Shown: positions 1-64,000 of the stretch, in pieces
How the letters are laid out: every line of letters starts with the position of its first letter
Position numbering within the stretch: position 1 is the first letter of the stretch
Assembly: GCA_028687995.1 (NCBI GenBank)
Contig: JAQTZA010000001.1
Coordinates: 310,001 to 374,000, forward strand
Reading direction: 5' to 3'
DNA: 64,000 nt
Origin: Bacteroidales bacterium
GTDB taxonomy: Bacteria > Bacteroidota > Bacteroidia > Bacteroidales > UBA7332
Program-made: the position numbers and the translations under genes
Notes under the pieces: generated by a model
Seen by the model: only the letters and a program-made list of their open reading frames with translations
Told to the model about the DNA's origin: nothing
Databases searched by the model: none

Positions 1-2
1 CA

Positions 3-197
3 CTTTCGTATGATTTGAAGTCTTTATCCAAATATCTGAAAATCAACAGCATTCAATTGAAATTAGTTGCTTCTAATGTATGGCTAATGTACGCTGACAA
101 AAAATTAGGAGGTCAAGACCCAGAGTTTTTCCGTTCGGGTGGAGTAGCAATGCCAATGCCACGTCAATTCACCTTTTCGCTAAGAGTAGGAATGTAA
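3..197 (+). CDS. C-terminal fragment of SusC/RagA-type TonB-dependent outer membrane protein (truncated by window start)
   Basis: Ends ...MPMPRQFTFSLRVGM, typical SusC C-terminus; directly followed by a SusD-like gene. Confidence 0.75.
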   Translation, partial: LSYDLKSLSKYLKINSIQLKLVASNVWLMYADKKLGGQDPEFFRSGGVAMPMPRQFTFSLRVGM

Positions 198-211
198 TTA
201 TTTAGAAGATT

Positions 212-1771
212 ATGATTCAAACAATGAAAAAAATATTCGTCATATCGATTTTCGCTTCGATCTTTATTTTATCGTCCTGCAACGATTTTTTGGACAAAAC
301 ACCAGACAATAGAGCTTCTTTAAACAGCCCCAAAGCGGTCAGAGAACTCTTGGTGTCGGCATATCCAGATCAAACTTATCAGGTTTTTACTGAGACAATG
401 ACTGACAATGTATCTGATAGAGGCGCTCAGGCAAATGAATTATCAAATAGTTCGCCATCAAAGATTTTCGCTGAGCAAGCCTATTATTGGAAAGATATGA
501 AAGGCGACGATCAAGATTCTCCAACAGCTTACTGGACTGGATGTTATAACGCTATTGCCGCTTGCAACCATGCCCTCGAAGCTATTAAGAAAAATGGTGA
601 TGGACCAGAATATGCAGCAGCAAAAGGCGAAGCACTCATTTGTCGTGCTTATGCTCATTTTATGCTGGTGAATATATTCGCCGAACATTACGATCCAACA
701 ACGGCTGCCACAGCTCTAGGAATTCCTTATGTAACCGAACCCGAAAAGGTCGTATTTCAAACTTATCAAAGAAATACAATTAAAGAAGTTTACGACCATA
801 TTTTATCTGATTTTACCACTGGATTTCCTTTAATTGACGATGCAAATTATACCATCAGATCTTATCATTTCACCAAAAAGGCTTCTGCTGCTTTTGCATC
901 ACGTCTTTACCTATACCTCAATCAACCAGATTCAGTTATCAAATATTCAGATATCGTTTTGGGTGGAAATCCAATCAGTGTGATTCGTGATTGGAATGGT
1001 ATCTACAAGAACTTTTCGTCTAGTGATGCCATTTCTACTCAATACGACAAAGGAGACGATCCAAGCAATATACTTTTAATTGGATGCACTTCGTGGTTGA
1101 GTCGGGCCATCTACAATCGATTTGGATTGACTTTCGACTTGATGAATAGTTTAGGAAGAAAAGTAAATGTAACAGGTGGAAAAAATGCTTTCTCATTCTA
1201 TGGTTCAAGCACCTCCAATTTTGTGTTTATTCCAAAATACATGGAGTATTTCAAACGCGAAAGTATCAATGCTAATTATGGGATTGGTTATGTAATGATT
1301 CCTTCATTCACCACTGATGAAGTTTTGCTAAATAGAGCTGAAGCATTTGTGATGAAAAATGATTTAACCAATACTCTGAACGATATCAACATCTATTATT
1401 CAAAAAGAATTAGTGGATATAACACTAATGCTCATAGCGTTACCGATGCTAGAATCCTTGCTTACGCAAACAACGATGCGACTGCTCCTGCCCCATTTTA
1501 CTCAATCAGCGGCACACAAATGCCTTATGTCAAGGTATTGTTAGACATTAGAAGAGCTGAATTTATTCACGAAGGACTTCGTTGGTTCGACATCAAACGG
1601 ATGCACTTAGCCGTAAAACATGATTTATCAACTGGTGAACCAACACCAATCGTACTTACGCCAAACGATCTACGTAGAGCGGTTCAGATTCCTAGCGATG
1701 CCTTGACTTTCGGCATTAAGCCAAATGGACGCGACATTACACCTGCACCATCCATCATTTTACCTAATTAA
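212..1771 (+). CDS. SusD/RagB family nutrient-binding outer membrane lipoprotein
   Basis: Lipoprotein signal (ILSSCNDFLDKTPDNR), SusD-like C-terminus (RRAEFIHEGLRWFDIKRM), downstream of SusC; start may be internal ATG at 224. Confidence 0.9.
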   Translation: MIQTMKKIFVISIFASIFILSSCNDFLDKTPDNRASLNSPKAVRELLVSAYPDQTYQVFTETMTDNVSDRGAQANELSNSSPSKIFAEQAYYWKDMKGDDQDSPTAYWTGCYNAIAACNHALEAIKKNGDGPEYAAAKGEALICRAYAHFMLVNIFAEHYDPTTAATALGIPYVTEPEKVVFQTYQRNTIKEVYDHILSDFTTGFPLIDDANYTIRSYHFTKKASAAFASRLYLYLNQPDSVIKYSDIVLGGNPISVIRDWNGIYKNFSSSDAISTQYDKGDDPSNILLIGCTSWLSRAIYNRFGLTFDLMNSLGRKVNVTGGKNAFSFYGSSTSNFVFIPKYMEYFKRESINANYGIGYVMIPSFTTDEVLLNRAEAFVMKNDLTNTLNDINIYYSKRISGYNTNAHSVTDARILAYANNDATAPAPFYSISGTQMPYVKVLLDIRRAEFIHEGLRWFDIKRMHLAVKHDLSTGEPTPIVLTPNDLRRAVQIPSDALTFGIKPNGRDITPAPSIILPN

Positions 1772-1797
1772 GAGTCAACTTAAACATATATTGACAG

Positions 1798-2652
1798 ATG
1801 AAAAAAATTGCAACAAAATTACTCTTCTCCCTTTTGCTTTTATCAAGCATATCGTGTACCAAAGAGAAATTGTCTGATTCCATTATTGACACCAATAAAC
1901 CATTTCTGAATGAAACAGATCAATGGATAAGAACTAATTACACGAATCCATACAATATTGAAGTCATCTACAAATGGAATGACGGTGAAACTACTATTGG
2001 CAAGAATCTTATTCCACCAAAGGAAGAGATGGTAAAACCCATTATGAAAATGTTGGATAGTGTTTGGATTCAATCGTATATCAAAGAGGGCGGGCTTGCA
2101 TTTTTCAAGAAACTCACCCCAAAACAGTTTCTGTTGATTGGTAGTCCAAGTTACAACTCTGACGGATCACGCACACAAGGAACTGCAGAAGGAGGTCGAA
2201 AAATTGTACTCTATGCAGTAGATTGGTATAATCCAGCAAACAAAGCATTGATTTGGGAAGAGTACATCCACGTTATTTTTCATGAATTTGGACACATCAT
2301 GCACCAGACCATCAACTATGATCCCGACTATAAAAATACCATCAGTGGCTATACCGCTGCTTGGACTGATTTTTCGGATACACAAGCGCGTGAAAAAGGA
2401 TTTATTACAGCATATTCATTGAGCGGACCAGACGAGGATTTTGTTGAAGTACTTTCCATCTTCGTTACAACTTCTCCGGCAAGTTGGGATGTTACGATTT
2501 CAGCTATTCAAAATCCAGCGGCAAAAGCGGCGTTGATTGCCAAACTAGATAAGGTAAAAACTTACATGAACTCTGCTTGGAACATTGATATCTATTCACT
2601 TCGAACTACTGTCAATGAGGCAATTGACCGTGTAGTTACAAATACTAAATAA
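1798..2652 (+). CDS. Substrate import-associated zinc metallohydrolase lipoprotein (HExxH)
   Basis: Lipobox SISC; HEFGH motif in EEYIHVIFHEFGHIMHQ; follows a SusC/SusD pair. Confidence 0.8.
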   Translation: MKKIATKLLFSLLLLSSISCTKEKLSDSIIDTNKPFLNETDQWIRTNYTNPYNIEVIYKWNDGETTIGKNLIPPKEEMVKPIMKMLDSVWIQSYIKEGGLAFFKKLTPKQFLLIGSPSYNSDGSRTQGTAEGGRKIVLYAVDWYNPANKALIWEEYIHVIFHEFGHIMHQTINYDPDYKNTISGYTAAWTDFSDTQAREKGFITAYSLSGPDEDFVEVLSIFVTTSPASWDVTISAIQNPAAKAALIAKLDKVKTYMNSAWNIDIYSLRTTVNEAIDRVVTNTK

Positions 2653-2701
2653 TTAAATTGTTCATACATTTGATTCATTTAAAAAGATACTTATAAACAA
2701 C

Positions 2702-4048
2702 ATGAATTCAGCTACCTTATATTTCAAGAAAATCGCTTTCATTGTCTTACTGATAATGGGATTTTCGTCTTGCTCACGTCAAGTAGAAGATATATTTGAC
2801 ACACCAGCAACCGAACGAACTGCAAAAGTGTTGGAAAATTGCAAAACGACACTTCAAAATTCGCCTAACGGATGGTATTTAGACTACACAACCCCAGATG
2901 GTTACAATGCACAGTTTGTGATGAAATTTTCGCAACACGATTCAGTATTAACGTATGCTGACTTCTCGGATATCTCCTCCTATTCTAGCTATTCGCTAAA
3001 CTATGGTCAAGGTCCTGTACTTTCGTTCGATTCTTATGGACAATTGCACACTCTCTCCGATCCAGAAACAAGCCCGCTCGGACTTGGCCATGGAGGTGAT
3101 TTTGAGTTTATCATTCTGTCTGTTTCGCAAGACTCAATCATATTAAGCGGAAGAAAAAATAGAGATCGTGTTATTTTACACCGAGCCATTTCGGGTGAAG
3201 CCAATCGAATACGGTTTATGAAACAGATGGATGTGGAGTCGGGTAACAATATTAGTTTTTTCCATTCCTTAACCATTGGAGGAGACAAAGCTGACATTTT
3301 GTTAGCAAATGATAAGAAAAAACTCGAAATCACTATTGCTGATGGAAATATAATTAGCTCCGAAATTAAATATACACCACTTGGATTTGACTTATTAACT
3401 CCAGTTACAATTGGAGGAGTGACAGTTGATAAATTCATTTGGAGTGATGCAACTAAGAAATTTGGAATAGATGCTACATCAACAATTGAGGCCTCAAATT
3501 CGCCTTCGTTTTCGACTGGTTCTACGGTAGATCAGGTTTTGGGTGCATATTACAATTTAACGGAAGTAAGCCCTGCCCTTTCGCCCAATTTTGTTACACT
3601 TAAATCAGCTTTTGCAAACTATCGTGAAAGTGAAATTTACCTCAATGTGCCAACTAAATTTGTCACCAAGAACATTAAGGTCGTTGGTTCAGAAACTACC
3701 GTTACCACAAGCGATACCATCATTTCAATAATCAGTTATTCATTTCTTTTCGACAAAGCGAATGTAGGCACAGTATGGAATAATTTCAAAGGTTCAAAAA
3801 TAACAAAATTAAGAGGCGATCAGATGTTATTGACTCAAAGCATTAGAGATGGAGAGAATGCATCTGAACTAAATACGAACAAAACCGTTCGTAATATACC
3901 ACTCTTCTTCTACAATACTAGTGGTCTGACTGTTTTTCTAAGGGATTCAGACATTTATATTATAAGTATGAAAGATGGTAAAAGTTGGTTGAAACTCAAA
4001 AAAGGAGTTTTAGAAATGCCTATTCAAACATTGGTAAAAACATTATAA
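2702..4048 (+). CDS. DUF4302-like lipoprotein
   Basis: Lipobox FSSC; LENCKTTLQNSPNGWYLDYTTPDGYNAQFVMKF characteristic; operon context. Confidence 0.65.
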   Translation: MNSATLYFKKIAFIVLLIMGFSSCSRQVEDIFDTPATERTAKVLENCKTTLQNSPNGWYLDYTTPDGYNAQFVMKFSQHDSVLTYADFSDISSYSSYSLNYGQGPVLSFDSYGQLHTLSDPETSPLGLGHGGDFEFIILSVSQDSIILSGRKNRDRVILHRAISGEANRIRFMKQMDVESGNNISFFHSLTIGGDKADILLANDKKKLEITIADGNIISSEIKYTPLGFDLLTPVTIGGVTVDKFIWSDATKKFGIDATSTIEASNSPSFSTGSTVDQVLGAYYNLTEVSPALSPNFVTLKSAFANYRESEIYLNVPTKFVTKNIKVVGSETTVTTSDTIISIISYSFLFDKANVGTVWNNFKGSKITKLRGDQMLLTQSIRDGENASELNTNKTVRNIPLFFYNTSGLTVFLRDSDIYIISMKDGKSWLKLKKGVLEMPIQTLVKTL

Positions 4049-4079
4049 CCCAAATATTTACAATTAAAACAAAAGAAAA

Positions 4080-5513
4080 ATGAAAATGACTTTACAAAAA
4101 AACAGCATGTGGCTGGTCATCTTAGCATTTTTATGCTCATCGACCAGTATGGAGGCTTCTTCAAAGCCCGTTATTGTGGCTAAAATGTCTAACCCTGTTA
4201 CAAACTTGCAAAAAAGAATTGTTACGCCATTTCTTAAAAGTAGTGTTGTATTATTGCAAAAAGGTAAAACAGTACAATTGAGATCTGCAAAAGCTGCAAC
4301 TGGTACAGCTTATAGCTATCCAGGTGTTGTTCCTTACGATGGCTATGCTTCTTATATATCGTTTAATTCAATTATAAACGATTTATCTGTTGCTGGAAAA
4401 GAAGATTATATCTTTTTCCCTAAAGACTCCTTAACGACCTATTTTGACATGTCAACAAACTCTCCAAGCAGCTATTTATGGAATGTTCCTGGTGGCACAC
4501 CTTCTACAGCTGAAACGCAGGATTTAGATGTCACTTACGGACAGGATGGTCGCTACGATTTCCCAACACTGACAGCAGGCGGAAGCAGTTATACTGCTAC
4601 TGGTAGCATCAAAGTAGGTGGAAAAGCTGAAATATGTAGTTTCAACTCATTCATGCTTGATTCAACATACATTCCTTATGACCCACAATGGAATGGTGAT
4701 ATGGGATTTGTTGCGGGATCAAACAAATATGGCGATTTAGCCTATGGTAATCTTGTATTCAATGGACAAGATAGTGCTACTGTTGAATCAGTTTCAGTCT
4801 ATATTCGTGCCAATCCAACTGCTGCAAATAAAGATAACAAAGTAAAATTAACAATCTACGAAACGGGTGATGATGCAAATGGATATTTCTTACCAGCCAA
4901 GAGAGCACTTGGATCATCAGAACTTAAAATCAGTGAAATGATGTCAGGTTCTTCATCAGTTACCGGAATTGCTTATTCAAGCGGTCAAGAAGTGATGGGT
5001 TTAGCTGATTTCAAATTTTCTTCACCTATAAAAGTCGGATCATATTTTTTTATTGCTGTTGAAAATTTCGGCAACGATATGGCAGCTGGTGATTCTCTAT
5101 GTATTATGATGAATCCACTTGATCCAATTCCAGCTGACAGCTTTCAGTATGTCGCATCAAATACATCGTGGAGTTATTCTGATGATGGTAATGGTGGACA
5201 CTCTTGGTACGGTCTTTACTATTACCTAGATTTTAATCCAGTTTTGATGATTTGTCCTGTGATAAATTACAATTACAAATCTACAAGCAGTATTGCTTCT
5301 ACAAAATTCAATCAAACTTTCGTGACACCATTAAGAAGTGGATTCTCTGTATTAGGAGCTACCGCCGGCGAAAAAGTATCGGCATTTACTTTGAGTGGGC
5401 AGAAGGTTCTTTCGGATATAATTACCTCTGAACGACAAAACTTCACTGGTCTTACCAAAGGCATTTATATGGTGAAGGTCGGAAGTCAGACACACAAAGT
5501 TGCAATATATTAA
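4080..5513 (+). CDS. Secreted protein with T9SS type A C-terminal sorting domain
   Basis: N-terminal signal sequence; C-terminus AFTLSGQKVLSDIITSERQNFTGLTKGIYMVKVGSQTHKVAIY. Confidence 0.7.
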   Translation: MKMTLQKNSMWLVILAFLCSSTSMEASSKPVIVAKMSNPVTNLQKRIVTPFLKSSVVLLQKGKTVQLRSAKAATGTAYSYPGVVPYDGYASYISFNSIINDLSVAGKEDYIFFPKDSLTTYFDMSTNSPSSYLWNVPGGTPSTAETQDLDVTYGQDGRYDFPTLTAGGSSYTATGSIKVGGKAEICSFNSFMLDSTYIPYDPQWNGDMGFVAGSNKYGDLAYGNLVFNGQDSATVESVSVYIRANPTAANKDNKVKLTIYETGDDANGYFLPAKRALGSSELKISEMMSGSSSVTGIAYSSGQEVMGLADFKFSSPIKVGSYFFIAVENFGNDMAAGDSLCIMMNPLDPIPADSFQYVASNTSWSYSDDGNGGHSWYGLYYYLDFNPVLMICPVINYNYKSTSSIASTKFNQTFVTPLRSGFSVLGATAGEKVSAFTLSGQKVLSDIITSERQNFTGLTKGIYMVKVGSQTHKVAIY

Positions 5514-5533
5514 TCGAAATAAGACATAAAAAA

Positions 5534-5568
5534 ATGAGGCTGTTCAATGCGAACAGCCTCATTTTTTT
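5534..5568. terminator. Bidirectional rho-independent terminator
   Basis: ATGAGGCTGTTC-aatgc-GAACAGCCTCAT flanked by A-run and T-run between convergent genes. Confidence 0.85.
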
Positions 5569-5583
5569 ATTTAAATCAAAAGC

Positions 5584-6276
5584 TTATTTCAAAGAACCAG
5601 CTTCTGCGTCTTTAATCATTTGTACGTTTGCAGTAATATATACTTCAACACGACGATTTTGAGTTTTGCCTTCAGCTGAAGCATTATCAGCAACTGGTTT
5701 TGAAGAACCTGCACCTGACGCAACTACTTTATTAGTTACACCTTGAGATTTCAAATAGTTGTTTACACTTGCTGCACGTTTTTCAGACAATGGTAAGTTG
5801 ATTTTGTCAGAACCTGTATTATCGGTATGTCCTTCAATCAGAATATCTGTTTGAGGATTTCCTTTCACTGAGGCTGCAAATTGACCAAGAGCTGTTTTTG
5901 CATCAGCTGACAAGTCACTTTTGCCAGTGTTGAACAAAATTCCTGAATCAAAGGTTACTTTCAAACCTTTCAGACCGTTTACATCAGTGAACTCTTCTGT
6001 TTTTGCACCTTGCAATGCTTCGAGTTCAGCTTTTTGTTTGTCCATTTTTTTACCAATTAATGCGCCTGCACCTGCACCTACAGCAGTACCAATAGCTGCA
6101 CCAATCACGGCACCTTTACCTTTACCAGCTAATGCACCAATACCAGCTCCTAGCGCTGCTCCTGCTCCTGCTCCAAGCAATGTTCCTTTGCCCATATTAG
6201 ACATAGATCCACAACTTGACATGATTAACATACTACCACTAAGTAATAATGCGACTAATGTTTTTGAATTTTTCAT
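5584..6276 (-). CDS. OmpA family lipoprotein with glycine-zipper region
   Basis: Lipobox MSSC, Gly/Ala zipper repeats, OmpA motif ILIEGHTDNTGSDKINLPLSEKRAASV. Confidence 0.9.
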   Translation of the reverse strand: MKNSKTLVALLLSGSMLIMSSCGSMSNMGKGTLLGAGAGAALGAGIGALAGKGKGAVIGAAIGTAVGAGAGALIGKKMDKQKAELEALQGAKTEEFTDVNGLKGLKVTFDSGILFNTGKSDLSADAKTALGQFAASVKGNPQTDILIEGHTDNTGSDKINLPLSEKRAASVNNYLKSQGVTNKVVASGAGSSKPVADNASAEGKTQNRRVEVYITANVQMIKDAEAGSLK

Positions 6277-6442
6277 AATTTATAAAATTTGTTTGGGTGA
6301 TTATGTGTACAAATATATCAAAAAAACAAAATAATGAAGAAGTTGTTTACCAAAATAAATAATTATTCAACAAAAAATAGGTTTCAATTTTGAGAATATC
6401 GTAAATTAGCACACCATTATAGATTTTTACTAAATAATAATA

Positions 6443-6973
6443 ATGCTAGAATCAAATCGAATCAAACTTCGTGCTCCTGAACCAGAAGATATCGATACAC
6501 TTTATCGATGGGAAAATAATATGAATCTGTGGCAATTTGGGAATACATTAAATCCTTTGTCAAAGTTTGCACTCAAGCAATTCATCGCTTCTTGTAGCGA
6601 TAATATCTACGAAACAAAGCAATTGCGATTGATGATTATCGACAAAATAAACGACAATACTGTAGGTGCTATTGACCTATTCGACTTTGATGTTTTTCAC
6701 AATCGAATAGCTGTTGGAATTATGATAGACCGTGAATATCAAAAAAATGGTTTTGCAAATGAGAGCTTACAATTAATAAAAGAATATTGTTTTGAATGGC
6801 TTCATGTCGCACAGTTATTTGCTCACATTCCTGAGAAAAATTTGCCTAGCGTTGCATTGTTTCAAAAAACAGGTTTTGAGCACGTTGGTTTGATGAAAAA
6901 TTGGTTAAAATTGCAAGATGGATATGAAAATGTCGTGATGATGCAATGTTTAAATACCGACGCCAAGTTCTAG
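6443..6973 (+). CDS. GNAT family N-acetyltransferase
   Basis: RimJ/RimL-like: LRAPEPEDIDTLYRWENN ... LFQKTGFEHVG. Confidence 0.85.
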   Translation: MLESNRIKLRAPEPEDIDTLYRWENNMNLWQFGNTLNPLSKFALKQFIASCSDNIYETKQLRLMIIDKINDNTVGAIDLFDFDVFHNRIAVGIMIDREYQKNGFANESLQLIKEYCFEWLHVAQLFAHIPEKNLPSVALFQKTGFEHVGLMKNWLKLQDGYENVVMMQCLNTDAKF

Positions 6974-6974
6974 C

Positions 6975-8033
6975 TTAATCATCGTACGAAAAATCAGTTG
7001 TAATTTCTCCGGCAATAGACAAATTCATCTTTTCAATAACCTTTTTTGTCGAATAACCTCTTCCAAAAAGATACATCAGCTTAGTGATTGCCGCTTCTGT
7101 GGTGATATCGTATCCACTAACCACACCAATCTCTTGCAATCGATGGCCTGATCCGTATCGCTTCATTTGCACCCGTCCAATTTGGCATTGAGTCACATTC
7201 ACAACCACCAATCCTCGATCTACAGCAGCTTTTATTTTTTCAATAAACCAATCTTTTCCAGGCGCATTTCCTGAGCCGTAAGTCTCAATCACTACACCTT
7301 TAATAGATGGAATTGTTAATATTGAATCAACAATTTGAGGAGAAATGCCAGGAAAAAGTTTTAGAACCACTACATTCTGATCTAAGGTATAATGCGGTTT
7401 CAACGGAACCATTTTGCCATGAGAATGCACCTTTGTAGAATCATATTTTATTTGTACACCAGCTCTAGCTAATACTGGATAGTTGAATGAGCGAAATGCG
7501 TTGAATCGGTCGGCATTAACCTTAGAAGTTCGATTGCCTCGCATCAAATGGCTTTCGAAGAAAATGCAGACTTCTGAAACTACTGCTTTGTGATTCTTCT
7601 TCGCGGCCGCAATTTCAATAGAAGTGATTAAATTTTCACGGCCATCTGTTCGAAGCTTTCCAATTGGCAGCTGCGATCCAGTGAGAATAACTGGTTTACA
7701 AAGGTCTCCCAACATGAAACTCAATGCTGACGCAGTAAAAGACATCGTATCTGTACCATGTAATATCACAAATCCATCATAGAACTCATAATTATCAGCA
7801 ATCATTTTGGTTAATCTTGACCAATGCAATGGCTCCATTTCAGACGAATCGATTGGTGGATCGAATTGCATCGTCGATATTTCGTAACCAAATCGTTTCA
7901 ATTCAGGAACACTTTCTAATAGACTTCGTAAACTAAACGCCTCTAAAACACCAGTCGTCGGATTTTCGATCATACCGATGGTACCGCCGGTGTAGATAAT
8001 GAGAATAGAAGAAATGTAGTGTGGCTCGTTCAT
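6975..8033 (-). CDS. ansA: Type I asparaginase
   Basis: IYTGGTIGMIENP, VILHGTDTMSFTASALSFML, ILTGSQLPIG motifs. Confidence 0.9.
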   Translation of the reverse strand: MNEPHYISSILIIYTGGTIGMIENPTTGVLEAFSLRSLLESVPELKRFGYEISTMQFDPPIDSSEMEPLHWSRLTKMIADNYEFYDGFVILHGTDTMSFTASALSFMLGDLCKPVILTGSQLPIGKLRTDGRENLITSIEIAAAKKNHKAVVSEVCIFFESHLMRGNRTSKVNADRFNAFRSFNYPVLARAGVQIKYDSTKVHSHGKMVPLKPHYTLDQNVVVLKLFPGISPQIVDSILTIPSIKGVVIETYGSGNAPGKDWFIEKIKAAVDRGLVVVNVTQCQIGRVQMKRYGSGHRLQEIGVVSGYDITTEAAITKLMYLFGRGYSTKKVIEKMNLSIAGEITTDFSYDD

Positions 8034-8212
8034 ACTTCTCTTTATAATGTTGATGCAAAAATAGACAAACCAAAGGAGAAAGTTCGAAAATTGAAGAATA
8101 ATTTTAGTTGATTACAAATTCAAAGTAAAAGAAATATTATTGTTTTCCTATTAAATTTTGTTAGAATTAAATATTCCGTTATTTTTACGAAACTATTTAA
8201 AAACTACCAAAA

Positions 8213-9136
8213 ATGAAAAAATTATTTACCTTAATTCTTTTTATAACTCTTTTAATTGAGGTAAAATCTCAAATTAATTTATCGGATTCTACTGTTCAAT
8301 TTGTAGGTTATTGGATAAAAGGTGATACAATTACTTACAAAATTGTTCAAGAAGAATATAAAATAAATGACATCGATACATTGCAACATTCAACCACTAG
8401 CTGCAATGCACTGATCACCATACTAGATTCAACTTCAACTGGTTATAAAATAAAATGGACATATACTAATTTTCAAACGAACAATCCAAATAAATTTATT
8501 CAAAAACTTTCAAGCATTGCTGAAAATTCATCTATTATTTTCTCTACGGATGAATTAGGTGTATTTAAAGAAATTATCAACGTTGCAGAAGTTCAACAAT
8601 ATATGAAGACCGCATTTGACACGCTGAGATCTTCATTTTCAGATATCCCGAATATCAACACAATTATCAATAATGTACAGACTATGTTTTCATCAAAAGA
8701 AGCAATTGAAGCTACCGCCATTGATGAGATTAAATTATTTCATTTTCCTTTTGGCGCAAAATTCAATTTGAACGATGTTTATACAGATGAAGTTGAAATA
8801 CAGAATCCGCTTGATGGTGGTTCAATGAAATCCACACGAGAAATGAGTATTATTGATACAGATACCACAAATAGTTCCGCTACTTTAAAACTTGTTTCAA
8901 TTGCAAATAAAGAAGATTGCAAAAGAATTACCACAAATGTAATTAATCAATTAATGAAAGGTGTAGATAAAGTACCTACGATTACAGAATCGCAAATGCC
9001 TGAAATCAGTATTGACGAAATCATGGCAGTGAGGGTTCACACAGATTCTGGATGGCTGCTTGATTTGTATCGAATTCAAGAGGTAAAATGCGGCACTGTT
9101 TCCAAAGTGAAGACAATTGAGATTTCGATTAATTAG
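8213..9136 (+). CDS. Hypothetical secreted protein
   Basis: Signal peptide and long ORF; no recognised domain. Confidence 0.6.
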   Translation: MKKLFTLILFITLLIEVKSQINLSDSTVQFVGYWIKGDTITYKIVQEEYKINDIDTLQHSTTSCNALITILDSTSTGYKIKWTYTNFQTNNPNKFIQKLSSIAENSSIIFSTDELGVFKEIINVAEVQQYMKTAFDTLRSSFSDIPNINTIINNVQTMFSSKEAIEATAIDEIKLFHFPFGAKFNLNDVYTDEVEIQNPLDGGSMKSTREMSIIDTDTTNSSATLKLVSIANKEDCKRITTNVINQLMKGVDKVPTITESQMPEISIDEIMAVRVHTDSGWLLDLYRIQEVKCGTVSKVKTIEISIN

Positions 9137-9142
9137 CTAACT

Positions 9143-11164
9143 TTATTGAACCAAAATTGATATTGAGTCAGCTGATATTGCAATACTTTGTTTTGCGGCT
9201 CCTGTCAACAACACCTCTGGAGAATAAAAATTCCTCTCCTCTTCGGTGATATATCCCGTTCTGTACAATCGTTCAGCAATGCTATTGAAATGCCAAAAAC
9301 GATTTTCTTTCAACCTTCCAGTTGCATCAAAGGAGGAAGCAAAACGCTTTGGCGACGGAATGATTGACGCCAGAAATATTGATTCATTTAGCGTCAAATC
9401 TGCTGGTTCTTTATCGAAATAGAAATGAGAAGCCTCTCCAATCCCATAAATCATTGGTCCCCATTCGGCGATATTGAGATAAACCTCAAACATTCGTTCC
9501 TTCGATGTAATACGATTCTCTTCAATCAACCATACCACAAGAGCCTCCTCTAGCTTTCGAGCAATATTTTTGTGTCGGTTCAGAAAGACATTTTTTACCA
9601 ACTGCATGCTAATAGTACTGCCACCTCTAGCAAATCTTTTTAATTTAATATCGTGAATGAGTGCTTCACGAAGCGCATCCAATCGAAAACCACGATGGAA
9701 GAAAAATTGACCATCTTCCGATTGCAATACAGCTTGTCGCAACAAAGGCGAAATAGACTCTAACGATCGAAAAGAGGGATTCTCGATACCTATCTGAAAT
9801 GTTCGCACTGGTTGATCGTGTTCGTAAGCGGTATATAAAAACGATGAATTCATTTTTGCAAGTTCTCCATACGAGGTTATAGCAAATCCTCTTTTTTTCA
9901 ATGAAGACTCTAAGATCAGATTATCTGGATGATTAAAATCTACATCGAACAAGAAATGATAACTCATCAGGCCTGTCACACGCATATCATCGAACGAATG
10001 AAAGAGTCCTTTTGGTAAAGAGGTAAACAAATCATCAGCCGAAAAAGATGGTTTATCAACCTGTATTTTGAAATGCCATTTGCCTTTTTTTTCTGCAAAA
10101 ACATACGGATGAAAGGAAATTTTATTCAGCGAAATTTGAGATGAGCTATCCAACTCAGCCCAGTCAGCCCCTACGCGTACCACAAAATCAGCCGCACCAT
10201 TTCCTAATTGGATATCATCGGGTGAGAGTCTAAAATGATTGATATCCAATGCCTTGAAAGAGGCACGACCCGAAAGCGATGTAATGCCTCCCACATCTTC
10301 ACTCTTCAAATGAAAAGATAGCTGATTGAACGAAATATTGGTATTATATATTTGTTTAATATAAGGAACAATAGCTTTCAAACCCTCTGCATCCGAAATT
10401 TCTCCCTGAATTGTTCGTTCATTTTTATCCAAAACACCCGCTATTTTCCATTTCTGCTTCTGGTCATTATCCTCGATATTCAAAAATGTAGTCAAAGTAT
10501 GATCTTTCACTTCAATATTTTCTGCCGAAATAACAGTTTTAAGTTCATTTCTATTTGATGAAATCTGAAATTGTTTGATAGCAAGATTTGATGGCAAAAG
10601 TCTAAATACCAAATTCAAAAGGGCATTTATTCGATCTGAAAAGTTCGATTCATTCGACTGTTGCAAATGTTCCTTGCTATCAGTTTGAAACAAGAACCGA
10701 TAATTACAATATGACTCATTTTTGATAAATTTGCAACGAAAAAATTCCAACGAAACCGTTTCAACATCCGGTTGTAGCATTAGCATCCGCCAAAAACCGA
10801 GCCGAGCATTCATTTTACGAATAGATAGCAATGTATCATTATCAAGTGGAATCACATATATTGAACCAACAGATACTGAAGTCAATCCACTTAATTTAAA
10901 CTCATTAAGTTCGATTTTGATATGCTTTTTCTTCTCAATTTTATCTAATTTTTGACGAATTACATACTCAATAATTGAGGGTGCAAGCAAAAAAGAAACG
11001 ACCGTCGAAAGCAAGAAAATCCCTCCCAACCAAAGCAAAACCTTTCTGGTCATTCGCTTCCGCACAATCACCCACATATCCCTGATAAGCCTTACTATCT
11101 TCATTAAATTGTATCTTTCGTTCAATAAAAAAGGGTTGCTGATCTGAAATTCAACAACCCTCAA
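9143..11164 (-). CDS. Transglycosylase domain-containing protein (monofunctional peptidoglycan glycosyltransferase-like)
   Basis: GT51 motifs: AVLQSEDGQFFFHRGF, RGGSTISMQLVKNVFLNRHKNIARKLEEALVVWLIE; start may be internal Met at 11104. Confidence 0.85.
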   Translation of the reverse strand: MRVVEFQISNPFLLNERYNLMKIVRLIRDMWVIVRKRMTRKVLLWLGGIFLLSTVVSFLLAPSIIEYVIRQKLDKIEKKKHIKIELNEFKLSGLTSVSVGSIYVIPLDNDTLLSIRKMNARLGFWRMLMLQPDVETVSLEFFRCKFIKNESYCNYRFLFQTDSKEHLQQSNESNFSDRINALLNLVFRLLPSNLAIKQFQISSNRNELKTVISAENIEVKDHTLTTFLNIEDNDQKQKWKIAGVLDKNERTIQGEISDAEGLKAIVPYIKQIYNTNISFNQLSFHLKSEDVGGITSLSGRASFKALDINHFRLSPDDIQLGNGAADFVVRVGADWAELDSSSQISLNKISFHPYVFAEKKGKWHFKIQVDKPSFSADDLFTSLPKGLFHSFDDMRVTGLMSYHFLFDVDFNHPDNLILESSLKKRGFAITSYGELAKMNSSFLYTAYEHDQPVRTFQIGIENPSFRSLESISPLLRQAVLQSEDGQFFFHRGFRLDALREALIHDIKLKRFARGGSTISMQLVKNVFLNRHKNIARKLEEALVVWLIEENRITSKERMFEVYLNIAEWGPMIYGIGEASHFYFDKEPADLTLNESIFLASIIPSPKRFASSFDATGRLKENRFWHFNSIAERLYRTGYITEEERNFYSPEVLLTGAAKQSIAISADSISILVQ

Positions 11165-11180
11165 TATTTTTTATTAGCCC

Positions 11181-12158
11181 TTAAATAGACAAAGTTCTCA
11201 ACACATTGAGCAATTCTCGATTGATTGGTTTATCATTCTTAATAGCCTTATTAAATGGCACATACACAATTTGATCATTTTGTATGCCTATCATTACATT
11301 TCGCTGATCTTCGAGTAATGCCTCAATTGCAGCCAATCCCATTCTACTTGCTAAAATACGATCATTCGCAGTTGGCGAACCACCTCGTTGAATGTGTCCC
11401 AAAATAGTTACACGGACATCGTATTGCGGATATTCATTCTTCACACGTTCGGCTAATCCCATAGCACCGCCTGTTATATCACTCTCAGCGACCAACACGA
11501 TACTACTATTCTTTGATTTACGAAAGCCATTTTCAATGAGTTCCGCCAGTTGATCTTGCTCTGTTGCAATTTCTGGAATAATAGCCGCCTCAGCCCCAGA
11601 AGCAATAGCTCCGTTTAACGCCAAAAATCCGGCATCGCGTCCCATTACTTCAATAAAGAACAATCGATCGTGTGAATTAGCTGTATCGCGTATTTTGTCG
11701 ACAGCCTCCATGATTGTATTCAGCGCTGTATCGTAGCCAATAGTCGTATCTGTTCCGTATAAATCATTATCGATAGTGCCAGGAATTCCAACAATTGGGA
11801 AATTAAACTCAGAAGCAAAAATACGCGCTCCAGTCAACGAACCATCTCCACCAATCACAACCAAACAATCAATACCTTCTTGAACCATTCTATCATGAGC
11901 AGTTTTTCGACCTTCGATAGTCATAAACTCCATACAACGAGCCGTTTTTAGAATTGTACCGCCTTGTTGAATGATATTACTGACATTCTCAGTTTTGAAA
12001 GGCTTTATTTCGCCAGTAATTAATCCTTTATAGCCACGATAAATGCCCTTAACCTCAATTCCATTAAAAATGGCTGCTCTTGTTACTGCTCTGACAGCAG
12101 CATTCATACCTGGAGAATCTCCTCCTGATGTCAGAATTCCAACGCATTTTAATTCCAT
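11181..12158 (-). CDS. pfkA: 6-phosphofructokinase
   Basis: [53 protein letters not shown]. Confidence 0.96.
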
Positions 12159-12299
12159 AATTTATTCACTTTACCTATTGAAAAACAGTGCGAAATTAGT
12201 ACAAAATGAGAAGATAATGAAGAATACACCGCTATAAAAAAGAAAAAATCCACAAATTATGTAAATTCATGGATTCTATATCTGGTTAAAAATTATTGT

Positions 12300-13175
12300 C
12301 TATTCAATTAATTCTTTTACCTTTTGCTGCACCTCTTCCATCAACCACTTGGGCGTAGATGTCGCTCCACAAATTCCAATTGAATCAAAACCGGATATCC
12401 AATCTAACAAAACTTCTTCGGAACCTTCAATTAAATAGGAGTTTGGATTAAATTTCAAGCATTCGTTGTAAAGAACCTTTCCATTAGAACTTTTTTTGCC
12501 ACTCACGAAAAGAATAACATCGTGTCGAGCAGCAAATTTTCGGATATTTGGTACACGATTGGATACTTGACGACAAATGGTATCAAAATATTGGAAGGAG
12601 GCATCGGGTGAAATTGTTTTTTCAATTTCAGCTACCACCTTCAACAAACCATCAATTGATTTAGTCGTTTGTGCAAACAATCGTATGCCTTTCGTTAGAT
12701 CAACTTTTACTAAATCGTCAACAGACTCAATCACAATGGCTTCGCCATTTGTTTGACCCACCAAACCATTTACTTCTGCATGTCCTATTTTTCCATAAAT
12801 AACGATTTGAATATCGTTGGTCTCTCTGGTATCATACACACGTTTGATTTTCCGTTGCAATTGAAGCACCACGGGACAAGTAGCATCAATAATTTCTATT
12901 TGATTCTCTTTTGCCCAACGATAGGTTTCGGGTGGTTCTCCATGAGCACGAAGCATCACTCGAGTTTTGTGCATAAGTTTAAAATCAGAATGTTCAATCG
13001 ACGAAAGCCCTTTTCGGCCTAGTCGTTCTACCTCGTGACTATTATGCACAATATCACCCAAACAATAAAGCTCATTCCCTTTCTCAAGCTCTTCTTCTGC
13101 CTTCTTAATGGCATTCACCACTCCAAAACAGAATCCCGAATGATCGTCAATCTCTACAACTATATCTTTTTTCAT
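12300..13175 (-). CDS. ispH: 4-hydroxy-3-methylbut-2-enyl diphosphate reductase
   Basis: SGFCFGVVNAIKKAEE, LGDIVHNSHEVERL, RAHGEPP, DATCPVV, ICGATSTPKWLMEEV. Confidence 0.96.
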   Translation of the reverse strand: MKKDIVVEIDDHSGFCFGVVNAIKKAEEELEKGNELYCLGDIVHNSHEVERLGRKGLSSIEHSDFKLMHKTRVMLRAHGEPPETYRWAKENQIEIIDATCPVVLQLQRKIKRVYDTRETNDIQIVIYGKIGHAEVNGLVGQTNGEAIVIESVDDLVKVDLTKGIRLFAQTTKSIDGLLKVVAEIEKTISPDASFQYFDTICRQVSNRVPNIRKFAARHDVILFVSGKKSSNGKVLYNECLKFNPNSYLIEGSEEVLLDWISGFDSIGICGATSTPKWLMEEVQQKVKELIE

Positions 13176-13177
13176 TC

Positions 13178-13873
13178 TTAGTTTTTGTTTAAAGTCTCTT
13201 CAAACCTTGCCATCAGCCAACTCTTCTGTTCTGCGATTGTCAACAATGAATTATCGAGTAAAATGGCATCGTCTGCCATTTTCAGTGGACTCTCTTCTCT
13301 ATTTTGGTCGAGAAAATCTCGGCTCTTCACATTTTCGAGAATAGATTCAAACGATTCGTTTTCTCCTTTTGCCAACATCTCATCAAATCGTCGTTTGGCT
13401 CTGATTTCAGGTGTCGCTGTCACAAATATTTTTAATTCAGCATCGGGAAAAACTGTAGTTCCAATGTCTCTACCATCCATTACAATTCCCTTTTCATTTC
13501 CCATTAGTTGCTGTTGAGCAACCATTGCTCTACGAACCTCTGCAACGGCACTCACAAGACTTACGTTGTTGGAAACTTCCAATGTTCGAATCTCTTTTTC
13601 GACATTCACACCATTTAAAACCGTTTCAGGTCGTCCAGTTTGAGCATTTAAAACAAACGATATATTTATATGGTTCAAAGATTCTTTCAATAGAGGCAAA
13701 TTTATTCTCTTATCGACAATAATTTGATTTTGCAAACAATAAAGCGTAACAGCACGATACATTGCACCACTATCAATATAAATATACCCTATTTCCTTCG
13801 CTAAATCTTTTGCCATCGTGCTTTTACCACACGAAGAGAATCCATCAACTGCAATTATAATTTTTTTCATCAA
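13178..13873 (-). CDS. cmk: (d)CMP kinase
   Basis: IAVDGFSSCGKSTMAKDLA P-loop; IYIDSGAMYRAVTLY; GIVMDGRDIGTTVFPDAELKIFVTA. Confidence 0.95.
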   Translation of the reverse strand: MMKKIIIAVDGFSSCGKSTMAKDLAKEIGYIYIDSGAMYRAVTLYCLQNQIIVDKRINLPLLKESLNHINISFVLNAQTGRPETVLNGVNVEKEIRTLEVSNNVSLVSAVAEVRRAMVAQQQLMGNEKGIVMDGRDIGTTVFPDAELKIFVTATPEIRAKRRFDEMLAKGENESFESILENVKSRDFLDQNREESPLKMADDAILLDNSLLTIAEQKSWLMARFEETLNKN

Positions 13874-13880
13874 CCAAAAA

Positions 13881-14900
13881 CTAAAATTTCTTCAAATCAG
13901 TACTTACACCTATCATCAAAGTTGTACCTCCAACATGTTGTTGGAAGACAGACGCACCCAAATGATAACGTTTGATATCAAATCCTGTTCCTAAGGTAAA
14001 ACCATAAAATCCCTTTTTCTCTTGAACTTTAAAATCATCCGCAACTTTTGGATTATAACCAAATGCCAAATAAAAATTCTTAGTAAAAATGAAATCAAGA
14101 CCGAATCCAAGATGTTTGGTGAGCGTAGTAATAAAAGTATCCGATTTCCGATCAACTCCACCGCCGGTTGTGTTCACTGTTTCTCTAAGAAGCGAAAGAT
14201 CCCATGTATTCAAATATTTCCCAGTTAGGTGCAATCGAAATGGAGCATGCGCTAGTTTTTTTGATAATCCAATTTGAAGATCCCAAGGTAAATTCTCTGA
14301 TTGTTCATTGAATTTATCCAATTGTCCACCAATATTCTTCAAAGCAATCGCTAAAGAAAGATTATTGGCAACATCAAAATAATTCAAACCCAAATCAACA
14401 CCCAAAGCAAACGAAGTATATTCGTCATAAACAGAATAGATTGCTTTCCCAGTGATTCCACCGCTTACTTTATCTGTCAATGCATAAGAATAGACTCCAT
14501 GAAGCGCCATATCTTTCGCAGCAAAAGTACCAATTGATTGATTATCAATCGTTGTTTGATTGAAATTACCATAATCGGCATAAATCATACCGATACCCCA
14601 AACAGCTCTTTTCGAGGCTGATTTACTAAAAAAAGCAGTTCCATAATTAATATCTGCCACGTAATTCATATAATTTAGACTGATAGCAGTCTCTTTCACA
14701 CGACTCAATAAGGCGGGATTTTGGAACGCATTACTATTATCTTCACTGACGATTGATATGTTTGTTCCACCTAATGCACTAATGTGGGTCGAACTAGGTA
14801 GTCGTAAAAAAGCAAAAGCAGATTCGCCATTTTGGCCATGAGAAGTACCTATCGAAAAAACACTCAATATTAAAATAAGTACGATTAATTCTTTCTTCAT
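13881..14900 (-). CDS. porQ: Type IX secretion system protein PorQ
   Basis: Signal peptide; AFAFLRLPSSTHISALGGTNISIVSEDNSNAFQNPALLS; next to cmk. Confidence 0.8.
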   Translation of the reverse strand: MKKELIVLILILSVFSIGTSHGQNGESAFAFLRLPSSTHISALGGTNISIVSEDNSNAFQNPALLSRVKETAISLNYMNYVADINYGTAFFSKSASKRAVWGIGMIYADYGNFNQTTIDNQSIGTFAAKDMALHGVYSYALTDKVSGGITGKAIYSVYDEYTSFALGVDLGLNYFDVANNLSLAIALKNIGGQLDKFNEQSENLPWDLQIGLSKKLAHAPFRLHLTGKYLNTWDLSLLRETVNTTGGGVDRKSDTFITTLTKHLGFGLDFIFTKNFYLAFGYNPKVADDFKVQEKKGFYGFTLGTGFDIKRYHLGASVFQQHVGGTTLMIGVSTDLKKF

Positions 14901-15249
14901 TTATGATGGATTTACAATATATTATGTCATTAAACAATAAATGTATCCGTTTTATTATAACTGATACAATAAATAATAAAATTAAGTGTTCAAAATTAGA
15001 TAATAAATTCGAATTGGTCTATCGCTAATGCAAAAAAGTCTAATGAATTTATAATTGACGTATTTTGAATTAAAAGCCGATATCAACTATTTAAAAAAAA
15101 ACTTAATTGACTGTTTCCAAAAGCAAAAAAACATTGAAAAGGCCATCAAAACGACTCTTTTCACAAAAAAAAAACTGCAAAGAAAATCATTCTAATAAAA
15201 ATGTATTACTTTTGCTTATCCAGAGAACACTAAAACATCAATATATTTT

Positions 15250-15933
15250 ATGGAAATAAAAAAAGCGCCTAAAGCAGATCTTGAAAAAAGAAAACAACTT
15301 TTTTTGATGATGGGATATGTTTTTATCCTTTCTGCCATTTTTGTAGGATTTGAGTGGTCAACCAAAGACGTTAAGGTTGCAAACAATCAAGGGGTTTCTG
15401 ACATTGTAGCAGAAGAAGAAATTATTCCTATTACTCGTCAGGAAAATACTCCACCGCCGCCACCGCCACCAGCAGCAGCTGAACAAGTTATTAACATCGT
15501 AGATAATACAGTTCAAGTGGCTGACGTTCAGATTAAAACTAGCGATGATGACAACTCAAAAGTTGAAATTGTTTTTAAAGCACCGGTTCAAGCTAAAGAA
15601 GAAGATGACGAACAAGTCGTTTTCACGGTGGTAGAAGATATGCCCCAATTTCCTGGTGGTGATGCAGCTTTGATGTCATATATTGCTAAAGCTGTAAAAT
15701 ATCCGACTATCGCGCAAGAAAATGGCATACAAGGTCGCGTTATTTGTGCTTTTGTGGTTAACAAAGATGGACACGTCACCGATGCTGAAGTCCTTAGAGG
15801 AGTTGATCCATCTCTCGACAAAGAAGCGCTCCGTGTAATCAATTCAATGCCTATTTGGAAAGCAGGTAAACAAAGAGGAAAACCAGTACGTGTAAAATAC
15901 ACATTACCTGTAAACTTCCGCTTACAACAATAA
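15250..15933 (+). CDS. Energy transducer TonB
   Basis: Single TM, Pro-rich spacer (PPPPPPPAAA), TonB C-terminal domain MPQFPGGDAALMSYIAKAVKYP. Confidence 0.9.
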   Translation: MEIKKAPKADLEKRKQLFLMMGYVFILSAIFVGFEWSTKDVKVANNQGVSDIVAEEEIIPITRQENTPPPPPPPAAAEQVINIVDNTVQVADVQIKTSDDDNSKVEIVFKAPVQAKEEDDEQVVFTVVEDMPQFPGGDAALMSYIAKAVKYPTIAQENGIQGRVICAFVVNKDGHVTDAEVLRGVDPSLDKEALRVINSMPIWKAGKQRGKPVRVKYTLPVNFRLQQ

Positions 15934-15958
15934 AACTATACATTCATATAATATCAAA

Positions 15959-15990
15959 ATAAGAGGTTACGTAAGTAGCCTCTTATTCTT
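15959..15990 (+). terminator. Rho-independent terminator
   Basis: ATAAGAGGTTAC-gtaa-GTAGCCTCTTAT followed by T-rich tail, after tonB. Confidence 0.75.
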
Positions 15991-16009
15991 TATAACAATA
16001 GGCAAGCTT

Positions 16010-16987
16010 ATGTTATATTCAACCGATCAACTCATTCAACAAATCAATCAAAAAATTGAAGAGATAAATTTCGCTCAGTCTCCTTGCGAACTTTATGAAC
16101 CTATTAAATACTCCCTATCACTAGGCGGTAAACGAATCAGACCATTGCTTTCGTTAATGGCTTGCAATCTATTCTCAGACGAAACTGAAGCAGCCATACT
16201 TCCTGCCATTGGGCTAGAAATATTTCATAATTTCACGCTTCTTCACGACGACCTAATGGATAAGGCAGATGTGCGCCGCGGTCACTCCACCGTGCATAAA
16301 AAATGGTCAGCTAACACTGCAATTCTCTCGGGAGATGCTATGCAGATTATGGCTTATCAATTTATCAGCCAAACGCCTTCTAACAATCTAAGTGAAGTTT
16401 TAAATCTTTTTTCGAAAACTGCACTTGAAGTGTGTGAAGGACAGCAATATGACATGGATTTCGAAAAACGAAACGATGTGAATGAATCTGAATACATTGA
16501 AATGATTCGCCTAAAAACAGCAGTATTATTGGCTTGTGCTCTCAAAACGGGCGCGATAATTGGAGGAGCGGCGGAGCGTGATGCGGAACTACTTTACACA
16601 TTTGGGGAAAAAATTGGACTTGCATTCCAATTAAAAGATGATTTGCTGGATACTTTTGGCGATGAATTAACCTTTGGAAAAGCTATTGGAGGAGATATTG
16701 TTTGTAACAAAAAAACCTACCTATTAATCAATGCCATTCGTTTGTCGACAGATGAAGAGAAAAGAGAAATCAACAACTGGCTACATCTGGAGAAATTTGA
16801 TAAAAAAAAGAAAATAGAAGCAATTACATCGATCTACATAAATAAAGAGATTAAAAAACTGTGTGAAGACAAAATTAATCAGTTCTATCAAGAAGCTATT
16901 GATGCGCTTTATGCAATTGATGTGAATGTGATGCAAAAAAGTGAACTTATCACATTCAGTGAAAAATTGATGTATCGTCAGTCATAA
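16010..16987 (+). CDS. Polyprenyl synthetase family protein
   Basis: LGGKRIRPLL, LLHDDLMDKADVRRGHSTVH, LKDDLLDTFGD motifs. Confidence 0.92.
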   Translation: MLYSTDQLIQQINQKIEEINFAQSPCELYEPIKYSLSLGGKRIRPLLSLMACNLFSDETEAAILPAIGLEIFHNFTLLHDDLMDKADVRRGHSTVHKKWSANTAILSGDAMQIMAYQFISQTPSNNLSEVLNLFSKTALEVCEGQQYDMDFEKRNDVNESEYIEMIRLKTAVLLACALKTGAIIGGAAERDAELLYTFGEKIGLAFQLKDDLLDTFGDELTFGKAIGGDIVCNKKTYLLINAIRLSTDEEKREINNWLHLEKFDKKKKIEAITSIYINKEIKKLCEDKINQFYQEAIDALYAIDVNVMQKSELITFSEKLMYRQS

Positions 16988-16993
16988 AAAAGT

Positions 16994-17791
16994 TTGGCGC
17001 AACGAATGAACCTAATAGACACACATTCTCACATTTATGTAGAAGATTATGCGGAAGATATAGACTCAATTATCGAGTCTGCCCGCAACAATCAAATCTC
17101 TCACATAATAATGCCGAATATTGATGTTGACACAGTTCCACTATTAAACAAAACAGCCAGCAAATTTCCAGGATTTTGCATCCCACTCATGGGACTTCAT
17201 CCGACAAGTGTTACCGAGAATTACAAAGAAGACCTACAATTTTTAAAAGCTGAGTTTAGCAAACAAAAGTACATAGGGGTCGGCGAAATTGGAATAGATT
17301 TATATTGGGATAAATCGAAACTTAAAGAGCAAGAAGATGCCTTTCGCATCCAAATAAATTGGGCAATTGAATATAACCTACCAATCATCATTCATATTCG
17401 TGATTCATTCAGAGAAACCATGAATATTTTGTCAGAATTTGACAATACCAAAATTAGCGGCATTTTCCACAGTTTTTGTGGATCTTTAGAAGAAGCGAAT
17501 GAAATGCTAATATATCCGAATTTCCTATTTGGAATTAATGGAATTGTGACTTTTAAGAATTCTGGCTTAGGAGAAGTAGTAGCGAAAATTCCAATAGAAA
17601 AAATTGTTTTAGAAACAGATTCACCATACCTAACTCCTGCTCCTCATAGAGGAAAGAGAAACCACCCAACGTACTTGCATTTGATTGCGAAAAAGCTATC
17701 AGAAATATATAATTTAGATGTAGAAACTGTCGCAACAATAACTACAAAAAATGCATACCAACTATTTGGAGACGCTCTTGAAAATGATTAA
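16994..17791 (+). CDS. TatD family metal-dependent hydrolase
   Basis: LIDTHSHIY, IGVGEIGIDLYWD, IIHIRDSF, LETDSPYLTPAPHRGKRNHP. Confidence 0.92.
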   Translation: MAQRMNLIDTHSHIYVEDYAEDIDSIIESARNNQISHIIMPNIDVDTVPLLNKTASKFPGFCIPLMGLHPTSVTENYKEDLQFLKAEFSKQKYIGVGEIGIDLYWDKSKLKEQEDAFRIQINWAIEYNLPIIIHIRDSFRETMNILSEFDNTKISGIFHSFCGSLEEANEMLIYPNFLFGINGIVTFKNSGLGEVVAKIPIEKIVLETDSPYLTPAPHRGKRNHPTYLHLIAKKLSEIYNLDVETVATITTKNAYQLFGDALEND

Positions 17792-17930
17792 AGACACTTC
17801 AAATAAGACAATGTTATTAAATCATCGAAGAAATTAGAGAAATAGCTAAAAAAAAATATAATTTTACCATTAAAATTTGCACGAACAGAAAAAATAATTG
17901 TAATTTGCACAAAAATAAAGAACTCGGATT

Positions 17931-18018
17931 GGAGAGATGCTCGAGTGGTTGAAGAGGCACGCCTGGAAAGCGTGTATGCGTCACAAGCGTATCGGGGGTT
18001 CGAATCCCCCTGTCTCCG
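17931..18018 (+). tRNA. tRNA-Ser (GGA)
   Basis: 88-nt class II fold; anticodon loop CTGGAAA; GGTTCGAATCC T-arm; variable arm; CCA not encoded. Confidence 0.93.
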
Positions 18019-18071
18019 CAAAATAAAAACAAAAAACAAACAATATATTTAACCCTAAATTAGCAATCAAA

Positions 18072-18878
18072 ATGAAAAGATTATTTTCAATTCTTGCAGC
18101 AACTGCAATCCTTACATTTGGAGCAACTACTTTGGTCTCTGCTCAACAAGATTCTGCTCAAGCACCAGCTGCGACTGAGCAAGTTCAAGCAACTGGCGAT
18201 CAAGCAACAGCCGATCAAGCTGCGCCTGCTGAAGAAGCAGGAATTCACAAAGAGTTAAAAACCAAATTCATCGAAGGTTCTGCTTTCTTTATGAGTTTTA
18301 TTTTTATTGCTCTTATTTTTGGTATGGCTTTTACAATTGAAAGAATTATTTACTTAAATCTTGCTGAAACTAATACTGACAAATTGCTTGAAGCAGTTGA
18401 AGCAGCATTAGCTAAAAAGGATCTTGAAGGTGCAAAAGAAATTTGCCGTAACACAAGAGGTCCAGTTGCTTCTATCTTCTATCAAGGTTTGAGCCGTATG
18501 GATCATGGTATTGATGTTGTAGAAAAAACGGTTATCGCTTATGGTGGTGTTCAAGCTGGTCTTTTGGAAAAAGGATTAACTTGGATTGGTCTTTTCATCG
18601 CAATGGCTCCAGCTCTTGGGTTCTTAGGAACTGTAATCGGGATGGTTCAAGCGTTCGATAAAATCCAACAAGTTGGTGATATCTCTCCTACCGTTGTAGC
18701 TGGTGGTATGAAAGTGGCGTTGATCACAACAGTAGGTGGTCTTATTGTAGCCTTGATTCTACAATTGTTCTACAACTATTTATTGACCAAAGTGGAAGGC
18801 ATTCTTAACAAAATGGAAGATGCATCTATCTCTTTGATTGACCTTGTAATAAAATTCAACATCACCAACCAAAAATAA
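18072..18878 (+). CDS. exbB: MotA/TolQ/ExbB proton channel family protein
   Basis: GLTWIGLFIAMAPALGFLGTVIGMVQAFDKI; followed by two ExbD genes. Confidence 0.92.
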   Translation: MKRLFSILAATAILTFGATTLVSAQQDSAQAPAATEQVQATGDQATADQAAPAEEAGIHKELKTKFIEGSAFFMSFIFIALIFGMAFTIERIIYLNLAETNTDKLLEAVEAALAKKDLEGAKEICRNTRGPVASIFYQGLSRMDHGIDVVEKTVIAYGGVQAGLLEKGLTWIGLFIAMAPALGFLGTVIGMVQAFDKIQQVGDISPTVVAGGMKVALITTVGGLIVALILQLFYNYLLTKVEGILNKMEDASISLIDLVIKFNITNQK

Positions 18879-18885
18879 TTGAACT

Positions 18886-19350
18886 ATGCAATCCAACAAA
18901 AAAATAGCTGACTGGGCATTATATATTATGATGTCAGTTACGATAGCTGTAATTGCTCTATTTTTCTTGGGTGGAGTTAAAGACCCTGCAGCAGAAATGG
19001 TGGAGTATACCTTTACCGATCCATTACTTTACTGGTCGTATGTTTTAACTGCTCTTGGCACGTTATCAATCTTTATATTCAGTATTGGTAAATTTGCTAT
19101 TAAACTCAAAGAAAACCCTAAAGCAGCACTTACATCAATGATTGAATTCGCCATATTGGGTGTAATGCTATTTGTGACATGGTCTCTCGGAAGTGGCCAA
19201 CCACTTGATTTACCTGGTTATGAAGGAACTGACAACATCTATTTCTGGTTAAAATGGGGTGATATGTTATTATTTACAACATACATTCTATTAGGAACAG
19301 CGATTGCAACTATGGTATTCTTTAATGTTGCAAAATTTGTAAAACGTTAA
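18886..19350 (+). CDS. Conserved membrane protein between exbB and exbD
   Basis: Three to four predicted TM segments; tight operon spacing. Confidence 0.65.
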   Translation: MQSNKKIADWALYIMMSVTIAVIALFFLGGVKDPAAEMVEYTFTDPLLYWSYVLTALGTLSIFIFSIGKFAIKLKENPKAALTSMIEFAILGVMLFVTWSLGSGQPLDLPGYEGTDNIYFWLKWGDMLLFTTYILLGTAIATMVFFNVAKFVKR

Positions 19351-19377
19351 TTCCTCAATCAATTTAAATAAAGTATT

Positions 19378-19968
19378 ATGGCAAGAAAAAAAAGAGTAGT
19401 AGAAGAGGTTAACTCGAGTTCTACAGCGGATATCGCTTTCTTGTTGCTAATATTCTTTTTGGTTACAACATCTATGGATACAGATAAAGGATTGGCTCGT
19501 CGCCTTCCTCCCCCTGCACCAAAAGATGCACCTAAAACAGACATTAATGTTAAGGAACGAAACGTTCTTATTGTGTTGCTCAACAGCAACAATCAATTAA
19601 TGGTTGAAGGTTTACCTTTAGATGTAAAACAACTCTGTAATAAAGCAAAAGAATTCATTACAAACCCAACAAATAGTCCAAATTTACCAGAAGTATTCGA
19701 TGTGAATGTGGCAGGAATGGGAAAAATGAAGGTGACAACAAATCACGTTATCTCTTTGCAAAACGATAGAGGAACTGAATATCAAGCATACATTGAAGTT
19801 CAAAATGAATTAATAAGAGCATATAATGAGCTAAGAGATGATTTAGCAAGCGCTAAATTTGGCAAGCCATATAATGCATTGAGTGAAGACCAAAAGAAAT
19901 CTGTTCAGGAAGTATATCCACAAAAGATTTCCGAAGCCGAACCTAAAAATTATGGAGGAGCAAAATAA
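19378..19968 (+). CDS. exbD: ExbD/TolR family biopolymer transporter
   Basis: NSSSTADIAFLLLIFFLVTTSMDTDKGLARRLPPPAP. Confidence 0.92.
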   Translation: MARKKRVVEEVNSSSTADIAFLLLIFFLVTTSMDTDKGLARRLPPPAPKDAPKTDINVKERNVLIVLLNSNNQLMVEGLPLDVKQLCNKAKEFITNPTNSPNLPEVFDVNVAGMGKMKVTTNHVISLQNDRGTEYQAYIEVQNELIRAYNELRDDLASAKFGKPYNALSEDQKKSVQEVYPQKISEAEPKNYGGAK

Positions 19969-20432
19969 TGAGTAAATTCTCGAAATCGGGAGGCAGGTCA
20001 ATGCCTGCTTTGAATACGTCATCTTTGCCTGACCTTATTTTTACGTTATTGTTTTTCTTTATGATTACAACGACAATGCGTGAAGTATCTTTGAAAGTAG
20101 AATTCAAAGTACCACAGGCAACTGAGCTGCAAAAATTAGAAAAGAAGTCATTAGTAACATTTATCTATGCTGGTAAACCTACTCGTGAATTTCGCGCTAA
20201 AATGGGCGGCGAGACAAGAATTCAATTGAATGACAAATTTGCTGAAACAGCTGAAATTCAGGACTACATTGCGCAAGAGCGTGCTAGTATGAAAGAAGAA
20301 GATCAACCCTATATGACAGTGTCGATGAAAATTGACAAAGCCACAAAAATGGGAATTGTGACTGACATCAAACAAGCCTTACGTGAGGCACAAGCCTTGA
20401 AAATTACCTATTCAGCGTCAATGAAACAATAA
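19968..20432 (+). CDS. ExbD/TolR family biopolymer transporter (second copy)
   Basis: PALNTSSLPDLIFTLLFFFMITTTMREV; overlaps previous stop. Confidence 0.9.
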   Translation: MSKFSKSGGRSMPALNTSSLPDLIFTLLFFFMITTTMREVSLKVEFKVPQATELQKLEKKSLVTFIYAGKPTREFRAKMGGETRIQLNDKFAETAEIQDYIAQERASMKEEDQPYMTVSMKIDKATKMGIVTDIKQALREAQALKITYSASMKQ

Positions 20433-20462
20433 TTTCCCTTATTTGAAATTATTCAATACCGA

Positions 20463-20501
20463 AAGCGAAGTAATTCTGATGGATTACTTCGCTTCTTTTT
20501 T
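20463..20501 (+). terminator. Rho-independent terminator
   Basis: AAGCGAAGTAAT-tctgatgg-ATTACTTCGCTT followed by TCTTTTTT. Confidence 0.85.
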
Positions 20502-20528
20502 GTACATTTGCGATTCACAAGAGAAATT

Positions 20529-21551
20529 ATGGAATCAGAATTCGACATACGAAATCAAACAACTGACGATAAAGAGAGAGAGATTGATAAAGCGCTTCGA
20601 CCTCTTAGCTTCAAACATTTCAGTGGTCAAGATAAGATCGTAGAAAATCTAAAAATATTTGTTGAAGCGGCACGCATGCGTGAGGAATCTCTGGATCATG
20701 TATTGCTTCACGGGCCTCCTGGATTGGGTAAAACAACGCTTTCAAACATTATTGCAAACGAACTGAATGTAGGGTTCAAAGTAACCTCAGGTCCAGTGCT
20801 GGATAAACCTGGCGATTTAGCTGGTGTGCTCACCAGTCTTGAACCAAATGATGTCTTATTCATTGATGAGATACATCGTTTAAGTCCCGTGGTGGAAGAA
20901 TATCTCTACTCAGCAATGGAAGACTACAGAATCGATATCATGCTCGATAAAGGCCCAAGTGCGCGATCGATTCAAATTGATCTATCGCCATTCACTCTTA
21001 TCGGCGCAACCACTCGAAGTGGACTTCTTACAAGTCCACTTCGAGCTAGATTTGGCATCAATTGCCATTTGGAATATTACGATGATGAAGTATTGGCTTC
21101 GATTGTAGGACGCTCGGCATCCATTCTTGGAGTACATTGCTCAGAAGAAGCAGCTGAAGAAATATCCTCTCGCAGTAGAGGCACGCCTCGTATCTGCAAT
21201 GCATTACTTAGACGAGTCAGAGATTTTGCGCAAGTGAAAGGCACAGGTAGAATTGATATAGAAATTGCTCAATACGCACTCGAAGCATTAAATATTGACA
21301 AATATGGACTTGATGAGGTTGATAACAAGATTTTATTGACCATAATAGATAAATTCAAAGGAGGACCAGTTGGTTTGACAACGATTGCAACAGCTTTGGG
21401 CGAGGATGCAGGAACGATTGAAGAGGTATATGAACCATTCCTCATAAAGGAGGGATTTTTGAAACGAACGCCTAGAGGACGAGAGGTGACTGATTTGGCT
21501 TATGAGCATTTAAATCGCAAACGAGCAACCGATATGGGAACACTCTTCTAG
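20529..21551 (+). CDS. ruvB: Holliday junction branch migration DNA helicase RuvB
   Basis: [53 protein letters not shown]; start set at ATG 20529. Confidence 0.97.
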
Positions 21552-21608
21552 AGATAAGACAAAATAGAGACGTCATTATTAACATCAATATTATAACATT
21601 ACCATTCT

Positions 21609-23099
21609 ATGTCGGGAATGAAAAAACTAGCTAAGGAGACCGCAATTTACGGACTCAGTAGCATTGTAGGGAAGTTTCTTAATTGGGGTTTGGTGCCTAT
21701 TTACACACGTGTACTTGCCAATACAGGTGAATATGGCGTTGTCACTAACTTATACAGTTGGACGGCATTTCTATTGGTTATGCTTACCTACGGAATGGAA
21801 ACAGGATTTTTTCGCTTTGCGAATAAACCTGAATATGAAGCGAAAACCGTTTACTCGACTACCATCTCATCAATTGGAATTACAAGCCTACTTTTTGTTA
21901 TTCTTGGTCTATTTTTCGCTCCACAAGTCTCTTCTACATTGGGATTTGGGGTGAAACCAGAATATATCACAATGCTTGTGATTATTGTTGCAATGGATGC
22001 ATTTAGTGCAATCCCATTTGCTTATTTACGGTATAAGAATCGACCTCTAAGATTTGCCTCAATTAAGATGATTTTTATTTTTGTTAACATTGCCACAAAT
22101 CTTTTCTTTTTGATTCTTTGTCCTTATTTGCATAAAATTCATCCGGAATGGATATCTTGGTTCTATCGACCTGATTATGGAGTCGGATATATATTGGTGG
22201 CAAATCTGATTTCAACTTCTGTGATGATGCTTGGTCTTATTCCCGAAATGATTGGGTTTCGAGACAAAATCGACTGGCAAATTCTGCGTCAGATGCTCAA
22301 GTATAGCCTACCGCTTTTGGTCTTGGGCATTGCTGGGATTATTAGTCAAACGGTTGACAAAATGCTCTTCCCATTCCTCATACCTGATAAAGCAAATGCG
22401 ATGGCACAATTGGGAATCTATGGAGCCAATTTTAAAATTGCCGTTGTGATGGTGATGTTTACTCAAGCCTTTCGCTTTGCGTACGAGCCTTTTGTATTTG
22501 CAAAGAACAAAGGAGAGAACAATAAAAAAGTGTATGCCGATGCTATGAAATATTTTGTCATCATCACGTTGTTGATTTTTCTGGGCATTATGTTTTACAT
22601 GGATTTCATCAAATACATCATTGATCCATCCTACTTTGCAGGATTGAATGTGGTACCAATTGTAATGCTTGGACAACTATTTTTCGGCATCTATTTCAAT
22701 CTTTCTATTTGGTATAAATTGATTGATCAGACGAAATGGGGCGCCTATTTCTCCATAATTGTTTGCACTCTGACTGTTGTTCTAAACTTTGCTTTAGTGC
22801 CAAGATTTGGATATATCGGTTGCGCATGGGCATCTTTGATAAGTAATTTCGCCATCACTCTGATGTCGTATTTCATGGGTCAAAGAAAGTTCAAAATCAA
22901 CTATGAATTATCAAGGATTTTCACCTATTTTCTATTGACCATTATTCTATATGCAGCATATCTAATCCTTGATTTCCATTCCTTTGGTCTCAATTTGGTT
23001 TATCGCACATTCTTACTCTCTATCTTTATTACATACATGATTCGCAAAGATTTACCGCTGAAAGAGATACCAATTCTACAAAAATTATTCAAGAAATAA
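21609..23099 (+). CDS. Lipopolysaccharide/oligosaccharide flippase family protein
   Basis: Multi-TM; KETAIYGLSSIVGKFLNWGLVPIYTRVL N-terminus typical of polysaccharide biosynthesis flippases. Confidence 0.88.
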   Translation: MSGMKKLAKETAIYGLSSIVGKFLNWGLVPIYTRVLANTGEYGVVTNLYSWTAFLLVMLTYGMETGFFRFANKPEYEAKTVYSTTISSIGITSLLFVILGLFFAPQVSSTLGFGVKPEYITMLVIIVAMDAFSAIPFAYLRYKNRPLRFASIKMIFIFVNIATNLFFLILCPYLHKIHPEWISWFYRPDYGVGYILVANLISTSVMMLGLIPEMIGFRDKIDWQILRQMLKYSLPLLVLGIAGIISQTVDKMLFPFLIPDKANAMAQLGIYGANFKIAVVMVMFTQAFRFAYEPFVFAKNKGENNKKVYADAMKYFVIITLLIFLGIMFYMDFIKYIIDPSYFAGLNVVPIVMLGQLFFGIYFNLSIWYKLIDQTKWGAYFSIIVCTLTVVLNFALVPRFGYIGCAWASLISNFAITLMSYFMGQRKFKINYELSRIFTYFLLTIILYAAYLILDFHSFGLNLVYRTFLLSIFITYMIRKDLPLKEIPILQKLFKK

Positions 23100-23121
23100 C
23101 TTCACCCAAAATTCAATATTC

Positions 23122-25254
23122 ATGAAAAAATATTGGTTCATTGCGTTTACACTTTTACAGAGTGCCTTCTGCTTGCATGCAGAACAAGGGATGATTCAGC
23201 CATTCAACCCTGATCTAAAAGTTATTCAACGCTTACAATCTTTGGGATTAGAAATACCTTATGATTCCCTTTTCAATCAAGATAAGAGTTCTATTAAAGA
23301 CGCTGTCGTTATTTTCGGAAATGGCTGCACGGGCGTAATGGTATCAGATCAAGGGTTGGTTTTTACGAATCACCACTGTGGTTTTGGTGCTATTCAATCA
23401 CTCAGTAATAAACAACACGATTACCTAAAAGATGGATTTGCGTCACAATCTAGAGAAAATGAAATATCTTCTCCTGATTTAAGTGTCTCATTTTTGATGA
23501 GATCACTAGATATAACTAAAAAAATAGCCTCTGCAATTCCGAAAAATTCAGACGAATTTAAAAGAGGCTTGGTAATCGATTCCTTGTCGAAAATAGTGAC
23601 AGATTCAGTAGAAAAGGACTCTTTGTTAGAAGCAAAAGTAGTATCATTCTTCGGTGGAAATGAATACAGATTGCTCATCTATAAGGTCTATAGAGACATT
23701 CGTTTGGTTTTTGCACCACCCACTTGCATTGGTAAATTTGGAGGAGAAACCGACAACTGGATGTGGCCTCGTCACAACAGTGATTTTGCTGTATTCAGAG
23801 TATATGCCGATTCATTGGGAAATCCATGTGAATATAGCGCTGCAAACATTCCATACAAACCCAAATACGTAGCGACCATTTCGACAGAAGGTATCAAAGA
23901 AAATGATCTCGCTTTGACGATTGGGAATCCAGGAAGTACGCATCGTTATTTAACGACGGAAGGGGTAAAAGAAGTGATGGAGACTGTCAATATCCCCAGA
24001 ATTGAAGTTCGAGGTGTAAAGCAACAAATTTGGAAGAAGAGGATGATAGAAAATCAATCTATTCGTATAAAATATGACTCAAAATTTGCTCGAAGTGCCA
24101 ACTACTACAAGAATAGTATTGGTATGAATGACGCAATAAAAAACAACAAATTACTTGAGGAAAAGAAACTAGAAGCGATTGAACTACAGGACAGAATTGA
24201 GGGTAACAAAGAGTTTAAAGGTAAATACGACTCTGTTCAGATAAATCTAGCTACGAACTACAAAAAAAGAGAAACAATACGTAAGAATATCAACTATCTC
24301 AAAGAGGCATTTAATAGCAGTTCGGACCTATTGGCGATTGCAAAAAAATATTCTGCCTTTGACACAAAAGGAGACGCAAAAGAAAAGGGTAGTTTAATAA
24401 AAGATATTTCGAAAATTTATAGAGATTTTGATTCGTCTGTTGAACAAGAGGTTTTAACAGCGATGTTTAAGCTCTATCAAGAGAAAGTATCAATAGCGTA
24501 CCAACCTGCGTGCTACAAAGAAGTTTCAAAGAAATACAAGAACAATTTCGATAAATACGTTCGGCATCTTTGTTCAAAGACAATCTTCAATGATAGTGCA
24601 AAATTATTCAAATTGATTCGAAAGAATGAATTCAAAGCCATTGAAAAAGACCCAATTTACACACTTTCGATGGGCATTGAAGAGGAGCTAAATGTAATGC
24701 AGCAAGATGTTGCAAGCATCGATTTGAGTATCAGCGAAGGCGAGCGACTCTATATTGCAGCTTTACGCGAAATATATCCAGATTCTATCTACTTCCCAGA
24801 TGCCAATTCAACGATGCGGCTAAGTTATGGTACAATTAAAGGATATTCACCTCGAAATGCGGTCACCTACCAATACTATACAACGAAAGATGGAATTCTG
24901 GAAAAGGAACATACCGGAAATCCTGATTATTTTATAAAACCTGCATTGCTAGAAAAACTCAATAAACCTGTACCATCGAAATTCGTCAACAATAAAGGAG
25001 AGCTACAAACTTGTTTTTTAACGACTAACGACATTACTGGCGGAAATTCTGGAAGTCCAATGTTCAATAAAAAAGGACAACTTCTAGGCTTAGCATTCGA
25101 TGGGAACTGGGAATCATTAAGTGGCGATTTGAAATTCAACAACAAACTACAACGATGCATAGGTGTAGATATCAGATACATTCTTTACGTCATATCACAA
25201 ATTAGCGATATGCCACAACTACTCAACGAACTTCGTATTACCAATCAAAAATGA
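23122..25254 (+). CDS. S46 family peptidase (dipeptidyl-peptidase)
   Basis: FTNHHCGFGAIQSLS, GGETDNWMWPRHNSDFAVFRVY, TNDITGGNSGSPMFN. Confidence 0.95.
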   Translation: MKKYWFIAFTLLQSAFCLHAEQGMIQPFNPDLKVIQRLQSLGLEIPYDSLFNQDKSSIKDAVVIFGNGCTGVMVSDQGLVFTNHHCGFGAIQSLSNKQHDYLKDGFASQSRENEISSPDLSVSFLMRSLDITKKIASAIPKNSDEFKRGLVIDSLSKIVTDSVEKDSLLEAKVVSFFGGNEYRLLIYKVYRDIRLVFAPPTCIGKFGGETDNWMWPRHNSDFAVFRVYADSLGNPCEYSAANIPYKPKYVATISTEGIKENDLALTIGNPGSTHRYLTTEGVKEVMETVNIPRIEVRGVKQQIWKKRMIENQSIRIKYDSKFARSANYYKNSIGMNDAIKNNKLLEEKKLEAIELQDRIEGNKEFKGKYDSVQINLATNYKKRETIRKNINYLKEAFNSSSDLLAIAKKYSAFDTKGDAKEKGSLIKDISKIYRDFDSSVEQEVLTAMFKLYQEKVSIAYQPACYKEVSKKYKNNFDKYVRHLCSKTIFNDSAKLFKLIRKNEFKAIEKDPIYTLSMGIEEELNVMQQDVASIDLSISEGERLYIAALREIYPDSIYFPDANSTMRLSYGTIKGYSPRNAVTYQYYTTKDGILEKEHTGNPDYFIKPALLEKLNKPVPSKFVNNKGELQTCFLTTNDITGGNSGSPMFNKKGQLLGLAFDGNWESLSGDLKFNNKLQRCIGVDIRYILYVISQISDMPQLLNELRITNQK

Positions 25255-25275
25255 TTTTCCTATCGTCACATAAAA

Positions 25276-25307
25276 AGGGGCGGGTTGTATTGCTGCAACT
25301 CGCCCCT
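25276..25307. terminator. Terminator-like hairpin between convergent genes
   Basis: AGGGGCGGGTTGTA-ttgc-TGCAACTCGCCCCT. Confidence 0.6.
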
Positions 25308-25326
25308 AACCAAACTAACCATTGTT

Positions 25327-25800
25327 TCACTCTTCTTTATCTCTTTGTTTCACTCGTTTATCTACTTTTTTCAACACCTCCTGTGCAAAATGAAAATCTG
25401 CACGTTTTAGCTTAAGTAGTTTCTGTGGACTCAATATTTTCTTGAATTTTTGATAATAATTTTTCTCGAGAGAGGCAATTTCCACCTCATTATCTAGAAA
25501 CCCATCAACGGTTTTCAAACACTCTTCATCTGATGGATCTTGTTTTTTGAAAATTTTGCGTGCGTTCTTCATTGCTTCCATCTTCAATTTAAATTTTTTT
25601 TCTTGCATTTCATTATACAACGGGAAAAATTGAGCTGACTCTTCTGGTGTAATGCCAATTTGCTGCACCAAATAAGCCATTTTTTGCGCCTTAAAATTCT
25701 CAAGATCAAAATGTTTTTTGCCTTGATTATCACTTTCTTGAGCATACGAATTAGCGTACACTATCAAGATAGAAACAAACAATAGAATTATCTTCTTCAT
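25327..25800 (-). CDS. Small periplasmic protein, Spy/CpxP-like helical
   Basis: Signal peptide; ITPEESAQFFPLYNEMQEKKFKLKMEAMK helical pattern; downstream of ECF sigma locus. Confidence 0.55.
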   Translation of the reverse strand: MKKIILLFVSILIVYANSYAQESDNQGKKHFDLENFKAQKMAYLVQQIGITPEESAQFFPLYNEMQEKKFKLKMEAMKNARKIFKKQDPSDEECLKTVDGFLDNEVEIASLEKNYYQKFKKILSPQKLLKLKRADFHFAQEVLKKVDKRVKQRDKEE

Positions 25801-25811
25801 ATGCTAAATTA

Positions 25812-26174
25812 TTAATTTACAGGTTCGTCACTCATGTATTCATACAGTGAATAATCATCCACAGTCATTGCCAACGACACCGATTCTGCATCCTGCTCAG
25901 ATGCCAATACGGGCACACTTACAATATTTTTTGCTGTGTCATCTGGTCTTTTATCTACATACAAATTTATTGCCCAAATGGCTGCAGTAAACATAGCTGC
26001 CAGATAAATAACAGGTTTTACTCGCTTCCACAAACTAACGACTGGAGTTTTAGATACCTCTTTGTCAGGCAGTTGAGGCATTATTTTCTCAGAAAATTGT
26101 TCGAAATAATTCTCTGGAACAGAAAACGGTGTTTCTTGTCCATACTTTTTTTTCATTTCGTCCAAGTTATTCAT
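25812..26174 (-). CDS. Small single-TM protein, possible anti-sigma-like
   Basis: FSVPENYFEQFSEKIM N-terminus, central TM, directly downstream of ECF sigma gene. Confidence 0.5.
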   Translation of the reverse strand: MNNLDEMKKKYGQETPFSVPENYFEQFSEKIMPQLPDKEVSKTPVVSLWKRVKPVIYLAAMFTAAIWAINLYVDKRPDDTAKNIVSVPVLASEQDAESVSLAMTVDDYSLYEYMSDEPVN

Positions 26175-26219
26175 TCACTATTTTTTTATGTGGTTTAGAC
26201 TATTCTAATTCAGAAAGGT

Positions 26220-26798
26220 TTAAATCTCACGCGTCATCATCTCTTCAATTTTTTTGGCCGCATGATGATAAGATGCCTTTAATGCGCCGACAGATGTACT
26301 CAGTATCTCCGACATTTCTTCGTATTTCATTTCATCAAAATAGCGCATATTGAATACCAATCGTTGCTTGTCAGGAAGCGTGAGTATAGCTTTTTGTAAC
26401 CTGAGTTGTAGCGCATCGCCGTCAATCCAATCATCGCTCTCTAGTTTATACAATAGCACAGAATCTTCACCATCGATGGATGATGTGTGTTGAGCTCTCT
26501 GTTTGTTTATAAAAGTAATGCTTTCGTTCACTGCTATTCGATAAAGCCACGTTGAAAGTTTTGAATCACCTCTAAAATGATCGATATTCGCCCACGCTTT
26601 CAGAAATGTATTCTGCAACACATCGTTAGCATCATCGTGCGAAATTACCATTTTTCGAATTTGCCAATAGAGCTTTTCGCTATATTGTGCCACTACTTGG
26701 GAAAAAGCCTGACGTTGCTTGGCTGGATCCTGCAATTGAGTGATTATGTCGAATTCGATATTTTCCACGTTGTTACCTTTAAGACAAAGGAAACCCAT
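26220..26798 (-). CDS. ECF-type RNA polymerase sigma factor
   Basis: DANDVLQNTFLKAWANIDHFRGDSKLSTWLYRIAVNESITFINKQR; sigma4 LPDKQRLVFNMRYFDEMKYEEMSEIL. Confidence 0.93.
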   Translation of the reverse strand: MGFLCLKGNNVENIEFDIITQLQDPAKQRQAFSQVVAQYSEKLYWQIRKMVISHDDANDVLQNTFLKAWANIDHFRGDSKLSTWLYRIAVNESITFINKQRAQHTSSIDGEDSVLLYKLESDDWIDGDALQLRLQKAILTLPDKQRLVFNMRYFDEMKYEEMSEILSTSVGALKASYHHAAKKIEEMMTREI

Positions 26799-26925
26799 TT
26801 TGGTTTAATGTGCAAATAAAAAGAGTTTCAAAACATTCAATTTCTATATTTATGGGGAATGAACTTGAGTATTCCATTCGATAGTAACAAAAAATATCAT
26901 TACTTTTGCAAAAAGTCTTTACATT

Positions 26926-27636
26926 ATGGCACAGTACAAAAGAATCTTATTGAAACTCAGTGGTGAATCGCTGATGGGTGATAATCAGTATGGAATTGAC
27001 GAAAAACGGTTGGGTGAATATGCTTCGCAAATCAAAGAGATTGCTGCAATGGGTATCCAAATCGGTATTGTGATTGGTGGCGGAAATATCTTCCGCGGGC
27101 TAAGTGGTGCATCGAAAGGGTTTGACCGTGTGAAAGGCGACCAAATGGGCATGTTAGCAACCGTTATCAACAGTTTGGCACTCAGTTCTGCGTTGACGGC
27201 TAACGGACAATCAGCTAGAGTTTTTACTGCGACACCAATGTTTCCGATTGGCGAACATTATAGCAATCTAAAAGCCATTGAGGCGATGGAAAAAGGCGAA
27301 ATCGCTATTATCTCAGGCGGAACTGGCAACCCATTCTTCACTACGGATACGGCTTCTGCTCTTCGTGGCATCGAAATAGGTGCTGAGGTTATGCTCAAAG
27401 GCACTCGTGTGGATGGCATCTACACAGCCGATCCAGAAAAAGATCCTACAGCTGTGAAATTCGACACCATCACGTATGACGAAATTTACGCTCGTGGCCT
27501 AAAGGTAATGGACTTAACTGCAACAACTTTGTGTAAAGAGAATAAACTTCCCATTATCGTTTTTGATATGGATACATTGGGCAATCTCAAAAAAGTGATG
27601 TCGGGCGAAAACATCGGAACGATCGTTGGGTTCTGA
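26926..27636 (+). CDS. pyrH: UMP kinase
   Basis: KRILLKLSGESLMG, IVIGGGNIFRG, GTRVDGIYTADPEKDP. Confidence 0.96.
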   Translation: MAQYKRILLKLSGESLMGDNQYGIDEKRLGEYASQIKEIAAMGIQIGIVIGGGNIFRGLSGASKGFDRVKGDQMGMLATVINSLALSSALTANGQSARVFTATPMFPIGEHYSNLKAIEAMEKGEIAIISGGTGNPFFTTDTASALRGIEIGAEVMLKGTRVDGIYTADPEKDPTAVKFDTITYDEIYARGLKVMDLTATTLCKENKLPIIVFDMDTLGNLKKVMSGENIGTIVGF

Positions 27637-27696
27637 TAAATTGTATTAATTTTGAATCGTAATTTGTAATTTTAAATTCGTAAATTATATATCACT

Positions 27697-28257
27697 ATGG
27701 TAGATGTAAAAGACTATCTGTCAGGAGCAGAAGAGAAAATGCAACACGCTGTGACATTTCTTGAAGAAACTCTAGATCACATTCGCGCAGGTAAGGCAAA
27801 TGTCAAAATTTTAGACGGTATTCGTGTAGAATATTATGGTTCTCATGTGCCATTGAGCAACGTAGCTACTGTTACAACACCCGATGCCAGAAGCATCACC
27901 ATTCAACCGTGGGAAAAATCGATGTTCAAAGAGATTGAAAAAGCACTTATCAATTCTGAAGTAGGAATCATGCCCGAAAATAACGGTGAAATCATCCGCT
28001 TGGGTATTCCTCCATTGACAGAAGAGCGTCGTAAAACACTTTGCAAACAAGCAAAACAAGATGCAGAACATGCCAAAATCAGCATCCGTAACGTGCGTCG
28101 CGATGTGAACGACTCATTGAAAAAAGCCATTAAAGAGGGAATGCCCGAAGATGTAGAAAAAGATGCAGAAGCTCAGGTACAAAAAATACACGACCGCTTC
28201 ATCAAAAAAGCGGACGATCTTTACCTAGCAAAAGAAAAAGAGATTCTGACGGTATAA
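27697..28257 (+). CDS. frr: Ribosome recycling factor
   Basis: LEETLDHIRAGKANVKILDGIRVEYYGSHVPLSNVATV; IRNVRRDVND. Confidence 0.96.
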   Translation: MVDVKDYLSGAEEKMQHAVTFLEETLDHIRAGKANVKILDGIRVEYYGSHVPLSNVATVTTPDARSITIQPWEKSMFKEIEKALINSEVGIMPENNGEIIRLGIPPLTEERRKTLCKQAKQDAEHAKISIRNVRRDVNDSLKKAIKEGMPEDVEKDAEAQVQKIHDRFIKKADDLYLAKEKEILTV

Positions 28258-28274
28258 GAAATTAAACGCAAAGG

Positions 28275-28322
28275 TGCTAAGGCGCAAAGGATATCCTATT
28301 CAATGCGCCTTAGCATTTTTTT
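28275..28322 (+). terminator. Terminator-like hairpin after frr
   Basis: TGCTAAGGCGC ... GCGCCTTAGCA followed by TTTTTTT. Confidence 0.7.
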
Positions 28323-28405
28323 CTGCCACCAAGGCACAAAGGCTTAAATAAAAATTTCTTTGTGAATCTTTGAGACTTAGGCCTTCGTGGCAAAAAACAA
28401 AAGAT

Positions 28406-29338
28406 ATGAACGGATTAGTTGTAAAAAATACGGGAAGCTGGTATCAGGTGAAAACCGAAGATAATCGCTTTATCGAATGTAAGGTGAAGGGAAACTTTCG
28501 TCTGAAAGGCATCCGTAGTACTAATCCTATTGCGGTGGGAGATCGTGTGCATATCATTATCAATCAGGAAGGAACGGCCTTTATCGATAAAATAGAGCAG
28601 CGCAAAAACTACATCATTCGACGCGCCTCAAACCTTTCGAAACAGTCGCACATTCTTGCCGCCAATCTCGACGAAGCATTGCTCATTGTTACTATCTCAA
28701 ATCCCGTCACTTCCACCATTTTCATCGATCGATTTCTCGCTTCGGCCGAAGCGTATCGTATTCCTGTGAAGATTATCATCAACAAGATAGATACGCTGAG
28801 CGATGAGGAAATGGAATATACCGATGCATTGATTTATCTGTACGAAAGCATTGGTTACCCTTGTCGCAAAGTATCTGCCACTCAAGGCGATGGCATCGAA
28901 GAGCTGAAAGGGGAGATCAAAGACAAAATCACACTCTTTTCTGGTCATTCTGGCGTGGGGAAATCGACGCTCATCAACATTTTGATCCCGGGAATGAAAG
29001 CTAAAACGGGTAGCATATCCGATTATCACCAAAAAGGAATGCACACCACCACCTTTTCTGAGATGTTTGAAGTGCCCTCGGGCGGCTATATCATCGACAC
29101 GCCGGGCATCAAAGGGTTTGGCACCATCGACTTCAAAGCTGAAGAGATCGCACACTATTTCCCCGAAATATTCGTAGTTTCACACCAATGTAGGTTCAAT
29201 AACTGCACTCACCTACACGAACCGGGTTGCGCTGTTATCGAAGCTGTAACCGAACATCGCATCAGTGAATCGCGCTACAATAGCTACCTCAACATTCTAC
29301 AAGACGAAGACGAAACCAAGTACCGTCAAAAGTTATAA
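28406..29338 (+). CDS. rsgA: Ribosome small subunit-dependent GTPase A
   Basis: [14 protein letters not shown], circularly permuted GTPase motifs, C-terminal Cys/His zinc motif [16 protein letters not shown]; start at ATG 28406. Confidence 0.95.
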
Positions 29339-29341
29339 ATA

Positions 29342-30262
29342 ATGTCGCTCTCCCTCTCCGAAAAGACAGCCCGAATCAAACAAATTGCCACCCGACTGGG
29401 TTTTGATGCCTGCGGACTAGTCGAGGCAAAACACATCGGAAACGTTGCGGAACACCATCTCCAAAATTGGCTCGACATGGGCAATCATGCCGAGATGGAA
29501 TACATGGCGAATCACTTCGAAAAACGTTGCGACCCCACTTTGCTAGTGGAAGGTGCTCGCTCCATCGTAGTCCTAGCTCTCAACTATTACCCCGAAACAA
29601 AACAAGCCGAGCATCTGCCTCAAATTGCTTACTATGCTTATGGGAAAGATTATCATGATGTGATTCGAGAGAAATTGAATCAGTTTCTACAACTCATCAA
29701 CGAAGAGATTGAGCCAACCACTGGACGAGGATTTGTGGATTCTGCACCCGTGCTCGAACGTCATTGGGCGCAACAAGCAGGAATCGGTTGGATTGGCAAA
29801 AACAATCTGCTGATTATCCCACGGATGGGTTCATTTTTTCTGTTGGCAGAATTAATCATCGATTTGGAACTTGATTACGATAAACCAATGGCAAGTCGCT
29901 GCGGAGAATGCCACCGATGCATCGATGCTTGTCCGACCAATGCACTTCAACCTCACTCACTCGATGCCCGCAAATGCCTCTCCTACCTCACTATCGAGAA
30001 ACGTGGGGAGTTTACAACTGAAGAACCTGAACATTTGCATAACCGCTTGTTTGGCTGCGATATTTGCCAAACTGTTTGCCCGTGGAACAAGTTTTCGAAA
30101 CCAACCCACGTCGCAGAGTTTAATCCTACAGCCGATATTCTCACCTACACCAAAGAACAATGGCACAAAATGGACGAAACATCTTTTCGCACTACCTTGC
30201 GCCACTCTCCTATTAAACGTACCAAATTCGCTGGAATTCAACGAAATCTAGGAAGATTGTGA
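29342..30262 (+). CDS. queG: tRNA epoxyqueuosine(34) reductase QueG
   Basis: GWIGKNNLLI, CGECHRCIDACPTNAL, FGCDICQTVCPWN. Confidence 0.95.
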   Translation: MSLSLSEKTARIKQIATRLGFDACGLVEAKHIGNVAEHHLQNWLDMGNHAEMEYMANHFEKRCDPTLLVEGARSIVVLALNYYPETKQAEHLPQIAYYAYGKDYHDVIREKLNQFLQLINEEIEPTTGRGFVDSAPVLERHWAQQAGIGWIGKNNLLIIPRMGSFFLLAELIIDLELDYDKPMASRCGECHRCIDACPTNALQPHSLDARKCLSYLTIEKRGEFTTEEPEHLHNRLFGCDICQTVCPWNKFSKPTHVAEFNPTADILTYTKEQWHKMDETSFRTTLRHSPIKRTKFAGIQRNLGRL

Positions 30263-30347
30263 TGTTTTTCTGATCACTTTTACTGTTTTACCCTAAGGTA
30301 ATATAGCTCTGCCTATGTCATTTTTTTAAGGATCCTGCTTTACTTCT

Positions 30348-30365
30348 GCAAAGCTGGAGCTTCGC
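30348..30365. repeat. Degenerate, RAYT-less copy of the paired-hairpin module
   Basis: GCAAAGC-TGGA-GCTTCGC, preceded by CTCTGCCTATGTCATTTTTTTAAGGATCCTGCTTT, resembling 31918-31954. Confidence 0.55.
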
Positions 30366-30413
30366 TTTTAACACGAACGCCCCCGTCCCCACAGATTAGC
30401 CGTAGAATGGCGA

Positions 30414-30617
30414 TGTACGTTAGCGGGATATACCATCCCGCTTTTTTAGTATTATGAGGAAACAACGTTCAGCGGAGCTAACTGTGTACCGATAACAAAT
30501 ATATTGTTTTTTCGCATTATAAACCTGCCTGCCGCAGGCAAGTGCTTATAGTATAGAAAAGGCGGATTAATAAAATCCGCCTTGACCAACTTCACCTTTC
30601 TACGGCTTCATATCCGA
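30414..30617. repeat. Intergenic repeat copy A (hairpin - GGCGGAT hairpin - TTTCTACGGCTTCATATC)
   Basis: Shares ordered blocks with 32936-33163 and a partial copy near 35970-36011. Confidence 0.65.
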
Positions 30618-30645
30618 CAGGACGGAGTAGTCGCACCGCCATATA

Positions 30646-31062
30646 CTAAAACACTTTTACCACCAAAAAAGCGATCAAGAAATACAATATTAAAGCACCA
30701 ATTGAACCAAAAAAGTAAGACAAAAACAATTTGCCATTTCTGTATTTATATTTAAGAAGTATTTCTTTATATTTTTCTTTATAAAAAATAAAGTAGTAAT
30801 TAATGATAAGAAATGGCAGCAAATAAGAAAGAAAGAAACTTACGAATGCGTCTATCTTTGTTCCAGGAAAAATATCAATTGGAATTATAAAGATTTTTTC
30901 AGTAATACCTAGTGTCGAAATTATAAACAAAATCAAAACTAAGTTCAAAGCCATAGCCATTGATATAAAAAGTAATGTATTTACTTTCCAATCGCTTTTA
31001 TTTTTGGGTAAAGACCTTGCTTTCGTAATGCAATCAGTCCATAATTCATAATAAATTTTCAT
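30646..31062 (-). CDS. Hypothetical membrane protein
   Basis: About 4 TM segments; in Rhs/RAYT accessory region. Confidence 0.55.
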   Translation of the reverse strand: MKIYYELWTDCITKARSLPKNKSDWKVNTLLFISMAMALNLVLILFIISTLGITEKIFIIPIDIFPGTKIDAFVSFFLSYLLPFLIINYYFIFYKEKYKEILLKYKYRNGKLFLSYFFGSIGALILYFLIAFLVVKVF

Positions 31063-31129
31063 CTCTATATTTTATTTATTTTTTGGATGTGCTGCATCCC
31101 TAGTTTGGCGTAGCCTACTAAGGTTTGGC

Positions 31130-31145
31130 GTAGCGTCCTCGCTAC
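31130..31145. repeat. Hairpin GTAGCG-TCCT-CGCTAC
   Basis: Perfect 6-bp stem, TCCT loop. Confidence 0.9.
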
Positions 31146-31158
31146 GTCATTGCTAAAA

Positions 31159-31176
31159 GCAAGCGTCCTCGCTTGC
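31159..31176. repeat. Hairpin GCAAGCG-TCCT-CGCTTGC
   Basis: Perfect 7-bp stem, TCCT loop. Confidence 0.9.
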
Positions 31177-31186
31177 AAATTCAAAG

Positions 31187-31771
31187 CTAACGAATAGTTC
31201 GCATCAATCCAATTTTCTCAATCGAGCGCAAGGCAGGTATAATTTCCAACAAACACTCTTTTCCAGCATAAGCTCTTGCGCTCGAATAGAGATAATCTTC
31301 GGCAGATTCCACAATGCCTGCTCGAACAGGATTTTCGTGGATATAGTTAATCTTTTGATCGATAAACTGATTGCTATAAATAATCTCGGGATGATTTTCG
31401 TGCGTCCAGAACTGATATTTCTCGCATCGTTTGTGTCGTTTAGCTGCGAATTCAAAGATATTCAACATCCAATCTCTTCTACTTTCAGGTTCGTCCTTTA
31501 TCGCCTTCAATATTTCATTTGCCGTGAAACTCTTAAACTCACGTACAACGTCACTCAAATCCCGCGTTTCGCTTCTCGCTAACAGATGAATATGATTACT
31601 CATCACCACAAATGCGAAAATCTCCAACCCTTTATTCTTCTGGCAATAGCGCAGACTGCTTATCACAATATCCCGATAAATCTGTCGTGTAAAGATATCC
31701 ACCCATTCCACCACCTGAAAAGTCAGATAATGTAGTTCGTTCTGCTCTTTTATTTGACATCCGCTACTCAT
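31187..31771 (-). CDS. REP-associated tyrosine transposase (Y1_Tnp)
   Basis: HUH motif NHIHLL; catalytic Tyr region FIDQKINYIHENPVRAG. Confidence 0.9.
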   Translation of the reverse strand: MSSGCQIKEQNELHYLTFQVVEWVDIFTRQIYRDIVISSLRYCQKNKGLEIFAFVVMSNHIHLLARSETRDLSDVVREFKSFTANEILKAIKDEPESRRDWMLNIFEFAAKRHKRCEKYQFWTHENHPEIIYSNQFIDQKINYIHENPVRAGIVESAEDYLYSSARAYAGKECLLEIIPALRSIEKIGLMRTIR

Positions 31772-31938
31772 ATCTTAGGCTTTATATACCAACAATCACA
31801 AAGATAACGATTCTTATCTTTTATGCAAAAACGGCTTCAATCTTGTGGACTGAACCCGCGTTACTTTTCTCGCTTTGACCGTAGCCTCTACCTCAGCCAG
31901 CCCTTCGGCGTATGGCTCTGCCTACGTCGTTTTTATTT

Positions 31939-31954
31939 AAAAGCTCCTGCTTTT
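31939..31954. repeat. Hairpin AAAAGC-TCCT-GCTTTT (head-to-head with next)
   Basis: Perfect 6-bp stem, TCCT loop. Confidence 0.75.
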
Positions 31955-31966
31955 CTTTATATATGT

Positions 31967-31984
31967 GCAAAGCAGGAGCTTTGC
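31967..31984. repeat. Hairpin GCAAAGC-AGGA-GCTTTGC
   Basis: Perfect 7-bp stem, AGGA loop (reverse complement of TCCT). Confidence 0.9.
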
Positions 31985-31997
31985 TTTTAGAAATGAC

Positions 31998-32013
31998 GTA
32001 GCGAGAACGCTAC
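31998..32013. repeat. Hairpin GTAGCG-AGAA-CGCTAC
   Basis: Perfect 6-bp stem, AGAA loop. Confidence 0.85.
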
Positions 32014-32112
32014 GCCAAACTGCGCTACGGTTTTGGCACGCTACGACCAACAAGGGGGGGACGCTACGCCAAACCGCGCTACGGTTTATTGCACGCTACG
32101 ACCGACTGGGGG

Positions 32113-32868
32113 TTATTCTGAAACAACTTGAATAACATTAGAGGTAATTCTTCCCTTAAACCGATGATAACCTAGTTGGTCTAGAAACTTGGTTTCTTCT
32201 TTGAAGAGTTTATTGTTAGTTTTGTAATCAATGAGAAGTTGATATGTTGCCCTTCTCAATAATAGATAATCCAAGTTAAAGTAAAAAATCTTCTTTTCGT
32301 TTGGTGCTAAGATAACAGTATGTTTAATGAAAAAGTCATTTTCTGGATCAATTAATACATGCTCTTTCTTAATTAGTCGATATAAATTCACATCAAAATA
32401 TCTACTTGAATCTGAATCAGTATTACTTAATTTGTAATATCCTCCTAATCTCATTAAATGTTCCACAACTTCAAAAATATCTATTTTTTCTCCTGTGTGA
32501 TTTAATTGATACCGTTTTTTTATATCTGGGAGTGTAAGTCTTATATGATCTCTTACATCTCCCTTTTTAATAAAAGAATGATTTTTTTTGTTAGTATCAT
32601 CAGAGTCGCAACAATTTGCATATTGAGCCTGAATTGGAAGCCAATCATCAAACCCAATTTCATCAATTTTACAAACCAAATACAATTTCTTTGCAGTCTC
32701 ATTTTTTAAAGAGAGGATCGCTAATAAACTATCTTTATCCTGATAAGTTAGTTGCAGATTAGCACTTATTTCTTGCCCTGTTATGCTATTTTCAATGAAA
32801 ATCAGATTGAGAAATAGGAAGGTGATTATTCTAAAATTAAACATAATAAATATATTAAAATTTAGCAT
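32113..32868 (-). CDS. Hypothetical exported protein
   Basis: Hydrophobic signal-like N-terminus (FRIITFLFLNLIFIENSITGQE); stop codon abuts RAYT element 1. Confidence 0.55.
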   Translation of the reverse strand: MLNFNIFIMFNFRIITFLFLNLIFIENSITGQEISANLQLTYQDKDSLLAILSLKNETAKKLYLVCKIDEIGFDDWLPIQAQYANCCDSDDTNKKNHSFIKKGDVRDHIRLTLPDIKKRYQLNHTGEKIDIFEVVEHLMRLGGYYKLSNTDSDSSRYFDVNLYRLIKKEHVLIDPENDFFIKHTVILAPNEKKIFYFNLDYLLLRRATYQLLIDYKTNNKLFKEETKFLDQLGYHRFKGRITSNVIQVVSE

Positions 32869-32935
32869 TTAAAAGCCATTTATATTTGTTCCAATTCCAA
32901 TCTCCTGTCGCGCCGGATATACCGCACTATGTTGT

Positions 32936-33163
32936 TGTACATTAGCGAGATTTAGCTCCGCTGATTGCTAATTGCAATCTCGCTTTTTAGTATTATTAGG
33001 ATCTTTGATCCGACAACTACTTCGGTGCGATACATTACGTCTGCAATATTACTGATTTGTTGGGAATTATTTTTCTTTTTGCATTGCAAATGCCCATAAT
33101 AACCAAGGGGCGGATCACAGATCACGCCCCGACGGTTCATTATTTTTCTACGGCTTCATATCT
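32936..33163. repeat. Intergenic repeat copy B
   Basis: TGTACATTAGCGAGATT..AATCTCGCTTTTTAGTATTATTAGGA ... GGGGCGGATCACAGATCACGCCCC ... TTTCTACGGCTTCATATC; parallels copy A. Confidence 0.65.
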
Positions 33164-33260
33164 GGGGGACGAGGGCATTTCTACCCACCACTCTTCGATA
33201 TTGTTTGCTAATTATTATAGGTATTCAACTATTTGAATTGGTATCACCAAATCTAACACA

Positions 33261-33548
33261 TTACCACACATTACCATATTTCTTCTTCACTTCAAATTTC
33301 GATAAATTTCTCAACATTGGAGGTCCACCTCCTTGCATTTCACTTTCTGTATAAATTAATTCCCAATATCTTTTATCTGCTGGGTCTTGATATAACTTTT
33401 CCCAACCACTCTCATCAACTGCAATCTCAGTCAAATATTCTGAGATAAGATTCTCAATTCTTTTACAAACATTATCAGCGTCTATTGTAGATCCATTAAA
33501 TATCCAATTGCCACGCAATTCAAATTCTTCTTCTTTAATTTGTCCCAT
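33261..33548 (-). CDS. Imm27-like immunity protein
   Basis: GNWIFNGSTIDADNVCKRIENLISEYL ... SGWEKLYQDPADKRYWELIYTESEMQGGGPPMLRNLS, matching my recollection of Imm27 family. Confidence 0.7.
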   Translation of the reverse strand: MGQIKEEEFELRGNWIFNGSTIDADNVCKRIENLISEYLTEIAVDESGWEKLYQDPADKRYWELIYTESEMQGGGPPMLRNLSKFEVKKKYGNVW

Positions 33549-33549
33549 T

Positions 33550-33960
33550 TTATTCTACGATTATAGTTGTTGCTCCTGTTGGTGTTTCTTGATTAGGTAT
33601 TGTAAACTCCTTAGCCCCACCAGCTGTTCTTCCATTGCCTACAAAACCTGGATTAGAACGATTTATTGGAGTGCTTATACCTGTACTAGGTGTATCAAAC
33701 TCTGTTATCCTAAATCCACTACTACTTTGTGGAATGGTTAATTTTTCTGAGAGTTGAGTTGCATTAAGACCAGCAATATCAGCAGGATCCGTTACAAAAA
33801 CATCAGGAGCATTAGGAGCCCCTAGCGTTTTACTCTCAACATTAGCAGGTACTACTCTTGCTAATCGGCTAGGAACGGGGTTTGAAATTATAGCCTTTTC
33901 AGTTGCGGCAGCACTTTTTGTCAATTTAGAAACACTTGAGATGTCTTTTGCAACTCCTTC
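33550..33960 (-). pseudogene. Orphan C-terminal tip of an Rhs/polymorphic toxin (type 10-like), 5' end truncated at RAYT element 2
   Basis: LGAPNAPDVFVTDPADIAGLNATQLSEKLTIPQSSSGFRITEFDTP..PINRSNPGFVGNGRTAGGAKEFTIPN; reading frame open up to element boundary; paired with immunity gene. Confidence 0.6.
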
Positions 33961-34008
33961 ACCCCTAGTTTGGCGTAGCCTACTGAAACCGTAGCGCAGT
34001 CGTTTGGC

Positions 34009-34024
34009 GTAGCGTCCTCGCTAC
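34009..34024. repeat. Hairpin GTAGCG-TCCT-CGCTAC
   Basis: Perfect 6-bp stem. Confidence 0.9.
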
Positions 34025-34037
34025 GTCATTGCTAAAA

Positions 34038-34055
34038 GCAAGCGTCCTCGCTTGC
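34038..34055. repeat. Hairpin GCAAGCG-TCCT-CGCTTGC
   Basis: Perfect 7-bp stem. Confidence 0.9.
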
Positions 34056-34065
34056 AAATTCAAAG

Positions 34066-34650
34066 CTAAGGAATAGTTCGCATCAATCCAATTTTCTCAA
34101 CAGACCGCAAGGCAGGTATAATTTCCAACAAACACTCCTTTCCGGCATAAGCTCTTGCGCTCGAATAGAGATAATCTTCGGCATATTCCACAATGCCCGC
34201 TCGGACAGGATTTTCGTGGATATAGTTAATCTTTTGATCGATAAACTGATTGCTATAAATAATCTCCGGATGATTTTCGTGTGTCCAGAATTGATGTTTC
34301 TCGCATCGTTTGTGTCGTTTAGCAGCGAATTCAAAGATATTCAACATCCAATCTCTTCTGCTTTCAGGCTCATCCTTTATCACCTTCAATATTTCGTTTG
34401 CCGTGAAACTCTTAAACTCACGTACAATATCACTCAAATCTCGCGTTTCGCTTCTCGATAACAGATGAATATGATTACTCATCACTACAAATGCGTAAAT
34501 CTCCAACCCTTTATTCTTTTGGCAATACTGCAAACTGTTTATCACAATATCCCGATAAATCTGTCGCGTAAAGATATCCACCCATTCCACCACCTGAAAA
34601 GTCAAGTAATGAAGTTCGTGTTGCTCTTTTATTTGACATCCGCTACTCAT
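34066..34650 (-). CDS. REP-associated tyrosine transposase (Y1_Tnp), second copy
   Basis: 194 aa, 11 substitutions relative to 31187-31771 product; NHIHLL and NYIHENPVRAG. Confidence 0.9.
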   Translation of the reverse strand: MSSGCQIKEQHELHYLTFQVVEWVDIFTRQIYRDIVINSLQYCQKNKGLEIYAFVVMSNHIHLLSRSETRDLSDIVREFKSFTANEILKVIKDEPESRRDWMLNIFEFAAKRHKRCEKHQFWTHENHPEIIYSNQFIDQKINYIHENPVRAGIVEYAEDYLYSSARAYAGKECLLEIIPALRSVEKIGLMRTIP

Positions 34651-34765
34651 ATCTTAGGCTTTATATACCAATGCTCACAAAGATAACGATTCTTATCTTT
34701 TATGCAAAAGCGGCTTCAATCTTGAGGACTGAAACCGCTTTACTCTTCTCGCTTCGCGATACGTT

Positions 34766-34783
34766 GCCAGCCCGGAGGCTGGC
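34766..34783. repeat. Hairpin GCCAGCC-CGGA-GGCTGGC
   Basis: Perfect 7-bp stem, different sequence from the left-end hairpin. Confidence 0.9.
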
Positions 34784-34794
34784 TTTTAGCACGA

Positions 34795-34812
34795 CATAGT
34801 CAGGAGACTATG
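34795..34812. repeat. Hairpin CATAGTC-AGGA-GACTATG
   Basis: Perfect 7-bp stem, different sequence from the left-end hairpin. Confidence 0.9.
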
Positions 34813-34859
34813 CCGAACGACCGCGCTACGGTTTTGGCACGCTACGACCAACAAGGGTA

Positions 34860-35918
34860 TTAAAGGTTTGTTCCCTTTTTGACTTCTTCTTGTTTCTTAT
34901 TCATTAAAGCTTTTGTGGAACTTTCAGTGGTTTTAGCTGCACCTTTAGCTACAGTTTTTACCACTCTTTTAACATTCTCTGTCACCTTTCTGGTTATATT
35001 GTTTCCTGTCGATTTAACCACAGTTTTCATTCCACTGGTTAATCTTCCTGCATTTGTAGTTCCAACTTTTGATAAAGGATTTCCAACAAGTTTCGAGGAT
35101 AACTTTCCAGCCGCTTTGTTTACGGTCAAATCAATAGCAGTGTTTTTTATAACATTGATAGGATTTGTTTGGAATTCTGTTTTCAAGCCTTCTTTTGATG
35201 TAGTTACTTTAACCGTATTGCTTATAGCAGTTGCTCCAACTTTAATTAAAGTTTTAGCAACAACACTTTCAACTGCGCTTGCTCCACTTGTTAATCCTCC
35301 GACAACAACTGCTGTTCCAATTGAAACAAGATTAATATTGTTTGTCCACGGGCTTTCTGAACCCGTGGCGTAATTAGCTGCCACTTGCTCTCCATAATCT
35401 ACTACTCCTCCAGCAAATGCCCCAAACGCATTATCAATTCCAAAAACTCTCCCGTCTGGGTCTGTATTTAGTACTGTATTATTTCCACACATTGAGTATG
35501 GACTCAAGTCATAGTCGTTCTCTACCTCTGGATCAGGAGTCTGAAACCTACCAATTGCCGGATAATACTGCCTCCAAACAATATCATACGTATCATACCC
35601 ATGCATCTCGATAAACTCCTTGCCGTTGTATTTTTTATTCTGCACCGAAGCTCCTGTGCCTTCTGTCCAAGGTAATCCCGAAGCATAATATTGTGTTTTT
35701 TGCACCGTGGTATTTGTATTCGCATACCAAACTTCGCGATTATCACCCGTGTGGTCTTTCCTGTAATAATAATACATGCTCACAGGACTGCTTGGATGCA
35801 GATAACCCTCGGCATTATACACTTTATCTAAGTCAATAAAGTTAGGATCTTGTGAATCACGGCTTCTGTCGTATTCAAAATTATCAACAAAAGCTGTTCC
35901 AGTGAGCGATCCTACCAA
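34860..35918 (-). pseudogene. 5'-truncated Rhs fragment: RHS repeat-associated core plus variable C-terminus
   Basis: YYYYRKDHTGDNREVWYANTNTTVQKTQYYASGLPW..YNGKEFIEMHGYDTYDIVWRQYYPAIGRFQTPDPEVENDYDLSPYSMCGNN..DPDGR; homology to 36454-39783 product continues upstream of the called Met to an in-frame stop. Confidence 0.75.
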
Positions 35919-35994
35919 ATCCCATCGTCCACTAGTATTGATTTACAACGCATTATCTATGTAACGCCAAATCTGATACATTACGGTCATCTTT

Positions 35995-36441
35995 CTACGG
36001 CTTCATATCCATGACGACTGAGGATACATTTCCAAAGTTTGATATTAAAACTGTAACAATCTTTTTCCTCCAAACCCATATTTGAAGACCCAAAACATCA
36101 AAATCATAAACCTTCTGATTTTGGCCTCTCTCATTCACAATTATATATATATTCTCAAACTTATCTGGTCTAATATTATATTTAGCGCAAAACTCTTCAA
36201 ATGGCATTTTTATTATATTGCAATTATTCCAATAACAGTTGAAATTACAACTAATTGTCTCAATTATATTTTCTTCTGTCCAAATAATTACGTTCAATGT
36301 GTAGAAATTATAACTTTTATATGAAAAACAAATATTCTCACGTGTTTCTACATCATGCGGTAGATTAATATAACTTTCTATATTATCTCCAATTTTAAAG
36401 AATCCCAATGATTTATTTGGGATTAATTCTAATTTTTCCAT
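35995..36441 (-). CDS. Hypothetical protein, candidate immunity partner of the downstream-terminating Rhs
   Basis: 148 aa ORF 12 bp after the Rhs stop, same strand; no recognised family. Confidence 0.5.
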   Translation of the reverse strand: MEKLELIPNKSLGFFKIGDNIESYINLPHDVETRENICFSYKSYNFYTLNVIIWTEENIIETISCNFNCYWNNCNIIKMPFEEFCAKYNIRPDKFENIYIIVNERGQNQKVYDFDVLGLQIWVWRKKIVTVLISNFGNVSSVVMDMKP

Positions 36442-36453
36442 ATCGTTTATCTT

Positions 36454-39400
36454 TTATCTTTTATTTCCTCTACTATGCTCCTCTCCTTTCTCATTCTTTG
36501 CTGCGTTTTCCTCAATGTTCTTTATTTTTTGTTTTATTTTTTTCTTTTCAGTTCCGGTTGCACCTTGAAGCTGAGCTTCTAAATCTTGAAGTTGTTTTTC
36601 TACCTTCGTTTTGGTTCGTCCTCTATCTCCATGTCTTTCATTTTTACCACTGTCAGTAGCATTATTTAATACTCTTTCACGTGAATCAGTATCACCAGTT
36701 AACGTAACCGCAAGTATTGCTAAAGCGCCAGTAATAACTGCGGTTGCTCCAACCTCTATAACGATTTCAATATCTCTTACCGCTTCTCCAATAGTTAAAG
36801 CCACAGGGATTACTGCACTCGCTTTATTTTCAGCTTTATTATCACCAGCTTTTGATGACGATCTATTTTTGCCTGAGCTGCTATCATAAGTAATAGTTGG
36901 CGATGTAGTAGGTTTTTCTTCCTGATAATCAAATGTATGATTTCTATAATATTGATCTAAATTTGCTTGAAAAGGAGATTCTAGACCCTCATTTTGAAAT
37001 GAGAAATCAAAGATATCTTTTGAACTAGTAGAAAACAGACCATCAGGATCAATTCTATTCACCGGATTATTACCACAAAAAGCATACGGACTGGTCGAAT
37101 AATCCTTTTCTGCCGAAGGGTCAAACGCATCAAATCGCATCTTTGCGTGATGTAATGTTCTCCAACCTAGGTCAGAGACATCATACCCGTGCATCTCAAT
37201 AAACTCCTTGCCGTTGTACTTGCGGTTTTGCACCGAGGTACCTAAGCCTGCATCCCAAGGGAGACCACTTGCATAATATTGTGTGCGCTGCACCGTGGTA
37301 TTGGTTATTGCATCCCATACCTCACGATTATCTCCGGTATGATCTTTGCGATAATACAAATAATGATTGGAATACGCTGTACCAGATGGGCTATAATATC
37401 CTTCTGCATTGCCTACACGGCTCAAATCGTGCTGATAGGGCGAACTCCCATAGGTCGTGTACTCAAAATTATCGATATAGTCTGTTCCGGTTTCATCTAT
37501 CACATCCCACGTCCATGCCCAATTGCCAACGCTTCCCGGTGTCATCGGATTTGATAAGGGAACTTCCATCGTAAAGTAATCTGTCTTCAACTTCCGCCCG
37601 CTGGCGTCATACTTATTCGTAATCTGATTCCCGTTCTTAAACTGAATCGTGTCTGGCAAATTTAAGATATTATACCGGATTGTCACAATATCGCGGTCTA
37701 AATCCATCGTCATATTGCCATTTTTGTCGTAGGCAAAGTCGTTGGTGATTAGATTTTTATTGTTATACTCTTTGGTGGCGTATTGGTTTTGTGACCCAGC
37801 ATAGTCGGTCACAGCCATCATCTGGTTGCCGCTGTAAGCTATCAGGCTGCTGTTGTAGTTCCCCAAATTGTCTATCAGCGTAGTTCCCTTTTTGCGTTGC
37901 AGGGTCATTATATTGCCCATCTTGTCGAAAGTAAAGGCTTCGTTGTAGCCCAAGTTGAAGAACGAAGAGCCTGCGAGCTGATAGCCATCGGCATTGGTCA
38001 GACGGTTTAGTTGATCGTAAACGTAGGTATAAGCTCGCCTCGACGTACCATACGTCCAGGTGGAGTAAGCTATGTTGCCGTTGTAGCACGGGGTGGCTTT
38101 GGTGGTGGCGAACCCATTATAAAACAACTCCTCTTTGAATGCTCCACTCTGGAGCAATGTAGGCCAATTACGAATATTATAAGTATATCTTACAGTATCA
38201 GCATTGGTGTGTCGATAGTTATATTGCAACCTGCCGAGTTCGTCGTAACTCATATTGGAAAGCACGACCGGAGTTTGGCTGTTGTATTTATAGGTGGTTA
38301 TTTTTTGTCGCTCGGCATTGTCGTAAGTGTAGGTATAGAGCTCAGGTACGGGTGTAGTGCCGGCTATATTGTGGTTCTTGAGGGTTTGCAGCACCTTACC
38401 TGTGAAGCTGTAGTGATTGTACACCACATCGAAGCCACCCAAATGATTCGACGAGTGGGATTGCACCACTCGCCCACGGTCGTCGTAGTAGAGTGCCGTA
38501 GCGGTGTAGTTGGTGCTTGTATTGTCGAGGATATAGGTGCGCGATCCGGTCATCAGTCCTTTGGTGTTGGTGTATTGCGGGTCAAAACCCAGAGGAGGGG
38601 TAGAATAAATCAATTTCGTTGTGTCGATAGTCGTTTGCTGTTTACGAAAGAAATAGTTATCGTAGTAGTTAACGGTCAGCGGTTGCACGGGCGTGATGCT
38701 GCCTGTGCAGGTATAACCTGTATTGTAGAACCCTATGCTGCCATCGTATGTTTCGGTAATCAATTGTGTTTTGTAGTCCGTGCCCAAAGCAGTGAGGGTT
38801 TTAGTACTGTCGATGTACGTAATACCGGTGTAGAGCACCCTACCGAATACATCGTATTTGGTTACACTCCACTGCTTTTTATTGGTCTGTTTCTTTCGGC
38901 GTTGGTTGCCGTCTTGCGAAAGCACCATTCTATCGGCTTTGTCATACACCATCCAGATAGGGTCGCAACCGGGCAGTCGCTTCATTATGCTATTCCCGCG
39001 TTCGTCGTATTGGTAGAGGTAGCCATACCATACCAAAGCATTATTATTGTCTTCTATCACACCATCAGAGGTGAGCCGATCGGCAGCCTCAGGTGGAATC
39101 ACGTAGCGCAAGCGACCGAAGTCGTCGTTCACATAGTAGGTGCGCACATCGGTGCTGTTTTGCTTCATCACTACTTGCCCCAGTTTGTCTTTGTATTCGG
39201 TGGTGGGTTTGCCGTCTTCGTCGGTCACCACGGTTTTGTATAGCGTGGCGATGGTATAATAGCCTGCCCGTTGCAGCTTATTGCTACTGTTCACATAGTA
39301 GTAAGCTACTTCGTTGGCTATATTGGTCTGGTAGGCAGTGGCTACCTTCTTACTGTTAGCATACCACGCTGTCCCTGCACCGTATTGTCCCGTCACCCGA

Positions 39401-39783
39401 TTGAGGGGCGATGGTTCGTATTCGGTAAGGGTGTAAGGTTTTTCGGCACTGGTATATTGTGTATTTTTCAGCCCGAAGAAAGCCGTGGTATCAACATAAG
39501 TACCCGTTGCCCCAGTTGCCGGAACAGGCAGCCACGTTTTGTAGTCTCGTCCGAGACCGTCGTATTGGATCATACTCACCAAATCTTTCCCTTGCGAAGT
39601 GATTCCTTTTTGTATTGTCTCTACTGGGCGTCCGAGGCCGTCGAAGTATTGAATCTGATCGATAAAAGTACTCGCATCATCTTTGGTATAAGTGCGAGTA
39701 AGGATGTAGTTTTGGTCTGTGCTTTGTGCCCATACTCCGAGAGTCACAAGCAGAAGCAGAAGGATATTATATATACGTTTCAT
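36454..39783 (-). CDS. RHS repeat-associated core domain protein (polymorphic toxin)
   Basis: Signal peptide, many YD repeats (YDxxGR), RHS core (YRKDHTGDNREVW..YNGKEFIEMHGYD..DPSAEKDYSTSPYAFCGNNPVNRIDPDG), short basic C-terminal tip. Confidence 0.93.
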   Translation of the reverse strand: MKRIYNILLLLLVTLGVWAQSTDQNYILTRTYTKDDASTFIDQIQYFDGLGRPVETIQKGITSQGKDLVSMIQYDGLGRDYKTWLPVPATGATGTYVDTTAFFGLKNTQYTSAEKPYTLTEYEPSPLNRVTGQYGAGTAWYANSKKVATAYQTNIANEVAYYYVNSSNKLQRAGYYTIATLYKTVVTDEDGKPTTEYKDKLGQVVMKQNSTDVRTYYVNDDFGRLRYVIPPEAADRLTSDGVIEDNNNALVWYGYLYQYDERGNSIMKRLPGCDPIWMVYDKADRMVLSQDGNQRRKKQTNKKQWSVTKYDVFGRVLYTGITYIDSTKTLTALGTDYKTQLITETYDGSIGFYNTGYTCTGSITPVQPLTVNYYDNYFFRKQQTTIDTTKLIYSTPPLGFDPQYTNTKGLMTGSRTYILDNTSTNYTATALYYDDRGRVVQSHSSNHLGGFDVVYNHYSFTGKVLQTLKNHNIAGTTPVPELYTYTYDNAERQKITTYKYNSQTPVVLSNMSYDELGRLQYNYRHTNADTVRYTYNIRNWPTLLQSGAFKEELFYNGFATTKATPCYNGNIAYSTWTYGTSRRAYTYVYDQLNRLTNADGYQLAGSSFFNLGYNEAFTFDKMGNIMTLQRKKGTTLIDNLGNYNSSLIAYSGNQMMAVTDYAGSQNQYATKEYNNKNLITNDFAYDKNGNMTMDLDRDIVTIRYNILNLPDTIQFKNGNQITNKYDASGRKLKTDYFTMEVPLSNPMTPGSVGNWAWTWDVIDETGTDYIDNFEYTTYGSSPYQHDLSRVGNAEGYYSPSGTAYSNHYLYYRKDHTGDNREVWDAITNTTVQRTQYYASGLPWDAGLGTSVQNRKYNGKEFIEMHGYDVSDLGWRTLHHAKMRFDAFDPSAEKDYSTSPYAFCGNNPVNRIDPDGLFSTSSKDIFDFSFQNEGLESPFQANLDQYYRNHTFDYQEEKPTTSPTITYDSSSGKNRSSSKAGDNKAENKASAVIPVALTIGEAVRDIEIVIEVGATAVITGALAILAVTLTGDTDSRERVLNNATDSGKNERHGDRGRTKTKVEKQLQDLEAQLQGATGTEKKKIKQKIKNIEENAAKNEKGEEHSRGNKR

Positions 39784-39837
39784 ACGCTTTGTTTTTTTTC
39801 GTTATTGATCCTCATCTTTGTCATATACTATAGATTA

Positions 39838-42800
39838 TTAGTGATTATAGTTATAATCAATTTTTTGGAGAAGTTTTAAATTATTATCTTTTTTCGTAAC
39901 CAGTCTTCCATAGATATCATACTCATAATAGGTTGTAATTCCTCTTGAATTTGTACTAGAAGTTATTCCCAAAAGCGGATTATATGTAAAAGTTTCCACT
40001 AGTGCATTCGGCGGTAGATTTAACCTTAAGGTTTGATTAAAAGTACTCCAATTGTTTCTTTGAGCTGAAGTAGTCAAGTTTCCAACAGAATTAATCATGA
40101 AACTTTGTATATTAGATTGAATAGAGTTTACCGTATTTTTCAAAGTAATATAATCTACATTTTGAACTTTAATGATTGGTTGAGTTTCATTGTAAGACCA
40201 AATAAACGATGTTTTTAGGCCCGAATCGTCCGAAAATTGAGACAATTTTTTATCATATTCATAACTTAAAGTATGAGTGAAATTTAATCCACTTGGAGCA
40301 ATCTCCTTCTTGAATAAAGAGAAAAGAGGAATTTGTTCATTATTGTTAAATATGTTTGTAAAAAACCGACTTACTTGAATAGTATTTTTCTCCTTATAAG
40401 TAGTTTTAAGGTCTATTTTAATCTCTTTTTCTATCAAGGGAGATAATATGTTATATTGTTTCATGCTGTAGCAGTCTGTATTGTTAGCAGCCAAATCGTA
40501 TGGGTATTTATTCAGTGTTAATGATTGTCTTCCATCGCTATTTATCATTGAATCCTTTATTATTTGACCTATCTGATTATACTTATAATAGTGCTCCTCT
40601 ACAATATTATTTGGATTTACTATTGTATATTTTTCAAGTTGAATTATATGTGTTGGTATGGTATATAAGCACCCTTCACCATACGCATTACCCAGACGCG
40701 CAGGTTCTAACATATCGCAATCATTGGGAAGATCGGTGAAAGGATTATACATTTTGTGATTAATGTAAACTGATCCAAAGATCATACTACCATATGGATT
40801 TTTTATATATGAATATTCATATAGCACTTTATGTAGCAACGAATTATTGATATCATAATCTATTTTTTCCCTAGTTTTCCCATTCAACGGTTGATCCCAT
40901 AGAGGAGCTCCCAAAGCGTAGTCGTTCATGTGATATACATCGGTTACTTGATTATGAAAGTTGTAAACCGTTTTACCTTGTGGGTACGAACTCCCTCCAT
41001 TAAACCAATTAGAATCGCCTTCCTTATGTATTGTTACAGAGTTATACCCAACCGTTGAACCTACAGAATAACTGTTTTCTGGATATTTATTTGAAGAAAC
41101 AATTTCATAATCATCATGGAATACAAACACATATGTTGTGCAAGTTGGTTGTCCAATAAATCCATTAATGAAATGATTATTGTATAATATATGATGGAAT
41201 TTTAGTGGAGTCATTAATTTGCCAGTAGTCGATCCTGTTAAATCATTTCCTTCATCATAATCATATTTATATATCAGGCTTGGTGTTATGGCTTTATTGT
41301 CAAATAATAATTCACGTTTTACACGCAAACCACCTCCATAGCTATATTTAAAACTAGTGGGGAAAAGGGTATTGAATGCAATTTTGGAATAAGTAGAGAT
41401 GTGTTTTGAACTGGCAAAATCTTGAGGTCCTAAATTATCATTTATATGAACACTTATAGAATAGTTTTCGGATGATGGTTCTAGTTCCGTTTCAAAATCA
41501 ATATCTAATATATTTTGATTATATTGTCCAGAAAGATCCCATCGCTTTATTAAGGTGGTGAATCTTCGTAGTTCAATATAAGCATCTTGTATGTCGGCAT
41601 ATGTGCCTACTCCGCGATTGATTTGACCAACGATTTTGACACGAGTTGGCTGATTTATGTAAAACTGATAACTGGTTTGATCGTTTAAACTATTTTGATC
41701 GTTTACTCTCACAGCATTTGTCATATCAAACTCTATTTTTTTTAGTTGTTCTGTTGATAAATGTCTCTCATTATTAAATGTATTGGGTTCATACTCAATA
41801 ACTCTAATACCTCCAGTTGGGTATGTAATTTTGTTAAGCAATCCTGCCTTCGAAAATATTTGGCTGGGGGCGCGATTTGCACCTATTGAATATTCTGGTA
41901 CAGGAAAGTCAGCAAAATTAACGCCTACATTTTTTAAGTTGGGGATAATAGTATTATTTGTAATTTCACCATTGTAATAACCCCAATAATCGATTGCATA
42001 AGAGGTTTTCACTGGCAGACCTGATTCATATTCAAAACTATAAGCAGGCAGACCAACCTCACCTAACGATTTCAATATTAATCTTTTGGATTGTTTATTA
42101 ATATTGAAATCAACATCATTATTGATATAATATGTGCCATTGAGTGGAGATGTATTGTAGTTATATTTAAATTCAAAATTCTTTTTTTCCCCAGTTTCAC
42201 TATTTTCAATTTCTATTGATTGTAATTTTCTTTCATTCGGTAAATCTTCCCGTCGTTCAATAGCAAAGTCGTTAACATTGAATCTAACTATAAAATTTGG
42301 TGTCCGTATTTGGTCTATTGTTGCAATTTCGTAAGTCGACTTTATCATTTTCGGAGAATATCCATTTATAATAGACTCTCGTCCCCGATACATTGAAGCT
42401 GTTAGAAAATCGAATCTCTTACTAGCATCCGTGCGATAGCTCAATATGACAGGCATTCCGTCGTGGGTTAATATTTGTGTAAGATGAGAATTCCTAGATG
42501 TCATAATATATGGATTCGTTTCATTAGAAATAGTGGTACTTTTTGTAAACAAAAATATGTTTCCATCTGGATCTGTTGCTTTCCAATCAATTCCATTACT
42601 CATTTTTTCAAATTTAATGTTGCAACCCTCATCTAATGGATGAACCTTTTGATCAGCCGGATCTATATAAAATTTTCCACTGTAATTCAAAAAATTGTAG
42701 TAATAAGTGTCTGGTCTTAGATTTCCATTTTCTGCTAAATTTGGAATGCTACTTTGTAGATTGAGTGTAAAACATAAACCACCAGGAGGTGTACCTGGAT

Positions 42801-43296
42801 TAGCTAGTGAAACAGAGTTAGTCGTTGCGTAATAATCTAATATTGAGGTTTGACTTTTTAGATAATTTGCTACGGTATTCCAGTAATCTGTATTTACATC
42901 AAGCTTTCCTTCAACGATCTGAGTTATCATTCCTCCAACATTTAAATTCCAACCCAACCCAACCCAACTTGCTTCTTCATTAACTTTTACGCCAGTCGTG
43001 TTATATCGCATAGATATTGGTATTTTTACGCTCCCATCTTCAATGGTATAGATTGGTATAGATATATCAATACTTCCGTTAAAAAGATTCACTTGATTAT
43101 CAATAAATTTCATAAATGATGAAGCATCAGGTGTTTTTATTATAGGTAAATCATACGATATTGTACGATTATTGAGTTGTTGAGCATCTATATCATTTAT
43201 AATAATCAGATTTACTATAATAGAGACAAGTAATAGTATGTAGAAATTGCATATACTGCTATTGCAGACAAAAACTTGAACTTTACGCTTTTTCAT
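39838..43296 (-). CDS. Large Rhs-associated secreted protein
   Basis: PISMRYNTTGVKVNEEASWVGLGWNLNVGGMITQ N-terminal region; YD-like end YYEYDIYGRLVTKKDNN; tandem with Rhs. Confidence 0.75.
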   Translation of the reverse strand: MKKRKVQVFVCNSSICNFYILLLVSIIVNLIIINDIDAQQLNNRTISYDLPIIKTPDASSFMKFIDNQVNLFNGSIDISIPIYTIEDGSVKIPISMRYNTTGVKVNEEASWVGLGWNLNVGGMITQIVEGKLDVNTDYWNTVANYLKSQTSILDYYATTNSVSLANPGTPPGGLCFTLNLQSSIPNLAENGNLRPDTYYYNFLNYSGKFYIDPADQKVHPLDEGCNIKFEKMSNGIDWKATDPDGNIFLFTKSTTISNETNPYIMTSRNSHLTQILTHDGMPVILSYRTDASKRFDFLTASMYRGRESIINGYSPKMIKSTYEIATIDQIRTPNFIVRFNVNDFAIERREDLPNERKLQSIEIENSETGEKKNFEFKYNYNTSPLNGTYYINNDVDFNINKQSKRLILKSLGEVGLPAYSFEYESGLPVKTSYAIDYWGYYNGEITNNTIIPNLKNVGVNFADFPVPEYSIGANRAPSQIFSKAGLLNKITYPTGGIRVIEYEPNTFNNERHLSTEQLKKIEFDMTNAVRVNDQNSLNDQTSYQFYINQPTRVKIVGQINRGVGTYADIQDAYIELRRFTTLIKRWDLSGQYNQNILDIDFETELEPSSENYSISVHINDNLGPQDFASSKHISTYSKIAFNTLFPTSFKYSYGGGLRVKRELLFDNKAITPSLIYKYDYDEGNDLTGSTTGKLMTPLKFHHILYNNHFINGFIGQPTCTTYVFVFHDDYEIVSSNKYPENSYSVGSTVGYNSVTIHKEGDSNWFNGGSSYPQGKTVYNFHNQVTDVYHMNDYALGAPLWDQPLNGKTREKIDYDINNSLLHKVLYEYSYIKNPYGSMIFGSVYINHKMYNPFTDLPNDCDMLEPARLGNAYGEGCLYTIPTHIIQLEKYTIVNPNNIVEEHYYKYNQIGQIIKDSMINSDGRQSLTLNKYPYDLAANNTDCYSMKQYNILSPLIEKEIKIDLKTTYKEKNTIQVSRFFTNIFNNNEQIPLFSLFKKEIAPSGLNFTHTLSYEYDKKLSQFSDDSGLKTSFIWSYNETQPIIKVQNVDYITLKNTVNSIQSNIQSFMINSVGNLTTSAQRNNWSTFNQTLRLNLPPNALVETFTYNPLLGITSSTNSRGITTYYEYDIYGRLVTKKDNNLKLLQKIDYNYNH

Positions 43297-43348
43297 GATA
43301 TTAGGGAATTATATTCTAAATTTATACTCTGGGTTTTCTTCATCAATT

Positions 43349-44398
43349 TTATTTCTTCATCACACCTCTTCTCAACAACATATCGTCCACATGCACGTAG
43401 ATCAGGTATGCGCCGTGGTTGAGAGATCCCATCGGCACGATTGTGCGGTGTTCGCCCGCTTCGAGGGCTTCGGGGGAAGTGGAGCTAAACTGAACGCCCA
43501 TGCTGTTGTGCACCGAAAACCAGATGTTGGCTTGGCGGGTCAGCTTGTATTTGATCACGAGGTTGCTCACCACCGGATTGGGGTAGAGCGTTGCCTCGGT
43601 GAAGACGCCTGCTGCCCCTTCGTCTTCGTATAGACTATCTAAGGGAATTGGCTCTGTCTCGATTTGCGAAACTTGCTTTTCGGGAGGATAATAGAAGGAG
43701 GTAGTAAAGAGGGTAGTGTCGCTGCTGTTCCCCTTTTTGTTGATGGTGGTGCGAATGCTTTCGAACACCGGATAGCGGATGCCGGCGGCGTACCACGAAT
43801 AGGTATCGAGGGTCATCTCTACACTGTCTTTGCCCGTCTGGGTATAGTGGCGCAGGGTATGCACCCGAAGGGCTTTCTTCACTGTTTCGTTTTGTGGTAA
43901 ACGTAACTCGCCCGAGGCATCGGCTTCCACACGGGTAGTGCCTTTCACGTTCAACGCCATGAAGTGACCGTATTGTCCCACTCCTTCGAAATCGCTTCGC
44001 AGGGTATCGCCATAGGCAAAGGGAAAGCGCATACGCAATTCGGGACGAGTATATTCCATCGTGGTCGTGTTGTTTTCGTACCCTACGCCCCACACACTGT
44101 CGGCTTGCTGACGGTAGTAGTAGCGGGTGTTGTGCTCCATGCCACAGAGGCGGAGCATATCGGTGGAGTCGGGAATGAAGTAGTCGAGGGTATATGCCTC
44201 GTTGATGGGCTGCACGGTGCTAAAGTCCCACACCTTACCCAGTCCCGCCGTGCCGGGTTCTTTGTATTCTACTTGTTGTTTGGTGATCTGATCGGCTGCC
44301 CGATAGGCATTGCGCGATGCGGATAGTGCATGAAAGTTTGTGGCTTGCAGGCTAAAACTGGTCGTGCATAAGGTGATAAAGAGAAAGATGTGTTTCAT
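43349..44398 (-). CDS. Secreted protein with T9SS type A sorting domain
   Basis: MKHIFLFITLCTTSFSLQA signal; LYPNPVVSNLVIKYKLTRQANIWFSVHNSMG..HGAYLIYVHVDDMLL tail; start placed at ATG 44398 not the upstream GTG at 44476. Confidence 0.7.
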   Translation of the reverse strand: MKHIFLFITLCTTSFSLQATNFHALSASRNAYRAADQITKQQVEYKEPGTAGLGKVWDFSTVQPINEAYTLDYFIPDSTDMLRLCGMEHNTRYYYRQQADSVWGVGYENNTTTMEYTRPELRMRFPFAYGDTLRSDFEGVGQYGHFMALNVKGTTRVEADASGELRLPQNETVKKALRVHTLRHYTQTGKDSVEMTLDTYSWYAAGIRYPVFESIRTTINKKGNSSDTTLFTTSFYYPPEKQVSQIETEPIPLDSLYEDEGAAGVFTEATLYPNPVVSNLVIKYKLTRQANIWFSVHNSMGVQFSSTSPEALEAGEHRTIVPMGSLNHGAYLIYVHVDDMLLRRGVMKK

Positions 44399-44410
44399 AT
44401 AAGTGTTATT

Positions 44411-44518
44411 AATTGAGTAATTGAGTAATTGAGTAACTGAGTAACTGAGTAACTGAGTAACTGAGTAACTGGACACCAGCCCAATTCAATTACTCAATTA
44501 CTCAGTTAATCAGTTAAT
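44411..44518. repeat. 8-bp tandem repeat (ttgagtaa/ctgagtaa) with inverted partner repeats
   Basis: About seven consecutive 8-bp units, then ggacaccagccc, then TTACTCAA TTACTCAG TTAATCAG TTAATG. Confidence 0.85.
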
Positions 44519-44527
44519 GTATTTGTT

Positions 44528-45136
44528 TTAGCTCACCACTTTCAGCACCGGAGCGGTGTAGTCGGTAGTGCCGTCGGGTGTGATGGCTGCCACTCGGAAG
44601 TAGTACTTCGAAGCAACCGTCAGGCCTGCGATGTCGAAGGTGGCTTGCGTGCTGGTACCTGCCTGCATCCATCCGGTTTCGGTGTCGGGGATAGCATCTT
44701 TGGCATATTGCCAAAGGTATGCGCCTGCCTTCTCTACTGCTTTGGCGATGAGTTTCACGCTGCCAGAGTTCGCTCCCTCGGTGACGGCTAATACAGCTTT
44801 CGATGCAGTGGCAGGTTGCTTGGTCAGCTGAAATCCTGAACTAAGGATTTTGACTTCGTCGCCTGCACTGATACGCTCTACATAGGCTGCCAAGATGCGG
44901 AAAATACGATCTACCTCCTCTTCGTCGGCATTGCGAGCGGCAATGGCGGTGTGGCTGCCGTCGCGGGCGGCCAGTTCCGAAGCCTCCAGCTTATCTACCC
45001 CAGCTTTGGCATTTGTCAATGGTTCATCGGGCGATGGGAAAAAGGGATTGTCGGTTAAATCGTTGACCACATTCCGACAAAAAGGAATCTTGGTAGGAAC
45101 AGATAATCGGATAAAACTCAATGATACTTTCTTCAT
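44528..45136 (-). CDS. Fibronectin type III-like domain protein
   Basis: C-terminal FnIII-like WQYAKDAIPDTETGWMQAGTSTQATFDIAGLTVASKYYFRVAAITPDG. Confidence 0.65.
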   Translation of the reverse strand: MKKVSLSFIRLSVPTKIPFCRNVVNDLTDNPFFPSPDEPLTNAKAGVDKLEASELAARDGSHTAIAARNADEEEVDRIFRILAAYVERISAGDEVKILSSGFQLTKQPATASKAVLAVTEGANSGSVKLIAKAVEKAGAYLWQYAKDAIPDTETGWMQAGTSTQATFDIAGLTVASKYYFRVAAITPDGTTDYTAPVLKVVS

Positions 45137-45214
45137 ACTGAATTTAATTTAAGGGTTTTAGAATATAATTAGGAAAATTGATGTCGTACAAAGAGGAATA
45201 ACCAGAATGACAGC

Positions 45215-45520
45215 CTGCATAGGTATTGCGCAAACTGTAATCGGTGCGATGCAAGCTTGCATAGGTGCTGTGCAAGGAGGAATCGGTGCGATGCAAGCTT
45301 GCACAGGTATTATGCAAGGAGGAATCTGTACGATGTAAGCTTGCATAGGCATTGTGCAAACTGTAATCGGTGCGATGCAAACCTGCACAGGTATTATGCA
45401 AGGAGGAATCGGTACGATGCAAACCTGCATAGGCATTGTGCAAGGAGGAATCGGTGCGATGCAAGCTTGCACAGGCATTGTGCAAGCTGTAATACTCCTT
45501 GTGCAAGCTTGCACAAGGTA
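45215..45520. repeat. Tandem 21-bp/42-bp direct repeat array
   Basis: Alternating units around gtgcaaggaggaatcggtgcga and tgcaagcttgcacaggcattg. Confidence 0.85.
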
Positions 45521-45562
45521 GATTGCTCTTTGCACGACTCTTTTCCCGACTTGCACAGGCAC

Positions 45563-45603
45563 AAAAACGCCTTCGAGAAGAAGAGTTAAACTTCTCAAAG
45601 GCG
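45563..45603 (-). terminator. Terminator-like hairpin on minus strand
   Basis: Minus strand CGCCTTTGAGAAG-tttaactctt-CTTCTCGAAGGCG-TTTTT. Confidence 0.65.
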
Positions 45604-46133
45604 TTAATCGAACTGTTGTCGTTGACAATGGCAGCAGAATTCATACGTTACTGATACTTTTTTAATTAATGTCTGTTTTGTTTCTTTAAATTGAATTTAT
45701 AAGCAATCACTCTCATCAAATTTAACTCTTATCATCCTTTTGCTTTATCCACCTAATAATTGGTAGAGACTCAATTCTTTCGTGCTGCAATATTAATATG
45801 GTTTTCTAGAAGTCAATCTAATAAAAATCTCATTTTTTTCTCATTTTTTTCTAATCAACTATGAAGTGATTGTTAAATAAAAGATACATAGCATTATCTT
45901 AATCAGATACTTATCTTGAAAAAGCAATAAATATGAAAAAATGAGGAGATTTGGGCTATTCTTGCACAAAAGGAGAAAGGGGTTCATATTCTGGCTACAA
46001 TTACTCTGATTATTGGAAGAAGTAGTATTTGCCAGTTGACAATTAAAATCTACTTACGACAGCGAAGTGTCCGTAACATAAACAAGGCGGATTCGTAAAA
46101 ATCCGCCTTCATCGAGGTTATTTGTGGGAATAA

Positions 46134-47165
46134 TCAAACGCTCAACGACATCGCATTCGTTATGCTATTCGATAATCGTTGATACAACGCCAACAGTTTT
46201 TTACGAACTACATGCTTATCAAACTGTTTTACCAAATTTTCAGAAAGAATTACCGCATTGGCATAGTAGTGTTTATCTGTCATCATTCTGCGGGTGATGC
46301 CCACGAAATCATTGATATATATTCCGTTCAAATAGGGATGTTCGTACAACGAACGATACTCTTTGAGGTCGCGAAACACCACTGGCAAACCACAAGCGGC
46401 TGCCTCAATGGGCGCTAACGGACAATTCTCTTGTGTGGACGGGAAGAGCAGCATATCTGCGGCAGCATAAATGAGTGGCATGGTGTCGAGGTCGAACATA
46501 CCCGCAAATTGCACATTGGCTGTTACATTGGCAATTCGCTTATCGATGCGGGCAATGCCTTCGGTCATGGCTTTGAACGGTCGGCCGCCTGCCCATACAA
46601 AACGTGCACCAGGTATTGCTTCCGCCACATCCATAAACTCCTCCACTCCTTTTCGTGCCTGCAATTGTCCCACGCCGAGAACCACGAACTCATCATCCGC
46701 TATACCTAGAATTCTGCGCCCTTCGGCTCTCCTTTTTGGAGAGCTTTTCCATCTCTCGGTAGGGATTGGGTTGTAAACTCTTACAATTTCGGTTTTCGCA
46801 CCCGTCTCTTTAATCGCCTCTTCTACTCGCGGTGAGATAGCGATGCAGACATCGGCATACGAATATACTTGTTTGAAATACCATTTAACGAGAGGCATAA
46901 GGAGTTTCCACATCGGCAATGACCCCTTGATTGATTCCGGAATCACGTGCACGGTATGCACCCGGCGACCTTTGTAGAAAAGTCCTTTCAGAAAATAGTA
47001 TGGGCCGTAGGTATGGCAATGAAACACATCGCCCACTCCTTCATTGTTGACTACTACATCTACATCCTGCTTCGATTTCATCAAATCGACATGATCTACA
47101 AAAGCGGTGTGAACGCCATTTCCTTGAATCATGTATTGGGTTTCGGAAGCTATATGAACTTTCAT
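46134..47165 (-). CDS. Glycosyltransferase family 4 protein
   Basis: GVGQLQARKGVEEFMDVAEAIPGARFVWAGG; LLFPSTQENCPLAPIEAAACGLPVVFRD. Confidence 0.9.
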   Translation of the reverse strand: MKVHIASETQYMIQGNGVHTAFVDHVDLMKSKQDVDVVVNNEGVGDVFHCHTYGPYYFLKGLFYKGRRVHTVHVIPESIKGSLPMWKLLMPLVKWYFKQVYSYADVCIAISPRVEEAIKETGAKTEIVRVYNPIPTERWKSSPKRRAEGRRILGIADDEFVVLGVGQLQARKGVEEFMDVAEAIPGARFVWAGGRPFKAMTEGIARIDKRIANVTANVQFAGMFDLDTMPLIYAAADMLLFPSTQENCPLAPIEAAACGLPVVFRDLKEYRSLYEHPYLNGIYINDFVGITRRMMTDKHYYANAVILSENLVKQFDKHVVRKKLLALYQRLSNSITNAMSLSV

Positions 47166-47258
47166 TTGTTTGTTATTTTTTAATTTATTACCACGTAATA
47201 AAGTTCTACACTAGAATTACGGATTGTTTAAGAATTAAATATTCCGCCTTCCGCGGGA

Positions 47259-47390
47259 CTTACTTTTTTTCATGCAAAAAAAAGTAAGCAAAAAATGCTT
47301 TATCGAAAAGAACTCGCTCGCTCGCCCATACAGAATTTGACGGTGTTGCTAAAATTCGCTGATGGGCTACTCACTCTACAGCTTTTCGAT
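47259..47390. repeat. Highly structured intergenic element with terminal hairpin and nested stems
   Basis: CTTACTTTTTTT/AAAAAAAGTAAG; ATCGAAAAG/CTTTTCGAT; GCCCAT/ATGGGC; GAATTT/AAATTC nested in order. Confidence 0.7.
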
Positions 47391-47512
47391 GGTTTGGTAT
47401 TTATTTTTGTCCCCGCTGGGTCTAACAGACTTACATTTGCGATTAAATCAAGGGAGGTTTCAAAAAAATATAACTGAAATAACATTCTTCTTTCACTCAC
47501 TCTATGAAATTA

Positions 47513-48136
47513 TTACGCTTTTGCTGCTGCAATTCGGTTTTGAATCAGCTTGAACAAGATATATCCTACAAAAATTGTCAATGGAATAAAGCCTAAATAG
47601 AGTGGAATTTCGTTGAGATAACCAGAGACTTTTCCCCAATAGGGACCTAACAGATAACCGGCTAAAATATAGAACGTTGCCCACAACGAAGCAGTTGCCC
47701 CAATAATTGGCAAGAAACGTTTCGGAGAAACATTCATCAATCCGGAGATGACGGATACGTAACCTCTGATGAATGGTGATAGTCTGCCGAGGAAAAAACC
47801 GGCTGAGCCAAACGATTGCAACCGTTGACTCAACTTATTAAGTTTCGATTCTGATATTGGAATCCAACTGGGTTTACGGGACATAATTTGTTTTCCGAAA
47901 AAATAGAACGCAATAAAGAGAATGGTGCTTCCCAAGATATCGCCAGCAAACGCAGAAAGAATGGCATAAAAAAGATGTAGTTTCCCTTGAAATACCATGT
48001 ATCCGCTAAAAATCATCACCAATTCGTTGGGTAATGGACTCGGTACGCCAACTTCCTGCAGAAAGACCAGAATGAAGAGTATGTAATATCCGTAGAGCGT
48101 TAAATTATGAATGAAATCGGAAGATAGAATTTGCAT
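47513..48136 (-). CDS. DedA/VTT family membrane protein
   Basis: FLQEVGVPSPLPNELVMIFSGYM; FFLGRLSPFIRGYVSVISGLMNVSPKRFLP. Confidence 0.88.
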   Translation of the reverse strand: MQILSSDFIHNLTLYGYYILFILVFLQEVGVPSPLPNELVMIFSGYMVFQGKLHLFYAILSAFAGDILGSTILFIAFYFFGKQIMSRKPSWIPISESKLNKLSQRLQSFGSAGFFLGRLSPFIRGYVSVISGLMNVSPKRFLPIIGATASLWATFYILAGYLLGPYWGKVSGYLNEIPLYLGFIPLTIFVGYILFKLIQNRIAAAKA

Positions 48137-48247
48137 TGTGCCGTCTTAATTTTGGTTCAAATATCGACACAAAATTAGAGGGCGTATATTAAGGCTTTAT
48201 GACTAATGTTATAAAATTGTGTAACAAATAATTCTACCTGAAACAAA

Positions 48248-48281
48248 AAGTCGCTATCGAAACAATTTCCGATAGCGACTT
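48248..48281 (-). terminator. Rho-independent terminator after pstS
   Basis: AAGTCGCTATCG-aaacaattt-CGATAGCGACTT. Confidence 0.65.
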
Positions 48282-48308
48282 ATAAACAACACTTTTGCTT
48301 AACTCTAA

Positions 48309-49121
48309 TTATTTTTTCAACGGCACATAACCTACTTGATCTACAATCTTTTGTCCTTCGGCAGAAAGAACGAAATCGATAAAGGCTTTGTTTTTAGCTT
48401 CCGATTTTTTCTCGTAGTAGAAGTACAATGGACGTACTACTGGGTACGTTTTGTTCATCGCATTTTCTAAAGAAGGTTCTACAAACTTTTTGCCATCAAA
48501 CGATACATGAATTGGTTTTACATCTTTGTTCAGGTATGCTAGACCGACATAACCGATAGCACCTTTTGTTTGGCTAACAGATTGGATGATGGCTCCAGTA
48601 GCTGGCATACTCAAGATTGAACTCACATAGTTTTTGTTTTTCAACACGTGCTCTTTGAAGAATTCGTAGGTACCAGAGCTTGTTTCACGAGAGTAAGGGA
48701 TGATTTTCAAATCTGAACCACCCACTTCCTTCCAATTTTTGATTTTACCTGTAAAGATTCCTTCCAATTGTTCGCGAGTCAATTTGCTCACACTATTTCC
48801 TGGATTCACCACAACTGCCAATGCATCGTAAGCGATAATTTTTTCCACGATTGATTTACCAGCCTCTTGACATTTCACTTTTTCGTCGAACTTCATTTTA
48901 CGTGAAGCCATTGCGATTTCGGTTGTACCATCCATCAAAGCAGAGATACCAACACCACTACCACCACCGGTAACCGTTACACTGGTTTTGCTTTTTTTCA
49001 TAAATGATTCGGCCTCTTTTTGAGCCAATGGCAACACGGTATCGCTACCTTTCAACTTTTGAGCTTGGAAAGATGGTACTAAAGCGCAAACCATCAATGC
49101 TACTAATACTAACTTTTTCAT
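48309..49121 (-). CDS. pstS: Phosphate ABC transporter substrate-binding protein
   Basis: KGSDTVLPLAQKEAESFM, TVTGGGSGVGISALMDGTTEIAMASR, YSRETSSGTYEFFKEHVL. Confidence 0.92.
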   Translation of the reverse strand: MKKLVLVALMVCALVPSFQAQKLKGSDTVLPLAQKEAESFMKKSKTSVTVTGGGSGVGISALMDGTTEIAMASRKMKFDEKVKCQEAGKSIVEKIIAYDALAVVVNPGNSVSKLTREQLEGIFTGKIKNWKEVGGSDLKIIPYSRETSSGTYEFFKEHVLKNKNYVSSILSMPATGAIIQSVSQTKGAIGYVGLAYLNKDVKPIHVSFDGKKFVEPSLENAMNKTYPVVRPLYFYYEKKSEAKNKAFIDFVLSAEGQKIVDQVGYVPLKK

Positions 49122-49158
49122 AATTTCTTTATTTTACTTGTTTAGATTACTAACTTGT

Positions 49159-50445
49159 TTAAAATTTGTATTGCATTCTAATTGTTAATAAGTTATCATT
49201 CACATTTGTGTAATAACCTTTTACATTCGTTTTTTCGTTGGTTACCATGTCGTAATAAGCAGAAAGACGAACATTGTTATTCATTCTATAAAGATACCCT
49301 AATCCAATGGTTGAATAGGCAATATCTGCTTTACCAGTTTTGGATAATGCACCAATTTGATTGCCTTTGATATCGGTGTTTGGATCATACCAATCATATT
49401 TCACCACAATACTATGCTGAGTGTCTGCAATATCTTGCACAAAATTGACATAACCACCAGCGATATTACGAATATAAGTGTCTGCAGTTACAACAGGTGC
49501 AGTACCATCGTTGTTACTGTTCGAGCTTGAAGAGCTACCTGGTTGTTTCCCGAATATATACTCAGCACGTAACGATGTTAATCCAAAATTAGAACTGATT
49601 GAATATTGCCCATCGAACCCAATATATTGACGTTTAGCAAAACCATTTAGATTAGAAGCAAGATTGCTCAAATTGTAACCAGAAGCAGAGCCGCTATAGA
49701 CATTTACGGTCGGTTGCATAATGAACCCAGAGTATAGCGAAACTCCAAAACCATATCTTGATGAAGCTGTTGCGTCACTATAAGTTATATGTCCAATAAA
49801 ATCTTTTTTACTATCATTATCTTGGCTTATTGCATTACCAGAAAAGAGACCAGCTTCCAATTTCAGAACATACCAAGGTGACGTTTTTGGAGCTCTCACA
49901 ATCAGACTCACTCCTAAATCGTTCTCGTCTGGAAATAGTGTTTGTGTAATTCTACTTCTTTCAGGCGACTCAAGTTTCGACGATGAGTATTCACATTCAT
50001 ATCCAAACGGTCTTACAAATATCCCACCTCTTACCGAAAATAAAGTTGTCCAAGGATCAAGCACCTGAACCGATGCAGTTTTCACTTTTACCGATTTTTC
50101 ATTAATATCTAACTCAACAACGCCCTCGTAACCTGAATCGGTATAGGTGGCTTTCAATCTTCCACGTCGAATACCAAATCGATTGTAATCACTAGGCTCA
50201 GAAGCATTGTTCTTAGTTCCTACTTTCATATCGTTGGTTTTATTACCCAACGAATCAATTTGTGAAGTTTGCCATTGTGCTTGAATATAGCCACTGAATT
50301 TTAATTTACTGCTAACAGTCTTGGCATCTTCCAATAAAGTTACACGCTGGTTTAATCCTTCAATTGGATCAACATTTTCCTCTTGAGCAAAAGCTACTGT
50401 CGTAGAGATTAGACCCAAAGCCAAAGCAAATGATTTGAATTTCAT
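49159..50445 (-). CDS. Phosphate-selective porin O/P-like protein
   Basis: Signal peptide MKFKSFALALGLISTTVAFA; KLKFSGYIQAQWQTSQ..FGIRRGRLKATYT; beta-barrel C-terminus LLTIRMQYKF. Confidence 0.82.
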   Translation of the reverse strand: MKFKSFALALGLISTTVAFAQEENVDPIEGLNQRVTLLEDAKTVSSKLKFSGYIQAQWQTSQIDSLGNKTNDMKVGTKNNASEPSDYNRFGIRRGRLKATYTDSGYEGVVELDINEKSVKVKTASVQVLDPWTTLFSVRGGIFVRPFGYECEYSSSKLESPERSRITQTLFPDENDLGVSLIVRAPKTSPWYVLKLEAGLFSGNAISQDNDSKKDFIGHITYSDATASSRYGFGVSLYSGFIMQPTVNVYSGSASGYNLSNLASNLNGFAKRQYIGFDGQYSISSNFGLTSLRAEYIFGKQPGSSSSSNSNNDGTAPVVTADTYIRNIAGGYVNFVQDIADTQHSIVVKYDWYDPNTDIKGNQIGALSKTGKADIAYSTIGLGYLYRMNNNVRLSAYYDMVTNEKTNVKGYYTNVNDNLLTIRMQYKF

Positions 50446-50497
50446 AAATAATTTAGTTTTTTGTTTTAGTTTCGGATGCAAAGGAATATGTTTCGTA

Positions 50498-50537
50498 TTA
50501 CATCTTTTTGGCAAATGTATTACAATTCTGTTACATT
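50498..50537 (-). promoter_or_regulatory. Candidate PhoB-type box for porin/pstS operon
   Basis: TTACAT(50498), TTACAAT(50520), TTACATT(50531): 22-bp and 11-bp spacing. Confidence 0.4.
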
Positions 50538-50595
50538 TGATAGAAGTTCAATCCTGTCACTATTCACACTATTATATATAATAAGGAAATTTCAT

Positions 50596-50613
50596 TTTGT
50601 AACATGTTTGTAA
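50596..50613 (+). promoter_or_regulatory. Candidate PhoB-type box upstream of pstC
   Basis: TTTGTAA-CATG-TTTGTAA: exact 7-bp direct repeat with 4-bp spacer (11-bp period). Confidence 0.45.
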
Positions 50614-50723
50614 TATATTTTTCACGAATACTTAACATCGAATATATTACTTTGCAGGCAAAATAGACAAGAGATAACGATAACCTCTCTGACAGTAGAG
50701 TTTGAATACTAAATATTTATCCT

Positions 50724-51908
50724 GTGAAAAGATTTCTCGAAAAATTAGCCGAAGGAGCATTGCTATTAAGCGGTAGTATCACAAGCATCACCATTTTATT
50801 AATTGTACTTTTCTTATTTAAAGAAGCATCAGGTCTATTCAGAAGTCCAGTGATAGAAGAGGGTTATGTGATTGCCTTGAACAAAGCCAATACCGTAAAA
50901 TCACTCAGCTCGTATGAAATTAAGGAGATTTTTGACGGTGAAATAAGCAACTGGGCGGAACTGGGCGGAAAAGATGAAGCTATAGAGGTCGTTCGTTTAA
51001 GCGACTTAACAAATTACTATACAGAAGAAGAACTTGGAGCGGAATTCGAAAACATCCCTGCAAAAGCCAGCGAATTAACAGCTAGCCATCCTGGCATTGT
51101 ACTTTTCCTCCCGAAACAATACCTTGCCAAGAAATTCGACGGAATCACATTAGACAAAGAGACCATCCACCCAGGAGATTTCTTTGGTGGAAAAGAGTGG
51201 TATCCAACCGCAAGCCCTTCGGCGCAGTTCGGGCTGTTGCCACTTTTGCTAGGCACTTTATGGGTGAGTTTGGGAGCAATTTTACTCTCTCTTCCATTTG
51301 GCATAGCCGTAGCAGTCTATTTAGCAGAAATCGCCACGATGCGTGTTCGCAATATCTTAAAACCGATTATTGAACTCCTAGCAGGAATTCCGTCCGTAGT
51401 TTATGGATTCTTCGGATTGGTCGTTTTGGTTCCATTTCTTCAAAAAATATTCCAACTACCAGTTGGAGAAACTGCCTTAGCAGGTAGTGTGGTATTGGCC
51501 ATTATGGCATTACCCACCATTATTACGGTAGCCGAAGATGCCATGCGCACAACTCCTCGAGCCATGAAAGAGGCAAGTCTTGCTTTAGGCGCAACGCACT
51601 GGCAAACTATCTACAAGGTGATCATTCCTTATTCAAAATCGGGAATTACCTCCGCAGCAGTTTTGGGTATCGGTCGTGCCATTGGCGAAACGATGGCCGT
51701 ATTGATGGTGACCGGAAATGCAGCCGTGATTCCTCATACATTACTCGAACCAGTTAGAACCATTCCTGCAACCATTGCAGCCGAATTAGGAGAAGCGGCC
51801 AGTGGAAGTGCGCATTATCAAGCGCTTTTTGCTCTCGGTTGTATTTTGTTTCTCATCACGATGGTGTTGAGTATCAGCGTTGAATTTATTTCAAAAAAAC
51901 AAAAATAA
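50724..51908 (+). CDS. pstC: Phosphate ABC transporter permease PstC, with extra periplasmic segment
   Basis: C-terminal permease EASLALGATHWQTIYKVIIPYSKSGI; N-terminal VIALNKANTVKSLSSYEIKEIFDGEISNWAELGG. Confidence 0.9.
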   Translation: MKRFLEKLAEGALLLSGSITSITILLIVLFLFKEASGLFRSPVIEEGYVIALNKANTVKSLSSYEIKEIFDGEISNWAELGGKDEAIEVVRLSDLTNYYTEEELGAEFENIPAKASELTASHPGIVLFLPKQYLAKKFDGITLDKETIHPGDFFGGKEWYPTASPSAQFGLLPLLLGTLWVSLGAILLSLPFGIAVAVYLAEIATMRVRNILKPIIELLAGIPSVVYGFFGLVVLVPFLQKIFQLPVGETALAGSVVLAIMALPTIITVAEDAMRTTPRAMKEASLALGATHWQTIYKVIIPYSKSGITSAAVLGIGRAIGETMAVLMVTGNAAVIPHTLLEPVRTIPATIAAELGEAASGSAHYQALFALGCILFLITMVLSISVEFISKKQK

Positions 51909-51939
51909 GTAATAATCAGAAACATCATATCGATAAAGA

Positions 51940-52827
51940 ATGACTCCATTAGATAAAACAAGTAAAATCGACAAACGAAAAAGAAGATCGCAATTTATTG
52001 CATTTACTTTGTTCAAATTGATGAGCTACTCAGTGGTTGCCATGCTAATTCTAATATTGGGATTTATCACCACAAAAGGAATTGGCGTTATTAATTGGGA
52101 ATTCTTAACCACAGCACCACAAGAAGGAATGACCAAAGGCGGTATTTACCCTGCTATTATAGGCACATTGGTGCTAGTACTTGGCAGTAGCCTTTTTAGT
52201 TTCCCTATCGGCATCATGTCTGGCATTTACATGAACGAATATGCAACAAACAGCAAGCTTGCAGCCTTTATTCGGGTAATGACAAACAATCTCAGCGGTG
52301 TACCTTCGGTGGTTTTCGGTCTGTTTGGGATGGCACTTTTCGTAAATACGATGGGATTTGGAGATTCTATTCTGGCTGGTTCACTCACGTTGGGTTTGCT
52401 ATCGTTACCATTGGTTATTCGCACGACTGAAGAATCTCTTAAAGCAATCGACTTTTCTTTTCGTGAAGGAAGTTTAGCCTTGGGTGCAACAAAACTTCAG
52501 ACCATTCGCAAAGTTATTTTGCCCATGGCTTTCCCAAACATTATCACTGGTTTAATTCTGTCCATTGGTCGCGTTTCGGGCGAAACTGCTCCTATCCTAT
52601 TCACAGTTGCCGCTTACTTTTTACCCAAATTGCCCCACAGCATTTTCGACCAAGTAATGGCTTTGCCATACCATTTATACGTAATCTCTACCAGTGGAAC
52701 TGACATAGAAGCATCACGCGGAATTGCTTACGGAACGGCACTCGTTTTGATTGCAATTGTATTAATTGTAAATTTACTCGCGAATTTCTTACGCACTTTC
52801 TTCTCGAAGAGAGTAAAAATGAACTAA
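51940..52827 (+). CDS. pstA: Phosphate ABC transporter permease PstA
   Basis: REGSLALGATKLQTIRKVILPMAFPNIITGLILSIGRVSGETAPILFT. Confidence 0.94.
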   Translation: MTPLDKTSKIDKRKRRSQFIAFTLFKLMSYSVVAMLILILGFITTKGIGVINWEFLTTAPQEGMTKGGIYPAIIGTLVLVLGSSLFSFPIGIMSGIYMNEYATNSKLAAFIRVMTNNLSGVPSVVFGLFGMALFVNTMGFGDSILAGSLTLGLLSLPLVIRTTEESLKAIDFSFREGSLALGATKLQTIRKVILPMAFPNIITGLILSIGRVSGETAPILFTVAAYFLPKLPHSIFDQVMALPYHLYVISTSGTDIEASRGIAYGTALVLIAIVLIVNLLANFLRTFFSKRVKMN

Positions 52828-52843
52828 CTCATAAAAATATAGT

Positions 52844-53596
52844 ATGCTAACTGTTGAAGCAAAAAATGTTGATTTTTATTACAGCGACTTTCATGCGCTG
52901 AAAAACATCAGCCTCGAAGTAGAAAAGAATAAAGTGGTTGCATTCATCGGACCATCAGGTTGTGGTAAATCGACCTTCCTGAGAATTCTCAATCGCATGA
53001 ACGATTTGATCGATGGCACTCGCATGACGGGTTCTGTGTTGATTGAAGGTGAAGATATCTATGCGCCAAATGTACGTGTCGATGAATTACGCAAAAAAGT
53101 GGGAATGGTGTTTCAAAAACCAAATCCGTTTCCCAAAACAATTTTCGAAAACATCGCCTACGGTCTTCGTGTGAACGGAATCAAAGACAATTCATTTATA
53201 GAACAACGCGTGGAAGAATCACTAAAATCGGCTGCACTTTGGGATGAAGTGAAAGACAAATTGAAAAAATCGGCCTTTGCCCTTTCGGGTGGTCAACAAC
53301 AACGTCTTTGTATCGCTAGAGCATTAGCTATTTCGCCGAAAGTGGTTTTGATGGATGAACCAGCTTCGGCACTTGACCCCATCTCTACAGCCAAAATTGA
53401 AGAGTTGATTTACGAACTAAAGAAAGATTACACCATCATCATCGTTACACACAATATGCAGCAAGCATCACGCGTTAGCGATAAAACAGCTTATTTCTAT
53501 TTAGGTGAGTTGATCGAATACGATGATACGACCAAAATATTCACAAATCCACAAAAAGAATCTACACAGAATTACATTACTGGTCGATTTGGATGA
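52844..53596 (+). CDS. pstB: Phosphate ABC transporter ATP-binding protein PstB
   Basis: [41 protein letters not shown]. Confidence 0.97.
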
Positions 53597-53656
53597 GTTT
53601 TCAATGTGCTAATTCATTCAAAACTCATAATTAATAACTCATAACTCATAACTAAC

Positions 53657-54322
53657 ATGAGACACTTAGAACAAGAATTAACAGCCCTTCGCCAAGATGT
53701 TATCGACATGTGGAGATTGGTGATTTCGCAAGTAGGCAAATCTGGTGAAGCCATTCTCTCTTTCGACAAAGATTTGGCCATGCAAGTATCGATGCGCGAA
53801 AAGAAAGTGGATGCATACGAGCTCAAAATTGATAATTTCTGCGAAAATATAATTGCACTTCACCAACCAGTGGCGATTGATTTACGATTTGTATTGGCAG
53901 TTCTTAAAATCAATGCGAATCTAGAAAGAATCGGTGATTTTGCGAATAGTATTGCTCGCCTTTTGATTACTCATCCATCCATCAGCCTTGATGCTGATTT
54001 GATTACACAAGCCAATTTGAGAGAAATGGTAGAAGAGGTAAAAAAGATGCTGGTTCACGGGCTTGAAGCCTTTGAAAATGAAAAAACGAGTATAGCAGCA
54101 TCCATTTTTAGCGAAGATTCGGTGGTTGATGAATTAAATGACAGAGCAGCACATGTTTTTGCAAAATACATCGAAGCAAATCCTGACCGGGCATACGAAT
54201 GTCTTCACCTGATAAGTGTATTCCGAAAACTAGAGCGTTTGGGTGACCATTGCAGTAACATTGCCGAAGAGATTTTCTTCTACCTGGATGCCAAGATATT
54301 AAAGCATTCACCTAAAATTTAA
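53657..54322 (+). CDS. phoU: Phosphate signaling complex protein PhoU
   Basis: LRFVLAVLKINANLERIGDFANSIAR, RKLERLGDHCSNIAEEIFFYLD. Confidence 0.93.
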   Translation: MRHLEQELTALRQDVIDMWRLVISQVGKSGEAILSFDKDLAMQVSMREKKVDAYELKIDNFCENIIALHQPVAIDLRFVLAVLKINANLERIGDFANSIARLLITHPSISLDADLITQANLREMVEEVKKMLVHGLEAFENEKTSIAASIFSEDSVVDELNDRAAHVFAKYIEANPDRAYECLHLISVFRKLERLGDHCSNIAEEIFFYLDAKILKHSPKI

Positions 54323-54341
54323 AGACTTATAATAAAATGCA

Positions 54342-54384
54342 ATGCGCCAATAATCTTGATTACCTGATTTTTGGCGCATTTTTC
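54342..54384 (+). terminator. Rho-independent terminator after phoU
   Basis: ATGCGCCAA ... TTGGCGCAT-TTTTC. Confidence 0.75.
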
Positions 54385-54522
54385 GTATAATAGAAACCCA
54401 TAATTGATGTCAATCACGCTCGAAAAGATTGCCTTTTTTATACCAAAAAAAGAGAAAACAGGCAAATTCTTTCGATTCGAATCGTTAACTTTGCATCATT
54501 ATACCAAAACAGAAATACCAAG

Positions 54523-55161
54523 ATGAAAAAATTAGAAAATTTAGTTGCTGAAAAATTATTGAAAATCAAAGCTGTAAAATTACAACCATCAAATCCATTC
54601 ATTTGGGCTTCTGGTTGGAATTCGCCCATATATTGCGACAACCGCAAAACCCTCTCATATCCTGAAATTCGTGGCTTAATAAAACTTGAAATTTCTCGAA
54701 TTATTCTTGAAAATTTCGGCAAAGTGGATGCCATCGCTGGTGTTGCTACCGGAGCCATTGCTCAAGGTGCATTGGTTGCTGAAGAATTAGGATTGCCCTT
54801 TGTCTATATTCGTTCAAGTCCGAAAGATCACGGATTGGAAAACTTGATTGAGGGTGATTTGAAACCCAAACAAAAAGTGGTGGTTATCGAAGATCTTATC
54901 TCTACTGGAGGCAGCAGTCTGAAGGCTGTAGAAGCTATCAGAAAAGATGGATGCGAAGTACTTGGCATGGTGGCTATTTTCACGTATGGATTTAAAGTTG
55001 CAGAAGACAAATTTAAAGAAGCCAATGTACCTTTAATTACACTTTGCAACTACAATGCAGTATTGGAAGAGGCTGTAAAAACAAATTACATACAAGAAAC
55101 AGACCTCGACACGCTCAAAAAATGGCGCAAAGATCCTGCAAAATGGAATCCTGCGAAATAG
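54523..55161 (+). CDS. pyrE: Orotate phosphoribosyltransferase
   Basis: WASGWNSPIYCDNRKTLSYP, VVVIEDLISTGGSSLKAVEAIR. Confidence 0.95.
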   Translation: MKKLENLVAEKLLKIKAVKLQPSNPFIWASGWNSPIYCDNRKTLSYPEIRGLIKLEISRIILENFGKVDAIAGVATGAIAQGALVAEELGLPFVYIRSSPKDHGLENLIEGDLKPKQKVVVIEDLISTGGSSLKAVEAIRKDGCEVLGMVAIFTYGFKVAEDKFKEANVPLITLCNYNAVLEEAVKTNYIQETDLDTLKKWRKDPAKWNPAK

Positions 55162-55255
55162 TACCGAAAGAGTAAAACTTATATCAAAATAAAGATTGTG
55201 AATGCTGTTTTCTGAGGGAAACGGCATTTCGATTTCATACACTAAAAACAAACAT

Positions 55256-55666
55256 ATGTCAAAATTTGAAAGTGAAATAAAAACAATTGGCACTAATATT
55301 ACAACTGTTTATGCCAAATTATCGGACCTTTCTAATCTAGAAAAAGTAAAAGATAAAATCCCTCAAGACAAGTTGAAAGACATCGAATTTGATTCAGATT
55401 CGTTTCGTTTCTCAGTAGATCCTGTAGGAAAAATTGGCTTGCGAATTATAGAAAAGGAGGAACCGAAAACAATTAAATTCAAATCGGAATTAGCACCAAT
55501 CGATTTCTTTGTTTGGATTCAGTTAAAAGAGAGTGCTGAAAACGAAACAAAAGCAAAACTAACGTTAGAAGCTGATTTAAACCCTTTTATCAAGGGAATG
55601 GTATCAAAACCGTTGCAAGAAGCAATAGACAAACTGGCTAATTTAATAGCTGGTTTTCCATATTAA
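55256..55666 (+). CDS. SRPBCC family-like protein
   Basis: MSKFESEIKTIGTNITTVYAKLSDLSNLEKVKDKIP; start set at ATG 55256. Confidence 0.6.
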   Translation: MSKFESEIKTIGTNITTVYAKLSDLSNLEKVKDKIPQDKLKDIEFDSDSFRFSVDPVGKIGLRIIEKEEPKTIKFKSELAPIDFFVWIQLKESAENETKAKLTLEADLNPFIKGMVSKPLQEAIDKLANLIAGFPY

Positions 55667-55760
55667 TTTTTTAAGACACAAAAACAAAGAGTAAAGACAA
55701 AAGAATAAAGACAAGCTGAGCAGTCTTAAATCTTAAATCTTGGCTCTAAAATCCAATAAA

Positions 55761-57101
55761 ATGGCACAAAAACTCTGGGATAAAAACACGCAAACTGATC
55801 AAGGAATTGAAAAGTTTACCGTTGGAAAAGACCGTGAAATGGATCTCTATCTAGCAAAATACGACGTGTTGGGCTCTATGGCTCACACGACTATGCTCGA
55901 AAGCATCGGACTTCTGGAAGCCAAAGAATTAAAGCTCATCCAAGCTGAACTGAAAAATATCTACCAATCGGCAGACAGAGGTGATTTTGTCATTGAAGAA
56001 GGAGTGGAAGATGTACATTCACAAGTAGAATTGCTTCTGACCCGAAAATTAGGCGATATCGGTAAAAAAATACACAGTGGTCGTTCGCGTAACGATCAAG
56101 TTTTGCTTGATTTGAAACTCTTTACTCGTGCTCAAATTGCAGAAATTGTGTCATTGTGCAATCAGCTTTTCGAAACGTTGATTCTACAAAGCGAAAAAAA
56201 CAAAAGCGTGCTGATGCCGGGCTACACTCACCTACAAGTGGCGATGCCTTCCTCTTTCGGTTTGTGGTTTGGAGCCTATGCCGAAAGTTTGGCAGATGAT
56301 ATGCAATTGATGCTTTCTGCCTATCGGATATGCAATCGCAATCCACTCGGTTCTGCCGCTGGTTATGGCTCATCATTCCCATTAAACAGGCAAATGACGA
56401 CAGATTTGTTGGGTTTCGACTCCATGAATTACAACGTGATTTATGCACAAATGGGGCGTGGTAAAATGGAGCGAACCGTTTCCTATGCTTTAGCGGGAAT
56501 TGCAGCAACTTTATCGAAATTGGCATACGATGCCTGCCTTTTTAACAGCCAGAACTTCAATTTCATAAAACTTCCGTCAGAATATACCACTGGTTCGAGC
56601 ATTATGCCGCATAAAAAGAATCCAGATGTATTCGAACTGACTCGTGCAAAATGCAACAAAATCCAGGCGTTACCTCAACAAATTACACTGATTAGCAATA
56701 ATCTACCTTCTGGTTATTTCCGCGATTTACAAATAATCAAGGAGATTTTCTTGCCAGCATTCGACGAATTAAAGGATTGTTTGACGGTGGTCAATCGGAT
56801 GATAAAAGGAATGAAAGTAAACGAAGAGATATTGACAGACGACCGTTACAACCTCATTTTCAGCGTAGAAGAGGTAAATCGATTGACTCTTGCCGGCGTT
56901 CCATTCCGCGACGCATACAAACAAGTAGGATTGGCAATTGAAGCAGGCACATTTACGCCTGACAAAACGGTTTTGCACACACACGAAGGAAGCGTTGGCA
57001 ATTTATGCAACAATGAGATTTCGGCATTGATGCAAAAAGTGATGGATGATTTTGATTTTGAAAAAGTAGAAGCTGCAGAAAAAGAATTGCTGCAAAGCTA
57101 A
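55761..57101 (+). CDS. argH: Argininosuccinate lyase
   Basis: VEDVHSQVELLLTRKLGDIGKKIHSGRSRNDQVLLDLKLF; TGSSIMPHKKNPDVFELTR. Confidence 0.95.
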   Translation: MAQKLWDKNTQTDQGIEKFTVGKDREMDLYLAKYDVLGSMAHTTMLESIGLLEAKELKLIQAELKNIYQSADRGDFVIEEGVEDVHSQVELLLTRKLGDIGKKIHSGRSRNDQVLLDLKLFTRAQIAEIVSLCNQLFETLILQSEKNKSVLMPGYTHLQVAMPSSFGLWFGAYAESLADDMQLMLSAYRICNRNPLGSAAGYGSSFPLNRQMTTDLLGFDSMNYNVIYAQMGRGKMERTVSYALAGIAATLSKLAYDACLFNSQNFNFIKLPSEYTTGSSIMPHKKNPDVFELTRAKCNKIQALPQQITLISNNLPSGYFRDLQIIKEIFLPAFDELKDCLTVVNRMIKGMKVNEEILTDDRYNLIFSVEEVNRLTLAGVPFRDAYKQVGLAIEAGTFTPDKTVLHTHEGSVGNLCNNEISALMQKVMDDFDFEKVEAAEKELLQS

Positions 57102-57165
57102 GCACGAATCACAGTCATTACACTTGTTGTAAGGGAAATACACACCAATATTAATCTACAATCTT

Positions 57166-58188
57166 ATGGCATACAAAGCAAATCCACATCGCTATTCAAG
57201 CGGGATGAAATACCGCACTTGCGGAAATTCAGGCATCAAACTTCCGATTATTTCGTTAGGGTTTTGGCATAACTTTGGCAGTGTAGATAATTTTGAAACG
57301 GCTACCGATATGGTGAAGTTTGCATTCGACAATGGAATTACTCATTTCGATTTGGCAAACAACTACGGCCCTATTCCGGGTAGTGCCGAAACCAATTTTG
57401 GACGAATATTCAAAAAAGATTTTGTTGCTCATCGAGATGAAATGATTATCACCACCAAAGCAGGACATTTGATGTGGGATGGATTATACGGGGATGGAGG
57501 TTCGCGTAAATACCTAATGAGCAGCCTCGATCAAAGCCTCAACCGGATGCAACTCGATTATGTTGACATTTTTTATTCGCATCGATTCGATCCTTTCACT
57601 CCTATTGAAGAGACCTTACAAGCATTAGTCGATATCGTAAAACAAGGAAAAGCGCTCTATATTGGCATTTCAAAATATCCAGCAAAAGAGACAATTTTTG
57701 CTTACAAATTCCTGAAAGAACAAAATGTACCATGTCTTATTCATCAAGATCGATACAGTATGTTTGCCAGAGACATTGAGGAGAAAATTCTCCCAATTGC
57801 AGGAGAGCATGGCGTAGGCTTTGTGGCATTTTCTCCACTGGCGCAAGGATTGCTCACTAATCGCTATTTGCACGGCATACCAGCAGGCTCACGCGCTGCA
57901 CGCCCCGAAGGATTCCTACAAGCCGATCAGGTGACTCAATACAAAATCGAAAAAGCGATGAAGTTGAATGAATTGGCAGAAAATCGAGGACAAACATTAG
58001 CAGAAATGGCTTTGGCCTGGGCGCTTAGAGATCAACGGATGACCAGCTTGATTATTGGAGCCAGCTCAGTAGCTCAATTGGCCGATAACCTGAAAGCAAT
58101 CGAGAATCTGGACTTTAGTGAAGATGAATTGAAACAAATTGACAATATTCTTCGACGAAAGGAAGTTACATATAATGGAAACCAATAG
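57166..58188 (+). CDS. Aldo/keto reductase (YghZ/L-glyceraldehyde 3-phosphate reductase-like)
   Basis: YRTCGNSGIKLPIISLGFWHNFG; THFDLANNYGPIPGSAE; QLDYVDIFYSHRFD. Confidence 0.9.
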   Translation: MAYKANPHRYSSGMKYRTCGNSGIKLPIISLGFWHNFGSVDNFETATDMVKFAFDNGITHFDLANNYGPIPGSAETNFGRIFKKDFVAHRDEMIITTKAGHLMWDGLYGDGGSRKYLMSSLDQSLNRMQLDYVDIFYSHRFDPFTPIEETLQALVDIVKQGKALYIGISKYPAKETIFAYKFLKEQNVPCLIHQDRYSMFARDIEEKILPIAGEHGVGFVAFSPLAQGLLTNRYLHGIPAGSRAARPEGFLQADQVTQYKIEKAMKLNELAENRGQTLAEMALAWALRDQRMTSLIIGASSVAQLADNLKAIENLDFSEDELKQIDNILRRKEVTYNGNQ

Positions 58189-58200
58189 AAAACAATTCGA

Positions 58201-58653
58201 TTGAAACAAAAACTACTCATATTACTATTTTTTATGGGATTAGGGTTTTCATGTGATACCGAATACTTTAGTCCGATACCTGATGCACGAGTGGTTATCA
58301 ATCTAGATTTGAGTACAACTGATATTGGGTTAGTTCCACTTAATAGTTCCAAATCATTTACCACTAGAAGAACTGTTTCGGAACAAATTGGATATGGTGG
58401 CGTATTGGTATTTCACGGTACAGAAAACGGATTGGATAAGTTCTATGCTTTTGATTTGGCTTGTCCGAATGAAGCAAAATCGACGATAAGGGTTTTTGTC
58501 GAAGACCAACTATTTGCTCGATGCCCTGTTTGTAAATCGAAGTTTGAGATTTATTCTGGCTTCGGCAATCCGGTAGAGGGTCCTGCAAAATATCCGCTGA
58601 AACGCTACAATGGTATCTCTTCCAATGGTGTCAAAATAACAATTTACAACTGA
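58201..58653 (+). CDS. Rieske-fold-like lipoprotein with altered ligands
   Basis: TTG start; lipobox GFSC; DLACPNEAKS...ARCPVCKSKFEIYSGFGNPVEGPAKYPLKRY. Confidence 0.65.
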   Translation: MKQKLLILLFFMGLGFSCDTEYFSPIPDARVVINLDLSTTDIGLVPLNSSKSFTTRRTVSEQIGYGGVLVFHGTENGLDKFYAFDLACPNEAKSTIRVFVEDQLFARCPVCKSKFEIYSGFGNPVEGPAKYPLKRYNGISSNGVKITIYN

Positions 58654-58698
58654 AAGCCGATTAATAGTGGTTTTTTTGGATATTTCTTGCACTAAAAC

Positions 58699-58729
58699 TT
58701 TGTAAAAAAGAAAAACAATTCTATCTTTG
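58699..58729 (+). promoter_or_regulatory. Bacteroidetes-type promoter for tRNA operon
   Basis: TTTG (58699-58702) - 19 bp - TATCTTTG (58722-58729), matching the TTTG/TAnnTTTG consensus. Confidence 0.75.
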
Positions 58730-58740
58730 CAACCGCAAAT

Positions 58741-58816
58741 GCGAAAGTAGCTCAGTTGGTAGAGCATGACCTTGCCAAGGTCAGGGTCGCGGGTTCGAGT
58801 CCCGTCTTTCGCTCCA
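58741..58816 (+). tRNA. tRNA-Gly (GCC)
   Basis: GCGAAAG/CTTTCGC acceptor; anticodon loop TTGCCAA; GGTTCGAGTCC; encoded CCA. Confidence 0.96.
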
Positions 58817-58821
58817 GGTCT

Positions 58822-58904
58822 GCCCGGATGGTGAAATGGTAGACACGAAGGACTTAAAATCCTTTGGCTTCGCGGCTGTGGGGGTTCAAGTCCCCCTCCG
58901 GGTA
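58822..58904 (+). tRNA. tRNA-Leu (TAA)
   Basis: Class II tRNA; GCCCGGA/TCCGGGT acceptor; anticodon loop CTTAAAA; GGTTCAAGTCC. Confidence 0.95.
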
Positions 58905-58919
58905 CAAAAAACTAGAGTA

Positions 58920-58957
58920 AGCCTCTAAAATCATTAGATTTTAGAGGCTTTGTTATT
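58920..58957 (+). terminator. Rho-independent terminator after tRNAs
   Basis: AGCCTCTAAAATC-atta-GATTTTAGAGGCTTTGTTATTTT. Confidence 0.8.
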
Positions 58958-59041
58958 TTAAGCTAGAATATTCTTCCTATTTTTGTCAAATACCAATATT
59001 CACACCCTTAATCAGTTCATTTTCACAAAAAACATAAGACA

Positions 59042-60268
59042 ATGCAAACCTTTGCACCTTTTGCAAAACCGATGTATGTGATGTTGAAGCCAGTAGGCTC
59101 ACTATGTAACCTCGACTGCCACTACTGCTACTACCTCGAAAAAAGCAACTTATATAGCGAATACAAAAACAAAATAATGACCGAGCAGCTGCTCGAGAAA
59201 TTCGTGGAGGAATATCTAAACTCTCAAACACAGAGAGAAGTAATGTTTACTTGGCATGGTGGCGAAACACTGATGCGCCCCATTTCGTTTTACAAAAAGG
59301 CATTAGAATTCCAGAAAAAATATGCCAATGGTCGACAAATTGATAACAGCCTACAAACAAACGGCACACTGCTAACTGACGAATGGTGTATTTTTCTGAA
59401 AGAGAATAATTTTCTGGTTGGAGTTTCCACCGACGGTGGTCAGGAGTTTCACGATGAGTATCGTCGCGATAAAAGTGGTGCACCGACTTTTCACAAAGTA
59501 ATAAAAGGCATCAATCTACTGAAAAAACATGGTGTGGAATACAATTGCTTAGCAGTTGTCAACGATTTCAATGCTGATTATCCGGTCGATTTTTATAACT
59601 TCTTCAAAAGCATTGATTGTCGATTCATTCAGTTTTCACCAATCGTGGAACGCATCTCTAATCACGCAAGTGGATTGAAACTATCCTTGCCCGAAGAAGA
59701 GGCGGAGTTGAGCGACATGTCTGTATCTCCCACTCAATGGGGAAAATTCTTGTGTGGCATTTTCGATGAATGGATAAAGGAAGACGTTGGTAAATTCTAT
59801 GTGCAGTTTTTTGATTCTACGCTGGCAAACTGGATGGGACAATCTCCAGGTCTATGCACACTTGCCAAACACTGTGGACATGCGGGAGTAATGGAATTCA
59901 ATGGTGACGTATATTCCTGCGACCACTATGTTTTTCCAGAATACAAACTTGGAAATCTTAATACGAGTACACTGACATCGATGATGTATTCGGAGAAACA
60001 ATTGAAATTTGGCACCGATAAATACGATAAACTGCCGACACAATGCAAAAACTGCGATGTGCTATTTGCTTGTCATGGCGAATGCCCGAAAAACAGATTC
60101 TTAACAACTGCAGACGGAGAACCAGGTCTAAACTACCTTTGCAAAGGGTGGAAAATGTTTTATCACCACGTGACTCCTTACATGGATTTTATGAAAAAAG
60201 AGCTTCTAAACGAACGACCACCTGCGAATGTGATGGAATGGGCGAGAGAGAGACGAAAAAAGAAGTAG
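59042..60268 (+). CDS. Anaerobic sulfatase maturase-type radical SAM/SPASM protein
   Basis: MLKPVGSLCNLDCHYCYYLEK; C-terminal CKNCDVLFACHGECPKNRF SPASM cysteines. Confidence 0.93.
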   Translation: MQTFAPFAKPMYVMLKPVGSLCNLDCHYCYYLEKSNLYSEYKNKIMTEQLLEKFVEEYLNSQTQREVMFTWHGGETLMRPISFYKKALEFQKKYANGRQIDNSLQTNGTLLTDEWCIFLKENNFLVGVSTDGGQEFHDEYRRDKSGAPTFHKVIKGINLLKKHGVEYNCLAVVNDFNADYPVDFYNFFKSIDCRFIQFSPIVERISNHASGLKLSLPEEEAELSDMSVSPTQWGKFLCGIFDEWIKEDVGKFYVQFFDSTLANWMGQSPGLCTLAKHCGHAGVMEFNGDVYSCDHYVFPEYKLGNLNTSTLTSMMYSEKQLKFGTDKYDKLPTQCKNCDVLFACHGECPKNRFLTTADGEPGLNYLCKGWKMFYHHVTPYMDFMKKELLNERPPANVMEWARERRKKK

Positions 60269-60292
60269 AATTTTTAAATTTCTAGATTAAAA

Positions 60293-60323
60293 AAGCGGCA
60301 AGATTCATAAAATCTTGCCGCTT
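60293..60323. terminator. Terminator-like hairpin
   Basis: AAGCGGCAAGATT-cata-AAATCTTGCCGCTT. Confidence 0.75.
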
Positions 60324-60751
60324 CTAGTTTTAATTCTGATTATCTTCACAAGAAAAACTCTCAACGATTCAATCGATAACTCAAGCGTTTATTTCTTCTA
60401 CCATTTTCTATGATCTTATTTGTCAATCATTGAAATTGCAACCTAAGAAAATCAACTCCACTATTTACACAATTCATTTCTCAAGTTTGAAAATTGACAT
60501 AATCTTATATTTCATAATGAAGAATATCCAAAATCATTCCAAAAGGTTGAATAATTGGTCAATAATAGGAACATTTTGACCAATCTGATTTACCAATCAA
60601 TTTATTAGGATTAACTTATATAAATTTGTTTTACCAATTTCAATTACACCCTCGCAGAAGCATTTCTTTAATATATCAAACGCTCCTTCAAAATAAAATT
60701 CAGCGTGTAAGATTTGAAACGAATAATGTTAACCTTTTAAATAAACAGACT

Positions 60752-62011
60752 ATGAAAATAGGAAAATTATCTTTTGGAATCGGTGACCGTTTTGGCCACC
60801 AAGCTGTAGCACAACTAAAAGCAATCGCAAAAGCCAAACAAGCTGGTGTTGATGTTACTCCCGTTTGGAATAAATCGAACCGTGAGCATTCTATCATACA
60901 CACAACTCCAGCAGACACATGGAATGCGGTGAATGATGCGGTAAAAGAATTCGGATGGAATGACCCATTTTTCGTGGATGCCGACCACATCAATATTTCA
61001 AATGTTGATAAATTTATCGATAGTTCCAACTTCTTCACCATTGACGTCGCTGATTTTATTGGAAAAAGTGCTGATGAAAGCGATGTAGCTGCAACTGTAG
61101 CGCGCAATTTAAAGTATTGCGGCAAAGAAATTTTGTTGAGCGCAGATCATAAAGTACTTGTGACCGAAGCGGATATACAATCTATTGCAAAGAAATATCT
61201 TTTCGCTATTCAAGAGGCAGGAAGAATCTATCGTCACATTGAAAAGGCAAAAGGGGCTGACAATTTTGTCACTGAAGTATCGATGGACGAAGTAAATTCT
61301 CCGCAAACACCAGTTGAGATGCTTTTCATCTTAAGCATGTTGGCACACGAGGGAATTCCAGCACAAACCATTGCTCCAAGATTTTCAGGACGTTTCAACA
61401 AGGGTGTTGATTACGTAGGCGATGTGGTGGCATTCGAATCCGAATTTGAATTTTTGCTTTTAGTAATAGAATTTGCGGTGCAGGAATTTGGACTACCTTC
61501 AAATCTTAAATTGAGCGTACACTCTGGAAGTGATAAATTCTCGATTTACCCTGCCATTCAGCGTATGCTCAAAAAATACAACAAAGGAATTCACGTAAAA
61601 ACAGCTGGAACCAACTGGCTCGAAGAGGTTATTGGCTTGGCGTTGGCTGGTGATGCTCCTTTAAAGTTAGCCAAAACCATCTACACAGAAGCATTGGCAA
61701 GAATGGATGAATTATGCAAACCTTACGCCGAAGTGATTAACATTAAAGCAGATGAATTGCCAACTGCAGAGGTAGTGAATGGTTGGAGCTGTGAGCAATT
61801 TGTGAATGCACTGCGACACATCCCAAATCACCCTGAATACAATCCAAATCTTCGTCAATTAATACACGTTGGATATAAAATTGCGGTGGAACACAGCGAA
61901 GAATATTACGCAACTTTGGAAGCATATCCAGAAATTATCGGCGAACAAGTTACCACTAATTTGTTTGATCGACATATTCTGAGATTATTTGATTGCAAGC
62001 CAATAGTGTAA
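60752..62011 (+). CDS. Tagaturonate epimerase (UxaE)-like protein
   Basis: KIGKLSFGIGDRFGHQAVAQLKAI..VTPVWNKSNREHSIIHTTPADT; FVDADHINISNVDKF; start set at ATG 60752. Confidence 0.75.
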   Translation: MKIGKLSFGIGDRFGHQAVAQLKAIAKAKQAGVDVTPVWNKSNREHSIIHTTPADTWNAVNDAVKEFGWNDPFFVDADHINISNVDKFIDSSNFFTIDVADFIGKSADESDVAATVARNLKYCGKEILLSADHKVLVTEADIQSIAKKYLFAIQEAGRIYRHIEKAKGADNFVTEVSMDEVNSPQTPVEMLFILSMLAHEGIPAQTIAPRFSGRFNKGVDYVGDVVAFESEFEFLLLVIEFAVQEFGLPSNLKLSVHSGSDKFSIYPAIQRMLKKYNKGIHVKTAGTNWLEEVIGLALAGDAPLKLAKTIYTEALARMDELCKPYAEVINIKADELPTAEVVNGWSCEQFVNALRHIPNHPEYNPNLRQLIHVGYKIAVEHSEEYYATLEAYPEIIGEQVTTNLFDRHILRLFDCKPIV

Positions 62012-62036
62012 TCACGAACTTAAGAAACTCAATATT

Positions 62037-62074
62037 AGCCTGACAGAATTTTAAAAATCTGTCAGGCTTTTTTT
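62037..62074 (+). terminator. Rho-independent terminator
   Basis: AGCCTGACAGA...TCTGTCAGGCTTTTTTT. Confidence 0.85.
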
Positions 62075-62570
62075 AAGATTTAAATTACATAAAAGAGTTA
62101 TCATCGTAACTATAAAAGCACAATCGTTCTAACGTTCATTCTATCAGTTAATTTATTCTACATATTATCATTTTAAATTTTTACTCTCCACTTAATATCT
62201 GCTCGCATACGTTCGCAAACAAATAAATGGTAATATTTTAGTCCATTAAAATCCAGATTTCAAGTAAGCTTAGATTCAATCTTTATAGCTAATTCAAAAA
62301 CTCAAGTTTGAACTCAAAGAACCTTTTCTTTATCCCCTTTCACTTCTTATAATTATTTAATATTAGCAAAATTACCTTATTAAGCTTACTGACCAATTTA
62401 TCTACCTTTTGTATCAAAAACTGAAACAGAAAAAAATATTTATCCCATACTTTTGACGTGTCATTGTATGATATACATATATGAATAGCATCTCAAACAC
62501 AAATTATTTTAGTTAACCACAAATCACCACTAAACTTTTAATTTTTAAAACCAATTAATTAAAATTCAAC

Positions 62571-64000
62571 ATGAAAAAAACAACTACAAATTCAATTTTA
62601 CTCATGGCTTTTTTGCTACTGAGTATTTTGGGCGTGAAGGCACAATCTTCCACCTATTCGGGAACTTTCCCAATTACGATGCAAGGATACACAGAATCTT
62701 ACACCAATCCTGTGGCTGCTACTTGGGCAGGATCAACAAGTGCACCTAGCACAGCTGCCAGAAATGGAAAATGCTTTGCTACAGCTAATGATATGAACTT
62801 GAATACAGGAAAAAACGTAACATATCGTTTACCTAATTGTGGTACAATGACTCTACAAGCCAATGGAACGGTGGGAAGAGGGTTTGTTATTACGGTAACC
62901 CGCGTTTCTGATAATGCACAATTAAGCCGAACAGTATGGGCATATAGCAATGGGACTTGCTCTTCGAATGATTTTGTAATCAACAGTCAAGTACCAGTAA
63001 ACATTACAATTTTATCACCAAGTGCAGCTGAAGGAGCAATTACAACTACAGGTTCTTCCTATATTAGTTATGTGAATATTACCTCAGCTTGTATCTCTGC
63101 CGCAATCACCTCTGTAACTGCTCCAAGTAGTACATTATGTGCTGGCGCAACACAAACATTGACGGCTAATGGCATTTCAGCTGGAGGTACAGTAGCGTGG
63201 TATACTGCTCCAAGTGGAGGAGGATCGAATCTTGGTAGTGGTATTACTCTAGCAAATGCAGGACCTGGAACTTATTATGCTCTCGTTACAGCAAGTTGCA
63301 ATTCTAGTACTGCCGAATCTTCTATAACAGTTGCCACTTCACCTGCTACATCAATAAGCTCACAACCAAGTGGAGCCACTTATGCACAAAACGATGCTCC
63401 AACAGCTCTATCTGTTACAGCAACTGGAGCAAGTAGTTATCAATGGTATAGCAATTCAACTCAATCCACAAGTGGCTCAACGCTTTTGGTCGGTCAAACT
63501 AGTTCTACTTATACTCCTTCAACAGCTTCGGCAGGCACAACTTGGTATTACGTTGTTGCTAGTGGCTGTTCTGATGTTACGAGTAATATTGTATCGGTGA
63601 TGGTTAATGGCGTTTCAATATTAACGACTCCAACGGTTTCGGATGCCACAACTCCAACGAATCAAGGATTTACGGCCAACTGGTCCGATGTTGCAAATGA
63701 AAGCAGCTATAAGGTAAATGTATATGACGGCACAAATGCGTTGGTTAAAACAGTTACGGGTATTGCTGCCAATTCTACTAGTTCAGTTATTACTGGATTA
63801 TCATCTAACACGAACTACACTTACAAAGTAATTGCCGTTGGCGATGGCGTTTCAACAGGAAATTCAGTTGAATCAGCTGCTTCAAATTCAGTTCGCACAC
63901 TCAGTACAGAAAAAGCGATTACGGCATTTAGTCTTGCAGGACAACAATCATCTTCCATCGATGAAGCTCTGAAGACAGTATCTGTGTATGTAACACCTGG
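62571..64000 (+). CDS. Large secreted protein with Ig-like/fibronectin type III regions (runs off window end)
   Basis: ATG at 62571, signal peptide MKKTTTNSILLMAFLLLSILGVKAQ, Ig-like AWYTAPSGGGSNLGSGITLANAGPGTYYALVTASC; reading frame open to window end. Confidence 0.8.
   Translation, partial: MKKTTTNSILLMAFLLLSILGVKAQSSTYSGTFPITMQGYTESYTNPVAATWAGSTSAPSTAARNGKCFATANDMNLNTGKNVTYRLPNCGTMTLQANGTVGRGFVITVTRVSDNAQLSRTVWAYSNGTCSSNDFVINSQVPVNITILSPSAAEGAITTTGSSYISYVNITSACISAAITSVTAPSSTLCAGATQTLTANGISAGGTVAWYTAPSGGGSNLGSGITLANAGPGTYYALVTASCNSSTAESSITVATSPATSISSQPSGATYAQNDAPTALSVTATGASSYQWYSNSTQSTSGSTLLVGQTSSTYTPSTASAGTTWYYVVASGCSDVTSNIVSVMVNGVSILTTPTVSDATTPTNQGFTANWSDVANESSYKVNVYDGTNALVKTVTGIAANSTSSVITGLSSNTNYTYKVIAVGDGVSTGNSVESAASNSVRTLSTEKAITAFSLAGQQSSSIDEALKTVSVYVTP

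What the first reader, a model, noticed from the sequence alone, without database searches (positions are those of the whole stretch)
31098..34857. Two-hairpin module with conserved frame and co-varying stems, inverted at both ends of each RAYT gene
Written in one orientation, the four element ends are: GGC[GTAGCG]TCCT[CGCTAC]GTCATTGCTAAAA[GCAAGCG]TCCT[CGCTTGC] (left ends of both elements); GGC[GTAGCG]TTCT[CGCTAC]GTCATTTCTAAAA[GCAAAGC]TCCT[GCTTTGC] (right end of element 1); GGC[ATAGTC]TCCT[GACTAT]GTCGTGCTAAAA[GCCAGCC]TCCG[GGCTGGC] (right end of element 2). Loop, linker and spacing are held while both stems change with compensation. This suggests selection on a DNA or RNA structure (two stem-loops with a fixed TCCT loop and a TAAAA linker) rather than on stem sequence. 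Known REP/RAYT systems use hairpins, but this paired architecture with swapped stem sequences is, to my knowledge, not a standard described family.
Basis: partly seen in the sequence, partly recalled or inferred. Interest (0 to 1): 0.82.

Follow-up and report, generated by a model that had tools for sequence, protein, structure and literature searches.

The report
Double-hairpin REPs of Bacteroidota RAYT transposases
The two transposase-like genes here are bracketed by a paired-hairpin DNA signal whose shape and spacing are kept while its stem letters change; the same ruler-spaced signal flanks related genes across the Bacteroidota, so it defines the until now only vaguely described recognition element of this transposase group.

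Summary
Both RAYT genes (31187-31771 and 34066-34650, minus strand) carry, at each end and inverted, two tandem hairpins with compensated stem changes. They are not confined to the RAYTs. A covariance model finds at least 16 strong copies in this genome, several as REPIN-like inverted doublets.

In 141 Bacteroidota relatives I could define the element. It has a 5' foot G-Y-T, a 10-bp stem (H1) with a one-sided G·T wobble at pair 7 or 8, a purine at the third pair from the loop, and a 3-4-nt loop starting with T. A second T-first hairpin (H2) starts 24-27 nt after loop 1 in 67 of 134 cases (about 1 expected). It lies only on the inner side.

Variable stems beside a fixed foot are already the definition of REPs. 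These genes fit RAYT subclass 2.6 (Bertels group 5), whose flanks Quentin et al. 2018 called 'atypical secondary structures' without GTAG. So this is a new variant of a known kind: REPs with a new foot, GYT, and a ruler-spaced second hairpin. TCCT and TAAAA are local, not general. Most likely mechanism: the RAYT binds both T-loops of single-stranded DNA and reads the foot to place cleavage. No biochemistry was possible.

The parts
31098..32056 (-). Element 1: RAYT gene with inverted double-hairpin ends; an extra copy of the outer arm runs on to 32112
31123..31125 (+). GYT foot (GTT) of left module, element 1
31126..31149 (+). H1 of left module: 10-bp stem with G·T wobble, loop TCCT
31159..31176 (+). 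H2 of left module: 7-bp stem, loop TCCT; loop 26 nt after loop 1
31187..31771 (-). RAYT gene 1 (194 aa, HIH + Y143 + N147 intact)
   Evidence: Pfam Y1_Tnp; NF047646 REP_Tyr_transpos 99 bits, cut-off 80
31799..31828 (-). Bacteroidota-type promoter-like TTG-N19-TAnnTTTG between upstream module and RAYT 1 (consensus from general knowledge)
   Evidence: inference
31903..31954 (+). Extra inverted module facing the right module of element 1 (CTT foot, H1 with a bulged T, H2 AAAAGC[TCCT]GCTTTT): a REPIN-like doublet
31967..31984 (-). H2 of right module, element 1 (GCAAAGC[TCCT]GCTTTGC)
31994..32017 (-). H1 of right module, element 1 (loop TTCT)
32018..32020 (-). GTT foot of right module, element 1
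33962..34857 (-). Element 2: RAYT gene with inverted double-hairpin ends
34002..34004 (+). GTT foot of left module, element 2
34005..34028 (+). H1 of left module, element 2
34038..34055 (+). H2 of left module, element 2
34066..34650 (-). RAYT gene 2 (194 aa, 94-95% identical to RAYT 1)
34678..34707 (-). Promoter-like TTG-N19-TAnnTTTG of RAYT 2
   Evidence: inference
34766..34783 (-). H2 of right module, element 2 (GCCAGCC[TCCG]GGCTGGC)
34792..34815 (-). H1 of right module, element 2 (CGGCATAGTC[TCCT]GACTATGTCG)
34816..34818 (-). GTT foot of right module, element 2

Best explanation
The module is the REP (recognition element) of a Bacteroidota RAYT, and it differs in architecture from the GTAG-type REP. 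Shown here: foot GYT; a 10-bp H1 with a G·T wobble of fixed polarity; a T-first loop; a second T-first hairpin H2 at a fixed loop-to-loop distance on the inner side; modules inverted at the two ends of RAYT genes; free copies and inverted doublets in the genome; apical letters that follow the RAYT's own tree. Inferred: when the outside-to-inside strand is single-stranded (lagging-strand synthesis or a cruciform), both hairpins extrude. The HUH/tyrosine RAYT docks on the two T-loops and the apical pairs, probably as two protomers or a dimer, using wobble and foot for strand and orientation. It then cleaves near the foot and mobilises REP doublets. Stems drift because only their pairing, the apex and the wobble matter.
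For: Protein: REP_Tyr_transpos above cut-off; catalytic H60, H62, Y143 invariant in 17 aligned proteins; AlphaFold model best matches PDB 4er8, E. coli RAYT bound to a REP hairpin (E 9e-8). Element: 124 of 276 RAYT flanks have a GYT-tagged T-loop hairpin in outside-to-inside polarity, 36 in the opposite one, 0.8 in shuffles. GCT is found at 77 ends and GTT at 49; the median of all 64 trinucleotides is 1. Ruler: H2 loop at 24-27 nt for 67 of 134 H1s, 14 T-first loops over 54 other positions, no non-T loops there, no such peak on the outer side. Wobble G·T at pair 7 (37) or 8 (20), 5' G in nearly all; purine at pair 3 in 108/108. Density of tagged hairpins is 12.7 times higher within 350 nt of the gene than beyond 450 nt; E. 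coli rayT flanks have none. Covariation. Own genome: 16 copies at E <= 3e-13, several inverted doublets. A model from 11 distant modules rings in 14 of 59 genomes; 12 of these have a RAYT. Apex follows the RAYT tree. The signal has the same polarity at both gene ends, so it is sense on one side and antisense on the other, as a DNA signal would be.
Against: No binding or cleavage assay; no empty site or mobility event observed. Over half of the RAYT flanks lack the tag by my criteria, and half of the tagged H1s lack an H2. H1-H2 apex agreement (31 of 56 identical triplets against 7.6 permuted) cannot be separated from shared ancestry: only 2-4 independent pairs in the tests shown. In the window's own genome apices vary among copies, so a strict apex code does not hold there. 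Three rumen relatives (L026-L028) keep the RAYT beside the same upstream reading frame, which suggests vertical inheritance rather than active movement.
Confidence: 0.72

Rival explanations
1. Plain RAYT/REP system: only H1 is the REP and H2 is a neutral leftover of tandem REP duplication, so nothing beyond known REPs.
For: REPs occur in clusters near RAYTs (PMC3733652, PMC6006769). H2 lacks a GYT foot, and half of the tagged H1s show no H2.
Against: A leftover should not sit at 24-27 nt in 67 of 134 H1s with about 0.3 per position elsewhere, always T-first and only on the inner side. H2 stems are also kept by compensated change.
Confidence: 0.15
2. The hairpins act as RNA (terminators, mRNA stabilisers, or 5'-UTR control of the RAYT) and covary for that reason.
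For: REPs elsewhere affect mRNA stability and termination (PMC6006769); G-U pairs are tolerated in RNA.
Against: The polar features (foot, T loop, G·T side, ruler) have the same outside-to-inside orientation at both gene ends, so one end would always be antisense. The promoter-like site lies between the upstream module and the gene (inference). No Rfam family matches.
Confidence: 0.06
3. Compensated stems arise by mutation alone: template switching in small inverted repeats repairs one arm from the other, without selection for structure.
For: Quasi-palindrome correction is a known mutational process (general knowledge); in most pairs both arms change together.
Against: It does not explain the unpaired foot, loop T, ruler spacing, purine rule or the G·T wobble held in 17 of 19 own-genome copies while its outer neighbours switch.
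Confidence: 0.05

Closest known systems
TnpA-REP / RAYT subclass 2.6 = Bertels group 5 (Quentin et al. 2018, PMC6006769)
   Same: Phylum Bacteroidota; NHIH and YIHxNP motifs; HuH-to-Y distance about 81 here (82 reported); SS tail motif; flanking secondary structures with copies elsewhere in the genome; no GT[AG]G foot
   Different: The paper only calls the structures atypical and weaker. Foot, loop, wobble, second hairpin and spacing do not appear in the main-text passages I read; its supplementary table could not be read. Window genes have WT and YIHENP where the paper lists WQ and YIH[QN]NP.
GTAG-type REPs / BIMEs / REPINs with RAYT (E. coli, Pseudomonas, Stenotrophomonas; PMC3116915, PMC3686654, PMC3733652)
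   Same: Conserved 5' foot beside a hairpin of variable, compensated stem; inverted doublets; several genomic copies; flank the RAYT gene
   Different: Foot GYT instead of GTAG/GTGG; [quoted passage not shown] few copies per genome
IS200/IS605 ends (IS608, ISDra2)
   Same: HUH/Y1 enzyme; loop T and an irregular stem base contacted by the transposase (stated in PMC8266576)
   Different: Here the two ends are inverted copies of each other, the hairpin is doubled, and no TnpB gene is seen in the elements
TIRYT/TIRtrons (PMC3733652)
   Same: RAYT-like genes with inverted repeats at the ends
   Different: Reported TIRs are unrelated to hairpin REPs, mostly fit GGGG[AT][CG]A[CG], and mostly belong to subclass 2.1 (PMC6006769)

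Membership tests
RAYT / TnpA-REP (protein) | Curated family match and HUH + single tyrosine | tested here: met
   NF047646 99.1 and 94.8 bits, cut-off 80; H60, H62, Y143 invariant; best fold match 4er8
RAYT subclass 2.6 / group 5 | NH[LIV]H, WQ, YIH[QN]NP, HuH-Y distance about 82, SS tail, Bacteroidetes | tested here: inconclusive
   NHIH, SS tail, distance and phylum fit (median distance 81 among relatives), but the window proteins have WT and YIHENP. Assigned by motif, not with the authors' HMM; likely but not proven.
REP element | Conserved 5' foot next to a palindrome of variable composition | tested here: met
   GYT foot and compensated stems
REP element | Foot is GTAG or GTGG | tested here: not met
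   Foot is GCT or GTT at 10 nt from the loop; no other trinucleotide exceeds 17 ends. Hence filed as a variant, not as a GTAG-type REP.
REP element | Many dispersed copies, often as inverted doublets | tested here: met
   16 copies at E <= 3e-13 and inverted doublets in own genome; up to 34 model hits in another genome. Fewer than the >100 per genome usual for REPs (PMC2817692).
REP element | Single-stranded hairpin bound and cleaved by cognate RAYT | not testable with these tools
   needs purified protein
IS200/IS605 | Transposase over the IS200 family cut-off; end hairpins not inverted copies | tested here: not met
   NF033573 28 bits, cut-off 55; ends inverted

The most novel reading that the evidence does not exclude
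Bacteroidota RAYTs use a composite REP in which two tandem hairpins, held 24-27 nt apart loop to loop, are read together by two RAYT protomers (or a dimer) through their T-loops, with a GYT foot replacing GTAG. That would be a second, ruler-based recognition mode for domesticated single-strand transposases.
Probability: 0.5. Interest if true: 0.66.

Novelty: new variant of a known kind. Interest (0 to 1): 0.57.

Why it matters
REP/RAYT pairs are a rare case of a transposase that bacteria appear to have domesticated. How they recognise their targets has been worked out in three proteobacterial models (PMC8266576). The Bacteroidota branch was left with 'atypical structures'. A precise consensus (GYT, 10-bp wobble stem, purine, T-loop, ruler, second T-loop) lets these elements be annotated by covariance model and gives an immediate oligonucleotide test of whether hairpins are read in pairs.

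Tried and rejected
RNA family: no Rfam match at E <= 1. IS200/IS605 end model: rejected (inverted ends, low family score). Alignment A1 as proof of covariation: its rows were chosen by a hairpin scan, so its 99% pairing is partly circular; I rely on A3 and A7 and on features not used for selection. Even so, A3 rows include the right-hand ends taken from the elements themselves, and A7 rows come from a model built on A3. Alignment A2: I had padded one row by hand with a base; discarded and replaced by A4 and A5, which misplaced loop gaps, and finally by gap-free A6, used for model R2. Independent-pairs test of H1-H2 apex agreement: too few pairs to conclude. CCC run just outside the foot: 38 of 108 against 23 expected, too weak to call a border or target. 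phmmer against PDB: only weak matches, so a fold comparison was used. Bertels 2017 (gbe evx146) and all supplements were not available, so an earlier description of the double hairpin cannot be excluded.
Full report
What is there. Two RAYT genes (31187-31771 and 34066-34650, both minus; NF047646 above its cut-off) are each bracketed by inverted copies of a module made of two tandem hairpins. On the opposite strand the wobble becomes A·C and the fold weakens (-18.7 to -17.4 and -17.4 to -15.6 kcal/mol), so the outside-to-inside strand is the better-folding one.

Copies in the same genome. A blastn search with one end found eight places, among them a 0.3-kb derivative at C24 that keeps both ends and has lost most of the gene, and partial copies at C26, C3 and C1. 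A covariance model from nine ends (R1) then found 16 places at E <= 3e-13 and about 28 at E < 0.02. Several are pairs of modules facing each other at short distance (C11:116041/116104, C15:247814/247874, C3:460349/460417, C26:177302/177349, and window 31903-32020), that is, REPIN-like doublets. H1 and H2 types occur in many combinations (GTAGCG with CAAGCG, CAAAGC or CCAGCC; ATAGTC with CCAGCC or CAAAGC; GCGAAGGC with CAAAGC), so stems are indeed exchanged independently.

Covariation. On nine own-genome copies, most found by sequence similarity, 11 of 17 pairs show two-sided changes (3.5 in shuffles). On 19 copies it is 12 of 15 (8.3 in shuffles; 53 cells against 17). The G·T wobble is kept in 17 of 19 copies, while the two pairs outside it switch with compensation. 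A larger set from relatives gives 10 of 10, but those rows were selected as hairpins and I do not count it as independent.

The same thing in relatives. Searches of genome collections gave 141 RAYT genes whose flanks could be read. Tandem double hairpins are found at 71 of 276 flanks and in none of 828 dinucleotide shuffles. Scanning for any trinucleotide placed 10 nt before a T-first loop gave GCT at 77 ends and GTT at 49, then ACT 17 and GAT 16, with a median of 1. The GYT hairpin reads inward at 124 ends, outward at 36, and occurs 0.8 times in shuffles. It is 12.7 times denser next to the genes than further away, and absent at the E. coli rayT locus. Features not used in selection are sharp: the third pair from the loop has a 5' purine in 108 of 108, and non-Watson-Crick pairs concentrate at pairs 7 and 8, nearly all with G on the 5' side.

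The ruler. For 134 distinct tagged H1s I looked for any other hairpin at any distance from 12 to 69 nt. T-first hairpins occur at 24, 25, 26 and 27 nt after loop 1 in 3, 14, 27 and 23 cases. Over the other 54 distances there are 14 in all. None with another first loop base falls at 24-27, and the outer side shows no peak. This is the strongest result. It was not used in finding H1 and does not depend on stem sequence.

Link to the enzyme. The second base from the loop changes 15 times on the RAYT tree against 38 (minimum 33) for shuffled labels, and the apical triplet 37 against 57. H1 and H2 of one end share apices far above permutation (31 of 56 identical, 7.6 expected), but relatedness alone may explain that: the independent-pairs tests shown had 2-4 pairs. 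A generic model from 11 distant modules (R2) gives hits in 14 of 59 genomes of the order. Seven of these have a close RAYT and five a more distant one. In G014 and G015 none was found, though another genome of G015's genus has one. The predicted structure resembles PDB 4er8, RAYT with a REP hairpin, and catalytic H, H and Y are invariant.

Mechanism. Established for proteobacterial RAYTs (PMC8266576): only one strand of the REP is a substrate, an irregular stem or a loop base is needed, the foot is needed for or shapes cleavage, and parts of the stem can be changed. The present elements offer a counterpart for each of these cues: a foot (GYT), an irregular stem position (G·T), a loop base (T) and apical letters. 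They add a second hairpin at constant distance. I infer that the enzyme reads both loops together. Because the polar features have the same outside-to-inside direction at both gene ends, and a promoter-like TTG-N19-TAnnTTTG lies between module and gene (consensus from general knowledge), an RNA role is less likely.

Standing. Variable compensated stems with a conserved foot are the definition of REPs (PMC3686654), so that part is not new. Subclass 2.6 was reported with 'atypical secondary structures' lacking GT[AG]G (PMC6006769). [quoted passage not shown] I found no description of a GYT foot or of ruler-spaced double hairpins in the papers available; supplements and Bertels 2017 could not be read. 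Verdict: a new variant of a known kind.

Limits. No assay, no observed transposition, E-values from shortened calibration, one genome per species, relatives not independent, and no tag found at more than half of the RAYT flanks.

Noticed in passing
window 32915-32931; G000 C3:582438, C3:598967, C23:127674, C24:158295, C26:75667: Another repeat family (GGATATACCGCACWATG, followed in at least two copies by a T-rich hairpin) with six exact copies, several near RAYT elements or their remnants.
   Followed up: partly
window 33550-33924 and 34860-35918: Element 2 lies beside RHS/YD-repeat-related reading frames and may interrupt such a gene; flanks were not joined.
   Followed up: no
G000 C3:424414-424465 (L194:1505-1580): A second hairpin family in the same genome with TGC loops (CGCAAGTT[TGC]AACTTGTG, then TTGCAGTT[TGC]AACTGCAA and a third hairpin), found by the generic model; own genome also has more distant RAYT-like genes at C20:256762 and C15:193096.
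   Followed up: partly
L026, L027, L028: Three rumen species keep the RAYT at the same place beside the same upstream reading frame, suggesting vertical inheritance (domestication).
   Followed up: no
window 31098-31122, 32022-32112, 33962-34001, 34819-34857: Outside the foot the window family has a further conserved stretch (CCC..AGTT.GGCGTAGC and a small hairpin ACCG[TAGCG]CGGT); at element 1's right end part of it is duplicated in tandem.
   Followed up: partly
L043, L046, L049: Planctomycete/Brocadia RAYT-like genes are flanked by GGTTCAATC hairpins of a different type.
   Followed up: no
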